The notes under the pieces were generated by a model. The model saw only the letters and a program-made list of their open reading frames with translations. It did no database searches and was not told the DNA's origin. Below are positions 1 to 64,000 of a stretch of DNA of 64,000 bases, one piece after another (position 1 is the stretch's first letter; each line of letters opens with the position of its first letter). The stretch is from contig JACGCN010000005.1 in the NCBI GenBank assembly GCA_014905825.1, positions 558,001 through 622,000 on the forward strand, read 5' to 3'. The stretch comes from Lyophyllum atratum (Eukaryota > Basidiomycota > Agaricomycetes > Agaricales > Lyophyllaceae). Made by a program: the position numbers and the translations under genes.

Positions 1-1
1 C

Positions 2-1466
2 TATTCTGCTTCTTGGTCCCATTGGACTTTCCCTTGCTATGCTGAGCTTTGGCTTGTCGAACAATTTTTGGACTTTGGTTGTATCCAGGTGCATGCAGGG
101 TGTTTTCAACGGCAATATTGGTAAGCCATCTATGCCTTCTCAAGGCATATTCATCTAATTCGGTTCCAGGGGTGTCGAAGAGTGTTATGGGCGAAGTATA
201 CTGCCTACCAAGACCAACGTTTTGACTTTGCTGATTTGCAACACACTAGATCACGGATTCCACGAACATCGCGGACGCTTTTGCCATGATGCCCCTAATG
301 TGGAGCATCGGGTCTACCGTTGGGTACGTATACTAGTGTGTCAGATCATCTCTGTCTAATTTCCATATTCTAGGCCGATCCTCGGTGGCCTTCTCTCGCA
401 GCCTGCGAAGACATGGCCAGGACTGTTTGGGAGGCTCATGTTCTTCCACCATTATCCGTACTTCTTGCCTTGCGCTACAGCCGCGCTGATCGCCTTCATT
501 TCTGCAGTTATCGCCTTCATGGGCTTAAAAGAGGTACCGTATCTTCCCTTCCACCATGCGATACTGGCTCACCGTCGACTTCGCACAGACGCTGCCTTCC
601 GCTATGCATCAAGAAAAGAGGAAGACAGCTGCAGCGGTAGCGGCATCATGCATTACTCCTGGCCCCACGACTGGCCTTCTTTCTGCGGAACATGGGCCGA
701 GTTATGGTTCCGCCGCTGCGAGTGACTCTACCGTGGAAGCTGCCCCACTGGAAGAGGCAACTGAGCTTCCGCCGCCACTGAGCTCACTGTTCGTTCCACG
801 CGTCCTGCTGACGCTCCTGGTCTACTCATTCCTGGCCTTCGTGGACATGAGCTGCCAGGTCCTCCAGCCTCTCGTATACTCCACCTCAATCTCCTTGGGT
901 GGCCTCGGCTTTGACCCCTACCGCATCGGCGTCATCATGGGCACATTTGGGGTCATCAACGCCATCGTCCAGCTCACCTTCCTCGGTCGGGCAATTCGGA
1001 AGTTCGGACCCCGCACCATCCAGATCATCGCGCAGGTGAACTATGCGATTGTTCTTTCCCTTTACCCGCTCTTGAGCTTCTTCGCTAAGAGGGCTGGGGG
1101 TGCGGACGGGTATGTTTGGGCAGTGATCATCATTCAGCTTACTTTAGCCATGTCCTTCAACTCTGCCTATGGTACGTCTTGAGTCTCGGTGCTTGGAGAT
1201 CAATGGCTGATTGTGGGATAGCGTCGATACAGATATTGATCCTGGATAGTGCCCCGAACAGGGCCTCTCTCGGTGCCACTAACGGGATGGCACAGGCTGT
1301 GGGTTCCGTTATGCGATCAATTGCGCCTTCCATCGCGTCCTCCTTGTTCTCGATTTCATTACAACGTCATCTAGTGGGAGGGAACATGGTCTTCCTGATC
1401 CTACTCGGGGTCGCTCTCCTCGGAGTGCGCCTGTCTTTCCTGCTGCCGAAAAAAACTACGGCGTGA
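2..1466 (+). CDS. MFS transporter, 5' truncated by window edge
   Basis: C-terminal two thirds of a 12-helix major facilitator transporter, expected in a cellular membrane; substrate unknown. Exons begin at about 2-120 and 170-206, then one with ITDSTNIADAF, then PILGGLLSQP...GLKE (ends near 534), then about 590-1172, then about 1221-1466. Recognisable family blocks are SRCMQGVFNGNIG, GVSKSVMGE, SISLGGLGFDPYRIG and APNRASLGATNGMAQ; all recur in the four paralogues of this window. The stop is TGA at 1464-1466. The gene converges on the neighbouring minus-strand MFS gene. The central loop (roughly 600-780) is Ala/Thr-rich and diverged from the paralogues. The N-terminus lies outside the window. 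Family is firm, function is not. Confidence 0.85.
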
Positions 1467-1779
1467 AGCCGTCAGAGACATCATTCAACTCTGCTGGATG
1501 GCGTCCATGATTATGATTATGATAATGACCGATCGTCAACCGATCAGAACCGAGTCACATTCGACGGGTTGGAAGAACTAACACGTTATCATCACATTTA
1601 CGAATAGATTATTGTAGGTTCCAGCTAGACCTGGAAGAACGTATGGAAGCGGGTATATACTCCACTCATGGGCAAAACTAATAGTAATCGGAAAACCCAT
1701 GACGCGCTGTTCAAAAGATTCTGGACTTAGGACTATGCTACATGGGCCTATACTTCGCAAGCACCCTATCGTACATGTA
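1467..1779. other. intergenic region between convergent MFS genes
   Basis: No gene seen. Holds only short unsupported open frames and an AT-rich run near 1510-1530; presumably the two 3' untranslated regions. Confidence 0.6.
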
Positions 1780-3741
1780 CTATGGCACCACTCTCTCCTG
1801 GATCCACAGTTTTCGGGGTAGGGATGTAGCTACTACCGTGGCCACGGCGGCTACAGCCATTAGAACGTAGTAGACGAGATATCCGCCTAGGTAATTCTTC
1901 TCAACCGTCAATGAGAACAGCCCGTTCGCAAAGCCAGGGCCAATTCCCCTCATCACGCTCGCGAGCATCTATTTCGGGAACGTATAATTAGAGGGACAGC
2001 TGATGCTTCGTTCCACATGTAAACACACCTGGCTCAGCCCGTTCATCGCACCAAGCGACTCTGGGTTAGGTGAAGCGGCGGTGATGTACATAAAAATCGC
2101 TCCTGCGAACCTGTAAGCCAGCAGAAACGGGTCAACGTAGATGATCCTCACCGAATGCAAAGCTGAATGCAGTGGGAAGTATGATCTGTACGCCCAGAAC
2201 GATCCACAGAAGAATTACAAGGCCGAAGGTCTTTGCCAGGAGGCTAATTATAGGGAACACGAGGAACAGAGGAATAGCTGATGCTATTCCCGCCATATAA
2301 GTCTTCTTCGAACCCAGGTAGTCGTGTATTTGCGCAAAGAATAAGACCTGGATACAGCCGTTGAGCGTCCCGTAGATGGCGAGGATGTTCCCAATTGTCG
2401 AAGGAGGCAATCCTAGACCTCCGAGTGCAATCGGAGTCGCAAGGAAGAGGGGTTGGATGGCACGAAAGGTGATGTCCACAAACGACAGGGCGGCATAATT
2501 CGCAACCGCAATAATCACCTGCGGTGTAAGAAGTCCACGCAACGGCAGCAGTGCGTCCGGGTTAACAGGAAGTTTGGTTGATATAGCCGATACGACCACA
2601 CCGCTGAGGTGCAGGACTTCCTGGCTTTTCGGAGGTTGCAGAATGCTGGACACGGGAAGTGGGGATTTGACGGTTTCTTTCAGGAAAAAGAAAGTCACGA
2701 GCCAAGCGACGATAGTGACCAAGACGGGAACAATGCAGGGTAAGAAGTAGGGGAATGACTTTAGGAACTCGATTTGACCGAATACGTCTGGAAAACGTTC
2801 TGATGGACGAGAGAGATAGCCTCCTATCATTGGACCGAGCTGATCGTTCCCAGTCAATATTTTGACCGCCTTTCATGGGATTGCGCTCACCGTTGCCCCC
2901 GTGGACCATGCAAGAGGTGAGAAGGCATACACCTGGAATATGGATTCTGCATTTGACAGGGTAGACTTTTGAGCCAGATGTACTAGCTCACCCGTACTAA
3001 ATCAGCTGGGTCAACCATTTCAGCCATCATGCTACATTCTTTCTTGTCAGTCGATCTCCTTGGCTAATATTATCGAGTGTCGACCTTTTTATTACACCGA
3101 TGTTCCCATCTAAGGATGCGTAGTTCAGAAAGAATATAAAAGTCAAGGAAAACTACGCACTTAATGCACCACTGATGCATCGGCTTTGAACGCAAGGTCG
3201 CTCAACCGAACGAGGAATACGCGTCAGGTGGACTCACCTTAAGACAAGACCATAGAATGATTTGGAAAGACCGAAACATAGCATGGATAATGACGAGCCA
3301 AATAATCCGATGAGAATGACTGGTTTTCGGCCTATCCGATCGGATGTCCTACTCCAATAAAGCACCGTCATCGCTTCAGCGAAGTAAAAAAGCGATTGCT
3401 GTTCATCTGAGTATAAGGGCTCGTGTACTGCTCAAACATGTGAAACGCACCAGAAGTCCAACGTAGTATCCGACATGACTTTCGTCTCCAAAGGTGATTC
3501 CAATCTCGCGAATGAGCTGGTGTTTGGTCTTAGAAAACAGGGACTGAAGATGGACTCCTGCACGTACCTCAGGCGCAAACGGATAGATAACATGTGATGT
3601 GAGCGGCTCTAAGAGTTGAAGGAACAGTAAAATTGATAGTTGAAACCATGGAATCCTTTTGACCGACTGCAGCAAGGGGGTCACTTCGCTAGCAATGGTG
3701 ATCAAGGACGATAATGAATCGAGACGATTTGTGGGCTGCAT
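1780..3741 (-). CDS. MFS transporter
   Basis: Complete multi-exon MFS transporter of about 480-500 residues. The start (ATG at 3741) gives a short cytosolic head with SEVTPLLQ, then helix 1 (WFQLSILLFLQLLEPL), the sequence HVIYPFAPEV, and QLIREIGITFGDESHVGYY. The exon ending near 3232 has the MFS signature loop between helices 2 and 3 (SRTSDRIGRKPVIL). Small exons then encode NGNIGVIK, SMMAEMVDPADLVR and VYAFSPLAWSTGAT. The long exon (about 2148-2850) carries most of the central loop and helices 7-10, including ALGGLGLPPSTIGNI. The last exons hold the block SPNPESLGAMNGLSQ and end at 1780 after LPRKLW. All junctions inspected have GT...AG ends and keep frame, so the gene looks functional. It is transcribed in the same direction as the next MFS gene, consistent with tandem duplication. 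Confidence 0.85.
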
Positions 3742-4267
3742 AGGACGTCGACTGCACTTGTGGCTTCAAGGCTACATGTTGGCTACGTGTTAACCTCATT
3801 GCTGTTCGGTTCAGAGATAATATGGCCCCAAGATTTCCGAGCGACCGAATGGGGGCCCGAATAAGAGGAGATGTGTTCGTCCCTTGCTGCTTTGGTGGTG
3901 TCTTCGACATCCTTGCGGTACATACTGCACCGACGTGCGCGTCTACTCCTCAAAGCGCATCAAAAAACTGACAGCGCCGGGACAGACCTTTGGAAGTTCA
4001 AGCAGATGGTGATACGATCCCTGGATGTCAGGGTCAATGGAAAGGTCATTCAGAACATTGCAGCTGTCATCTTTAAGTTACCGCGAACTCACGGGGGTTA
4101 ACTTCATCCTCGTAACTTTGCCAGGTACATCCAGGTCACGCTAATGACTTTGACTGAGTCTTTCATGTTGTGAGTGATCTTGGACGATGCGTTGACATGA
4201 CGCTCAACTTGTAGCGAACTCTCAAAGTCTTAAGCAAAAGTCAGTCCCTAAAGCATCCTAGATAATC
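3742..4267. other. intergenic, promoter of the upstream MFS gene
   Basis: No gene recognised. It separates the start of one minus-strand MFS gene from the stop of the next; a 76-codon plus-strand frame here has no recognisable content. Confidence 0.5.
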
Positions 4268-6150
4268 CTATTGACCCCACACTCGTCGCGGTAGAAGCGA
4301 GGTAGCACTTAACACGATACACGCTATCATGAATAGGGCATAATAGACGAGGTATCCACCCAGGTAGTTGTGCTCGATGGACAAGGAAAAGAGTCCATTG
4401 GCAGTGGCCGGTCCGATCGCGCGCATGATGCTTGTTGTCATCTGTTCCTATCGGTCAGACGGCTCCTTGCGTAGGCACGGGTAGACGCACCTGGCTCAAC
4501 CCATGTGTTGCACCCAGCGACGCTTGGCTAGGCGCTGCTGCAGTGATATAGATGAAAATTGCACCTGGGACGACTGATGAGTATCGAACGTGAGCTTGCA
4601 CTTATGGCCTTACCAAAAGATAGCCCGTATCCAACAGAAAGTATGGCTTGAGCGCCCACCGTAACCCATAGGAGAGCGCCGAAGCCGAACGACCGTACAA
4701 GAACGCTTGCCAAAGGGAACATAAGGAACAACGGCAAAGAAAACACCAGCCCCCAAATGACCGTTCTCTTCGAACCCAAGCGATGGTGAACTCTAGCAAA
4801 GAAGAAAACTTGGATAATCCCGCAGAGTGCTCCGGAAATGGAAAGTATATTCCCAATCTTCGGCGGAGGCAGGCCTAGACCCCCAAGTTTGATAGGAGTC
4901 GCGAAAAAGAGAGGCTGTATACCGCGGAAGGCAACTTCCACAAGGGCGATGCAAGCGTAGTTTCCCACTGCGATGATTACCCTCGGAATGAGGATACCAC
5001 GCAACCCAACGGAACTTCCAGTGTCGAGCCTTGGTTTTGGGTCGTTTCGTCCTTTGAGTAACTGGTACACGGATATGGGTGACTTGTGGGTCTCTTTCAG
5101 ACAGTAGAATGTGATTATCCAGGAGATTACAGAGAATGTGGCGGGGAATGCGCAGGGAAGGAAATATGGGTATGTCTTCAGAAAGGTGTTTTGACCGAAT
5201 AGCTCAGGAAATCGATCGGCAGGCCGAGAGAGATAGCCACCGATAACTGGGGCAAACTGTCGCCCGATGAATCAGTGACACTCAAACAGTTGCCTGTGAG
5301 AAGCCAAGCTTGCCGTTACCCCGACGCACCAGGAAATTGGGAGGAACCCCCATAACTTATGTACGAACATACTGAGCTCGAGATCGAACTGATATCAGTC
5401 AACAATGGTTGGTATTCACCTGTGGTAAGTTTGACCTGTCGGTCATTTCGGACATGACTCTGAACGACCATGCCGTTACGTTTCATATAATCATCGTGAA
5501 GCACGTCAACGCACGTTTTCATGACCCCAGCATTTCCATCTAGAGGAGGCACTGGATTAAATGAAGGCAACAATGAAGATGGAAGGACGTACTTAGAGCC
5601 CCGGAAAGGCATCGGCTGTGAAAAAGATTTATCAACTGTTCAAGGGACTAGCGCCAGAAGGTAACACTTTCCTCAAGACAAGGCTCCAAAACGTCGTCGA
5701 CAGACCAAAACATAGTGAAGAGATGGACAACCCCGCCAACCCGAGCAGAATAACCGGTCTGCGACCTATCTGATCTGACATCCTCCCCCAGCAGAGCACA
5801 CCCACCGCCTCGGCTAGGAAAAAGAGTGATTGCTGTGCACGATCTCAGCAGTGATACGATTTATTCCCCATTAACGATCTGATAGACCCACCACAAGCCC
5901 GACATAGTATCCAACATGACTTTCGTTACCGTGTGTGATCCCAATGCTGCGAACGAGCTGCATATGCTTTGAGTTCGGAAACTAGACAGAGCTGAACGAG
6001 GAACCTTACCTCAGGAGCGAAGGGATAAATAACATGAGAGCTCAGTGGCTCGGCGAGCTGGAGGAGTAATATTATGGAAAACTGGGACCAAGGGATTGGA
6101 GATCCTTTCGAAGGGAGCAACGGAGTCTCCTCGTCGACTTGTGCCGGCAT
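4268..6150 (-). CDS. MFS transporter with a GC-AG intron
   Basis: Complete MFS paralogue. The start at 6150 gives MPAQVDEETPLLPSKG, very like the start of the paralogue at 25336 (MTTQVDEETPLLQAQ), which supports this start. Further blocks are HVIYPFAPEV, SIGITHGNESHVGYYVGLV, the helix 2-3 loop SDQIGRRPVILL, NGNAGVMKT, VMSEMTDRSNLPQ, LWGFLPISWCVGVT, GGYLSRPADRFPELFG, KLGGLGLPPPKIGNI and the C-terminal IMRAIGPATANGLFSL. The stop is at 4268-4270. Frame continuity requires a non-canonical GC...AG intron at 5257-5313 whose donor reads GCAAGC, the usual form of such introns. Without it the frame meets a stop, so either this minor donor class is used or the gene is damaged. Substrate unknown. Confidence 0.82.
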
Positions 6151-6767
6151 GTAGATTCAGACACCTGAGGGGATCGTCGAAGAATGGCACTAGGGATAAC
6201 TTCGGATCCACTGACTTAGTGCTGGTCTGAAAGGGCGAGATATGTTCGTGTCAGTGAATGAGTCCGGATTGACGTTGAACGTCAGATAGGCTCGTGTAGT
6301 ATAGCGGACAAGAAAAGAGCGTTTTAGTGAGACAGATGCTATACCCTTTGGGGGCTTCGTGTTCTTGGATGTGCCTTGGTATCCTCGGTAGGGACTTAGG
6401 GGTTCCATCATCCAAGGTTCGATGAAAGCCACACAAGGGGTTCCATCCACGGTTACACATGGTAGTGATGCTTCCCAGATTACTTATTTCGAGGTGGAGC
6501 CTTTGGATCGAACCCTCCCACCTGCTGGCGCGTAATGGAAGCCATCTAAGACTGGTACGATATGTATACGCACTGGGATAATAGTAGTATTAACGCACTT
6601 GGAGCTTGAAGCTCGACTACACATCTTGGGATAGCAGGAAAGCATTATCCCTTGGGAGAATGACGAGATCTCAGACAAACACAAAGGCTGTTCATAGTGG
6701 TGCACAGGGAAGCAAGAGGGAAGGACCAGTGTCGCTGGACTCAAGTTCTTGAAGTTGACAGTTTGCC
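6151..6767. other. intergenic region
   Basis: No gene supported. Two overlapping minus-strand frames near 6190-6460 and one at 6484-6792 have no recognisable domain or splice structure. Confidence 0.5.
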
Positions 6768-7400
6768 TTGACCCGTCACGTGAGTCAAACAATAGACAAC
6801 GACGAGCGGCGACGGCGAGCGGCGACGACGACCAAGTGCTTTTCCTCGACGACGAGATATGGAGTGCTCAAATCACGCAGGGAGAGTGAGCCGGAACTCG
6901 GCGCCAAGCCGCGCATCATCACGTTCAAATCCAAGACGAGATCTCATACCGCCTACGAGCGCCTTCTAGACATCGGTCTTGCACGCGGTGGGCATGCTCT
7001 CGCTGTTGCTGAAGATGGCCTCCCCAACGCTTCTCGCGGTCGGAGATGGGAGGGTGGAGGATGCGGCGCGTTCTCCACCACTATCAATCCCAATCTGAAA
7101 AAGCTGATTAAAATCCAAATCAGACGTAACACTATCCTAGGCCACCTTACCACCCATACAGCCTGCAGCCTCTCCGTCACTCCTTTTCACCAGAAGCACA
7201 GGAGCGATCCGAATCTGGGAACTCTCTCCGACTGACCAGGTCAAGTGGACCCGCGAAGAGGCACTCGCAGCCGTCAGGATCTCCGAATTCGTGGAGATGC
7301 TGGAAGGACGTGCTAATGCAGCAGCAGCAGCGGGTGGCAGGAAAGAGGATAAGCGTTTCTTTGGGAGATTATGGAGACACGCCGGGGATGCGAAGGTATG
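6768..7400 (+). other. unresolved coding-like region
   Basis: An open frame starts at 6768 (Arg-rich head). After a possible intron ending at the TAG near 7138-7140, a second frame runs through about 7141-7395. That second piece looks coding: it contains IRIWELSPTDQVKW, TREEALAAVRISEFVEMLEG and RKEDKRFFGRLWRHAGDAK, with a regular mix of charged and hydrophobic residues. The continuation downstream breaks quickly (stop near 7423). I do not recognise a family. It could be the 3' part of a short gene, a pseudogene, or the upstream part of a gene whose exons I failed to link. Confidence 0.3.
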
Positions 7401-7638
7401 CTACATTTCCTCTGTTCCCCAATAGAACTTCCCTCAATACGTACATTGGATTTGTTCGACGTGTCCTCACAGGCTCGTACGCCTCCCCCACCTCTGCACC
7501 AGTCCCCTTGTTACCAGTCACCACTCAGACCAAATGCTCGTTGCTCCGGATGTTTCTCGCACTGCATGATCCAACAGTTCTCTGATGTGTCGAGCTACTT
7601 GATATGTCAGTCTCAGAAGCCCTAGGGAACGCTGGACA

Positions 7639-8453
7639 TCATACCAGGTCGAAGGCCTCGTTCTCTTGGGATCCTAACTGGATAATACAGCGCCATTTAC
7701 ACCCATCCTCGTTTATCGGACATCCGTTCCCCCAGTCACCGCACTTGAATTTTCCTGTATGCGGGAGAGGTCACTTGTAACGCTATAGCATAGTGGCAAT
7801 GCAATACCTTTTGTAGGGTATCCGAGGAGCTTCACTCCTCCAGCCGGCTCGTGTTCATTGTAGAAGTCTTCCGAGACATCCGGAACGAAGGGGCGATCCT
7901 CCTCATGTACCATCTCGAGTTTTGCCTCTGTCCACCCTGTAACAACATGAATAGGCTTGAACAATTCTTCCTCTGCAAGTTGCGAATGGACGTTTAGCCA
8001 GTTCTGTCTCCCATCGACACCAGCTGCGCGTCCGCCCAGAGGTGATGAGGACTCCCGGGGCCCGACGCAAACAGTATCTGCGGCTAAAGGAGATACAGTT
8101 CGCATCAGCCAGGCGCAGTCACCTTGGACCACAGTCTGTTCAAAACACGACGAGTCGGAGCATATCAGAAACTGGAGATTCGATTTCGACCGTTCCTCGT
8201 GAGCCTCGAAAAGAGCGAGAAATTCGGGAGGATGATTCGCGATAAGCGGGAGATGGAGGATAGGTATGAGTGGGTTTTCGCAAGTGGGGCATATCGGCCA
8301 ATCTTCGTCCTCATGTAGGTACAGGGCGTCACCTCCTAGAATGGCGGCAACTTCAAAGTCCAGAGAGGCTCCTGACGAGACTACGGGGGTGTATGCCTTG
8401 CGAAGGATGATTTCCGACTCTTGCTGCATTGATGGACGGAGATAACGAAGCAA
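7639..8453 (-). CDS. DUF1963 (YwqG-like) domain protein
   Basis: Two well-supported exons (8453-7808 and 7754-7639) joined across a 53-bp intron give a Cys/Trp-rich protein resembling the DUF1963 family. It has GGDALYLHEDEDWPICPTC followed by NPLIPILHLPL, a central WTEAK, a DFYNEHEPAGGVKLLGYP segment and a C-terminal zinc-ribbon-like stretch (KFKCGDWGNGCPI...CKWRCIIQLGS). The stop is TGA at 7639-7641. Molecular function of the family is unknown. The true start probably lies further upstream: in-frame coding continues through about 8490-8560 (DMDRIRKYSGRLDGLLE) if the sequence just after 8480 is an intron, and another likely exon lies near 8695-8810 (TNAAVPPGSFIRRFDEITRIARR). I could not join all upstream exons in frame, so the 5' end is open and a frameshift there is possible. 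Confidence 0.6.
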
Positions 8454-8469
8454 GTGATTACCAGTACAT

Positions 8470-8893
8470 ATGTCATGCGCCTACAGCACTTCTAATAAAC
8501 CATCTAATCGCCCAGAATATTTCCGTATTCGATCCATGTCGGTGCGAGCCTTTCCCCGGGCCTCGAACTCACCGGCCAATCTCAAGACAATGATCCATCA
8601 GAGAGCAGTCGAAAATAGATCCTTAACCATAACCTGTTCTGTGCTTGCCACCGTGATCAGATCGCAAAAACGGCACTCCCGAATCATCCAACTCTCCATT
8701 GTCTGAGCGCTCGCTGGATGTTCGAATCCGTAACTCTTCGCGCAATGCGGGTGATCTCGTCGAATCTCCGTATGAAACTACCTGGCGGCACTGCTGCGTT
8801 TGTCCGATAGAAGGGGTCCTTTCTGTAGGAACTATTCTTGAATAAGTGAGTGCTTCGACGTGTATGATTTGATTGGCTTTCACCAAAGAACAT
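8470..8893 (-). CDS. likely 5' exons of the DUF1963-like gene (unresolved)
   Basis: The minus strand encodes NAAVPPGSFIRRFDEITRIA and, nearer the main exon, GEFEARGKARTDMDRIRKY. Both read as real protein, and the second joins the downstream exon in phase 0 at the acceptor before QESEIILRKAY. The junction between them was not resolved; a 53-bp candidate intron around 8595-8650 has good donor, branch and acceptor sites but leaves a phase problem. Either a micro-exon was missed or the 5' half is mutated. Confidence 0.35.
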
Positions 8894-9258
8894 GAGTCAC
8901 TATGCTGTCACCAGGGACATATCGACGATCCCGTGTCAATGTTTTAGTGTTCGCCATGTGGAGACGTTGTCTACGGTCACGAACGGATCCAGAATCCCAG
9001 CTTATTCGACACTTCCGCCCTGCCATTGTCCGTGTACTACGGCGCCACGATCTGCGAATCTTCATACATACATTTCATCGTATCAATTTGCCGCATGAAA
9101 GCGTATGTTTTCCTTCTTTATCAGCAGGACTATAGAGGGGACAATGGGTCATATGGGAACGCCTGTCCTTCGACGGCTTCTACGCACATTTCCTTTTTGC
9201 CATTGGCGCGCCTTTAAAAAGACCCAGGAGGCTGTGGTTATGCAACGGCTGACTCGCA

Positions 9259-11437
9259 ATGCGTCTTGGAAGCTATTCATCTGCTTGCACGGCAGCCTTC
9301 GTTCTCTCGTTATTGCCGGGAGGGCTGAGCGTCGACCTGCCCGTAAAAAACACCTCCGTAGTCCTCACAACCCGTGCTACCCCAGCTGGCTCGTGTATAT
9401 CCGCCCCGGATGACTCGTGTACGACCCTCACAGGAATTTGTATTGGTAAAGTCTTGAACGGACAGGTTGGTAGTAGAAATTGCATACATACCTGCATAAT
9501 TAACGATACGATTTCCAGGTCGCTGCGAACAATCTCTGGTCTTCCCCCGAGTGCTTTTCAGCTGCTTTCTGTACTGGAGTAAGGATATTCTTCTTTGTAT
9601 AAAGAAACAGAAACTCAGCTAGACTTTTTACATTTGATAGGTTGGTCCGATCCTCGATGCACTCTGTTGTGCTGGCTCGTGTGAACAGCCCTCTTCCATT
9701 AACAGCATTGACTACACCAAGGTATGTGCGATGTGGTACGGGGATTTTTGATGCTAACGAAACACCTTAGATATATGCAGCCATCGTCGGAAACTGCGCT
9801 TTTGCGGCTGGTGGATGTTCGTTAACTTGGAGTAAGCATCACTGTTATCCTATCAAATAGGGCTAGCTGCTTATTGGTTTGCACTCAGCACCTTTTGTAA
9901 ACTGGTTTTACAACACAATCCAAGCTACGGGTACCAATAGTTGGCCCCAGTAAGTGTACTTTGCTCGATGATCGGACATGTCCCTGACATCTGACTCAGA
10001 GATGGAGATTCCGTTCTCGATTGGTGGAGTAAGGTCGCAACGTGGACAAACGTAAGTGCTGCGTATACGTTTGCCGTTATAGCTAAGTAATTAATTCATT
10101 CTTTCTAGTTCTGCACAGGTGATCTCTGCGTCGACGGCGCTATCCCATATGTCAATCTCAATGATTGGACACACTTCTCTGGCGCTCCGATCGTGACCAC
10201 TCCCGGGACTCCTGGAACGAACGACCCGCAATATCTGTTTGGAGACATCGAGGACGATGTCTGGATCGTTACGCAGAATGACCCTTGCCCTTCGGATAAC
10301 GCAACTGACTGTTCTTACGACCATGGTCCACCTTCGAAGGTTGTGAACGGTCAAGTGGTTCCTGATGGCCCCGGGCAATTCGCGCGATCCATAGATACCG
10401 AAACCGCTTCGTTCCAGTCGAAACGAAAACGAGCCTTGGGTAGCTTTGGGCCTGCGATTTTAGGACTAGAAGGGTTCACTAGTTCCTCTCATCGCCCTTT
10501 GACGTCCATCGGTCCCCAGGGAAAGAATTGTCCTCCGCCTGTATTCATTGACGACGGTCGTGTCCCTGTGCCGCTCAATATCACTGGGTGCGAACAACTT
10601 GCGATAGTGTCAACTCTCAATAAATCTGTCCCGTCGTCGGTGTCGCTCACTCGCCCCGGCGATGTGACCCCTCTGAATCTGACTATGCCTCCATTCAACG
10701 ACCTGGCTACCTTAATTACCCCTGACCAATGTCAAGGAAGCACGGATACTCCAGTCCCTCTCCCTATTCTTACTTACTACTGCGACCGCCTCCCATTTAT
10801 CTGTGCCAATATCCGCGCCACTGGTCTCTTGAGCAACGATCAGATGATTCTCACCTACGATCCTTTCAATGGGAAGACGAGGCGAAACGGTGTTTGTGGG
10901 CTTGCCGTCAGGGAGGCCATGCAACAGGCGGGCAAGTGTGACAAACGCCAACACAATCCCGATTATTGGCTGGTATGCATGTCTCTGACGCAGTGTCGCA
11001 GATCACAAGCATTGATAGAACCTATCTAGATGTCATGCGATGAATTCCCTTTCAATATGGTACTCGAAGGTGGTGCAGGGAATGCTCAAGTTCGAGCAGT
11101 TCCCACTCGCGAACAGCAGTACCAGGGATCTCTTAACGCTATGATCAGCCAACTAATTCGCCTCAATGGAGATAAGACCACCAAGTGGGCCGGCCCGACG
11201 GGGAAGATGTGTCACGCCTTTATTCTACACCTGAGTGACACTCGACCCGCTGGACTGGTAGTAAAGGCTGTCGGCCAACTCGCGCGCGGCGGCGCCTTCT
11301 GGGCCGACAGAACGAACATTACCCCGACTCGGATCATCACGGATTCCAGAGCTAGCACGCCGGCGCCAGCAAGATATCCTGCTGACATTGCTTACATCAG
11401 CAAATTCACAGATTTCTGGCCGGCTTTTTCCTGGTGA
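9259..11437 (+). CDS. secreted protein with NucA/NucB-type DNase motif
   Basis: Starts at 9259 with a clear signal peptide (about 25 residues, hydrophobic core AAFVLSLLPGGL). Small exons follow, rich in Cys and Trp: VAANNLWSSPECFSAAF, CCAGSCEQPSSINSIDYTK, IYAAIVGNCAFAAGGCSLTW, APFVNWFYNTIQATG. A long exon comes next (about 10110-10974), then a 57-bp intron, then the last exon 11030-11437. The last exon opens with MSCDEFPFNMVLEGG. A Cys-Asp-Glu-aromatic-Pro-Phe core followed by Glu-Gly-Gly is the hallmark of the NucA/NucB secreted deoxyribonuclease family, so an extracellular DNase is likely. Frame is continuous and codons look normal. The end is abrupt: the stop at 11435-11437 lies inside a short repeat that may belong to an inserted element, so the natural C-terminus may have been displaced (see the piece at 23076). 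Confidence 0.7.
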
Positions 11438-11474
11438 CCAGCTCACCAGTTGCGACAACCTATGACCAGCTCAC
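11435..11474 (+). repeat. 12-bp direct repeat at left edge of the mobile block
   Basis: TGACCAGCTCAC occurs at 11435-11446 and again at 11463-11474. The first copy overlaps a near-palindrome, CTGGTGACCAGCTCACCAG, at 11431-11449. The position between the DNase stop and the Plavaka stop makes it a candidate transposon end or subterminal repeat. I found no matching copy near 23.1 kb. Confidence 0.4.
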
Positions 11475-11522
11475 TAGCCCACAAGGTCTTTCATAGAAAT
11501 AGATAATTTTATCATTTAATAT

Positions 11523-14500
11523 TTATGTATGGATATCTACTTGAGTTATAAATTCATGCGCGTGATGGTCAACATAGCTGTTTATAAAATAAGCACGAAA
11601 GGCATCCAGTGCCTGCGAAAAATGAAAATCCTGGGGAAGGGAATGGGAACCGAAAACAGGAAGAAGATGAGCACCTCGAGCAATGGAATCCAGGTGAACG
11701 ACGGCAAGACTACGTCGGCCCCCTGCCTCGTATTCTGGCCTGACCATCCAGAGGCCTGTCTCAGCATCAGGGGAATCACCAACCAACACCAGCCAGTTAA
11801 CTAATGCACATGGGTAGTATATGCCTTCGAAGGAAAAAGAAAAGAAAAGGAGAACACGGCCAATGGTCATGCCAAGCATGCCCCGAGCATTTGAATCGGT
11901 TTCGACGAACACGGTGTCAAAACGCGGGTACGCACCACGCCAGCTTGGATTGGCACGGATGCGTTCCTGTCGCATCCCGCCCGCACCACAGATGTCGCTT
12001 GGTGAATAGAACCGGGCCACGGCTGAGTGATAAACAGCGATCCGCCCATGAAACTGGGGGCAATTCTCGAGCAAAACGTCGTGCGGGGCTACATGAGAGT
12101 CAGGGTGGATTTGTTCATGGAGAAAACGCCGTAGAGCTTCGGCGAATCGGGGTTGCTGGATGTGTCGTGCAAGATCCTCCATGTTCTTGGGATAGTTACG
12201 TTCTATAGTCGGTCAGACATCAGTTCATGGTCGTGGTGGCTAGACGGCTGTACCTGGAGTTGCAGCCAACTTAACTGATGACATCACCTTCGGTCCTGAA
12301 GCAGGCCCCAAGTCGTCATCATTGTGGAGCTCGTCATCATCCCGATCACTGAGCCTAGGCCCGGGTACGCCTCCCGCATCGAGGAAAGCAGCATATGACG
12401 ATGTTGACCCAGTCATCATGCCTTGAGAAGAAAAGATGCTCCGTGCAGCACCGAGCTTGTTAAGCCGACAAAGTGTGCGAAGCATCTGTATAAGCGCGTT
12501 GAATCGATTGGAGCGCCGCCATGGCTCCTTCACGGCTTGGATGTGTTTGGATTCCGTGATTGATGAGCATAGGCCATTGGGCGACCCAAATAACCGGATA
12601 GAGCGGGGATAATGGACCATGGCGTGTTGGCGGGGTAGGGAAATGTCGGCGTGTACTCCGGTTTGAATAAAGATAGAACGGTGGTGGTGAAAGCGAGCGA
12701 GGGATGCTTCAAGTTGTTTGATGTCTTGATTTGCGAGTGAGTTGCGGCGTGCGATGTAGCAGAAGTCGAGAAAAGCGGACATGGCCTGAACCATCTGCGG
12801 AGGTACGTGCCCAGTGATGGCCGCAAGATAGACCTGGATGACTATGTTTAAGACCGTGTAATGCTATGAAAGTGAGGAAGGAATACCTTCATTAGAGCTT
12901 TGGAATCATCTCCGGTCCATTGAGAGAAGTTTCGGCCATCTGGGAAACGGCGCAGACCAGGAAATGCAGGAACAGCGGAGATTCTAGAAAACCATCAGCT
13001 TCGGAGAAAACAAGGTACCGAATACACGTACCGCCGGTCTATATCCTGAATAATTCTATTTGCTGCCGTCTCTCCGTGTGTCTCGACAAGGTAATCACCA
13101 ACCCATGTTACTAGGTGGTCTTTGAACGTCCCTTTGATGATTTGATGTAGGAGGTCTGGGGACAGAAGTTCGTGAATGTCGGCCCGTGGGAAGTGGTAGG
13201 TGAAAGGCTGGATGAAACCATTGTCAACGAACCTTCGAATCAATTCAGGTCAGGAACGCATACCAGAATGTCACTTCGTATACCATAGTCAGACCAGAGC
13301 ACTCCTGGATCAAAACATGATATCATGAATTCAGTTTTCTTGTGTGAACGTCGGAGGGCTTCAGGGTTATCAAGGTTGTTCGGGTGTGCATCGCATCTAT
13401 GAACACGTTAGCCAGATGTGCCTTGGCAGATCTCGAGAACAGGACTCACTTTGGGCACCAATCCTGGACAATGCCTGCCAGCCAAACTTGTTCTGGGTAG
13501 TCTGCGATGTACGGACCAAGCCCATAGATGGCGCGGCGATAATGACCATCAGGGCAGCGTACAACCTCAGGTGTTGTCATACCTACCTTAAGGGGTTCGA
13601 AAACAAGAGCCAAGCAAGCATGGTACAGCTGACGAGTAAAACCGTTGGTAGAGCACGGAGTTCTGCTCTGCTGAGCTCACTATGACGTTGTGTCAGCGTA
13701 ATGGAATGTTCTCGCATGGCATATTAGGCTCACCTTTTGGAATTGGAAGGAAGGCGACGGGAAGAACAGCATTACCCCGAGCACGACGTGCAATGTTTGT
13801 CAAACCACCGGGAGATATGTAAAGTGGATGGTATTGCTGATGCCCCGTAGCTACCGACACTGTGGTTTTGTCACTCCCAGCAATGATCGGAACGAACATC
13901 GCTCCGTGGGTATCAGGTAATTTTGATATCTCGTCCTATTGACGGAGATGATCAGTTAGAAAAAAATGCTGGGAAGGAACTCACACGCACACATTGTTTC
14001 CAAGTCCAACTAGCAGACATGAGTGTTGACCAGATTCGTTCGCCTTTCAGATTGAATTGTTGATATGGTCCATAGTGAATCGAGCCGTCGAAATCGGCCG
14101 TCGCAAGTTGCTGATGTGTCACCTCACGCGAATTGCGCGTGCAAAGCTCGTACTCTTTGGTCATCCACCGAGGTGGATTGTGTTCTGGGATAGGGCCCTG
14201 ATACCGAACTTTGAGCGTCTTCCAAGGGGCTTCTCCGTGCTGAATTTTGTCGATGGTTCGGTACATTTCCTCGGTGTTCTTCCATGGGACAGTTCCGCCT
14301 AGCGGGAGGACACTAGCAAGCCAGATGTCGAGAGCAGTATTGATATTTGCTTCGGAGTCTTGCAACTGGACGAAATGGAAGTTGGCGAAATCGAAGGCGG
14401 TGCGGTCCTGGAATGGCTCCCAGCCTTGAATCACTGGTTTTGGTGGTTGGGCGGAGTGCGGAGGAAGGAATTCGCCGTTGGCATCGCATGGTTTGCCTGA

Positions 14501-14723
14501 AGATAAGCTTTAGTGGCACGGAGGTGGATATGTAATAGAGACGCCTACCGGTGATCCATGGATGTCGGATATATGTGAACTGTTCACCTGCGTCTTCATC
14601 TCCGTCGTCTGTTGGAGGTTGGGACAGTTCACGATGCATGCTGTTGACGTGCTGGGTCCGTCCGCTATGACTTCGGAATTTGCGGAGGCATTGCGGGCAA
14701 GAAATTGAACCAGACGATGTCAT
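11523..14723 (-). CDS. Plavaka-type DNA transposase
   Basis: Nine or so exons (about 940 residues) read in frame from ATG at 14723 to the stop at 11523. The N-terminus carries a C2H2 zinc finger (CPQCLRKFRSHSGRTQHVNSMH). Next come WEPFQDRTAFDFANFHFVQL, DEISKLPDTHGAMFVPIIAG, the block TGHQQYHPLYISPGGL, CPDGHYRRAIYGLGPYIADY, PEQVWLAGIVQDWCPKCDAH, PFTYHFPRADIHELLSPDLL, ITGHVPPQMVQAMSAFLDF, and the C-terminal FYSPSDICGAGGM and FEGIYYPCALVNWL. These are the conserved blocks I associate with the fungal Plavaka transposases. Every junction inspected has GT...AG ends, which argues for a young, possibly active copy. It is divergent from the DUF6532 gene, with only about 158 bp between the start codons. 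Terminal inverted repeats were not found by eye. Confidence 0.82.
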
Positions 14724-14881
14724 CGTGATTCTCGATGATACGGGAGCAGGGAGATTCGGGACTTGGCAAAAAAACGGAACTGTTCTCACGTGAGGGAAAA
14801 AGCCACCCAAAACCTTATTTGCACTAGGGTCAGAGACCACACAACAAGAGGCCGCGCCTTACGATGGTCGAAACCTAACCC
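14724..14881. promoter_or_regulatory. shared bidirectional promoter, Plavaka / DUF6532
   Basis: The 158 bp between two divergent start codons must hold both promoters and both 5' leaders. It contains CACGTGAG near 14787, an E-box-like hexamer. No classical TATA box stands out in either direction. Confidence 0.5.
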
Positions 14882-17800
14882 ATGGCACCAAGAAAACCTC
14901 CTAAAAATCGAAACCCGGTCGCACCGCCAACAAATGACCCTGCTGGCGAGGACATTCCCCCCGAGGAAGGACCCAAGAAGCGTTCTCGGGCCAATACTAG
15001 AAGCAGTGAAACGGTGGATCAGCCGAAGACGAAAAGAGGGCGAAAGGTGACGTTGACTCACGGTATTGGGATACAACGCTGATGTCAAGCAAAATCAGAA
15101 TCAGCTATACCCGGAAGATGCTGTCGAAGATCCTGATGGAGACGCCGTGGACGACCCTGACACGGATTTTGTTGAGAACCCTCAGACCGTAAACCAAAAA
15201 AAGGTACGTAAATTTATTTAACTTATTCTCCAGCCGCATATTCATGCACATGTAGGCTGTTGAGGCCCGAGCGCCGCTTCCAGAACGTGTAAATAGAGTC
15301 CAAAATCCCGGGCTCGTTGATCAGAAAACAGGACGAAGGACGTCTGCTCAGGTTATCAAGGAAGATAAGAAACGAGATGCCCTGGAGCAAGAGATTGCAA
15401 GGCTGAAAGCAGAAAAGATGGAACTCCTGGCTCAGATGGAAATCAACCAGCAACGTGAGGAAGAGGAAGAGAAAAAAATGCTCGTCACAAACCTCGCCGA
15501 AGCCAGAGCAGCGCTTTGTGGTGATTCCGAGGTCGAGCCTGGTGAGGTGGGCGAGCACGACGAAGGGAGTGGCAGGGCGAGAAAGAAAGGACAGACTGTA
15601 TGACAAAGTTCAGACTTTTGTGAATTGCTGAACGGGACACTTACATGTTCACTTAGCGACGGAAGAAACCTGAGCGAGGGGAGACTCGAGGCGCCGTTGA
15701 GGTGTTGAAAGTCGAGATGAAAAATCAACAGAAAGCCCAGAGTAGCGTCAACCTGAGGTAGGCTTCGTTGACACGGGACACGGCCGATTTGGCGGGGACC
15801 GCTTAGTCAGGCGTGTCCTGGGACACGGCGGCGGTTCCGAAGATCACATGACCACCACCTGACGCGTCGCGTCCCCAGAAACCGCGTCTCACCGCCCGGC
15901 GCCGTGACTGTGACCGGAGGGAAAGGGGCGAGGGGATCGTGTGCATTCGTTCGTGTCGTAGCCTAACCCTAGTGTAACATATAGAATATATTTATCCTCT
16001 CCTTAAGGTCCTCTGAAGGTCCTCCGACTTGCTCTGCTGGCTTGACAAGAATGGCTGCTGTTCCGAACAACAGCTCGATCGTACACCGTAGACGTTAGCG
16101 AGCACACACAAAATATATTTCGCTGGGAACATTTCTGGCATTTGAAACCTTGCCGTTCCGCACTGCTCGTCGACGGTCATCTGCGCGCGGACCAACCAAC
16201 CCGCCATCTTGACTGCTGACCTATACCGGGGACATATTTTCATATACTCTACATTGTCGCGCAAATGGCCTCCGTGTCTGAAGACCCCTCAGTCCCGGAA
16301 GACATCACCGTGAATGCGATCTTGAATGCAAAGGTTGAGACACTGAGATGGTGGATCACACGCGTTAACAACACGGCAAAGGCATGCGGCGAGAAGAAGA
16401 ATCCACTTACCAAGGTCGGGAATGCAGCGGCCCTAAAGGAGAAGCTTGCAGCATACTATGGGCTCAAGCTTGATGTTGCTATTGTCCCAGTAACCGAGAA
16501 AAAGAAGGAGAATACAGACTTGCTCGCGCCGGCAATCCGTGCAAGGCAGTGGGGGCATCTTCGAGAGCTTGGCAAAGAGTGGAGTGCATGTGCTTCGAGG
16601 AACGAGAACTTCCAACTTTGTGAGCAAGGTGAGTCTGTTACGGCACAATGCAGATAAGTACGAGATACTCACCTTGTTCGGTTTTGGCTTGTATAAGATG
16701 TGGGATTAGGCGCGTCATTCATAAATCATGACTTGCAGCATGATATCCAAGAGCTACTGAAAGAGATCCGAGTCATTCGGGGTGGCAGCAGATCTGCTCG
16801 TCCACCTGCTGACAATTCGGCGGAGACTATCTGTGCATGGGTGGCGGCAGGAAGGGAGGGTGATGTCGAGGCGCTCTCTCACCTTTTCCAGCTCCAGAGC
16901 TCAATTGGCAGCACACCGTTGAAAGCTGACCCCGTTCCTCTGAATGAGGTGTCCAAGCGTCCTGAGGTATGTTGATTGGTATTTAACAGACCAATGTGCT
17001 CACGATCCTGACAGGTCTACCTGGCGTCGTCGTCGTTCTTGGCCTGTGATGTACCTGGGCAGACACTCGACTCCTCGCCGTTGTTTGCAAACCCAGCCAC
17101 GGTCGCTTTCCGAGCACAAGCACCAGCTCTTTTGAATTCTCGAGAGGCTGCGTTCTCCTCTGTCCAGGTCCTTGATCAAACGGCGCCTATCCCGACGCCA
17201 CTATCACTATCGCATATTCCAACCCAACAATCGCGTATTCCAACTCTACCATCACCGTTTGCAGTCCCTCGAAAGGTTGCGGTGCCAGTCCAGAATGCCC
17301 TTCAAGTTGCTACCGAAATCCTGTTATCGCGATCAGTAATCCCAGATCAGCCGAATCGGACATGTGATGGTGATATCCTTGCTGCGTGCTTGGCAAGAAT
17401 GAAGGCGTTGGAACAAGCAAATGGCTTGGAGGAGGTCATCAGCCAGGTAGAACGTGGAGAAGTCGCAAAGATGCGGGAGGAGTTTGGTCCAGAAGCTCGA
17501 AACAAGGGTGGGAAACCACAATGGCGGACACTCAAGGGCACGATCAACAAACGGGAGCGTATCTACAAGCAGCTCATTACAGAGTTCAGAGGTGACAAGG
17601 AAAGGTTCTTTACATTCTTTACCTTCGAGCAGGAGCCCCAGAAAGGAAAACGGAAGATCGACGAGGGTCACCGGCAACTGAGGTCGTCGAACAAGGTTGC
17701 AGAGGCAATCCCGCATCGTGATAAGGACTTGAAGGAAGAGAAAGAATCAACTGAATACTGGGATGCATCTGGTCGCTTTTCGCAACATCTATGGGACACG

Positions 17801-20800
17801 AAGTGGACAGGACTCAATAACTGGGAGATCTGGCGAGCACTTGCGAAGGAACAATACTAATAACAGGACTATTACGGACACTATAGTGTATCAGCAGATA
17901 ATTTACAGTACTCGACAATATATTGGAATCCTTCATTAATTAGAGAGGCGAGCACGTTTTGCATCATTGCGGTCGTACTCATCCATAAACTCATGATTGT
18001 CGTTTGGGGAATAGAAGTATCGAAACATGGTTATGGCCTCAACTTGTGACCAGCCACCCCATGCCGCAACCATATCAACCGTCCAGCCCTTGTTTTTGAT
18101 TCGATGTTGACAGCCACCGCGCCGGAAAGAATGGGTGCCGTAGAGTGCCCATGTAAGGTAACCGAGATTCTGGAGATCCTTCGAAAGCGCTCGGCTGAGG
18201 ATTCTGCTAGTCTGTAGGAGGAAATCAGATGATGTGGAAATGCGGGGTGTCGAACACGTACCACAGCTGCAGACTGCATGACAGCACCTGCAGCACTAAC
18301 TCGCAAGAACAGAGGGCCGGATAGCATGACGGTCTCGCCATATAGCACCGCTAGCCGGATCATTGTGCGAACAGGGCATATCTTCGTGTCGAAGTCGTTT
18401 GCATGCAGTTTCCACGTGTGCAGAACACCTGTCTGCGCCGTCTTCCGGGTTTCAAGAGACACGCATAGATATGAACCTAGAAAGGAAGGTATGACAATAT
18501 TTATAAGTTGACGGATATCGACTCACGTTCGCCGGGGATAATCTCAATGCTTTCGAACTTAAGGTTAATGACTTCGTCAATGCGTAGGAACATGAGCCAG
18601 CCTAGTAAATAAGCTGTCTGCAGGAAAATCAGTCTCTAAAGAATTGACAATATGGAGAACATACATAGCGAACGACACCCCAGCGTTGCTCCATGATTGA
18701 TTTCCCGTGAGGCGCCATGCATTCGTCATGGAGGCGGTGCATGTCATCCAACGTCAGAGCACGAGCTGACTGGGAGACCTCGCCGGATTTCGCCTTTGTT
18801 TTCTCGAGGCCGACCATGAACGTTGATACGACTCGAGATCTTGTCGGAAGCCCGGAGCTGTACATATAAGAACATTATCCAGTAGAAATATCCTACAAAC
18901 ATACCAGACACCCGTCTTCGACTCATTCCGCCATTCACTAACACTCTCGTCCGGTCGTATGGTCTTGTACCAAAATGTAAGGGCGGCGCGTGTAGAAATC
19001 GCTGTAGAAAACTGTGCAAAGGGAACGTTACAAGAGTGAAGTTATATATTTGCAAGGAGGTGCACCTTGCGCCCTTCAAATCCTGCTTCCTTGCTTCCAC
19101 ACTTCTGCGTAATGAAGTCGCGAATGTCATGCGGGGTCCTCCAATCGACACGAAGCGGATCCCAATTTGGGTCACGCCGTTTGCAGAATGTAATGAAATG
19201 CTTCGTGATCCTGAGGAAGGTATATGAGCACTGCGCAACACCATCGAAGTGTCTGAACAAACCGAATATGGCCATCGCGAGTTCCTTTCGTAATATGTGC
19301 CTGGGCGATGCGTGCCGCATACTCGGAGATTTCATCTTGCACGACATCTTCAGGAAAGTCATTTAAGGCATGATCGACCAACTCATCAAGATTTTCCTTG
19401 TCAACGGGGCAATCTTCCATGTCCAGCTTGACCGCTTCATCATCAGTGAGCTGGCAAACATGTGTCAAAATCTGATACCAGCACAACATGACGTGGTATG
19501 TAATCACACTGGATAGCTCAGAGTCATTATCCTCAGGAAAGGAGCTGTGCACAGTCATTGAGAGTACCGCGTACTTGTGGAGGCCAGAAAGAGGAGGAAG
19601 CGAAGGGGGAGGAAGCGCAGTGATGTGTCACGCGTGGCCTGCAGAAGATGTAGCCAAACAACTACATATATTGACACAAGGCTCACAGCACGCAGGTTGC
19701 TAGCAGACGCGACAGCACTGGACGTAGAGAATAGTAGGTGTCGGATGGACATGAGCTGGTATCACCGAGGCTTGTTCTCAGGTGCGTGGTGTGGTGACGT
19801 GGAGTTGCGCGAAGGTGATCGAGGGTTGTCCATAGTCCAGATGACCATGTTGGCCGAACGGACCGATCGAAGAGAAGGACAAGAGTTAAACAAACGAACG
19901 ATGTAAGCAAATGAAAAGAATGCAATGATTGAATGAAAAGAAATTAAAGTAATCGAACGAAGGGAGGGAAAGTGATTGAACAAAGAAAATAAAAGTAACC
20001 GAACGAAGGGAAGGAAAGTGATTGAACAAACAAAATAAAAGTAACCGAACAAAGAGAAGTAATCGAACGAAGGGAAGGAAAGTGATTGAACAAAGAAAAT
20101 AAAAGTAACCGAACGAAGAGAATGAACATAATAAATAAAGAGAACAGAAGTAAGCAAAGAAAACAAAAGTGACCGAACGAAGAAAAGAGAAATGTGCGCG
20201 GGCGGATGCAGGTGTTCGCTGCACCCCAACGCCGGGCCAACAATGTTCCCGAGGCTGACCACGATGACTTCTCCCGCCGCTCAAAATTTCATCGTCTCTC
20301 GCACGAGCACCACAGTTTAAAGCCCTATGCAAAAGCTATTACACGGCGACGCGATAATCATGGTAACAAGAATCTCACGGGCGGGATGGCAGAATTGGCA
20401 TTGACTGGAAAAGCCCAGATCAATGTGGAAGACGTTGAGAGTGTGCGGGCTGTGGTGGTCGGGCTGTGGCGGTCGGCAAGACGCGACGCCCGCGAACAAT
20501 GACAAAATCCTGCGAGGCAAAATTGATGTGGGCTGGGGGGCGTGAAAAATGAGCTGCAGACTATTCTCGATGGTTTAGCAACATACCTGTAGTCTGGTTC
20601 CACTATCAATCATCCTGATTGCAGTTTTCATGCCATCCTCAGCCCTGAAAGCGACGAAGTTCCCCCTGTGCATATATGTGGGTCAGGCATTGCCATTCCC
20701 AGGCAAACATCTTCCTACGCCAGCGGGGCCGCACCATACAGGGCTACCCAGGCATGACGTCGGGTTCGAGGAAAGGCGGCTGAGGGACATCGGCTGCGGT

Positions 20801-22928
20801 GGGGGACAGCGCGAGTCGAAGGAAATGGCAGAGGAGAGAGCATGAGTGAGGGAGAAGGGGAAGAGCGAGCTGCGCGTCCCTGAAAATTGACTGATCTGTT
20901 CACTGATCATATCAGTGATATGCCGAATGCGGCGGCGTGTCCTGGGATGGCCATTCCATCCAGTTGACCACAGGACACGCTGGGAGGGAGGTGCTCACCT
21001 AAAAAATGCGTGTCCCACATACTCATAAGTTGTGATAAATGCACCAGGACACGCCGAGTTGTGACGAACTGGGAGACTCAGGGTTCAGACGGGTGTGAAG
21101 GCAACGCGAAGGTGTCAACGAAGCGGCCTTGGCAGCCTGAGAGTGACAAAGTGCCTCCCTCTTCATGAAGACGTGAGAGACAGCTTGAGCATTGAACAGA
21201 TGTATATACACGATGAAATGAGCCTAATCACGGAGGGGATCGATGGGACGACGATGAGGATGGCGGCGACTGGACAAAGAAACAGCTCCCAAACGCCGCG
21301 CAGCGGTGTCCGGGGCCAGGGCAGCGCGTGATGGCTGCCCAAATGTAGGGTTAGGTGCACCGTTATGTCAGCGTGTCCTGCTCACATCTAAAGGTTGCTT
21401 CTATTCTCAGGGCACATGTGATCACAGGCGTCTAATTCTTTACAACTGGAAGCACACCCACACGAGCGCCGAATCCTAGACCCAAACACTTGACTGGTCT
21501 CGTTGTGGGTTGGACCCCTGGTGCAGTTCAACCAACCACCGCCGCCCCTCTCAAGTCCGACGCTCCTCCCCTCGGCGGCCTGAATGATGACGACATAGTT
21601 GCTGAGGGTCCAGATCTAGCCGAACCGTCCTCGGGACGGAAGCAATGGTCAAACGACGTGAACTTCCTCTTGATATTGACTTCACCATGAGAACTTACAA
21701 TTTTCCAAACTAGCTTGTTGTTGTTGTCTCGAGTGACACAGAATCTGACCATGCCGAGTTCAATGAAGCACCGTCAGACCTGGCAAGAACACCTATTTCC
21801 CGCGCTCCCACGAAAAAGCCGAAGACCACCGTGAGCACTCAAGTTGCGAGGTACAAGGCCACGCCAACCCCCGTGAAACGTGAAGAATCAGCAAATTCCG
21901 CCAATTCTCACCTATCATCCTCACCCGGGCCCGATACCGATAGTCGTCTTTTACCGGGATTCATCCAGTCGGAATGGCTACCCCGCTTCCTCCCCACCCT
22001 CTACCACTGCATTCTCTCAAACGATGACCCCTTCGAGAATTTCCTCGGTGGGAATGCCTTATATATGATACAATCCATTGTCAACATCGTCTTTCCGAGC
22101 AAGCCCGGTTATAAGGTTGCTTATCGGAGCCGGCTCTATGAGATGGTGCGTGTGCTTTTAATCCTTCATTCACATTCCACTGATATTGTTATCAGGCCTA
22201 CGAACGGGGCACAGATCTGCGAGCACGATTTGCCAGCCACGCGATCAAGATCGTCAAGAGATTCTTTGACCAATCCGAATACAAGAACAATCCGGACGCA
22301 GTCATCTGCTATGTACGATGGGCGATCCGTGAGGATGGGCCGATGCTTTTCAGGGTGCCAGTACCGGAATTTCCGCCGGAGGAGGGGACATCCAATACTA
22401 AGGTGTGTCACATCATCACTGCCGGCTGCTCAATTATCATTGACCCCGAGTTCTTTAATCCTTGCAGGCCCTCGATCCTTTCCAGTCCCCTTTCATAATC
22501 GAGCTCGTAACCCCAATCATCAAGTGCCTCCGAGGATCTGTCGGACACCACATGTTTGGGGAACCAAAAGCGGCATTTGCGCTCGCAGCTGCTGGGGTAC
22601 GTTCACATTCTATGTCTTGCTTAACCCACCTCGTTCTGAGATTGCTTGGCAGCTTGAACGCGCGTTTTTATGCTTCGAATCAGGAAAATTTCTCAAACCA
22701 ACGCAGACTTTCGGGAGTGAAGCCGTCGGGGATACTGTCAAGGAGTATATCGAAAGCCTCAACAATTTTACGGAGCGCCGTTGGAAACAAGTCAAGGCCG
22801 CTTGTGGAGTGGAAGGCGAGATGAAGCGAACCCCGGCGCCGGGTTCCTTATCACTCAACGGGAAGCGTCGAACGATTTACATTGCAAGCAGTCCTCCACC
22901 AGAAACTGTAGATTATTTCGAAAATTAA
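14882..22928 (+). CDS. DUF6532 protein, intact, interrupted by a 5.7-kb intron
   Basis: Nine exons: 14882-15046, 15099-15203, 15256-15597, 15657-15757, 21480-21657, 21714-22145, 22196-22402, 22468-22596, 22653-22928. They total 1,935 nt, that is 644 residues plus stop, with every phase matching. The N-terminal half is basic and disordered (MAPRKPPKNRNPVAPP) with a coiled coil in exon 3 (DALEQEIARLKAEKMELLAQ, about residues 115-150). The C-terminal half is the globular DUF6532 region (LPTLYHCILSNDDPFENFLG; FPSKPGYKVAYRSRLYEM; VGHHMFGEPKAAFALAAAG). Such genes are abundant in mushroom-forming fungi; function unknown. The nuclear-like basic N-terminus could suggest a DNA-associated role, which is inference. 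Intron 4 (15758-21479) contains a complete tyrosine-recombinase element. The exon 4/5 join (VNL-R-PKHLTGLVVGW) splits an Arg codon exactly, so the gene should still work if the intron is removed. Confidence 0.82.
15762..15774 (+). repeat. 13-bp inverted repeat, left arm
   Basis: GCTTCGTTGACAC here is the exact reverse complement of GTGTCAACGAAGC at 21112-21124. It begins four bases after the host splice donor. It could be part of the element's recombination site or a folding arm. Confidence 0.6.
15811..15820 (+). repeat. decamer GCGTGTCCTG, left copy
   Basis: Preceded by GTCAG and followed by GGACACGG, so the site is locally dyad-symmetric (GTGTCC..GGACAC). Other copies are at 20935, 20971 (reverse), 21045 (reverse) and 21371, with a variant at 21008. 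A likely protein-binding repeat of the element. Confidence 0.6.
16265..17860 (+). CDS. companion protein of the Crypton-like element, unknown function
   Basis: Three exons (16265-16628, 16698-16966, 17015-17860) sum to 1,479 nt, giving 492 residues. The N-terminus (about residues 15-75) is helical and basic (TLRWWITRVNNTAKACGEK, NAAALKEKLAAYYGL) and could be a SAP-like DNA-binding hairpin. The middle is Pro/Ser-rich and low in structure. The C-terminus is highly charged and ends in a Trp-rich block (YWDASGRFSQHLWDTKWTGL, then NNWEIWRALAKEQY). That block vaguely recalls the GCR1_C/Myb-like tail found in other Crypton recombinases, but the match is too weak to name. It is convergent with the recombinase gene, 75 bp apart. 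I do not recognise the family. A DNA-binding accessory factor for recombination is inference. Confidence 0.72.
17936..19558 (-). CDS. tyrosine recombinase (Crypton-like integrase)
   Basis: Seven exons: 19558-19263, 19210-19066, 19011-18905, 18857-18665, 18617-18527, 18476-18262, 18211-17936. They total 1,323 nt, giving 440 residues with all phases consistent. The N-terminal part is acidic, then resembles a core-binding domain (HITKGTRDGHIR, TKHFITFCKRRDPNWDPLRV). The catalytic domain keeps the expected tetrad: Arg about 259 in LMFLRIDEVINL, His about 376 and Arg about 379 in THSFRRGGCQ, and the Tyr nucleophile about 414-416 in MFRYFYSP. WGGWS takes the usual His/Trp position. It should cut and rejoin DNA through a phosphotyrosine link to move the element. 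All catalytic residues are present, so it may be active. The start at 19558 is the first Met of an acidic open exon; an additional upstream exon cannot be excluded. Confidence 0.85.
19943..20190. repeat. purine-rich minisatellite in the element
   Basis: About five degenerate units of roughly 46-64 bp built from AAAAGTAACCGAACGAAGG, a GAAGGAAAGTG piece and ATTGAACAAAGAAAAT. Purines dominate the plus strand, so the minus strand gives spurious Phe/Ser/Tyr-rich open frames. It sits just upstream of the recombinase start. Confidence 0.8.
20935..21054. repeat. cluster of GCGTGTCC decamers
   Basis: Exact copies at 20935-20944 (+), 20971-20980 (-) and 21045-21054 (-), plus a variant GCGTGTCCC at 21008-21016, in alternating orientation within 120 bp. 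Just upstream, 20901-20917 is a near-palindrome, CACTGATCATATCAGTG. Confidence 0.6.
21112..21124 (-). repeat. 13-bp inverted repeat, right arm
   Basis: GTGTCAACGAAGC, exact reverse complement of 15762-15774. It lies about 250 bp inside the rightmost GCGTGTCCTG copy. Confidence 0.6.
21371..21380 (+). repeat. decamer GCGTGTCCTG, right copy
   Basis: Preceded by TGTCA, much like the left copy at 15811 (GTCAG). Direct orientation relative to the left copy; about 100 bp before the host splice acceptor. Confidence 0.55.
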
Positions 22929-23075
22929 TAGTAGTTTATCTTATCTCACAATATACCTAAATTTGCAATGCACTTATCCTCCTGATGCTGCTTGTCGGGC
23001 TCGTCGTTGAAGAAACGAGTCTTCCGAAGGGCAACTTGTCCGAAATTTTGACGTGGATGGTCAGTCTAGTCGCTA

Positions 23076-24323
23076 GTGACCTATTGCCACTTGTACCGGC
23101 TCGTACAAGCCGGTACAAGCGACAACAAGCGGCCTGTGGGTTTACTGATGTATGGTGCTTCTGCGACTGCGATAAAGGTGTCCAATGGCGGTGTTTACAA
23201 TTGTGCACCCCAATGCTCTTCTCAGCCAGCTCCTACACCACGCGCAGTAGAGGGGAGAGCTGGGGACGAAATCGCTGCCTCATCAAGCTGTACTCGTACT
23301 TCGCGGCCAACTTCAAGTCCTTCGGCTACTAGTGCCGCTCAACAGCACGCTACATCTGCAGCGCAGCAGGCTTCTGCAGCGTCTTCGGCTTTAGCCTCAG
23401 CCTCGCCAGGATTGTCTCCGGAGCAAATCGCTGCTGCCGCCGCCGCCATTGCTGCCGCGAAGGCAATGGCAGATTCTGCTGCCGCATTGGTACGTCATTC
23501 AGGTTTTTCTGCTTATCCTGTTTCTCATTTTTCTTTTGCGCTTAGACAACAGCTGCATCAACCCCTGCGATTGCGTCTGCTATTACTGCTGTCAATGCTT
23601 GGATTAGTCAAGCACAGACGGCGGCAGACTTTTTCTCTAAGCTGGGTCCGAATCTACCGACATCCCTCTCGAACATCTTGGATATGGTAAGTCCTATAAG
23701 CCTTCCACCGCCGTAATCCTTTGCTAAGAGCCTGATAGCTGACGTCGTCATCCTCAGAGGCAGCCGACGCTGTTGATGACATGTCTGGTATTGTTCCCAC
23801 TACCGTTCCTATCACGCCGCCCGTCGACCCCGCTCGCGACCCTAATGTGAATACTGGTGGCAGCACTGGCGGCGCCGCCCCTCCCCCAGCCGCGTGCTTC
23901 GGTCCCGGATCTCAAGGAAACATTTTCGCTGGAAACGTAGGCCCCGCAGTAGATGGTAACGGCAACAGGATCGTAGCAACGATACTCGATGCAGGCAACC
24001 CAGCGTACTTTGGGATGTCCTTCAACTCGGTCGGAAACATCCACGTCACACCAATAGACGGCTGCGATAGCACGTATACGTGGAACACTGGCGCTCCGGG
24101 ACCGGGGTTCCAGGTGGATTGTAATTCGAAGGAGCTTGGGTCATATTGGAATGGAAGGAAATTGGGCTGTCAGATCTATCCGACCTCAACCAACGCAAAT
24201 GGTATCACAGCGTACGATATTCTTTGCTCCGACGATGTTTCACGAATTTTCGAATGTGCCTCGACGGCTGGTTATGACTTATCGAAGTTATCACCTACAG
24301 TATTCACTTGGTCACCTGTTTAA
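23076..24323 (+). CDS. orphan 3' gene part, perhaps the DNase C-terminal region
   Basis: Three exons (to about 23489, then 23546-23685, then about 23740-24323) join cleanly in frame. The first begins without a convincing start or signal peptide; coding looks real from about 23115 (SDNKRPVGLLMYGASATAIK, then VSNGGVYNCAPQC). A Ser/Ala/Thr-rich linker follows (ASPGLSPEQIAAAAAAIAAA), then a helix (VNAWISQAQTAADFFSKL). The Cys-containing C-terminal domain starts near GSTGGAAPPPAACFGPGS and ends FTWSPV at the stop 24321-24323. Composition and the extracellular style (paired Cys, Ser/Thr linker) match the truncated DNase gene at 9259, same strand, on the other side of the mobile block. It may be that gene's separated 3' part, or a decayed neighbour. 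No catalytic motif seen. Confidence 0.5.
23090..23119. repeat. perfect 12-bp-arm inverted repeat
   Basis: CTTGTACCGGCT at 23090-23101 and its exact reverse complement AGCCGGTACAAG at 23108-23119, with six bases between. It marks the right edge of the mobile block, where host-like coding resumes. It could be a transposon end remnant or an insertion target hairpin. Confidence 0.7.
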
Positions 24324-25335
24324 GTCTACGATGACTCCCACGTCTTCTCGTATACTCACCTTCTTGCTTGAGTTCCATGATATTGCCTTTCAAAGGACGA
24401 ATATGATCGAACGGTTCCTTCAGATGGTTTTGTTCCATGAACTTATTTCTCGACGCTGGATATTGCCTGCCACTGCCTTTCTACCGAACTCTCCCTACTT
24501 GGTCCTAGTATCCTGTGTGGTTGATAATTTCAATGACATTAGTCAACCGTTAGCCATGCGACCAACTTCAGCCCTTCAACGACTCGTTACACTTTAGACA
24601 GGTCTCGAGGATCAGACATGTCACCTGGATGTGATCCGACTCGGTCAAGAACCCTTCTGCTGACTTGATGAATGGTAGGAATTCTTTTCGGCAAAGTTCT
24701 CCAGAATACCTTACCAGATCCATTTGGATACAGGCAAAGTCGCATCGAGTAAGTAGGACGCCAAAGTACAGGTCCTCCTCTACAAGTACTCGGCTTGGTC
24801 GCCCCTCCAGTGAAGCCCCTATCAACACCCAGTTATTTTTAAACTCCTTCTCAATCTCGTTCTCACATCCAACACATCTGCATTTCTGACTACCAACGCG
24901 CACAGTTCACAAGTGCTGCAGATACTGCCCTTAGGCTGTACCCCACGCTGTCCAATGTGAGTGGGTTTTACATCTAGCTTGACTTTTCATCGATCATCGA
25001 CGACATTTCATCAGTTATTGTCCAATCGGGAGAGGACGGCATAACCTGCTCATACGCCACGGCGGGGTCTTGTGCCCAATGTCGTTGATGCCCCACCATT
25101 AACTGCGCTCAGAAACGTTCCCGTCCCGCCCCTTCTTCATCCCAGCTCGCCAAACTGCGTTACTCGGAGACTTGAGCCGACTGGAAATTAATTACTTGAC
25201 TCAGAAGGATGTATTAGTAATCAAGTGACAATTTTGCGTATGTAAGTCGTATTTCTATGCAGAAGCGCTATACTGATCTGCTTTTTCATCATTTACGACG
25301 CGAAGGTGTCCGTTGGCTCTTGTTCCCAAGCCACC
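24324..25335. other. intergenic region
   Basis: No gene supported. An open frame runs on past 24323 to 24597 in another phase and a minus-strand frame covers 24568-24903; neither has recognisable content. The last 100 bp presumably hold the MFS promoter. Confidence 0.5.
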
Positions 25336-27269
25336 ATGACCACCCAGGTTGACGAGGAGACTCCCCTGCTTCAGGCGCAGCCGCAGAAGAGGACTCCGCT
25401 TCCCTGGTTTCAGTTCTCCATCGTGCTGTTCCTACAGCTCGCGGAGCCTCTGACTTCGCAAGTCATATCCCCGTTCGCGCCTCAGGTACGTGTGGGTCAT
25501 CCATATTAGTCGGTCTCCTCACGAAATCTTGGCTTTAGCTCATACGAGACATTGGAATTACGCATGGAAACGAGAGTCAAGTTGGATATTATGTTGGGCT
25601 CATGGTGAGTGTTTATACATCCCCACCGGCGTCGCTGGTCTCATCTCCAATGGCCAGCAATCTCTTTTCTTCTTGACCCAAGCGTTTACGGTGTTGCACT
25701 GGAGTAGGGCGTCGGACATGGTTGGCCGCAAACCAGTCATCCTTGTCGGTTTATTTGGGCTGTCCGCTTCGATGTTCTGCTTTGGTCTGTCGAGAACATT
25801 TTGGGGCCTCGTACTCAGGTAAGTCTGCTGTGCGCTTCGAGCTACTCCGGGAAATTAACGGCGGGATGGCAGCCGGAGTCTCAATGGCGCTCTCAGTATG
25901 TGTTCACGCTTTGCCGCATATATGCTTCCATTAATCAGGAATGTCAGATGGAAATATTGGTGTGATCAAGAGGTCAGCCCTGTGATGGATCGTATTATCA
26001 TTGATATAGTTTCTGACACTATGCCATGAAGTATGATGGTTGAGCTGACGGACTCGACAAATATCGCGCAGGTGAGCCTCAATGGTTTCATTTTCAGTTA
26101 GTTGTTGACCATTACCTTGACCAGGCATATGCGTACATGCCTATCGCATGGTCCACTGGTGGCACTGTGATTATTATTCCTTTTCGAGTCACATATCATC
26201 CTTGACAGTGTATTGACAGCTTGGACCTATCATTGGTGGTTCTCTTTCACGACCAGCCGAACAGTACCCGCACTTGTTCGGAAACAACGAATTCCTCAAA
26301 AAGTATCCTTATTTCCTGCCCTGCGCAGTCCCCGCTACATATACCGCACTGGCATGGCTCGTCACCTTCCTGTTCCTCAAAGAAACCGTTAGCGCCCCCG
26401 TTTCGGTGTCGCGTCTACTAAAACTCGGAAAGGATAAAGATAGCTTGGCTTTGAAGGGTGCCATCGGATCCGAGGAGCCCCCAACTGTCGCGATCCCGGC
26501 CCTTCCTGCGCCTGATAAACAGCTGCCTCTGCGTGCTCTTCTTACTCCGCGAGTGATCATTGCAGCCGGGAACTATGCTTTCCTTTCGCTGGTGGACATC
26601 GCATTCCGAGCAATTCAACCTCTCTTCCTCTCGACTCCGATCGCCCTTGGAGGCCTTGGTTTGCCTCCATCTGCTATTGGAAATATCCTTTCTGTATTCG
26701 GAATCTCCAACGGCATAATCCAGGTGTTCTTTTTCGCGAGGATTCACGATTACTTTGGCTCGAAGAAGACTTTTATTGCGGGAATAGCGTCGGCCTTCCC
26801 GGCGTTTATTGCCTTCCCAATTATCAACTATTTGGCGAGGGCACAGGGTCTTAGTACGGCTGTCTGGGTCGCTGTCGGTCTACAAACTTTTATCTCAATT
26901 GGACTGAGTCTTTCATACGGTAGGTTGAATTATATGCAAATAACAGCCGTTGCTGACTTATTCACAGGGGCAATCTTCATATTTATCGCCGCAGCTGCGC
27001 CAAACCGCGCATCGCTCGGGGCAACGAACGGACTGAGTCAGGTGCGTTTGTACAAGCTTTGGCAATTATGATACTAAAGGAAGAGCCTTCGACAGATGAC
27101 TGTGAGCATCATGAGGGCAATTGGTCCCGCAGCGGCCAATTCTTTGTTCTCCCTTTCGATCGAAAAGGGTTACTTGAACGGATGGCTTGTCTATTACGTT
27201 CTTACTATGACGGTGGCTGTTGCGATGGCTGTAGCCTCAATGCTTCCGCGGAAGCTCTGGACTTCATGA
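25336..27269 (+). CDS. MFS transporter
   Basis: Intact MFS paralogue. The start at 25336 gives MTTQVDEETPLLQAQPQ, matching the paralogue at 6150. Blocks in order: WFQFSIVLFLQLAEPL, LIRDIGITHGNESQVGYYV, the helix 2-3 loop SDMVGRKPVILVGL, RSLNGALNGNIGVIK, SMMVELTDSTNIAQ, AYAYMPIAWSTGGT, GGSLSRPAEQYPHLFG, the long exon from about 26221 with LKETVSAPVSVSRLL and ALGGLGLPPSAIGNI, then APNRASLGATNGLSQ and MRAIGPAAANSLFSL. The stop is TGA at 27267-27269. Eleven or so exons, all GT...AG. Same family as the three genes at the left end, so the mobile block and DNase gene lie inside what looks like a once more compact transporter array. Confidence 0.87.
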
Positions 27270-27509
27270 AGTTCACTAGACATCATGGACACATAGAAAC
27301 TATAAACTTTACGAGCTACATAACAATGACAACGGAATTCATGACACGAGCAACTTGAGGCAAGGGAGCTGTGCGTGGCAAACATGACCAAATACAAATC
27401 CTGGATCCGTGTGGGCCACGATAGCGTTGTTCTTTACAATTGCAGGCCATTTGTGTTGACCACTCCCACCACCTTCCTCTTCTCGTCGTCTTGGCCACTC
27501 TATTCCAAC

Positions 27510-29068
27510 ATGACCACCTTCCAAGCCCTCATGGCGCTGAGCGAGACGCAAACGAGGCAATCTCAGAGCGCCGTTCAGACCGCGCTAGCTCAACGACAAC
27601 AGAAGGAAGAAATGCGGAGAAAACAGCTGGCGGAGCAGGACAGGAAGGAGCAGGCGTTGGCAAAGCAGCGCCGCCAGAAGATTTTTGATGACGAGAAGCG
27701 AGAACAGGAGCGGCAACAGAAATTGGAGCAGGAGCGGGCTGCCAGGGAGGCCGTGTTGCAGAAACGGGAAGAGGAGGCCCGCAACAATCTTCTCTATGGA
27801 CCCAAGAAGGCCAAAGCACGCTCTGCACCACCTGATGGTGCTTCTCCGAAGTGGCCCTCTTCCTCATCGCAGGCCCGCACCCGAGAGGACGTCCGCAAAC
27901 GCAGGGTTCCCGGTGAGGACGAAGATGACTCAGCGCCGGAGTTTCTCACTAGGGAGGAGAAACGAGAGCGCAAGCAGCAGATGGAGATGCGCAAGCTCTT
28001 CAACGCCTCGAAACGCACCTCTAATGCAGCGAGCTACTCCAAAGCTGGGAGACGGCTGCCGGGTGGCGCTGTTGACGTTCCGACGACATCGTCGATGGCT
28101 GATTCAGCTGGATCGTCGAAGTCGGTCAAGGAGCGGATAGCTGCTATGCCCAACACCTTGACCAAGCTCAACACGGTGAAGCGGGATACCCGCACAATCG
28201 ACGAGATCCTGCAGGATCGAGCGAAAGCAAAAGAGTTTAAGACTCTTGATGGTGACGAGGCGCGGGAGTTCAACGACTGGTTCGGAACGTCGAAAAAGAA
28301 GGAGGCAGTGAAGAAGTCGTCAGCTCAACCCAGTGTGTCCGCCGCCACTTCTGGTGCGAATACTCCTGCCTCCCGTAAGTTCTTCGTGCGACCTATCGCC
28401 TCGTGCACGTCTTACCTCCTTCGTCTTTAGAAGGCGGCAGTTCCACGCCCCACATGTCCGGTGCAGCTTCAAGGAAGGTGGCTCCACCTCAGAAGTCGTC
28501 GTTACTGAAGACTGCGGCAACCAAAGCCGCATATTCCATCTCTGCAGGTGCTAAGCCTGTTCCAGCTTTCCGACCTAGCCCCTCGGATAGGATTCACTCA
28601 TCCTCCAAGACAGCTCCTGGAAAGTCCTCTAAGGCCACCGCCAGTTCAAGCGCTGGAGGTGTTGGCAGATCGACCGGCTTTGCTGGCAAGAAGCGCCCCC
28701 GCTCTCTGAGCCCTTCTGATGACGAGTCCTTATCTCCCCCATCTCCCAAAAGACATAACAACTCGTCCGTCCTCGGTGATACCATCTGGAGGATGTTTGG
28801 CAGAGAGAGGAACAGCTACGTCAGCAAGGATGTCTTCAGTGACGACGAGGACATGGAAGCTGACGCCACCCTACTTGAACGGGAGGAGAAGATGAGGTTT
28901 GCTGGCTCCTTCTTCTTGTCATTCTATGACCGCTACTGACTAGATCCCGCCTTTAGTGCCCGTATTGCCAAGAAGGAAGATACAATTGCCCTCGAAGAAG
29001 AACGACGCCGCGAGGAGGAGAAACGCAGGCGCAAGAAGGAGAAGGATGCCCGCGAACGACGCAATTAA
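27510..29068 (+). CDS. SPT2: Spt2 chromatin protein (histone chaperone)
   Basis: Three exons (27510-28374, 28431-28896, 28957-29068) total 1,443 nt, giving 480 residues. The start at 27510 opens a long charged coiled coil (about residues 20-100: Gln/Glu/Lys/Arg runs). A disordered middle contains NTLTKLNTVKRDTRTIDEIL. The C-terminal Spt2 domain has STGFAGKKRPRSLSPSDDE, IWRMFGRERNSYVSKDVFSD (then DDEDMEAD) and a basic tail KRRRKKEKDARERRN. The Trp-Met-Phe ... Ser-Asp-Asp-Glu-Asp-Met block is the conserved Spt2 motif that binds histones H3-H4. Nuclear; expected to help recycle nucleosomes during transcription. Single-copy housekeeping gene by its look. Confidence 0.88.
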
Positions 29069-31111
29069 TGCTAACCCCTCACCCTCCTCATTTGGCTTTC
29101 TCGCGCCACCCATTCGACACAGAATACCCGGCTTCGCCGTGGCCCCATTTGACTTCACCTCTCGGATATCCCGCTATTGTCTCATTTTCATGCAAATCAC
29201 ACGGTTGGATGGACCTTTCTCATGGCACCCCCACACTATTCTCTGCACGCAACCGTCACATTGGAAATCATATAAATGGTCCATGTTCCACGTTACAGTT
29301 TCATAATCGTCCTATACATATAAGCTATTGCCCGTCGTCGTATGTCAAGTTGTAGACTCCCTGTACTGTTTCGCTTTTTGTACTCCGTTAAACCCTGTTT
29401 GGTCTGAACATGTTGTTAGTTCCCGTGGAACTTTGTAGAGAAACCTTTTCGGAGGTTAGATGCTATGTATAGAGTAGATGTTGCGTACACGCCCCAGTGT
29501 GGATGTTGTAATGAAAATGTAAAAACCCATTTAGACATCTGTACAATTGGCGGGGTCGTTTGAATCTGGACCTTGGACTACTCAACATACCTCCCTGGCC
29601 AGGAACGAAACACCACACACGCTTCCTCGAATCAACGTCATCGGCGAATGCTCAAAAGAAGCTCCGATGCTAAAATTGAGCGAGCTACTGACAAATGCCA
29701 AATGGACATGTCAAGAGAGTCCACTCGAGCGTCGAGAAAAGTCGAGAAAGCGTCACTGTCAAGGTTACGGTACGGTCTATGTCAAGCAATATCACCGGGC
29801 GACCGAACCGCGTCGCGTCGCTATAACGCAGGGTCGCTTCCTTCACTCACTGATGTTTTGTAAGTAGAACTAATCCCGAGCTAAGTGTATTCCCGACACC
29901 TTCGGAGAACACCCCGTCCTGGTCATGGTTTACGAACGTCCCATCACAAGCACAAGTGAGGTTCGTGAGCACATTAAGCTCAAGCGCGACCGTAGCCTAA
30001 CATTTTCTATAAAGAACCATCTATTCGTATCAGTCTGAAATGACAAGAACGAAGGCCAGATGTGGCGAAGTATCCATTGACTGGCTTGCGAGCAGCGATA
30101 GACATCATTCTGAAGTAACAAATCGAAGGCGCAGAAGGTCCAAAACGATTCACGAAGATTTGAAGTCGGACCTGGCCTTGAGAGATGCCAAAATGTTAAG
30201 ACGGTCCAGTAACTAGTCGACAGCGTTTGATTGGTCTCGAGACGGGGTATGGCTCAAATGACCTGACGAAAAGGAAACTCGCCCACTACCTGTCGCGCAA
30301 AGATGGCCCGGGCCCGGACCGTGACGACAACTTCAAGGCTTGCGGTGTTTGCCTTTATTTACGTTGTGGCTGCACGAGGCAAATCCAACCAAATTTGCCT
30401 CTATGCACCGTTAAACCGAGGTCCCGATTCAAACCACGAAGTCTGTCAGGAAAGGGGCGTATACTCCTCCGGATTCCATGGAAGTTGTAGAATAAAAGGG
30501 GGTGGATTCTTTCGAGAAAGTAAGTGGGTCGTTGGAGCTATGATTCGTACTAAACAGTGCCCTTTAGCCCCTAAACATAGTGAATGACGTCCTCGATGAG
30601 CCTCCCCTCAGATCGACGGAATTTTAGGTACAGTGGGTCAATACTTTATGTGGGCTATGTCTGAGGTGAAATATTTGGGCGATCGCAAGCAGTTCACGCA
30701 TCATGCGACCAAGACGCGACGGGAATTTTGCGTCGTAATCCGCTTTGCCGTTCTTGATCAAGTGAGTGAGTTGTAGCAATGGATATACGTTTAACTGAGA
30801 CATAAATCGAAGGACCTCCGTGCACTCTATAGTGGTCTGTGGCTACTTGCCATGACTTCGAGCCAATAATCGACCTTAATCTCAGCAGACCCCTCTTGAG
30901 GAGTGGTTCACTGCACATGATATACGGTGGCGACCCACCTGGTCATCCTCGACGCTCTGAACCCCTTTCCTACCTCTATAAAAGGGCCCTCTCGACATCG
31001 TTTCTTAGTATCTCAACATTTCCCAACCATCCTTTTACTTCATCGTACATTAACGACTTTCGCCGCAAAACATTCTCGCAAGTAACCAGCACCTGAACTC
31101 CAGACACAACC
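29069..31111. other. 2-kb intergenic region, promoter of the GGWN gene
   Basis: No gene recognised on either strand. The right end holds the core promoter of the next gene, with a TATAAAA box at 30977-30983. Confidence 0.5.
30977..30983 (+). promoter_or_regulatory. TATA box of the GGWN gene
   Basis: TATAAAA lies about 130 bp before the ATG at 31112. A canonical TATA suits a strongly regulated, secreted product. Confidence 0.6.
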
Positions 31112-31514
31112 ATGAAGTTTCAAGTTTTTGTCGTCTCAGCACTCTTCGGCTTCGCCAACGCCAGTCCCATTGCGTCATCCGATGGCTCTAACTCTAATTT
31201 TGCAAGGATGAATAACATGGAGGTATTTACCCTTCCGCCCGTTCAATTTTTTACTCTACTAATCCTTTGCGCCTTAGGTCAGGCGTGCGTCATGGAATGG
31301 CGGTGGCGGAAATGGCGGCAATGGTGGAGGCAATCATGGTGGTGGCTGGAATAATGGTGGTTGGAACCATGGTGGTGGTTGGAACAACGGCGGTTGGAAT
31401 CACGGTGGTTGGAATCGTGGTTGGAACAATGGTGGTTGGAATGGTGGTGGTTGGAACGGGCGTGGTTGGAACGGGGGAGGTTGGAACAGAGGCCGGTGGT
31501 CCGGACACTGGTGA
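31112..31514 (+). CDS. small secreted Gly/Trp/Asn-repeat protein
   Basis: Two exons (31112-31222 and 31278-31514) give 115 residues. Residues 1-18 are a signal peptide (MKFQVFVVSALFGFANAS). After a short linker, the rest (about residues 42-112) is an irregular repeat of GGWN, GGGWN, GGWNHGG and NRGWNNGG units with Trp about every five to eight residues, ending RWSGHW. No known domain. Such low-complexity Gly/Asn/Trp proteins may form a surface coat, adhesive or aggregate; that is inference. The minus strand of the repeat has a long spurious Pro/Thr/Ile frame. Good splice sites and a TATA box support a real gene. Confidence 0.75.
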
Positions 31515-32167
31515 ATATTTGAATGGTGTCATAGATAATGAGGTTGTCAGCTTCGTTACTCCCTTATCCAAAAAACAAATAATCAATAGTTTACGACTTA
31601 CGCTCGCGTAAATGTCAATTATCACCACTTCATAATTCCTTTCGTCCCTCAAAGTTCGCTTTCTATATAACAGTGTTCGTTTCCTCCGGTAATTCCCTTG
31701 AAAATTTCTCGTTCGCCTTGAGTAGCCTAACGACGTTATATCTTCCTCAACCTGATCGATCGCGCTGAAGATAGTCCCGTCAGCTAGGAAGTTGTGGGTA
31801 AATGCAGGGTTGGAATGCAGATTCCTCAACTCGAGATATGTCTTCAGCATCACTACCCTTACTTACGAATAGCGCTACAGAGTTTTAATTACCCGTCGCT
31901 GAATGCCAACTACGATTCGCTACATCCTCCCCAGAGCACGACGCTGCGTTTGGAGAACTCCTGTGGGCCTGGCGATAACCCCTCTTCAAATCCCTGCATA
32001 TAATCGCTCTTCATGCAATTGCGTTAGTTGCTGCATGTGGGTTCACACCATGCTGACGACACTCGAGGCCTTGCGTCCGAATTATAAGTCCTGCACCTAG
32101 TAGATCGAACAGAAAATTGACGCTCAAATTACGGTTCCTAGTAAAACACCTTCGACTTCATGGCGGC
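31515..32167. other. intergenic between convergent genes
   Basis: 3' flanks of the GGWN gene and of the CE1 esterase; no gene seen. Confidence 0.5.
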
Positions 32168-33395
32168 TCACAGACACTACGAAAGAAAATTAACTGTCGT
32201 ATCAAAGGAAGAAAAGAGGCTGTGACTACACACCTGAGAAAACCAGTTGTTGGAAACGACGCAAGTGTATGGAGAAGCACAGGAGGTCGGTCCAGTCCAG
32301 CCCTGACTAAAGGGTGGATACTATTAGTTGACTGACAAGTCTCGAAGCGAAAACAAAGACGAACCCGCCGCACTGGCCCCAGTGAGTCTGCTGTGCAGGG
32401 GCGGGGGTGGGAATGCCGAACCATGCCAGAACATCGTTAGCCTGGACAGGAATGTTGTGGTCGACGCCGCTCGCACTGATAGCCTGGAATTTTGATCCGT
32501 ACGTGGTCCGAGTCCAGTTGGACCGAGGCGAGTTTTGTTGAGTAGAGACGGGTGTGGTGCTGTAGCCAAAAACGTTTGTCCATTGTTTGATACCTTCTGC
32601 GAAGTTCTTGTAGTCGAGGCCAGTGTCTCTGCAAAGTGTTCAGACTCTGTTTGAGAGACGATAGAATAAGCTACTAACAGTGTTCCTTGCCAGATTTGCA
32701 TTTTAGGACGTGGGCCAGTATATCCAGGGTATCCGCTTCGAACAAGGTCGCCCTAGTACTGGTATTAGCAAAAGTGCACTACTTAGGCTTTACCGTTGAA
32801 GGGAACAACTAACCCACTGTTGTGCCGTTTTATTGAGACTTCCTGTGGCGCAGGCAGTATTCCACAAGTCAGGACCGGCGAAGCAAGCGTATGGAACTCC
32901 TGCAAAGGCAGCACCAGCTTGGAAAAGGTCTGGGTACGCTCCAGCAAGGACGTTGGTCATCATTGCTCCAGAAGAAGTGCCAGTCACGAAGACACGACCG
33001 GGGTTGACTTTGTAGGTGGAAATGGCATAGCGGATCATGGAAGCAATGGCTAATGAGTCTCCGCCAGCGTTATGGGTGAGAGTCTCGGTGGTATGGACGT
33101 CCCAGCATCCTCCAGGATCGGGTGCATCGGGATAGATCACCATGAAACCGTATCTGTCTGCGAGGTTCGCATACTCAGTACCGTCGAAGTAAGCCTGGGC
33201 TGTGCCTGTACAGTAGTGAATAGCGACGATCAGATCGGGGGTGGCTGCTACATTCGCGGGTCTGTAGACGAACATCTGTACACCAGTTGGGTTAGTGCCG
33301 AAGTTGGTCACTTGCTGGAGCTGGCCAGCGGCGGCATTAGTCACGACAGCAAGGCCCGCAACCGTTAAAGCTGAAAGAAGGGAGGGAAAGAACAT
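32168..33395 (-). CDS. secreted CE1 esterase with C-terminal CBM1
   Basis: Starts at 33395 with a signal peptide (MFFPSLLSALTVAGLAVVTN, cleaved near Ala-Ala-Ala-Gly). The esterase domain follows: VQMFVYRPANVAATPDLIVA, IHYCTGTAQAYFDGTEYANL, the nucleophile motif GTSSGAMM, and VDHNIPVQANDVLAWFGIP near the end with the catalytic His. After a short Pro-rich linker comes a fungal-type cellulose-binding module split over three exons: QTHWGQCGG, QGWTGPTSCASPYTCVVSNN with WFSQ, and the final Cys-Leu before TGA at 32168-32170. Family CE1 includes acetylxylan and feruloyl esterases, so deacylation of plant-wall xylan, targeted to cellulose, is the likely job. An alternative upstream Met (33437) would precede the signal peptide and is less likely. 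Confidence 0.87.
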
Positions 33396-33450
33396 TTTGT
33401 GAGCAAAAAAGGTGGGACTTCTACTCGTCGTGTTCATGTTTGCCATGTGG

Positions 33451-33458
33451 CTTTTATA
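33451..33458 (-). promoter_or_regulatory. TATA box of the CE1 esterase
   Basis: TATAAAAG on the minus strand, about 56 bp before the ATG at 33395. Confidence 0.6.
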
Positions 33459-33929
33459 GAGCAACTTTGCCTGGATGACCCGGGTTTTCCTCGACGAAAC
33501 ATCGATTCAATATCGGATGATAGTCGAGGTTTGAGCGGCTCTATTGGCTAGGACATGAGTATGAACTTCGTGGAAGAATACACGACTCGAGTGGAGAGTC
33601 CTGGGAGAGTTAATCATTATAATTAGATATCAATGGTGGAATAGACGTCAAATTGGGCGCGCAAATCAAGTGCGCCCGCCGAATGTCAGTCATAGGCATT
33701 GCAAGAATCACGTAGAAGGAGTTCGAGACGCTGATTGTATGTCGAGGAAGTTTTACCATGGCCAAAAGCAAAACGAGTGGACACGTCTTTCTCTGGAACT
33801 CCGAGGGATTCGGCGGCCCGGGAAATAGCGGCCGAAACAGAAATTCGGAGTAATTATCCGGTCCGAGTTTGTCTTTCACACGTACTTCCATCCAGTCCCA
33901 CATTTACCACCACTCTTCAGGCCTGTCAG

Positions 33930-34220
33930 GGTTATCGTTGGGGGAAGCTGTCCTGAGGTGTAGCGTTGATCACGACCGCGAGGGCTGCAACCCGTTAAAC
34001 CCGGGAGAACAGAGCGAAAGAGCATTGTTGTGAGCAAGAAAGCAAGTGACTTCTCCTCGTAGTGTTAATGTACATCATTGCAATGTGGCTTTCACCTGTA
34101 CGATCTGGGCATAGGAGCATCGCGTTTTCCTCGACGAAACATGTACATGGTCGACCGGTCAATATTCATCAATCGAACGGTCGAAATCCGAGCGGTTCTA
34201 CTGGCCTCAGTATACTCGGG
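33930..34220 (-). pseudogene. decayed duplicate of the CE1 esterase 5' end
   Basis: About 600 bp upstream of the esterase, this stretch repeats its start region with many changes. It has a signal-peptide-like GTTGATCACGACCGCGAGG, GAGCAT in place of the ATG region, TGTGAGCAAGAAAGCAAG, CAATGTGGCTTT and TTTTCCTCGACGAAACAT (the last 18 bases are also exactly at 33487-33504). The TATAAAAG of the intact promoter is lost in the copy. No esterase coding remains further on, so only the promoter and first codons were duplicated or survived. Confidence 0.6.
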
Positions 34221-35337
34221 TCAAGAAAAGAACGTAGCATACTTGCGAGACGGTCCCACACCGTCGCTAAAACCACAAACTTGGCTGAGGAAGGTGTTCC
34301 GAGGCGATTTCGAGAAGTGGAAGGTTGCCAAAAGTAAAAGTGACGGACAACGGCTTTGGCACCTCGGCCCAGGTCGAGCCCAGGTAAACGGATGTTCGGA
34401 GTGATTTCAAAAGTTATTCGAACAACTTTGTCAATGTTCCTCCTGCTTTGCTCCCACCTTGTTTCAACTTCTATACGGTCACCGTTTTTCCCAGTGAAAC
34501 GGCTAAATTGTAGGTCTTATTTTGTTATACTGACAGCTATTCAACGGCAGGCAGTATAGCACATACCAGACTGGATATCGGTCCCACCCCGAAGACATTT
34601 TGCCATTCGAGACTGGAAGAAACTTCCCTCGTCCGTTAATATAGGCCCAACTTGCGTAGTGGGTGTACTTCGGTGCGCAATAAGGCATGGTCACTTGGTC
34701 CCGAGCATGCAATGTCAAGTATCGTTGAAATTCCTACAGGTACGTTTCCACACCTACCGCAGGTGTTGTGCTAGACAGTTGCTGATTTTTCCCAGAACTA
34801 TGGATACTACGTCGGAAGCCAATTTTTTGCGGGACCCGACCTTGGAAGCTGGCTGTTTATGGCTTTTTTGGCGGTCGGCCATCCACCACTTGCATCATTC
34901 AGTACTCCCACCGTGAAGCAGCCGACCAGGTGAGATTTTCACCTTTCTCGCAATGTCCTTGCAAATTTCGCGGATATTCCTCCACGCGGTGCATCTAAGT
35001 GACGAGGGTCATTCCTTCGTCTATCTAGTTACGTTTCAAATCCGTGCTGATATCTTCTCTTCAGTCGCGTGTACGTTTTTCGATCCTAGTCCACTTCCCC
35101 CGCCACGTAGCCAACATGCCGTCCCAGACGCCTTCGCCATCTCGACACACGTGACAGACGCGACGATCACCGCCGACAAACTGGAGGCTGACACTGTTAG
35201 CAGTAACGTCGACGACCAAACAAGCCCCGATCGTTTAAAGCTCCAGACACCGTCTGTCTCACTCCTTCATCTTCCCTGTCCATCACCACCACCACCACCT
35301 GCAGCAACGGACCTCCACCCACATTTCAAACATCGAA
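34221..35337. other. intergenic region
   Basis: No gene supported. A short plus-strand stretch near 34797-34915 reads NYGYYVGSQFFAGPDLGSWL but has no partner exons that I could link. CT-rich sequence near 35090-35340 probably is the leader of the next gene. Confidence 0.4.
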
Positions 35338-36905
35338 ATGCTTCGTGTCTTGCAACTACGATTCCCTAAGATCGCTGGTCGATCGCCCGCCAAAGTCATC
35401 CCCGCTGCTACGGGACCCTTACTCAACGTGGTATCGGAATCCAAGCTTCTTCCCGCCCTGCCGAAATCCAGTCGAGTTAATGGAGGGAACACGCCCAAGG
35501 TCTCTAAGTGGAGAGCGTTGAACGGTATGTACTCCGGGGCTCCCCGCCGACTTTCTTCTAACCCATTCGCTTCCTCCACAGATGTCAAGAACCTTCTCTC
35601 CTCTCCGCCCAAGACGGGCTCTGCCGCCGCCACCATCTCTCCCATCCTCTCACTCGCGGTCCACCCTACGACCTTCACCAGCTCCGTCAATGCGGCCTCC
35701 TTCTGGACAACTCCTAGGGAGGCTGACGGTAATCTTTTCATCAAGTCCGAGGACAGTGCTAAGGCTATGGTCATCGACGGTAAGCAACCCTCGCCGTCCT
35801 TGAGCGTTGTTTTCACTAAATAGTCCTCTTCATAGGCAGCGAATACTCGTCATCCCTCACCGCGTCCACCGAAGATCACCTCGTCAACCTCTTCCGTTCC
35901 TTCCATGCCTCAGAGGCAGCACAAATGCAGGCCGCCAGCAGCTTACTACCCGCACTCGCCGTGCCTCCCAACCCGACACTTATCATCACTCCTTCTGATG
36001 CCGCCGCCGCCACCGCCGCCGCCGCGGACCCTCGTGACACCCAAGGTTCCTCGTCGGATACCACCCACATCTGGGAGCAGCGGTGGTGGGACTGGGACAC
36101 ATGGAAGTCCCGTTGGGCGGACCTTGACTCTCCGGACTCTATTGTCGGCAGACTGATGCGGGAATCTGGAGCCAAGTCGAGTGAGGCAGCGGGTGAGGAG
36201 CCGGGATGGGCGGATGGCGATGCGTGGAAGTCCAGTTGGGCCTACGAGGATCCCAACTCTGCAATGAATCGTTGGATTCATATCAGGAAGGCAAGGTTTG
36301 CGGAGGGGTGCGCGGTCGAAGATGAGGTCAAGACGAAGACTGAGGGGGCCGACGAAGAGAAGGTTGATGTCGCTACGACGAACGGTGCTACAACCACAGT
36401 CGCGTCCCCAGCCAAGAGCGAAGCTACAGCTAAGGTCGTGGCCCCAACGTCCCCAGCACATAGCCTGCCCATCGACATGGCGATTGACGTCGTCTCAGCT
36501 GGCGAACCCATGGATATCGACGTTCTCCCACCAGGCGAGCCCATGAACATCGACGATCCCGCCATTTACTACCTGCCCGCCGAGCTTCACACGGATGTAG
36601 ATGTCGATATGGATGTTGATATCGTCATGGTGGACACATTCGTGTTCGTCGAGGTTACGAAGGCAAAGCGCTCGAAGAAGGCAGCCAAAGCGGCTCGCCC
36701 CTCGAGGCAACGTTCCCCGCGTGGGTTCTACGGTTTGAAGCAACACTTGGACCCTCTCGTGGAGGCGCAGATCGCGGCCGAGGTCCGGGCGGAGAAACGA
36801 GATGGGGCAAAGGAGGAGAGGCGGAGGAGCAAGGAGAGGAGGCACCAACGAGAGAGGCGGCGAGCTGAGTTATGGAAGGATCTTGAGATGAATGACTCGG
36901 CTTGA
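35338..36905 (+). CDS. hypothetical protein, Ala/Asp-rich with basic tail
   Basis: Three exons with clean GT...AG introns (near 35525-35580 and 35780-35834) and continuous frame, about 480 residues. The N-terminus reads MLRVLQLRFPKIAGRSPAKV and could be a mitochondrial-type leader, weakly. The middle has Trp-rich repeats (WWDWDTWKSRWADLDSPDS and EEPGWADGDAWKSSWAYEDP). A long acidic stretch follows with MDIDVLPPGEPMNIDD and a VDVDMDVDIVMVDTF run. The last 100 residues are strongly basic (RSKKAAKAARPSRQRSP, KEERRRSKERRHQRERRR) and probably coiled-coil or nuclear-targeting. No family recognised. Confidence 0.6.
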
Positions 36906-38434
36906 ACGTCGAACACCCAGCCTCAGGCTCACTCCGTGTCGGGGTCTTGAGGTACGCTATGGTGTCTTCTTAGGGTTCGGGCATCTCGCTAATTGTTCAT
37001 TCTTCCATTAGCTTCAACTGCGATTTTCAGGATACGAATTATACTTTCAACGAAGCATATACCTGGATTCTTGTTCTCATTCGCCATTGTCTCCTGATTT
37101 CAGCACATCATCTCGTCTATCCTAGCGCCGGAACAGCAAATAAATGAACTCATCCATTCTCGGCCTGGCCACTATCTGCAGCCAAATTGTAACATCGCCA
37201 TATCCTCTTCTCGTAGCTCGCGCTGACTATCTGCTTTAGAGCTTCGGCACAATGCCTTTATTTTTATTTTTCGATTATCATCTCATTTTAGCTGCTTCGA
37301 CTCGCGGCCCGAACCCTGCTTCGACTCTTGCTTGACTCTAGGTCCCAGGTTCCATGTTTCGAAATCTTTGGCAGCGCAATGCGGCCCTATCAAATCGTCT
37401 TCAATCGACGATTCCGTTTTCCCCGAGGCCACCATCTACCTGGTAGAGAACAACTTGGAATCGCCCGCCTTGTTGTTTGAATATCCCAGCCCCGAATCCC
37501 TTTCCTCCTTTTCGTCGGCAACCATTCTATTCTCGCATGATATGATTCGGCAAGAAGGCTGCATTGATGAAGCATTGGCCATCGGTATCGCAAGCGGGGG
37601 ACGCCCCGCCCGATCCATGGTTTTTCTTTTGCTTGTCAATGTCGTCGACGTCGCCCTCGACTAGGCCGAATACCGCCAGGATTATCAAGTCAAGACTCTT
37701 GGGTCCACCATTCTTGTGTTCCGACCTCTGGAGCCGTCGCGTGTGCCCACAGTCAAGATTATGGAAAGACCTAGCTGCCTCTGGCAGCGCCGTGAAGATA
37801 CTCTCGTCTCGTTTGCTGCATCTGTCTGGATATGAACTTGCAAGAATTCGATAATCGAAGGACCTTACTTCAAGAACGGAAACTGTTTGCTGGATTCGAC
37901 CGGGAACTAGTGGGGACGATAAGGAATTGGCTGGTTTGCTGCATCTGCCTGGATACGAACTTGCAAGAATTGAATAACCGAAGGATACGACTTCAAGGAT
38001 CATCTTTATACCGAAATGGAGGCTGTTTGCTGGACTGGACCGTGTTGGGTGCTCGTATCTGCTCGTAATATAATAATATGTGTTTGGAGTTGCCTATATA
38101 TCTGTTTCAATATTACCATCATAATCTTGAGTACCCTGTCGTATGCAGCGAAAGTTTAGCGTAAAAAACAGCGTCGTTGCTGCGTAGAAAAACACTCCAG
38201 GACTTCAAGATCACGGCAAGCGTTGCGAGGCCTACGACGTATCTCATGATTAACCTGAAGTACGTTCAGAAAGTGTCACTTCTAGCCTGACATCAGACGA
38301 CGGATGCTACGCTGACAGACCATCTGTTGATGTCGCCGTTCGACGTTGGTGGCATTTCTGATAACCATCCGGACACCTGCAACACATATATAAGTGAGGC
38401 CAAGCTTGGCATTCGGAACGTACAAAAAGAGCGA
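36906..38434. other. intergenic region with a tandem duplication
   Basis: No gene supported. Contains the 123-bp tandem repeat listed separately. A TATATAAG box near 38388 precedes the next gene. Confidence 0.5.
37811..38042 (+). repeat. 123-bp tandem duplication
   Basis: Two diverged copies start GTTTGCTGCATCTG at 37811 and 37934 and share GAACTTGCAAGAATT and CTGTTTGCTGGA. Period 123 bp. Confidence 0.75.
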
Positions 38435-39131
38435 ATGACCTCGGGAATGCCAAACGTAGCGACGTCGAATCCGACCTCTAAAGGCTTGCCGCTAGAATTG
38501 GCCGGACTGCCACCAGCGCGTGTGGACGAGAATAAGAATATGTCGCCCAGCGTCAATGAGGTGTGGCGAGATAACCGCACGATTGACGAAGTTTTGAAGG
38601 ATAGAGCTGAGGCGCGAGCGCAGAAGGCCGCCAAGCCTGCGCGTGCATCTACTAGGGCTGCAGCGGAGGAGGCGGCGACCAATACTACCATCGCGGGTTG
38701 GAGTGCCGCGTCCCCGAGTGTCGCTGATGAGACGACTGTTGGTGAGTACTCTCCGGTATCCTTTGGTACAGACACACGGCTAACTTTGTGCCATAGAGAA
38801 TGCAAGCTCGCCAGATCACCTTTCGACTGCCTCCGCAGAGGCAGCCGCGCCCCCGAAACCACCACTAGTCGAGGTTCACTCTGCAACCTCCACATTCGCG
38901 AAGGGTCCCAGTCCCAAGCCTGCCTCTCAGGACGAGGTATCGAAAGACGCAGAATCGCTAGAAGTCTCTGACAACCCTGATGCCCGAAGTCGCAGCGTTC
39001 GTACAAGGGAAAAAAGGCTTCGTTCGCCAGATAGCTCTGGATCCGAGTCCCCACGCCCTGCTAAAAGACCCTCGTCAAGAGTCACTAACACCGCCTGGGC
39101 GGAAGTTGGCGCAGACAGGTCAGCTGCATAA
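38435..39131 (+). CDS. small protein sharing a motif with Spt2
   Basis: Two exons (38435 to about 38740, then about 38796-39131) joined in frame across an intron starting GTGAGTACTC; about 210 residues. It begins MTSGMPNVATSNPTSKGLPL. The block VNEVWRDNRTIDEVLKDRAE closely resembles VKRDTRTIDEILQDRAKAKE of the Spt2 gene at 27510. The rest is Ala/Ser/Pro-rich and disordered, with a basic patch (RSRSVRTREKRLRSPDSSGS). No histone-binding Trp-Met-Phe block, so it is not a full Spt2. A TATATAAG box lies about 45 bp upstream of the ATG. Could be a partial duplicate of SPT2 with its own promoter. Confidence 0.55.
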
Positions 39132-40517
39132 CGCCCTGCTTGGAGCAGTAAGGAGAAGAATTTGATGGTTAGAGATTTGTTCCGACTCGCTCTGTTGACC
39201 TCCGGCTACGAAACCTGAGGGTAGTACATACTGGCGTGCTGGAAAAGTTGTGGACACATGTTTGATATTTTTTGACACAGTGATGATAGTTCTTCCAGCG
39301 CTAGAGGGAAGGATGAAGGAACACAGCAGATACATCCGCCGAATTGACCGGCATATAGGGTGTAAAAAGGGAAAGAGAAGCAGCCAGTGCCTGGTCGTTG
39401 AGCAAAATTGATGCCACGAGTTCGGGTATTTGTATTGTATATCAGAACCATTTTAAGGAATGAGTCGGGCAGGAGGACATGCTCAAATAACAATGGCTGA
39501 AAGTCTGTGTAACAATCACATGAGGCCACTCGAGAAGGCGGGATGAAAGCTCACATTTCTCGATACATGTAGCGCAGCTGGATTAAAACATGCCATGGAG
39601 TTCTGCTTGGATTCGGTTTCAAGCAATACGGACGTAAAGAAACATGCGTGAACTGATTATGATGACTGCCGCTTGGCACAAGCGTCGGCGAACAACCACA
39701 CTGGGAGGCGAGCAGGGCTGTACCGAAGTGTCTGCAACAGCCAGCCTCAACGAGTCCACGTTCATGCAGGAACCTAGATCTATGTTGTGTGTTCGAATGT
39801 TGTGCTGCCCAGTGTTCTGCAGGTCTGGTCTGATCGCGTGAGCCACTAGTCGAAGTGCCCTTGATTGGCAGAGAACGATAGGGAACGGACAAGTCCGTGT
39901 TATCTCCTGAAATTACCCATGCGCTCGGCTTTTCGAGGGTGGTTCATTCGCGAAGTTCACTTTCGCTTGCTTGTCCGACTGACGGGAACCAAAAGGATCT
40001 ACGTGGGAGGATGATGTCAATGCCTCAAATTTCCAGATTTGTTCTGAACAGGATAGTAGGATCCAAGCTAGCCGTTTCACTTGGAAACACTGGAAAGAGA
40101 TTGTGTGTGATAGCGATGGAAGAAATGCAGAGCAGGCATCCCAGTGGCTTCGGATGTACGTTGAGAATCGCATCGCGGGTAGGTTGCAAACAATGACTCA
40201 CAACGATGTGCCCTGTAATCGAACTAGGGCGGGAATGAATTAACCGAAGCAAGAGGGACCGATGTTAGGCGAAAATAGGTGCAGAACCTGAGGAAAACGA
40301 GGCAGTTGCCCATAGCGGGAGAGAACCCCTCAACGTGTACAATACACTCGTGATCTAGAATCCATCATTATCTAAAAAGCAATGAGACGCGTTCTAGGTT
40401 TAGCAAGGATTCATACACACCTTGAACGCGTGATAGACCTGCTATTTACTCGCGCGAGCCCTTATAATCCGTTGTAACTTGTTTCTCTGACAGGAACCTA
40501 CAGCACTACTCTCCCCT
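39132..40517. other. intergenic region
   Basis: No gene recognised; only short unsupported frames on both strands. Confidence 0.5.
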
Positions 40518-41576
40518 GTGCCAACAAAACTTCGCCCAACCGCCAGCTTCGACGTCTCCACCCTACCAAATAAAGTCCCCATGAGTGTCCAAGCACTTCC
40601 TTTGCAACCTAGCTACCCCTGGATCGCTCAAAGTTGGGGTCCAATGCCATATAGCCCTCCAAGTATGTCGGTGTTATCATCCAACTTTAGTGCGTCCTCA
40701 ACAACGTCCACAGCACCCGCAGGCCATTATGGCACCCAAAGATGCATGACCACAATACGAGACACGCCCCAGTCGTCGACACACACCACAGCCTTCTTGT
40801 CTTGTTATTACCAAAAGTCGGGATACGCGATGCCGGCCAATTTGGCGTCGTTTTCTCCTGACAAATCCGCCAGCCGCTTGGGGTCATTAAAGCCATCGAA
40901 CGCAGTCGCTATCGTCGAACCTGTGTGGTCTTCATCGTGGCCGGTTTCGAGCTCAGAACCACCGCCGCACAACCGATCGTTGTATGCGACTATACCGCTT
41001 CCCCCCGAGGACAATCCACCAGGAGCCGTCGCATATCCCTCGAAATCTGCTGCAAATTCGACAGGGTCAGCAACGTCCTCGTCGTCGCTCACATCCTCAC
41101 CCCCACAAAAGAATCCCAGCTCATCGCGGGTTTCATCCGCCAAAAAAAGACCCACGGCCCTCCGCTTCCAGGTCAACTCGATCAAACTCCACGACTCTCT
41201 CCAAAATGCTGGTATATCGGTGTCCCCATCTTCTCCGGCAGTAGAGTCAGGGTCAGTGGACTCTCCAGCAGGCTCTCCCCTAGGCCGTGACGAACCAGCA
41301 ACGTCGCCGAGTGTGATAAACCTTACGCTGGTTGTCGACTCTACTGGGGAGGCAATCCAAGTACGGCCCTCCTCTCCCGCTAGTCCCCAGATTGTCACGG
41401 TCGGGGATGTACTTGACGAGCTTGAGGATTCTTTCGTACCCACAAGAGATGTTTGCTGTGGAACCAAGCGACAGGGTACATCAGCACCCGTCAGCGAACG
41501 GATTTCTGTCATCTTGAAGTCAATCCATGTATGGTGGAGGAAGCCCGATGGCTCGGAGGCGGGGCGGCGTGTATAG
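40518..41576 (+). CDS. DUF6699-like protein (copy A)
   Basis: Intronless frame of 352 codons. The N-terminus is Pro/Ser/Thr-rich and disordered, with RSLYATIPLPPEDNPPGAVA in the middle. The C-terminal part has SIKLHDSLQNAG, LTLVVDSTGEAIQVRPSSP, IVTVGDVLDELEDSF and ISVILKSIHVWWRKPDG. The Val-Thr-Val-Gly-Asp-Val-Leu helix and preceding strands fit the DUF6699 domain common in mushroom-forming fungi; function unknown. Copy B lies 1.3 kb downstream in the same direction and has the same order of blocks. The start may be the later ATG at 40581. Confidence 0.6.
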   Translation: MPTKLRPTASFDVSTLPNKVPMSVQALPLQPSYPWIAQSWGPMPYSPPSMSVLSSNFSASSTTSTAPAGHYGTQRCMTTIRDTPQSSTHTTAFLSCYYQKSGYAMPANLASFSPDKSASRLGSLKPSNAVAIVEPVWSSSWPVSSSEPPPHNRSLYATIPLPPEDNPPGAVAYPSKSAANSTGSATSSSSLTSSPPQKNPSSSRVSSAKKRPTALRFQVNSIKLHDSLQNAGISVSPSSPAVESGSVDSPAGSPLGRDEPATSPSVINLTLVVDSTGEAIQVRPSSPASPQIVTVGDVLDELEDSFVPTRDVCCGTKRQGTSAPVSERISVILKSIHVWWRKPDGSEAGRRV

Positions 41577-42871
41577 CAGCTCATTTTTGTGCGGCGCCGA
41601 CGCGGGCCTAGGCGCCATGTAACTGTATTTTTCGTGAGTTACATTTCTGACCTCGCTCTATTCGGGATGGGATTTTAATACCTGCTTCGCGCAGTAGGGG
41701 TATTATAGGGACATTTTGCGTTTTCCTAGTGTAAGATAGAAGTCGGCGACGAGGACTATCAGTATGTACCAGTAAATATGAAAAAAAAGGGAGAAAAACG
41801 TACTATTATACTCTCATCTCAAAATTAGCATGCCTGTTCCCGTTTATGTAGCTATGATCGTCGTTACCTGATCAGTTTCCCTAGTCTTGTCGTCGAATAA
41901 AATGTGGATGAAAAACGGAGTCATATCCAGCCCAGCATGCATTTTGAGTGTTGGATATCAAAAGGAGAGGCAATTCACAACAGGACGAATATCCGGCTGC
42001 CCATAATATGAAGGTGGGCTGAGCAATGCCACCACAGGCAGACAAAGTGATGTTGTCGTCATCCACATTCTCGAAGTGCAGGGGTGAGCGCCACCACCAC
42101 CACATGCTAGACGCTTGAACGCGACGACCCCACTTCCAAATGACAAGAACGGGAATAAATATGCAGTCTATTGGTAAGCTTGATGGGTAGGTCGACGGAG
42201 CCATGGGCGGGGTCGGCGTTATCGTCCACGGTGACATCAACACAACCACCAACAAACCCTAACCGCCACCATTTGCCCTTGTTGCGAAACAAGAGGCTTC
42301 GCCCTCCACTTACACCCAGTCCAATCACCAAACCGTAACCGCCACCATTTGCCCTCTGCTGCGAAACAAGAGGCTTCGCCCTCCCTTCACACCCAGTCAA
42401 TCTCCGCACTGCCCTACAAAACGCCTAACTGTTGAGTGCAAGCTTTATACCCTAGCGGTTGGGCCACGCGACGGTGTCAGATGTTTCGTGAGGTAGACTT
42501 GCCATTGTCGAAAGTCGGTAATGACGAGGTGTTGAACACAAGAACACAAGTCAGAGACCTGTACGTACGAATGGCAACGTATAAGAAAATGTAGAATCAA
42601 GGTGGTGCCTGGCGAGCAAGAAATAAGCATACAAAGCAGAATACAGTAACACAAGCATCCATACGCACCTACTCTTCCGATTGGCTACGCGTGATCAAGC
42701 AGGTCGACCTCATGACATCCCCATATATCCCGCATCTCTATGAGGTGAAGGCCAGTATGTGCGTATTTGTCCCGAGGGTTTCGGCCACTAATGTCCCCTC
42801 GTACTTAACCACCTCACTCCATACCACCATCGCACCCCCAATTACACCCCACCACATCGCACCAGAATACA
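41577..42871. other. intergenic region with a tandem repeat
   Basis: No gene supported. A minus-strand frame (41881-42409) is carried by the 76-bp tandem repeat and has no recognisable content. Confidence 0.5.
42254..42402 (+). repeat. 76-bp tandem duplication
   Basis: Two copies start AAACCCTAACCGCCACC (42254) and AAACCGTAACCGCCACC (42330). Both contain GCGAAACAAGAGGCTTCGCC, itself a hairpin-like sequence. Confidence 0.8.
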
Positions 42872-43969
42872 ATGATCCAGAAGCCACTCTCTCCGCAAGC
42901 AAACACCCCCTGGAGATCCAGCAACTGGGGAAGGAGCCTAGGAGACCACTCGGGCGCAGGTGAGTCGATTGGACCACAGTTCCGTACTGGACCCTCCTCA
43001 TGGTTGACCACGGTGACAACATGGCCGCAGAGCACTAGCCTTCCCGCACAGACCATCGCACCTACCCACACGCTCACAACGTTGGACAGACAGTGGGCTT
43101 CGCCGTCCACCACAACCCCCTCCACTGAGTTGCACCACACGCGCCCGCAAGTCGCAGCATACGCAGCATCGTCCGCCTCAGTGGGATTATCGGTCAAATA
43201 TACATCGCAAGGCCAGAGAGAGTCGTCGCCGCCACGAAGAGCGTCTGGAACGGCTCAGGCGGCGTGGGCGTCGTCGTCGTGGATTATGAAGTCAGTAGCA
43301 CCGCCATCGCATACTAGGTCGCTGTATGCGTCCATCCCACTCCCGCCTGACGATATTGATCGTGAAGTCGAGGTCTATCCACGACCGAGAACAGCGGTGA
43401 CGTCGATAGGCTCGCTAGGGTCATCCTTATCGTCCTCGTCGACGACGGCACCACCAACACCACCTAACCCTAACCCAATCCAATTTTCCTCCACGAAGGG
43501 ACCACATGGCTCGACCCATGATCCACGACCAATCCAACTCCATAGCTCCCTCCAAAACGCCTGCTTGTCGTCTTGCCTATCGCCGCCTCGCACGCTGGGC
43601 AAGGGCTCCCGCTCCCCGCCAAGGCCGACGAATTGGGCCCGGGACCGCGAAGCGCCTGCAACTACGCCCAGCGTAGGCTGTCTGACGCTCATAATCGACT
43701 CAACGGGTCGGAGCATCTGTATTTGGCCAACGTCGCACACCAGGCCGCACGTTGTGACGGTCGGTGATGTTATGGACGCGCTCGACGCAGCGCTCATCAC
43801 TGTCGATGAAGTGTGTCGAGCTCGCTGCGGATCGGGACGGAAAGACACGCCAGTGTGTGTCGGCGAACAGATGTCCGTGTTGCTAGATTCACTCCAGATA
43901 TGGTGGAGGACGGCTGAGGGCGCAGAAGCAGGGCCCCATCCATGGCAGCTCGTCGTTGGACGGCGCTGA
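42872..43969 (+). CDS. DUF6699-like protein (copy B)
   Basis: Intronless frame of 365 codons, paralogous to the gene at 40518. Shared blocks: RSLYASIPLPPDDI, IQLHSSLQNACL, LTLIIDSTGRSICIWPTS, VVTVGDVMDALDAALI and MSVLLDSLQIWWRTAEG. The long N-terminal segment is again low-complexity and not alignable by eye. An upstream exon or a different start cannot be excluded, because the first recognisable block begins near codon 145. Confidence 0.6.
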   Translation: MIQKPLSPQANTPWRSSNWGRSLGDHSGAGESIGPQFRTGPSSWLTTVTTWPQSTSLPAQTIAPTHTLTTLDRQWASPSTTTPSTELHHTRPQVAAYAASSASVGLSVKYTSQGQRESSPPRRASGTAQAAWASSSWIMKSVAPPSHTRSLYASIPLPPDDIDREVEVYPRPRTAVTSIGSLGSSLSSSSTTAPPTPPNPNPIQFSSTKGPHGSTHDPRPIQLHSSLQNACLSSCLSPPRTLGKGSRSPPRPTNWARDREAPATTPSVGCLTLIIDSTGRSICIWPTSHTRPHVVTVGDVMDALDAALITVDEVCRARCGSGRKDTPVCVGEQMSVLLDSLQIWWRTAEGAEAGPHPWQLVVGRR

Positions 43970-44885
43970 GAAGGGCCTGAGCGCCATGGACTTGTATATT
44001 GGTGAGTTTTTGACGTCAAAGAAACGCTGAGTGGGTAATTGAACTTTCTCCAGGACATTATATTAAAACCTTAAATTATTGTCAGTAAAGGGCCACAGCT
44101 AACATTGTGCCACGGTGTTGAGATACCAAAAGACATACCTGCAGCCGCCCCCCTCAGAGGGTATGACTTTGTCGTCGCCGTTGTGATCGTCATGAGTAGA
44201 ACGGTGGCGGTAACGACGAGCTCCCAACTAGTTCAAGATTCCAGTCCGGCATATTAGCTTCAGCGATAGGGCCAATAAAAAGTAGTCAGAAAGGCGCTTC
44301 AGTATTAACGGCGAAGAAAGGCTGTAGAGAACGTTGAGAACAACGCGGGCGATGGATACGTCGACATGATCGATGTTCGGGTTCAAGATGGAACGGTGGC
44401 ATATTCGATCGGAGCTTCAATTGACTTTCCCATGTCCTCCTCTCTCCTGTCCATGTTCGGCTGGGTCCCCTGACTGGTTGACTCGAACTACGTACATGAA
44501 ATGGGCGTTCAAGTCGTTCGCATTTCCATAGGAACACGTTACGTTTGTTGAAATAGTACAAAATATTTCGAGCGGTGGTCTCAACGCTGTGAGAAGACAA
44601 GCCCTATGAGCGGCCCAGGGTCATCCAGTGGAAACACGGGCATCTCGCGGAACAACGTGTATCTCAGTCGCATGTGGGTGATTAATTGATCGTCACCGAA
44701 GTAAAGCACAATGGCGAGGACTGTGTCCTTCGAAAGCATCAATGGTAGAGCAAGATAGAAAGGGCACCTCAAACGACGAAACAGCGAAGAATGTTTTTAG
44801 AAGATTCTATTAACTCATCGAGAAACCAGTCTCGAGAGCATATTTCCACAATTGAGACAATACATGTACGATACTCGCTCTGCTA
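43970..44885. other. intergenic region
   Basis: 3' flanks of two convergent genes; no gene seen. Confidence 0.5.
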
Positions 44886-46986
44886 TCAATGGGGGTCTCT
44901 ACTACAAACACAAAAACCGCATCGTCAGCGACAGTTCCTTGAGCGCAATCGACAACGACTTACTTGAACAAGGCCGTCCACGGAGCAGCAGAACGTGATT
45001 GGAGTGATCTCCGATAGTAAGCTTTCCCCTCCCCGCGCGGTCGATAACTACGTGCCACAGGCGGCTGGCCGTCTGGAGTGGGCGGATTAGGCTTCGGCGC
45101 CCCCTCTGGATCTTGTTTCGGATCGACGAGGATATCAGGTTTCGGAGCGCCGGGGTCCGTGTTCGGGTCAGGCTTTGTTGGGTCGCCAGGCTTTGGATCG
45201 CCCGTGCCAGGCACTGGACACGAAGTTGGGTCTCCCTTCCCGCTTCCGCCTGTTGGGTCATCCGGATTAGGCTTGGCTGGGTCTGGCGACGTCGGGTCAG
45301 GCTTCTGTCCCCCTTCCGGTGGCGGCTTAGGGCACGACGCGGGAGCGCCTTCGCATGGCTTGGGCGCTCCCGGATCGCCCCTTCCACTTGGGCACTGAGA
45401 CGGATCTGGCTTCGGCGGGTCTGGGTTGGCAGGATCGGGTTTGGGAGCGTCAGGCTTGGGGTCGCTGCCGCTGGGCCGTGGTGCAGGACACGACGGGCTA
45501 TCACCGCTGCCTGGATCTGGCTTCGTAGGGTCTGGGTTGCCGGGATCTGGTTTGGTCGGGTCAGGCTTCGGGTCTCCTGATGGGTCGGGAGTGCTGGGAT
45601 CTGGTTTCGCCGGGTCAGGCTTGGGGTCGCCGCCTTTACCAGGATCTTCAGGCTTCGGGTCGTCTGGCTTGGGGTCGCCGCCCGCACCAGGGTCTGGACT
45701 GCCAGGATCTGGCTTCGAAGGGTCAGGCTTGGGGTCGCCGCCTGCGCCAGGATCTTCGGGCTTGGGGTCTTCTGGCTTAGGGTCGGGATTGGGCGGGTCT
45801 GGCTTCGACGGATCATCTGGCTTGGACGGGCCATCTGGCTTGGACGGGTCAGGCTTGTGATCGCCACCCGCACCCGGATCTTCAGGCTTGGGATCCTCCG
45901 GTTTAGGATCCTCAGGCTTTGAAGGATCGTCTGGCTTCGATGGGTCTGGACTCGAGGGATCAGGCTTGGGTTCACCACCTGCACCAGGATCCTCAGGCTT
46001 GGGATCCTCAGGCTTCGCAGGATCTGTGGGCGAGTCTGGTTTGGACGGGTCGGGCTTCGAGGGGTCATCCGGCTTCGAAGGGTCTGGGTTGGCTGGATCA
46101 GGCTTGGGATCGCCACCTGTACCAGGGTCCTCAGGCTTCGTAGGATCAGCGGGCGCGTCTGGTTTGGACGGGTCAGGCTTCGAAGGGTCGTCTGGCTTCG
46201 ATGGATCAGGCTTGGGATCGCCGCCCGCACCAGGATCCTCAGGCTTGGGATCCTCAGGCTTAGGAGTGGAAGGGTCTGGCTTCGATGGGTCGTCTGGCTT
46301 CGAGGGATCAGGCTTGGGATCGCCGCCCGCACCAGGGTCCTCAGGCTTAGGGTTGGAAGGGTCTGGGTTGGAAGGGTCAGGCTTCGAGGGATCAGGTTTC
46401 GGGTCCCCGGAAGGCTCGGGAGCACCAGGAGCCGGGCAGGAGTCGGGGACAACTGTAGTGGGATCCGGTTTGGGGTTGGCGGGGTCGGCGTCAGGCTTTG
46501 GAACGCCCCCGTCGGGACCACCCTTGACTGGGTCGCCACCGCAGGAGGGGCACCGCTTCACCTCCTCGCTTCGTTCGAAATGTTCGTAAAGATGACGACG
46601 AGGGTATCGACGAACCCGATTTGGAGGGGTGGGAGGAGGGGGCGGTGGCTGCACGGGGGCAGGAGGAGTGTCACGGGCCTCAGGAAGGCTACGAAGAGCA
46701 CCGGGTTCTTCTGTAGCTAGGCGAGATCGGCGTATTGTCTGTGATCTAGAACCCCTTGGGAACACTTGCTTGTCGACAATGCGGGCGCGTATCTCTGGAA
46801 CAGGCTCGACGATGGAACGCGGAGCATCAACTACGGATGACGCTCGCGAGAACCTGCTAGGATGAAACGAAATCAGAGACTGCAATGATAGCGGAATAAA
46901 ATATCAAATCACCTCAGAGGAGCACTGAAACCAGTAGCCGCACTGAACAGCAACGTGGCAAGGAGAAGGGAAGGAGTGGAAATCAT
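44886..46986 (-). CDS. secreted Lys-Pro-Asp repeat protein
   Basis: Exon 1 (46986-46913) encodes a signal peptide (MISTPSLLLATLLFSAATGF). Exon 2 starts at 46856 and runs to about 44961; a short last exon ends at 44886. After an Arg-rich N-terminal region with a Pro run (PPPPPPTPP) and one Cys pair (KRCPSCGGD), residues about 150-600 are an imperfect repeat of KPDPSKPDDPSKPDPS and PEDPGAGGDPKPDP units. Four or so Cys appear in the less regular C-terminal third (SCPAPRPSG, QCPSGRGDPG, SCPKPPPEGG, SCPVPGTGDP). Pro and acidic residues should make an extended, anionic, cell-wall or matrix protein; that is inference. GC-rich repeats keep two other frames open. Confidence 0.75.
44990..46500. repeat. 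GC-rich coding repeat array
   Basis: On the plus strand the DNA is an array of degenerate 12-15 bp blocks such as GGATCAGGCTTGGG and TCTGGCTTCGA, plus longer units of about 60-110 bp around GGGTCGCCGCCTGCGCCAGG. This underlies the repeat protein and probably expands and contracts. Confidence 0.7.
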
Positions 46987-47812
46987 CTTTAGTCCGAGGG
47001 AATTTACCAAACAAGGTCGTCGGTTCTGAGAACGAAGAAACAACGTCGGCTTGTGGAAAGACGAACTCTGGGGCAACCTGCGCCGAAGAGATTTGAGGGG
47101 TGAGCACTGCTAAGGATTTCTGGATGTTCGCATGCGGTTTATATACCCCAGCGGAGTTTCCAAGCCGACCAGAGGCACTCCAAGGGCGCGGAAGCCATTT
47201 GATCAGTTGGTGCATCAAAAGTCAATTGATCGCACTGCGACAGATGTGTTTCGCGAACCGTTCAGGACGGAAAAGATACCGCCCCTCCCCGGTGCTTGCA
47301 GAAGCGTTGTGCTTAGAAAAGAGGTTAGCTTTACGCCCAACACTACTCACCAGGATTTGAAGGAGAGCATTCACTCACCCGAGAGTTTTGCGTGGATCGA
47401 ACTAACCGGATCGCCTGATATCGTTGACCAATTCTGTTGCTCCTGAAACGTGATGTCAGGCTCCAGGTATCATGATGGACCGGCACTGCCGCAGCCATGG
47501 ATCAGCCTCCGTTTCCAATGATACACTAGAGAAATGCACCCTAAAATCATGGAGAGCTACATAGGTGGGGCTGGCTGCATCCGCTAACAAGTTGAGGAGG
47601 AGGAGCGAAGACCGACGTTAACCTCTGACAGATCATGTCTACGTAAGTGTCACGCCGTACCACCTCCATCACGATTTGGCGTGACAGTGACCTCTTTAAT
47701 TTTTCTCGCGACGCGTTTGACTCGTTTGGAATTTTGTTCTTGGTTCGTTTCACATCCCCTCTTTTACATCCTCACCCAGATTATTTACTCTCCAGTGGCC
47801 AAAGCTATCACT
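46987..47812. other. divergent intergenic region
   Basis: Holds the promoter of the repeat protein, with TATATAAA on the minus strand at 47138-47145, and the leader of the RNase H gene. No other gene seen. Confidence 0.5.
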
Positions 47813-48574
47813 ATGGGCGAAGGAAACATCGTACAACGCAAATTTAGCTTTTGCGAGACCCTTCAAAGTTACGATCGCAGTGTCCTCGTCGTCGTATGCC
47901 CCAATTGCCTTAGACTCGCCGCTGCATGTTGCACCCACGCCTCTTTTGGTGGAGATTGGGCTGAACCATCGGAGAAGGTCTGCCATCACACTCGAATCGC
48001 ATTCACCGATGGTGCATGTTCCGAAAACGGCAAGCAAGGTGCTAGAGCAGGGCTGGGAATCGTCATTGGCGTTACTGAACGTTATAGCTGGAGTATACCT
48101 GTGGACGATACGGTTGATGACGGTTTTCCGAGGACCAGTCAACGCGCGGAGCTGCTGGCAGCGATCGTGGGCCTGAAATGTTTGGAAGGAGAATCCGATA
48201 TTCTCCCCTATATCCCGGACTCTGGACGATACAACGATGACGAAAGGACGAGACACGGAAAGGTGAAAGCACAGTTCGTTATCGTCTCCGATTCAGAATA
48301 TGTCGTGAAAGGAATGACAGAATGGCTTCCCTCTTGGAAGGTACGTATGTCCAAAAAAAATTAGTCCCCTGTATCTGACCAATGTAAACCTGCGCAGGCT
48401 CGTGGTTGGCGTAATAGTTATGGCAAACGACCCGCAAACCTCGACTTGTTTGTTGGCCTCGACGATCGCGCTACGAGGCTGGAACAGGAAGGCATCGAAG
48501 TCGGCTTTTGGCACATCCCGCGGGAGTTCAACGTTTTGGCCGACGAGCAGGCAAAGATGGCGACCCGCGTTTAA
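47813..48574 (+). CDS. ribonuclease H
   Basis: Two exons (47813-48340, 48398-48574) total 705 nt, giving 234 residues. RNase H fold with the expected acidic residues: Asp in FTDGACSENG, Glu in TSQRAELLAA, Asp in IVSDSEYVVKGMTEWL and the last Asp in FNVLADEQAKMA. It should cut the RNA strand of RNA-DNA hybrids. The first 70 residues hold a Cys cluster (VVCPNCLRLAAACCTHA) that may bind metal; there is no typical hybrid-binding domain. A stand-alone gene with an intron, not fused to reverse transcriptase, so more likely cellular than from a retroelement, although basidiomycetes carry many such copies. Confidence 0.85.
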
Positions 48575-48608
48575 CAGATACACCACCACTGCACCTAATA
48601 TGTATCTC

Positions 48609-48723
48609 AGCCATTCCTGGATTGCATTTCGCAATATCCACGCACCCGCGAACAGACTTCACTCTCAGATAGCCATTCCTGGATCGCATTCCGCAATATC
48701 CACGCACCCGCGAACAGACTTCA
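48609..48723 (+). repeat. 62-bp tandem duplication after RNase H
   Basis: Two 53-bp blocks (48609-48661 and 48671-48723) starting AGCCATTCCTGGAT and ending CGCGAACAGACTTCA; they differ at only a couple of positions. Recent duplication in the 3' flank. Confidence 0.85.
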
Positions 48724-48882
48724 GTCCCGGATAACCATCACTGTCACCGATAATTTCTAACGCCTGTCTGTGTATCCTTATTCCTACACGCATGGCATGT
48801 ATATGACCCAGGATATCGTATTCCCTTGTGTCTACAAATAGTTTTACTTTCTACTTACCATTATAATATTACGCTTTTTCCG

Positions 48883-50379
48883 TTAACACCCTTTCGGGAT
48901 CGGAGGAGGAGTAGCCCCCGAAGGCGGAACCAACTGCCCAAAGTACCCCGTACACCCCACCTGCGCCTCCCACACCTTCTGAATAGCAGGCAACACCGTC
49001 CTCCCATTCACCACCAGCTTCGTATTCGGCACCGGCTGCTTAGCCCACGACTTCGTATTGAAAATCCCCGGATACGACACGTTAAGCTGAACCGCGCTCA
49101 TATCCGCGACTTCCCTGGTGTGGTCTCCTGTGCTGGCACCGACGAAGTAGAACACGTTCGCGCCGACGTCCCACCGCCCGAGAGTGTGGAGGTTCCAGTT
49201 GGCTTCGACGGTGGCGATGGAGGAGTAGTGCGTGTAGAAGCTGTCGTCAGTTTTGCCGATCATGTTCTCGGGGACGGCGCCTCCCAGGAGGATCGTGAAG
49301 ACGCGGTTGGGGTCGGCACCCGCTTCGTTCTCATCGAAAGCTTGGTTCGAGGCTCGTCAACATGTCGCTGGACTGCGTTGGGGGGCCACTCACTAAGGAT
49401 GACGAGGGTTTTCTCAGTGTTGAAATTGGGATTCTTCAACAGAGGTTCGATGAATCCTCGGGCCCAAGCACCCGTGAAGGTGATATTCGTATCGTGTCCG
49501 TCGTTGGCTGCATATAGGTCAGTCATGAAGCTCATCAACACCGTACGAGGGTGCTTACTCATATTAGGAGTCATGAAACTCCACTGGGGCAACCTGTTAG
49601 CAGCCAGGTCCTGCTGGAAGAGCGTGAAGTTCTTGATATTAGCGAGTCGCTCCGGATTCTTGTTCACAGACTCATAAATGACCAGAGGACTTAGAAGCCA
49701 CTGTGAGCTACGACGAACTTGGCGACGAGAATCATTTGACGTACTTGTGTTTCCTAACGTAGTCGTTCTTGCCAGTCTTCGGGTTCAAGAACTGGAACTC
49801 TGTATCTCCGGTGAACGGCATGTCCTCCTGATACTCCGCCCACGAAATCCCTTTGTCCTCCAGGAGGTCCACAATGGTCGAGACGTTGCTAGGAACGTTG
49901 AGGAGGTTGTCGTTGTTTATTCCGAAGTACTCCCCACCGACGGACTAGTCACGAGTCCGACATTAGGTTCTTCTGGGATTGCAAGGATATGGTGAGAAGA
50001 CATACCGCGACGTAGTTGGGCTCCGAAGGATGGGTCACCGCGAAGTAGTTGGTGAGAGTAAGACCTTGTTTCGCGAGGGCCTGGAGGCTGGCTGAAGAGA
50101 ATATGGTTTAAGTGTCAGATACAATCCGTGCGCTGCACTTGTGAGGAACGTACGATCGGCGGCGGCGGCTTCATAGTCGGTATTCTCGAGCCAGATGGTG
50201 ACGATGCGATCAAAGGCTGTGCCCTCGACGAGCTTCTTGGAAGGGGCATGATGCTTGGCCGGAGACGCCTGAGCAAAGTCGGGTGAGCTATTTTGTGAGA
50301 GGCCAGGTCAAGATATGCTACTTACATGGACAACGACGAGCGTCGTGAGCGACAGTACCGCAGGGAGTATGAAGCGCAT
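48883..50379 (-). CDS. secreted phosphoesterase (acid phosphatase family)
   Basis: Multi-exon gene with start at 50379 and signal peptide MRFILPAVLSLTTLVVV. Conserved blocks of the PF04185 phosphoesterase family: RIVTIWLENTDYEAAAADR (metal-binding Glu/Asn), LTNYFAVTHPSEPNYVA, FGINNDNLLNVPSNVSTIVD, FMTDLYAANDGHDTNITFTG, TFDENEAGADPNRVFTILL and VGASTGDHTREVADMS. The TFDE join uses an intron at about 49343-49396. The stop is at 48883-48885 after PIPKGC. Likely an extracellular or vacuolar acid phosphatase or phospholipase-type enzyme that frees phosphate. All metal ligands expected for the family appear present. Confidence 0.85.
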
Positions 50380-51225
50380 GGCAAGCAGGCGAAGAACGAT
50401 GAAAGGCTGATAACATATCAAGTGACCTTTTAAGCTCGACCACAGGCATCCCAAACACTGTGATCATCATTCTCGTTCACGTTCATTCATCGAAAGGGGT
50501 ATATTTAGAACAGTATCGTATGGCCGCTGTCGAACGTGGGTTTTATTATTGAACGACGGAAATCGCAGAGAGCAGGTGGGGTGCAATGTGGGCTATCTTT
50601 GAACAGGAAAAAGTTCACAGTCATGCACAGGCTTCAACAACGGCATGAAAATGAAGCGCGACAACGGCATCAGCGGCTGCGATGGAGGGATGGGGAATGT
50701 CAGGATTTTGGCAATCGTGGAATACGTGTTGGCAATTTGTGGGATGTCTATTTATAGGCCAAGGACTTCGTTGAACTACATACATTTCCAGTTGAAGCCA
50801 GAGCCATGAGAAATGGCGCACACTATAAGGGTAGAGGTGCAGCCCTTCTAGAGTCAATTGATCAGTGATCGATGCTCGACATGTGTTTGGATGGTTGAGA
50901 GGGAAGGAAAGGGGATGTTCGCGATGAACAACGAACGCCGAGATGTATTTATAGCCGCCGCGGCCGCGGCATAGAGTTGAAATGGGTCCTGGTTACCGTC
51001 TGCATTAGATTTTGGGCATCGTATTGCAAAGCCAGTGGGTGTCCGCAGCCTAGTACACGATTCCAAAGTCCATATCTGGAGCTCGCTCTCGCGTCTCGAA
51101 GTCTGCCCAGCTAAGGGGAGCGAACCCGTCAGTACAATCGCATGAGAGGAAGACCAGGCGATCGTACCAGTATTCACGGAATTACTTCTGACCGTTCGAA
51201 CTTCCCACCACCTTGAAGCCGACCT
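50380..51225. other. intergenic region
   Basis: Left part is the phosphoesterase promoter. The part from about 51020 to 51225 is the downstream flank of the F-box gene and is repeated in diverged form at about 52850-53040. Confidence 0.5.
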
Positions 51226-52467
51226 TCACGTCCTACAAATAACAAGTACTCCCCGAGCACGCAGCTTCGGTAATTTGGAAGTCACTTCGATTCCGTGGTT
51301 GAGCCAGGTACCGTGAAGAACCAGCTCCACGCGCCGCAGGCTGCCCAGCGCAGATTGCGTAAGGCAATCGTCGACGATGCCCCACCCCCCGTGCCTGTGC
51401 CCATGCGACAACCGGATCTTCTCTAATGGATGTGTGCTCGAGCCAAGGTCGCTTAGTACTCTTACGATACCGCACAGGGGCATCCGTTTCGAGAGCTCGA
51501 GCGTCCTAAGACAAGGCAAGTTTTTCAAATATACTTCAGCACCCGCGAGATCGGTTTCTGACCCTGCAGTTCGTCAATCCTTAATACTTGTCGACGGCGA
51601 TGACGGCAATGGCAACTTACAATATCTATCCGAGGAACTAATCTTGAGGTGCTCCAGGGACGAAGAGGTAATCTTGAGCAGCCTTTTGACGAGCTCGGGA
51701 CGGGTCCGGTCAAAAATATCCAGACTGTGGATCGTTCTTAGTCTATGGGAAAACTCCGGATGCAAAAGACAATCTGCGATGGGAAACAGGTCGCCCCTGT
51801 TGGCGATGTGCAATCTCTCCAAGCAACCTTCGTGTCGAGCATCCTGAATCAAACAGGTCCTGCTATCGATATCATTGTTCAACTGGCGAGTGATCGCGAG
51901 GTAGATCCACCGCAACATGGTCGGACGAGGCTGTACGTCGCGGACAGCGATATCCTTGAGATGGAGAGCTTTCAAATTTGGCAGGCAGGTGATAAAGGAC
52001 AACAGAGTCAGCTGGTTTGATACGACGAACTGTTCGAGATAAAGTTCCTCCACGGAAGGACATTTCAGAAGGCCCGAGAAGGCGAGCTGGAGGTGATGTG
52101 GGAAGCTATACCATCGCACGCCCCGCAACGACAGCTGTTGTACATGATGGAGTGACTGAAGGATCTTCCCGAGGACTTGAAGGGTAGAATCGGCCAAGTC
52201 CGAGGTAGACATCCATCGGAAATGTTGGACTTCGAAAGAACGAATCAGGTCGGCAAGGTCGTGATTGCGGGATAGACATTTATGAAGAGAAATGATTTGA
52301 TACTCTGCAGCGGGGGATTCGCAGTTGATGGTAACATTCTGAAAGAGAAGGGCACGACATCTGTGAGACCATGATCGGCAAACGGTGGAGCATCGCGCGA
52401 GAGTGTGAAGATCGCCGCGGAAGGGGTCGATGATAAGATGGATGATTTCTTGGGGAATATACGACAT
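51226..52467 (-). CDS. F-box protein (copy 1)
   Basis: Two exons: 52467 to about 51624, then about 51569-51226, joined in frame as DRY-W-SETDLAGAEVYL. Residues 1-45 are an F-box-like head (MSYIPQEIIHLIIDPF, LARCSTVCRSWSHRCRALLF), which would bind Skp1 in an SCF ubiquitin ligase. The rest carries leucine-rich stretches (LSLRGVRWYSF, VEELYLEQF, LKALHLKDI, LRTLELSKRM), a probable substrate-binding surface. It ends RARGVLVICRT. A longer start at 52515 is possible, but 52467 matches copy 2. Confidence 0.78.
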
Positions 52468-53039
52468 AGAGAGTGCATAGAGTTTGGGAGCATTACGACA
52501 ATTTGGACTTCGCATAGTCGACTCTTTTTATAGGCTGTGGATGATGATCTGTCGAGGAAAGATATGCCATATGTTGCAGCACTACCACCACGTCAAACCC
52601 GTCAGAGCAACCACGTTCTACGTAGTGTGGCAAGGCCATGCATGGCAGAAGTGTCCCAGGGAATGTTTGAATGACGAAATGTGTGATGGCAGTTCGCCAC
52701 CAGTGGTTTGTTAGAAAGATCCTCCGTCACGGTCATCTTTTACAAGAATGCGGTTGCGTTGAGGTCACCATAGTTGCCAGCTGTTCAAAACTAACGGCGG
52801 CAAGTAACGCGCAATCAACATATTGGCAATTTACAGTTCCGTATTTCATGGTCTGAGCACCCAAGAATTCGCTTGGCCTATGTGCTCTCGCGTTTTAAAG
52901 TCTGTCCAGGTGGAGGGAGTGCACCCGTCAGTACATGTATCCTAGGAGATAAAACCAGGCCACTGTACCAATCCTCGTGCAGTGCTGGGTCATCTATACT
53001 CCATCCCCTTCAGAACCCACGCCACCTCGAACCCAAACG
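52468..53039. other. spacer between F-box copies
   Basis: Promoter of copy 1 and duplicated downstream flank of copy 2 (52850-53040); no gene. Confidence 0.5.
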
Positions 53040-54283
53040 TCAAGTCCTACAGATGACAAGAATTCCCCGGTCACGCAACTTCGGGAATTGGTCGGAAGTC
53101 AGTTCGGTCTCGCCATGGAACCAAGTGTCGTGAAACACCAGCTCCACACACCGCAAATTCCCCAGCGCGTATTGGGTGAGGCAATCATCAACAATGCCCC
53201 ATCCATTGTCCCCCTGTCTGTGTGACAAACGAATCTTCTCCAACGGATGGCTGCTCGGGCCCAGGTCACTGAGTACCCTTATAATACCAGACAGGGGCAT
53301 CCATCTGGAGAGTTCGAGTGTTTTAAGGCAAGGTAGGTTCTTCAAGTGCACCTCACCTCCCGCGAGATCGGTTTCCGAGTCTGCATTCCGTGAGTCGCTG
53401 ACATTCCTAATAACTATGGCCACTCACAATGTATATCTGAACTTATTTTCAGATGTTCCAATGACGAAGACATGATGTTGAGCAGCCTTCTGACGAGTTC
53501 GGGAGGGGTCTGGGCAAGAATGTCCAGGCTGCGGGTCATCCTCAGCCTTCGGGAGAACTCCGGCTGGAGGAGACAGCCCACAATGGGAAACAAGTCACTC
53601 CTGTTGGCGTAGTGCAACTGTTCTAAACCACCATCGTATCTAGCATCCTCAATCAGACAGGCGGTGCTATTGATGTCATCGTTTAGCTGGCAAGTGATTG
53701 CGAGGTAAATCCGTCGAAATATGGTGCGACTAGGCTGTGCGTCACGCTGTAAGTCGGTGACAGCAACATCCTTGAGATGAAGAGTCTTCAACTTTGGAGG
53801 GCAGGTGATAAACGATAACAGGGTCGACTGATTCGATATGACAAACTTCACGAGATGGAGTTCCTCCACAGAAGGGCGTTTTAGTAGCTCGGAGAAGGCG
53901 AGTTTGAGGTGACGCGGGAAGCAAAACCATCGCACATCCTGTAACGACAGCTGCCGTACCTGGTGGAGCAACCTAAATATTTGCCCGAGAGCCCGAAGCG
54001 TAGAATGGGCTAACTTCGAGGTAGACTTCCATCGCAAATTTTGGACCTCGAAAGAGCGAATGAGATGGGCAAGGTCATGATTGCGGGATAGATGTTTTTG
54101 AAGAGAGATGATTCGGTGCCTTGCCGAAGATGTTTCCCAGTCAACGGTGATATTCTGGAAAAGAAGGGCGCGACTCCGTGGAGCCCATGATCGGCAAACG
54201 GTGGAGCATTGTGCGAGAGTGTGCGGGTCGTCGCGGAAGGGATCAATGATAAGGTGGATAATCTCCCGGGGAAGATAGGACAT
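53040..54283 (-). CDS. F-box protein (copy 2)
   Basis: Tandem paralogue of copy 1. Start at 54283 (MSYLPREIIHLIIDPF), exon 1 to about 53444, intron starting GTGAGTGG, exon 2 joined as H-Y-SETDLAGGEVHL and ending RDRGILVICRT at 53040. Same order of F-box head and leucine-rich blocks (SVEELHLVKF, LKTLHLKDVA, LKTLELSRWM). Copy 2 has a few extra residues (LQRDAQPSRT versus VQPRPT). Both open and spliced alike, so both may work. Confidence 0.78.
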
Positions 54284-55578
54284 AGCGAGCGTGCAGAGTT
54301 CGCGGGAGGATTTCTGTGACTTTGGCTGTGCATCGTTGACTCTTGATGTAGGCTATGAATCTGACAGGGAACGGCGTGTCATCAGTTGCAGCACTGACAA
54401 CGCGTCAAGTGCTTCACAACAACCGCACTGTGGTGAGGCCATGCGACGTAGAGGTGCCCTACGGACACCTGGCTCAGGAGTTGGTATGGGGAAATGTAGT
54501 CGAAGAGCCGTGGTTCGCGGAAAAGACCTTGCGTCATAAACTCTCCGTGGCTCCTCACAACTTGGATAATTATAGTCACGCCGAGGTCCCTGTTGATTCA
54601 GATGAACAAGTGACGCGCAATCAACTCGTTGACAGCTTGAGGTCCCATGTCTCTCGTAGTCTCCGGTGGGAATCGAACTTAGCAAACGAGCACCTGAATA
54701 TTCGCTTGCCCTGGGCAGTAAAAATTATTGGCGAGAAGACGATGAGTCGTTCAAGACACGCACCACTTCACTCACAGTCACCCAGCCGCTCTAGTGGCCA
54801 GCCATTACTGCAACGTTGAACTCCTGGTATCTTCCAGTTAGCGACCTTCAGGTAGGAGTAATCTTCGTCGTGACGGTCCAGGAGTCTGATAGCCCAGTCG
54901 GCCGATGCATGCGGAAAACATAGGTTCTTTGGCTTGTCATTGCCGCCGTTGACGCGTTGACGGTCCCAGGCAATATTCAGTATTCTTCAGACAAGTCAGA
55001 TCAACGGGAATTCCCACGGCCAATCTCCACCTTTACCTCGACCCCCACCATCGTCATTAGTAGTAGTCGCACAGGCACACATAGAATGCGGAGGCTCTGG
55101 TAAGGAATAGCCCCTGTGAAATATACCCCAAATCCTCACCAAAATCTGCACAGATCAACACGGCTAAGGATCAAGATACCTCGAATACCTGTGTAGTAAT
55201 TTTCCAGAGAATTCGACTCATTCCATGATAGACATAGAAGAAATGGTCATTGGTTCGAAATCGATGGAACGCCTTCGTCGAATCCTTGCTCGTTATTAGG
55301 ACTTGGTGCTCACGGCATCTTGAGTGCAGCTGAGCAGCTGACATCGAGATTTCTCACACGAACAGCCTAGGCTCCCGTGCTGACGCGTTTGAAGGCAAAT
55401 GGAATCGTAAGCATCGAGCGTTATCCTCAATCTCAGAAGCATCCTCTTGTTATACTTGGGGTTAGCACATGTGGTCAGCGCCAACGTCTAAATTCCTTGG
55501 ACCACATGCACCCGTCGTGGAATCGTTACAAAACCTACAAGAATTGGTGGCGAAACTCAACTCACTCTCCAAATCAAC
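54284..55578. other. intergenic region
   Basis: No gene supported. The first 150 bp are the F-box promoter, similar to the region before copy 1. A 154-codon plus-strand frame (54355-54819) has no recognisable content. Confidence 0.5.
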
Positions 55579-57874
55579 ATGCTTCTGATCACTCGCCCTC
55601 TTCTCTTGCGATTTGTGGGTGTGATCACAGCGCCAACAGCCCCAATAATCGACCTTGGATATGCACAATACGAAGGAACTCTCGATCCGACAACTGGAAA
55701 TGCCATATTCCTTGGGATGCGCTATGCTGCGGCGCCGACAGGTAGGATGCCGTTTGCTAATATGTTGAAAAGCTCAAAATGTTCCTATCAGGCAGTCTGC
55801 GCTGGCGAGCCCCCCAAGCGCCTGCCACTGTCGCGGGGGTCCAACAAGCCAATGCGCAACCACCTTCGTGTAACGTTGCAGGTTTCGGGCTTTCTCCACC
55901 CGACCCATCACCTCAACAAGTGCTTAAAATCCAAGCTGCAGCTGTCGAGTCAGAGGACTGTCTCTTCCTCAAGTAGATATCTAGTTCACACCCTGTTGCA
56001 GACCTAATGTCCTGCTAGCGTCTTCACCCCAAAATTTCCGACTGATCCCGGAGGACGAAGGCCTGTAGTGGTTTGGATACATGGGTAAGCACGGCCTGCT
56101 TCGACTTTCTGAAGTCGAATTCGTAGAACTCATGACAAAACGCAGGGGTGGATACCAGGAGGGTAGCGCCTCTACATTCAACGGACAAGACCTCATCCGC
56201 AAAGCTACTGGTGGGGTAGTTGCTGTTGTGATCCAATACCGATTAGGAGCTTTCGGCTTTTTAGCCGGAAGTAAAGTCAAAGCAGGCGGCGCTCTCAACG
56301 CAGGATTATGTAGGCCCTTAACTGATGCCCACAGTTCTTACTGAAGGCTAATTGCGCAAACTAGTGGACCAACAATTCGCTCTTCAATGGGTTCAAAGTC
56401 ATGTGGGTCGGGTCATCTAGTTTTGATACTCGACTAAGCCCGTATCAATAGATCACACAGTTTGGTGGCGATCCAAAGAAGGTGACAATCTGGGGAGAAT
56501 CCGCCGGTATGTGTTTCGGCTTCAGTACCACCATGTTACATCCTTATTGTTCCTTTACCAGGTGCTGGCTCAGTACTTCAACATGTTATTGCCCATGATG
56601 GGAAGACCAATCCTCCGCTCTTCAGAGCAGCTATATCAAGCTCGAGCTACCTACCACCTCAGTATGACTTCGACGATTCTATTCCGGAGGTTAGTGCTGA
56701 CTTGTCATCGAGATCAACAAGTTAACCTTCGCTGATTAGGCGCAGTACAGCAACTTAGTCTCCCTGACCAAGTCAGCGCCATCCTTCTCCACTCTATGAA
56801 AACAAAGACTGACAAACATTTACAGTTGTACCTCCTCCGCGGACACTCTTACTTGCCTTCAAAGGGTAGATATTGCAACGCTGCAGGCAGCGAATGTCAA
56901 TATCTCCACCAGCGCGGTCTTTGGAACGTCCGTATTCGTCCCAGTTGTTGACGGGACGTTGATCACACAGCGTCCAACTTTGGGTTTGAAACAACGGAAA
57001 GTCAACGGGGTACGTTTTGTTCATTAAAATGTCCCCGTTCGTCGAATCCTAATAGTCCGCATAGTTAGCGCTATTGACGGTCATGAATACCTTCGAAGGC
57101 TTCATTTTTGTCGACCAGAACTCGACGATACGGATTCCGGCATATATTGGCCAGCTATTCCCAAAATTCGGGACCCGAGAGATTACTAGAGCAGCTGCCT
57201 TGTATGCAAGCCTGGGCACTCCTATCTCTCAGGCTGACGCTATCATGGGAGAATGTAGGTCCATTAGCTCGTCGACCGTTTAAACTATTACTAATCCGTA
57301 TCTTCGCAGCTATTTTTCAATGCCCGACATACTTCCTACTGCGCCCCTTCTTTGGGCAGTCGTGGAAGGTAAGTTCAGCCCCTATGTATCATTAAATACG
57401 CCCAGGACTAAGACATGTTCCAAAGGCAGAGTTTGCCATCCCACCAGCCCATCACGGAGATGATATTCAATATTATTTCCCTTCGTACGCCCTGTCTTAT
57501 GACCATTCTAACCTGGCAGGGACCTGACATCTTTTATAGACAAACTCCGTCCGGGTTCCCAGCGTTTAATAACACTGCATTCGATAGAGCGTTTTCCGAA
57601 CAGTTCTTGGACTTTGCCATGAGGTTGAACCCCAATGTGAAAGCGCGCCACCTGTTGAACATAATTCCTCCATGGAATACTTGGGACATCAGGAATACCG
57701 AGATGCTCTTCAACAGGACTGCCGATGGGGCGCCTCTTGTTAAGGCGACTTCAACATCTAGCACCTTACTGGACAGATGCACGTAAGTTGTCGAGCCTTT
57801 CTCGTGGATTATTTGCCTGGTTTTGACAAGCCTTTAGGTTTTGGGAGAGTGTTTCCGCTCTATCTGCTCAGTAG
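55579..57874 (+). CDS. secreted type-B carboxylesterase (copy 1)
   Basis: About a dozen exons. The start at 55579 gives a short signal peptide (MLLITRPLLLRFVGVITAPT). Alpha/beta-hydrolase of the cholinesterase-like family: LGYAQYEGTLDPTTG, LRWRAPQAPATVAG, AVESEDCLFLNVFTP, VVVWIHGGGYQEGSAS, IQYRLGAFGFLAG, FGGDPKKVTIWGESAG with the Ser nucleophile, FRAAISSSSYLPPQ, DTLTCLQRVD, NTFEGFIFVD, and IPPAHHGDDIQYYFP with the likely catalytic His. It ends FWESVSALSAQ. Hydrolyses esters of unknown nature outside the cell. First of three tandem paralogues and the most diverged. The stretch about 57840-58220 separates it from copy 2. Confidence 0.83.
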
Positions 57875-58221
57875 GAGGCGGTTCATGTTTGACTGTTCAA
57901 TGGAAAGTCGTGGTCCTTGATCTGGCTAAGGATGAGATTATTTCTGGTGGGATTCGTCTATCGTTGCCGTCCCGAAGTGGCGAATTCGATGCACCCTGTG
58001 TTCCTCGTCATTCTGTGCACATAAGTTTCTCCGCTCGGCCCTTATCGGACCTTTTCCCGTCAAACACCTATTTGATATATTTTGGGATAGAGCGCACACA
58101 ATTCGGAGACCCATACGACCCGAGGATCCCAGCTGACACGAGAAGCCACCCTTCGGGGTTATGAAAAACCACATAAAAAGGTCCGGTCTGTGGACATTCC
58201 AGACACCCCCACATAACTTCC

Positions 58222-60541
58222 ATGGCTTTCGGTCGCAGTGTTCTTTTCGTCCTGTGGAGTGTTTTGACATTCAGTCCCGCAGACGTCTTCGCGGCTACAG
58301 TTCCTGTCGTCGATCTTGGATATGCCAGATACTCGGGAACATTCGATCAAACCACGAAGACTACTCAATTCCTCGGAATGCGCTTCGCAGCCCCGCCTAC
58401 TGGTAAGCCTGTTGTCATTGACCATTCCTTCAGCCCAATTTCGACATTGTTGAAGGTACCTTGAGATGGCAGGCACCTCAATCGCCAGCAACAACCCCCG
58501 GGATCCAAAAGGCGGAGACTGAGCCGGCCCATTGTTTCTTCGCTGGCCAAGGAAATGCTCCGGCGACTCCTTTTCGCGAAAACAAGTCAAGAAAACGCAA
58601 TCCGTTTTTCGCTTCCGAAGACTGTCTTTTCTTGAAGTTAATACTCTTTTTATGTTCACCCTCGATGCAAGCCTCACGAGACGCAGTGTATACCTTCCTG
58701 GGCAGCTGTCTCAGAGCAAGCCGCTCCCAGTCGTCATATGGATCCATGGGTATCTCGTGTTCTGTATATTCCCTTACACTACTGCTGACTCTTCCCTAGG
58801 GGTGGATACATGTCGGGAAGCGCGTCAGGATTCAACGGCGCAGATATCTACGATGGAAAGGACCTCATTCGAGAGTCGAACAACGGAGTCGTGGTTGTGG
58901 TGATCCAGTATCGTCTTGGTGTTTTTGGGTTCTTACCTGGGAAAGAAGTGAAGAAAAACGGCGCCCTGAATGCAGGACTGCGTAAGTTCTTTTGCGCTTC
59001 CGGTATATTTCAAAGCTTAGGATCTTGTCTTGTCAGTGGATCAGCAATTTGCTTTTCAGTGGGTGCAGAAAAACGTGAGTACTTCCTGTCCAGCAGACTT
59101 AGCGACTAACGAAAACATTTATGTTATAGATCCGGAAGTTCAATGGTGATCCTACTCAAGTCACACTTTGGGGGCAGTCGGCAGGTAGGATTTCCCTTCC
59201 TATCGATCATGAACCGGCTCTTACAGTTTTCATAGGTGCCGGATCAGTCTTGCAACACGTTGTCGCCAATGGTGGAAAGACCTCACCCCCTTTGTTCAGG
59301 GCAGCGATCACTAGCTCATCCTTTCTACCTTCTCAGTATGGTTACGGTGATCGCATTCCCGAGGTACTTGTTCGTACTTCACTCCCCATCTCCAAATTTT
59401 GACATCAGACCAGATATTATACAATGAAGTAGTCTCTCAGACCAAGTAAGTTCTTCAGAGCTTCGGCCCTTGGCGAAATGTTCATCCAGGAAACCGTATA
59501 GCTGCTCTTCTGCGTCCAATACACTTGCTTGTCTTAGAACGGTCGATGCTCTGACTCTTGAAGGAGTAAACGGGGACGTCGGAAATAGTGGCTTCTTCGG
59601 GACTTTTGTATTTGTGCCCGTTGTGGATGGGGAGTTCATCAGAGAGCGACCGACGGAGGCATTGAAGCAGAGAAAAGTGAACGGGGTATGTGTACTGTCG
59701 TCCATCGATAGTCATGTACCACTGATGAAGTTGTATTCAGGACATCCTTCTGACGGTGACTAACGCATTCGAGGGAGCGCTCTTCATAGATCCAACGAAC
59801 TCACCGAATGTAGACGTGAGGAACTATGTGGCCCAACTCTTCCCTGATTTCAAAACCAAGGAGATTGCCGCCGCTGCAGCGCAGTATCAGAATGTTGGAT
59901 CACCCATTTTCCAGATCACTGCGATAATGGGAGAAGGTTTGTTTTTCCTCAGCACTTGACCTCGAGTTTTGCTGACAGGTGATTGAATGACCAGCAATCT
60001 TCATTTGCCCCACATACTTCCTTTTACGTGCGTTTGGCGGACGTGGGTTCAAGGTGAGCTGACTAGGCGAGATAGCCACGAGCTCGGAATTCTGATTCTT
60101 GCCGCAGTCCGAATTTGCCATCCCACCAGGGGGACACGGCAATGACGTCGCTTATTATTTCCCTTTGTAAGTGTCTCTTACGGAAGTCCGTGTCCAGCCA
60201 CTGCTTGACACGCTCGCAGGGGCAATGCACCGCCTTTCAGCAATCTCGCTTTCGATAAGGCCTTTTCTGAATCATTCTTGGACTTTGCGATGGCTCTGAA
60301 TCCTAACGTCAAGTGGAACTCTTCGAACATCACTCCAAAATGGGAATTATGGGCGGGTGAGACAGAGATGCTCTTTAATATGACACAAAGTGGTCTACCG
60401 GACATCCGCGCCATCCGAACATCGACTGCCCTGCTGGAAAGGTGCAAGTAAGTTTGTTCTGATGAACAAGAACGGTTGCGTAGATTAACATGATCCTCCT
60501 ATAGCTTCTGGGAGAGTATGGCTGCTTCCTCAAGCCAATGA
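58222..60541 (+). CDS. secreted type-B carboxylesterase (copy 2), GQSAG elbow
   Basis: Paralogue with signal peptide MAFGRSVLFVLWSVLTFSPA. Same exon plan as its neighbours: LGYARYSGTFDQTTK, LRWQAPQSPATTPGIQ, SEDCLFLNVYLPGQ, VVIWIHGGGYMSGSASG, IQYRLGVFGFLPGK, VTLWGQSAG, FRAAITSSSFLPSQYGYG, VFVPVVDGEFIRERPTEA, AIFICPTYFLLRAFGGRGF, FAIPPGGHGNDVAYYFP. It ends FWESMAASSSQ with TGA at 60539-60541. The nucleophile elbow reads Gly-Gln-Ser-Ala-Gly instead of the usual Gly-Glu-Ser-Ala-Gly. The Ser and His are kept, so it may be active with altered kinetics or specificity. A CATAAAAAGG box lies about 50 bp before the ATG. Confidence 0.83.
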
Positions 60542-61084
60542 ATAGAAAAACCAATGTCAAGAACGTATTTGTATGTCCGGAATAACTTGCGTTTACAGAT
60601 CTTTTGCAATTGTCCGGAAATGAGGCTGCCTCGGCCGTTCATCAAACAGCTCCTGCAGAGTGCTATCCTGTCCTGTCCTGTACAGACTTCATATATATCG
60701 AAATCTCGAGACGCAGGATCTCTAATCTTGGAGATTTCAATTCGCAGGCACAGCAAGCCCGTTTAACTTGTTCAAAGACATCACTATGGAAGACGGTAAC
60801 TCATGAATTGTTGTAGGTCCGATCTATTTTTATAGATCACATTGCATCATGACTTCCTAATCGGATTGCTAGTAAACGTCACCTGAGAAATACGAGTGGA
60901 AAGGTTACTATGTACTCATCAAGGGCCAAGGCGTATTCCCATCCCATTGGCATCATTGGGATATGAGCGAATCACGCGGCACTAGCACTCCCATCTGATG
61001 CGCCGAATAGGTTTCCACGACGTAGTGTATAAAGGATACGCCAATCTGTAATGTATGGTCTTTTCTGACATCCCAGAACCTCGT
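60542..61084. other. spacer between carboxylesterases 2 and 3
   Basis: Promoter of copy 3, with TATAAAGG at 61028-61035 about 55 bp before the ATG. No gene. Confidence 0.55.
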
Positions 61085-63427
61085 ATGGTGTTCGGTCGCA
61101 TTTCTTGTGCGCTTTTGAGTGCCTTGGCATTCAATTCTGCAGTCGTTCTTGCAGTCACAGTCCCTGTGGTAGACCTTGGATATGCCAAATACTCTGGAAC
61201 TTTCAATGAAACTACTAAAACCACACAATTTCTCGGTATCCGTTTTGCAGCTCCACCCACTGGTAAGCCATTGGCTGTTCAACGATTACTTGAGTGCCAT
61301 TTGACATTCTCTAAGGTGCCTTGCGATGGCAACCACCTCATCCACCAGCGACTACCCCTGGAATTCAGCTAGCGACGAAGGAGCCTGCCGCATGCCTCCC
61401 CGCCGCTTTTCCAGGTATAGGAATGGCTCCGGAGACTCCTTTCCGTCCACACGAGTTGAGGAAACGGGACTCGTTCTCCACTTCCGAGGACTGCCTTTTC
61501 TTAAAGTCGGTATACCCCGATGCTCCATCGCCCTTATAATAAGTCTTATGAAAGATAGTGTTTACCTTCCAGAGCAGCTCTCTCAGAAAAAACGGCTTCC
61601 AGTCGTTGTCTGGATCCATGGGTAGCATCATGATCATATGCTGGTTGTCAATAACACCGCTCATTAGCTTCCAGGGGTGGTTACGATATGGGAAGCGCTT
61701 CAGGGTTCACTGGGACAGATTTCTTCGACGGCAGAGACCTCATTCGTGAGTCAAACAATGGCGTCGTGGTTGTGATCATCCAATATCGCCTTGGCGTTTT
61801 TGGTTTCTTGCCCGGAAAGAAAGTCAAGAAGGATGGTGCTTTGAATGCAGGATTGCGTACGTGAAACATCTACATTGCCTGTACGTCAGCACTCAGCATG
61901 GGAGACAGTGGATCAACAGTTTGCCCTTCAGTGGGTGCAGAAATATGTAGGCATCCGTTCAGTTCGAAGCCAAGCCTCCACAATTAATGACGGAACCTGT
62001 AGATCCGAAAATTCAACGGCGACCCCACTCAAGTTACAATTTGGGGAGAATCATCCGGTAAGGTTCACCATGTATAGTACTGGTAGGTCTATCCTGACCT
62101 ACATACCGCCTTCCATACAGGTGCCGGATCTGTGCTACAACATGTCATTGCTAATGGCGGAGAGACTTCACCTCCCTTGTTTAGAGCAGCCATCACAAGC
62201 TCGACCTTCTTGCCGTCTCAATATGGTTATGGTGACCGCATTCCAGAAGTACGTGGTCGCACTAGGACTTCCTGTGTTCGGGATCTCTGACTGTGATACA
62301 GATACTATACAATGAAGTTGTTTCTCAAACCAAGTGAGCTTCGGAAGCAGTCTCGTTTCTTTGCAAAGTACTGAGGCTCGCTAAAGTTGCTCCTCCGCGC
62401 CCGACACGCTAGCTTGCCTAAGAACGGTGGATGTTCAGATTCTCGAGGCAGCCAATACGAAGATCGGGGCTAGCGGGTTTTATGGCACTTTTGTCTTTGT
62501 TCCAGTCGTGGATGGGGAATTGGTCAGAGAGAGACCCACGGAGGCGCTGAAAAGGAGAAAAGTCAATGGGGTGCGCACACACTGATACACTGAAAAAGCT
62601 TTGCGTCGACCACTAATGGCATGTATCCAGGATGTTATTTTGACCGCCACTAACACGTTTGAGGGATCTGCCTTCATCGATCCGAAGACACCTGAAAATG
62701 TAGATGTGGGGAACTATGTAGCCCAGCTCTTTCCCAATTTTGGCGCAGAAGAGGTTGCTGCTGCTGTTGCGCAGTACCAGAGTCTTGGATCACCCCTCTT
62801 TCAGCTCGCGGCAATCATGGGGGAAGGTGAGTCGCCGCCGACAACGTCAGGGTTCGCGAGAGAATAACTCAAACGGCCAGCTATCTTCATCTGCCCCACA
62901 TACTTCCTCTTACGGGCTTTCGGCGGGCGTGGATTCAAGGTGAACTTGACAATCAGAGTACATAGTATCCGTGGATCTTCAACTTCCTATTGCAGTCCGA
63001 ATTTGCCATTCCACCAGGCGGTCATGGAAGTGATGTGGCTTATTACTTCCCTCTGTACGTGTATTCGACGACCGTGACCGACCAGATATGTATAACAGCC
63101 CCACAGGGATAATGTGCCGCCTTTCGCGGACCCCGATTTCGTCAAGGCCTTCTCGCAATCGTTTCTGGACTTTGCGATCACTCTTAATCCCAACGTAAAA
63201 TCGGGCGCTCCAACTATCACTCCAAAATGGCCAACATGGGCTGGTGAGACAGAGATGCTCTTTAATAAGACGGAAGGAGGTCTACCGGATATTCGTGCCA
63301 TTAAAACGTCGAGGGAACTTTTGGAACGGTGCAAGTGAGTTGATCCTGACTGCTTGGCAGACGTTACGAATAGTGCTAATCGTCACAAAGCTTCTGGGAG
63401 AGTGTGGGCACTTTGTCCGGTCAATGA
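61085..63427 (+). CDS. secreted type-B carboxylesterase (copy 3)
   Basis: Closest to copy 2, with near-identical blocks. The start at 61085 places the signal peptide (MVFGRISCALLSALAFNSAV) at the N-terminus; an ATG ten codons earlier is less suitable. LGYAKYSGTFNETTK, LRWQPPHPPATTPGIQ, SEDCLFL, VVVWIHGGGYDMGSASG, IIQYRLGVFGFLPGK, VTIWGESSG (Ser nucleophile), FRAAITSSTFLPSQYGYG, FVFVPVVDGELVRERPTEA, AIFICPTYFLLRAFGGRGF, FAIPPGGHGSDVAYYFP, ending FWESVGTLSGQ. Stop TGA at 63425-63427. A tandem array of this kind suggests dosage or substrate diversification for extracellular ester breakdown. Confidence 0.83.
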
Positions 63428-63690
63428 AGGGCGTGGTCGAGTATTGCTCCGATGGCCGAAAAAGTCATTTACCAAATTACAGGTGTCGTCCATAAATGAG
63501 GTTGATTTGCTCTTCAAACTTAACAAGATCGTTTTCGCTACATTTATGAGTAGATAAATGGAAGGGCGCCGGGTACGGCGCCAACAAGAAGCGGCGGTGT
63601 GATGAGGTAATAATCTAGTTATGGCAAGGGCGCGAGGGGCGGCCTTACACTAAAGATCTTGGATGGAGGGGAAGGGGTATGCATCCGCTG

Positions 63691-64000
63691 TTAATCGTCA
63701 GCCTCTTCCCACATCTCGTGAGGCAGACGGAGTCCAAGAAGTATGGCGAAGCATGACAAGACGAAGAGAACAGCATAAACAGCATATCCCCCGAGAAGGT
63801 TGTGCTCCGCAGAGGCCGCAAACAAGGAGGTCGCCATCGCCGGTCCGATTGCTCTTGCAATGGACACAGTCGTCTGTGAGAGCCCATTTGTCGCCCCTAA
63901 CGAACGTTTGCTGGGTGCAGATGCCGTGACAAACATAAAGATACAGCCTTGAATGGAGTAAAAAAAGAATGAGTGATAGGGATATTCAGCGGAGAGGTTT
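63691..64000 (-). CDS. MFS transporter, 3' end only (window edge)
   Basis: Last exon of a fifth MFS paralogue, running off the right edge. From about 63954 it reads GCIFMFVTASAPSKRSLGAT, NGLSQTTVSIARAIGPAMAT, two hydrophobic helices (YAVYAVLFVLSCFAILLGL) and LPHEMWEEADD before the stop at 63691-63693. Unlike its paralogues it has no intron between the Asn-Gly-Leu-Ser-Gln block and the next helix. An acceptor (CAG-like TTCAAG) lies just before the exon. Confidence 0.75.
   Translation of the reverse strand, partial: NLSAEYPYHSFFFYSIQGCIFMFVTASAPSKRSLGATNGLSQTTVSIARAIGPAMATSLFAASAEHNLLGGYAVYAVLFVLSCFAILLGLRLPHEMWEEADD

Follow-up and report, generated by a model that had tools for sequence, protein, structure and literature searches.

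The window analysed is a stretch of 64,000 nucleotides from Lyophyllum atratum (C97:558001-622000), and all comparisons within the genome were made against the assembly of 64.76 Mb in 151 contigs. Genes were rebuilt from the DNA. The following features were found at the locus (positions are those of the window).

10109..11434, plus strand: host gene region with a NucA/NucB nuclease domain, disrupted by the PlavakaB insertion
11393..11394 and 23151-23152, no strand: left and right copies of the TA target duplication, single TA in C94
11395..23150, no strand: PlavakaB DNA transposon, 11,756 bp, recognized by the C94 empty allele, PF18759, ends and duplication
11395..11411, plus strand: left terminal inverted repeat, CATCAGCAAATTCACAG
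11523..14723, minus strand: Plavaka transposase gene, nine-exon model obtained by splice search, 911 aa, open frame
14882..22928, plus strand: DUF6532 gene, nine exons, 647 aa plus stop, divergent from the transposase gene
14882-15046, 15090-15203, 15256-15597, 15657-15757, plus strand: DUF6532 exons 1-4
15758..21479, plus strand: DUF6532 intron 4, 5,722 nt, holding the nested element
15762..21400, no strand: nested Crypton-like element, GCTT counted at both ends (5,635 bp with one GCTT)
15762..15765, plus strand: left GCTT core, the following C belonging to the element
16265..17860, plus strand: G2, second gene of the nested element, three exons, 488 aa, open
17936..19558, minus strand: tyrosine recombinase gene, seven exons, 440 aa, open
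20923..21057, plus strand: subterminal stretch, 72-74% to relatives of ~666 bp
21397..21400, plus strand: right GCTT core, the following C assigned to the target from the empty alleles of two relatives
21480-21657, 21714-22145, 22196-22402, 22468-22596, 22653-22928, plus strand: DUF6532 exons 5-9
23134..23150, minus strand: right terminal inverted repeat, reverse complement CATCAGTAAACCCACAG, 14/17 match to the left repeat

Contig C94 acts as the other haplotype at this locus, with 95-97% identity. By contig comparison, C94:100802-102996 corresponds to window positions 9210-11394 (97%) and C94:102995-109360 to 23151-29480 (95%); the two matches abut end to end and share a TA overlap of 2 bp. 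None of the segment 11395-23150 is present at the corresponding place, and C94 joins 11394 to 23151 as a clean empty site. The C94 allele of the DNase_NucA_NucB gene (C94:102635-103531) is open across the insertion site, and its domain was matched at 1.9e-8. The inserted segment starts with CATCAGCAAATTCACAG and ends with CTGTGGGTTTACTGATG, which match as inverted repeats at 14 of 17 positions with the termini CATCAG..CTGATG. In Pfam, the N-terminal half of the transposase matched PF18759 at 1.1e-84. PlavakaB transposons (CMCT clade) are described with the termini CATCA..TGATG and target duplications of 2-3 bp in the accessible part of PMC12730594. The element in the window has the PF18759 transposase, the CATCA..TGATG termini and a 2-bp (TA) duplication, all in common with that description; it differs by the divergent DUF6532 gene, absent from the accessible part of the same source, and by the nested recombinase element. 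Without the latter, the copy would measure ~6,121 bp. A copy on C64 (134391-143847) has ends 94-95% to those of the window PlavakaB, but encloses another pair of Plavaka and DUF6532 genes; its target duplication could not be matched. C64 was unusable for defining an empty site of the nested insertion, since its matches to the window are confined to 11395-12223 and 21777-23150, with the other gene pair between them.

The region 15758-21479 reads as intron 4 of the DUF6532 gene, as an earlier sequence-only reading of this DNA had proposed. That reading gave 645 codons in phase and other introns of about 50-65 bp; the joined frame is indeed open, with a count of 647 plus stop, and the remaining seven introns are short, measuring 43-65 nt. 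Some splice-site choices in the gene model are ambiguous, e.g. the exon 1/2 acceptor. Joining of exons 4 and 5 restores one arginine codon (AG at the end of exon 4, A at the start of exon 5), just as had been claimed. The joined protein matched Pfam PF20149 (DUF6532) at 4.1e-6. In a protein search that scored only the 7,991 candidates with the most words in common with the query, 6 proteins were returned, one of which is the deposited model from the window itself. Alignments to two full-length relatives, P0121 (707 aa, Lyophyllum shimeji) and P0122 (631 aa, Sphagnurus paluster), run without a break over the exon 4/5 join (RPKHLTGL / RPRHLSGL), so the two halves, whose unity had been named as one point on which the earlier proposal might fail, were one gene. 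In a fold comparison with the PDB using a model of P0121 (mean pLDDT 53.8, low confidence except for a helical core), none of the 107 listed matches (up to E 10) reached E <=0.001.

Two paralogues of the gene, on C90 and C67, carry an intron of 66 and 68 nt, respectively, at the identical position and phase (AG|A, then P-D-H-L), which bears out the proposal that a Crypton-like element had entered a pre-existing short intron. The nested insertion begins four bases past the end of exon 4. Subtraction of the nested unit leaves an intron of 87 nt, GTAGGCTTC followed by 21402-21479, as the predicted state before insertion. GCTTC is present at both junctions, so that the insertion left the first nine bases of the intron, 5' splice site included, unchanged; the 3' part of the intron is intact as well. 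With the splice sites kept in the sequence, removal of the 5.7-kb intron would be possible.

The ends of the nested element were determined from relatives of ~666 bp on C65, C63 and C108, which contain in this order the left end (15762-15829), the stretch 20923-21057, and the right end (21371-21401). Since these relatives have the same two ends, the nested element was delimited to 15762-21400; the positions 15758..21479, formerly given for the element, are the bounds of the intron. In all five rows with host DNA beside the left end (window, C119, C2, C65, C63), GCTT is followed by C or A and then by GTTGACA. Right ends read AAAGGTT or AAAGATT, followed by GCTT in five of seven rows and by GCAT in C119 and C2. 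The copies on C119 and C2 appear to be allelic. A search of the assembly with the right-end pattern (up to 2 mismatches) gave 12 matches versus 1 for the reversed control, with those on C71, C85, and C102 being doubtful. The nested element is without terminal inverted repeats and has the short direct repeat GCTT at both ends. A 13-bp inverted repeat (15762-15774 and 21112-21124) was rejected as a pair of terminal inverted repeats, its right arm being internal, 276 bp inside the right end.

Empty alleles were found for two of the relatives. C1:4379753-4380037 corresponds to the joined flanks of the C65 copy over all 285 positions (98%), and C86:1546638-1546901 to those of the C63 copy (85%). 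The latter allele is 22 bases shorter, a deficit of one host repeat unit that is present twice in the filled C63 allele. Both empty alleles hold a single GCTT (C1 ..GACGC-GCTT-AAAAGCC..; C86 ..TTTCC-GCTT-CATAGCC..). In each, the next base is the same as on the right of the filled site; hence, the fifth base is derived from the element on the left and from the target on the right. This pattern would be expected for a circle with one GCTT recombining with a target GCTT, and the single GCTT of the empty alleles is what integration of the Crypton type would predict. On C105, a right end is joined to the left end of a second unit via one GCTT. For the window's own nested insertion no empty allele was found, C94 being without the entire PlavakaB. 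No second copy of the nested recombinase gene was found in the assembly; mobility was therefore deduced from the relatives, which have only the ends and the 135-bp stretch (72-74%) in common with the nested element.

The recombinase gene had been described as intact with an R-H-R-Y tetrad, and the open protein carries R259, H376, R379 and Y414. In an alignment of 27 sequences including the one from the window, H376, R379 and Y414 are invariant and R259 falls into the class of at least 90%. Among 4,074 candidates, 123 related proteins were found at E <=0.001; of the matches listed, the best had 65% over 85% and one from L. shimeji 77% over 68%, and the organisms named among them are mushroom-forming fungi. 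The recombinase is Cre-like: a profile of the 27 sequences matched 17 sequences in the PDB, all of them Cre or its variant Tre (best 1.2e-5), and the predicted structure of the relative P0001 resembles Cre at E 6.3e-8 (a model of the relative, not of the window protein, with mean pLDDT 69.9). In Pfam, the recombinase of the window matched only a SAM-like integrase domain, at 0.015 and below its cut-off; Phage_integrase was matched by 6 of the 27 sequences. Starship captains are defined by the DUF3435 domain, which was not among the Pfam matches of the window recombinase or of the 27 recombinases. A reverse transcriptase, as in DIRS and Ngaro elements, was not among the Pfam matches of the recombinase or of G2, and these two genes account for the translated stretches of their regions.

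The second intact gene reported in the intron was likewise recovered as G2. No Pfam domain was matched by G2 up to E 10. Relatives of G2 were found in few mushroom species: of 7,994 candidates scored, 6 were returned, one of them the model from the window itself. The relative from L. shimeji (P0128) is joined to a retrotransposon protein. P0128 and the L. shimeji recombinase P0011 are located on contigs that are both 31,983 bases long; therefore, the two genes probably travel together there too. At C61:78850-88619, a DUF6532 match has two stretches similar to G2 (42%) within 10 kb, and no recombinase match was found there; these stretches are perhaps a second, decayed case.

Cryptons encode a tyrosine recombinase, lack terminal inverted repeats and have direct repeats of 4 or 6 bp at their ends, according to the accessible part of PMC3212892. 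The nested element has in common with them the tyrosine recombinase, the lack of terminal inverted repeats and the short terminal direct repeats, and no gene for a reverse transcriptase or DDE transposase was detected in it. It differs by the six introns of its recombinase gene and by a second gene on the opposite strand, to which no function is assigned. Neither the recombinase nor G2 matched GCR1_C in Pfam up to E 10, and none of the 27 recombinases did so up to E 0.01; due to the absence of this domain the nested element is not a standard CryptonF. MarCry-1_FO, as described in the accessible part of PMC3212892, is a Crypton fused to a transposon with terminal inverted repeats that makes TA duplications, and is present in several near-identical copies. 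Both systems combine a Crypton with a transposon of this type; MarCry-1_FO is a fused composite, whereas the window holds a single nested intron insertion, and no second copy of the combination of a Crypton-like element and PlavakaB was found in the assembly. A literature search for Cryptons in Agaricomycetes yielded nothing related.

To analyse the association of DUF6532 with Plavaka, both Pfam profiles were run against the assembly, giving 20 matches in 12 clusters for DUF6532 and 73 matches in 38 clusters for Plavaka. A divergent Plavaka match lies within 5 kb (at 1.6 to 3.1 kb) of 10 of the 12 DUF6532 clusters; the exceptions are C61 (Plavaka 17.3 kb off, also divergent) and C119 (240 kb off). 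The nominal chance of this pairing is 3e-27, which is not a real probability because the copies are related, with three near-identical ones on C141 and similar ones on C103 and C73. Four further DUF6532 loci were missed by the profile and found by protein search (C97 in the window, C67, C90, C86), all in divergent pairs with Plavaka. The copy on C86 (539513-545653) is compact, with both genes within 6,141 bp between CATCAG repeats and a TG duplication. For C90 and C67, the stretches examined showed no convincing Plavaka termini. At 24 of the 38 Plavaka clusters, many of them with weak or partial matches, no DUF6532 partner was detected. In the literature searched, which comprised few subscription papers, DUF6532 was named only in a list of domains, in the accessible part of PMC8955403, and Plavaka is named in the same list. 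We read the DUF6532 gene not as an ordinary host gene but as one of the two genes of a PlavakaB transposon, and its product may aid Plavaka transposition.

In the preferred reading, to which we assign a probability of roughly 0.85, a Crypton-like element lies in an intron of a DUF6532 gene that is itself the second gene of a PlavakaB transposon, i.e., a transposon in a transposon. The tyrosine recombinase encoded by the two-gene Crypton-like element would have integrated it at a GCTT of the short DUF6532 intron. The GCTT of a circular intermediate, with the expected junction AAAGGTT-GCTT-C-GTTGACAC, would recombine with the target GCTT, and neither the 5' splice site GTAGGCTTC nor the intron's 3' end would be altered by this recombination. 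Tolerance of the insertion presumably reflects the interruption of a transposon gene, rather than the rescue of a host gene by splicing.

The sequence-only reading had regarded the interrupted gene as a host gene whose survival explains this tolerance, with the element persisting because the intron is spliced out. The nine-exon open frame, the kept splice sites and the short homologous introns of two paralogues would suit such a gene; however, it is located between terminal inverted repeats with a TA duplication, segment 11395-23150 including the gene is missing from the allelic haplotype C94, where an ordinary host gene should be present, and the DUF6532 relatives in this genome pair with Plavaka genes. 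We consider this explanation very improbable. It is also unlikely, if less so, that the nested element was moved by a GCTT-preferring DDE transposase making 4-bp duplications, with the recombinase as a passenger. GCTT on both sides of filled sites and a single GCTT in empty ones would also be the outcome of a 4-bp target duplication. Target duplications of DDE transposases normally differ between sites, whereas GCTT recurs at sites of the nested type; moreover, the ends are not inverted repeats, and the genes of the element encode a Cre-like recombinase and a protein without Pfam match.

A further explanation concerns the transcript: DUF6532 exons 1-4 might be spliced to G2 to encode a fusion protein, the long intron being removed whole rarely or never. 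G2 and DUF6532 are on the same strand, and the deposited L. atratum model P0123 (FPV67DRAFT_1447145, 731 aa) is exactly such a fusion, running from the exon 4 donor to an acceptor in the nested element and on to G2, of which it covers 99% at 100% identity. However, P0123 may be an automatic gene model, and exon 3 is trimmed in it too; we regard this fusion as possible but doubtful. In extension of the transposon-in-transposon reading, we tentatively propose, at somewhat less than even odds, that DUF6532 is a partner protein in PlavakaB transposition and that the nested element belongs to a so far unnamed group of two-gene Crypton-like elements in mushrooms, whose recombinase uses a GCTT core and whose insertion in an intron spares the splice sites and possibly fuses proteins of two transposons.

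This reading corrects the view that the element shelters in a host gene, the interrupted gene being itself mobile; since a haplotype without that gene is moreover present in the same assembly, the case says little on such sheltering. Of wider interest are the pairing of DUF6532 with Plavaka and the precise definition of the ends and core of a mushroom recombinase element. Should the pairing be borne out in other species, the genes counted as the mushroom-specific DUF6532 family, which is annotated without function, would be transposon genes, gene-family counts would change, and DUF6532 would gain a testable role. From the empty alleles, the ends of a group of recombinase elements with 123 protein relatives can be placed exactly, together with a 4-bp core.

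Relatives of the nested element are present in tandem, inverted and snap-back arrangements on C105 (about 1294-1989) and C108 (1204-2496), and C105 terminates in a piece of ~60 bp with the left end present in both orientations. Within the nested element, positions 19892-20190 of the window form a minisatellite-like array of ~23-bp units. Also within it, 86 bp at 20219-20304 resemble stretches on C57 (91%) and C112 (89%) and are unrelated to the common ends.
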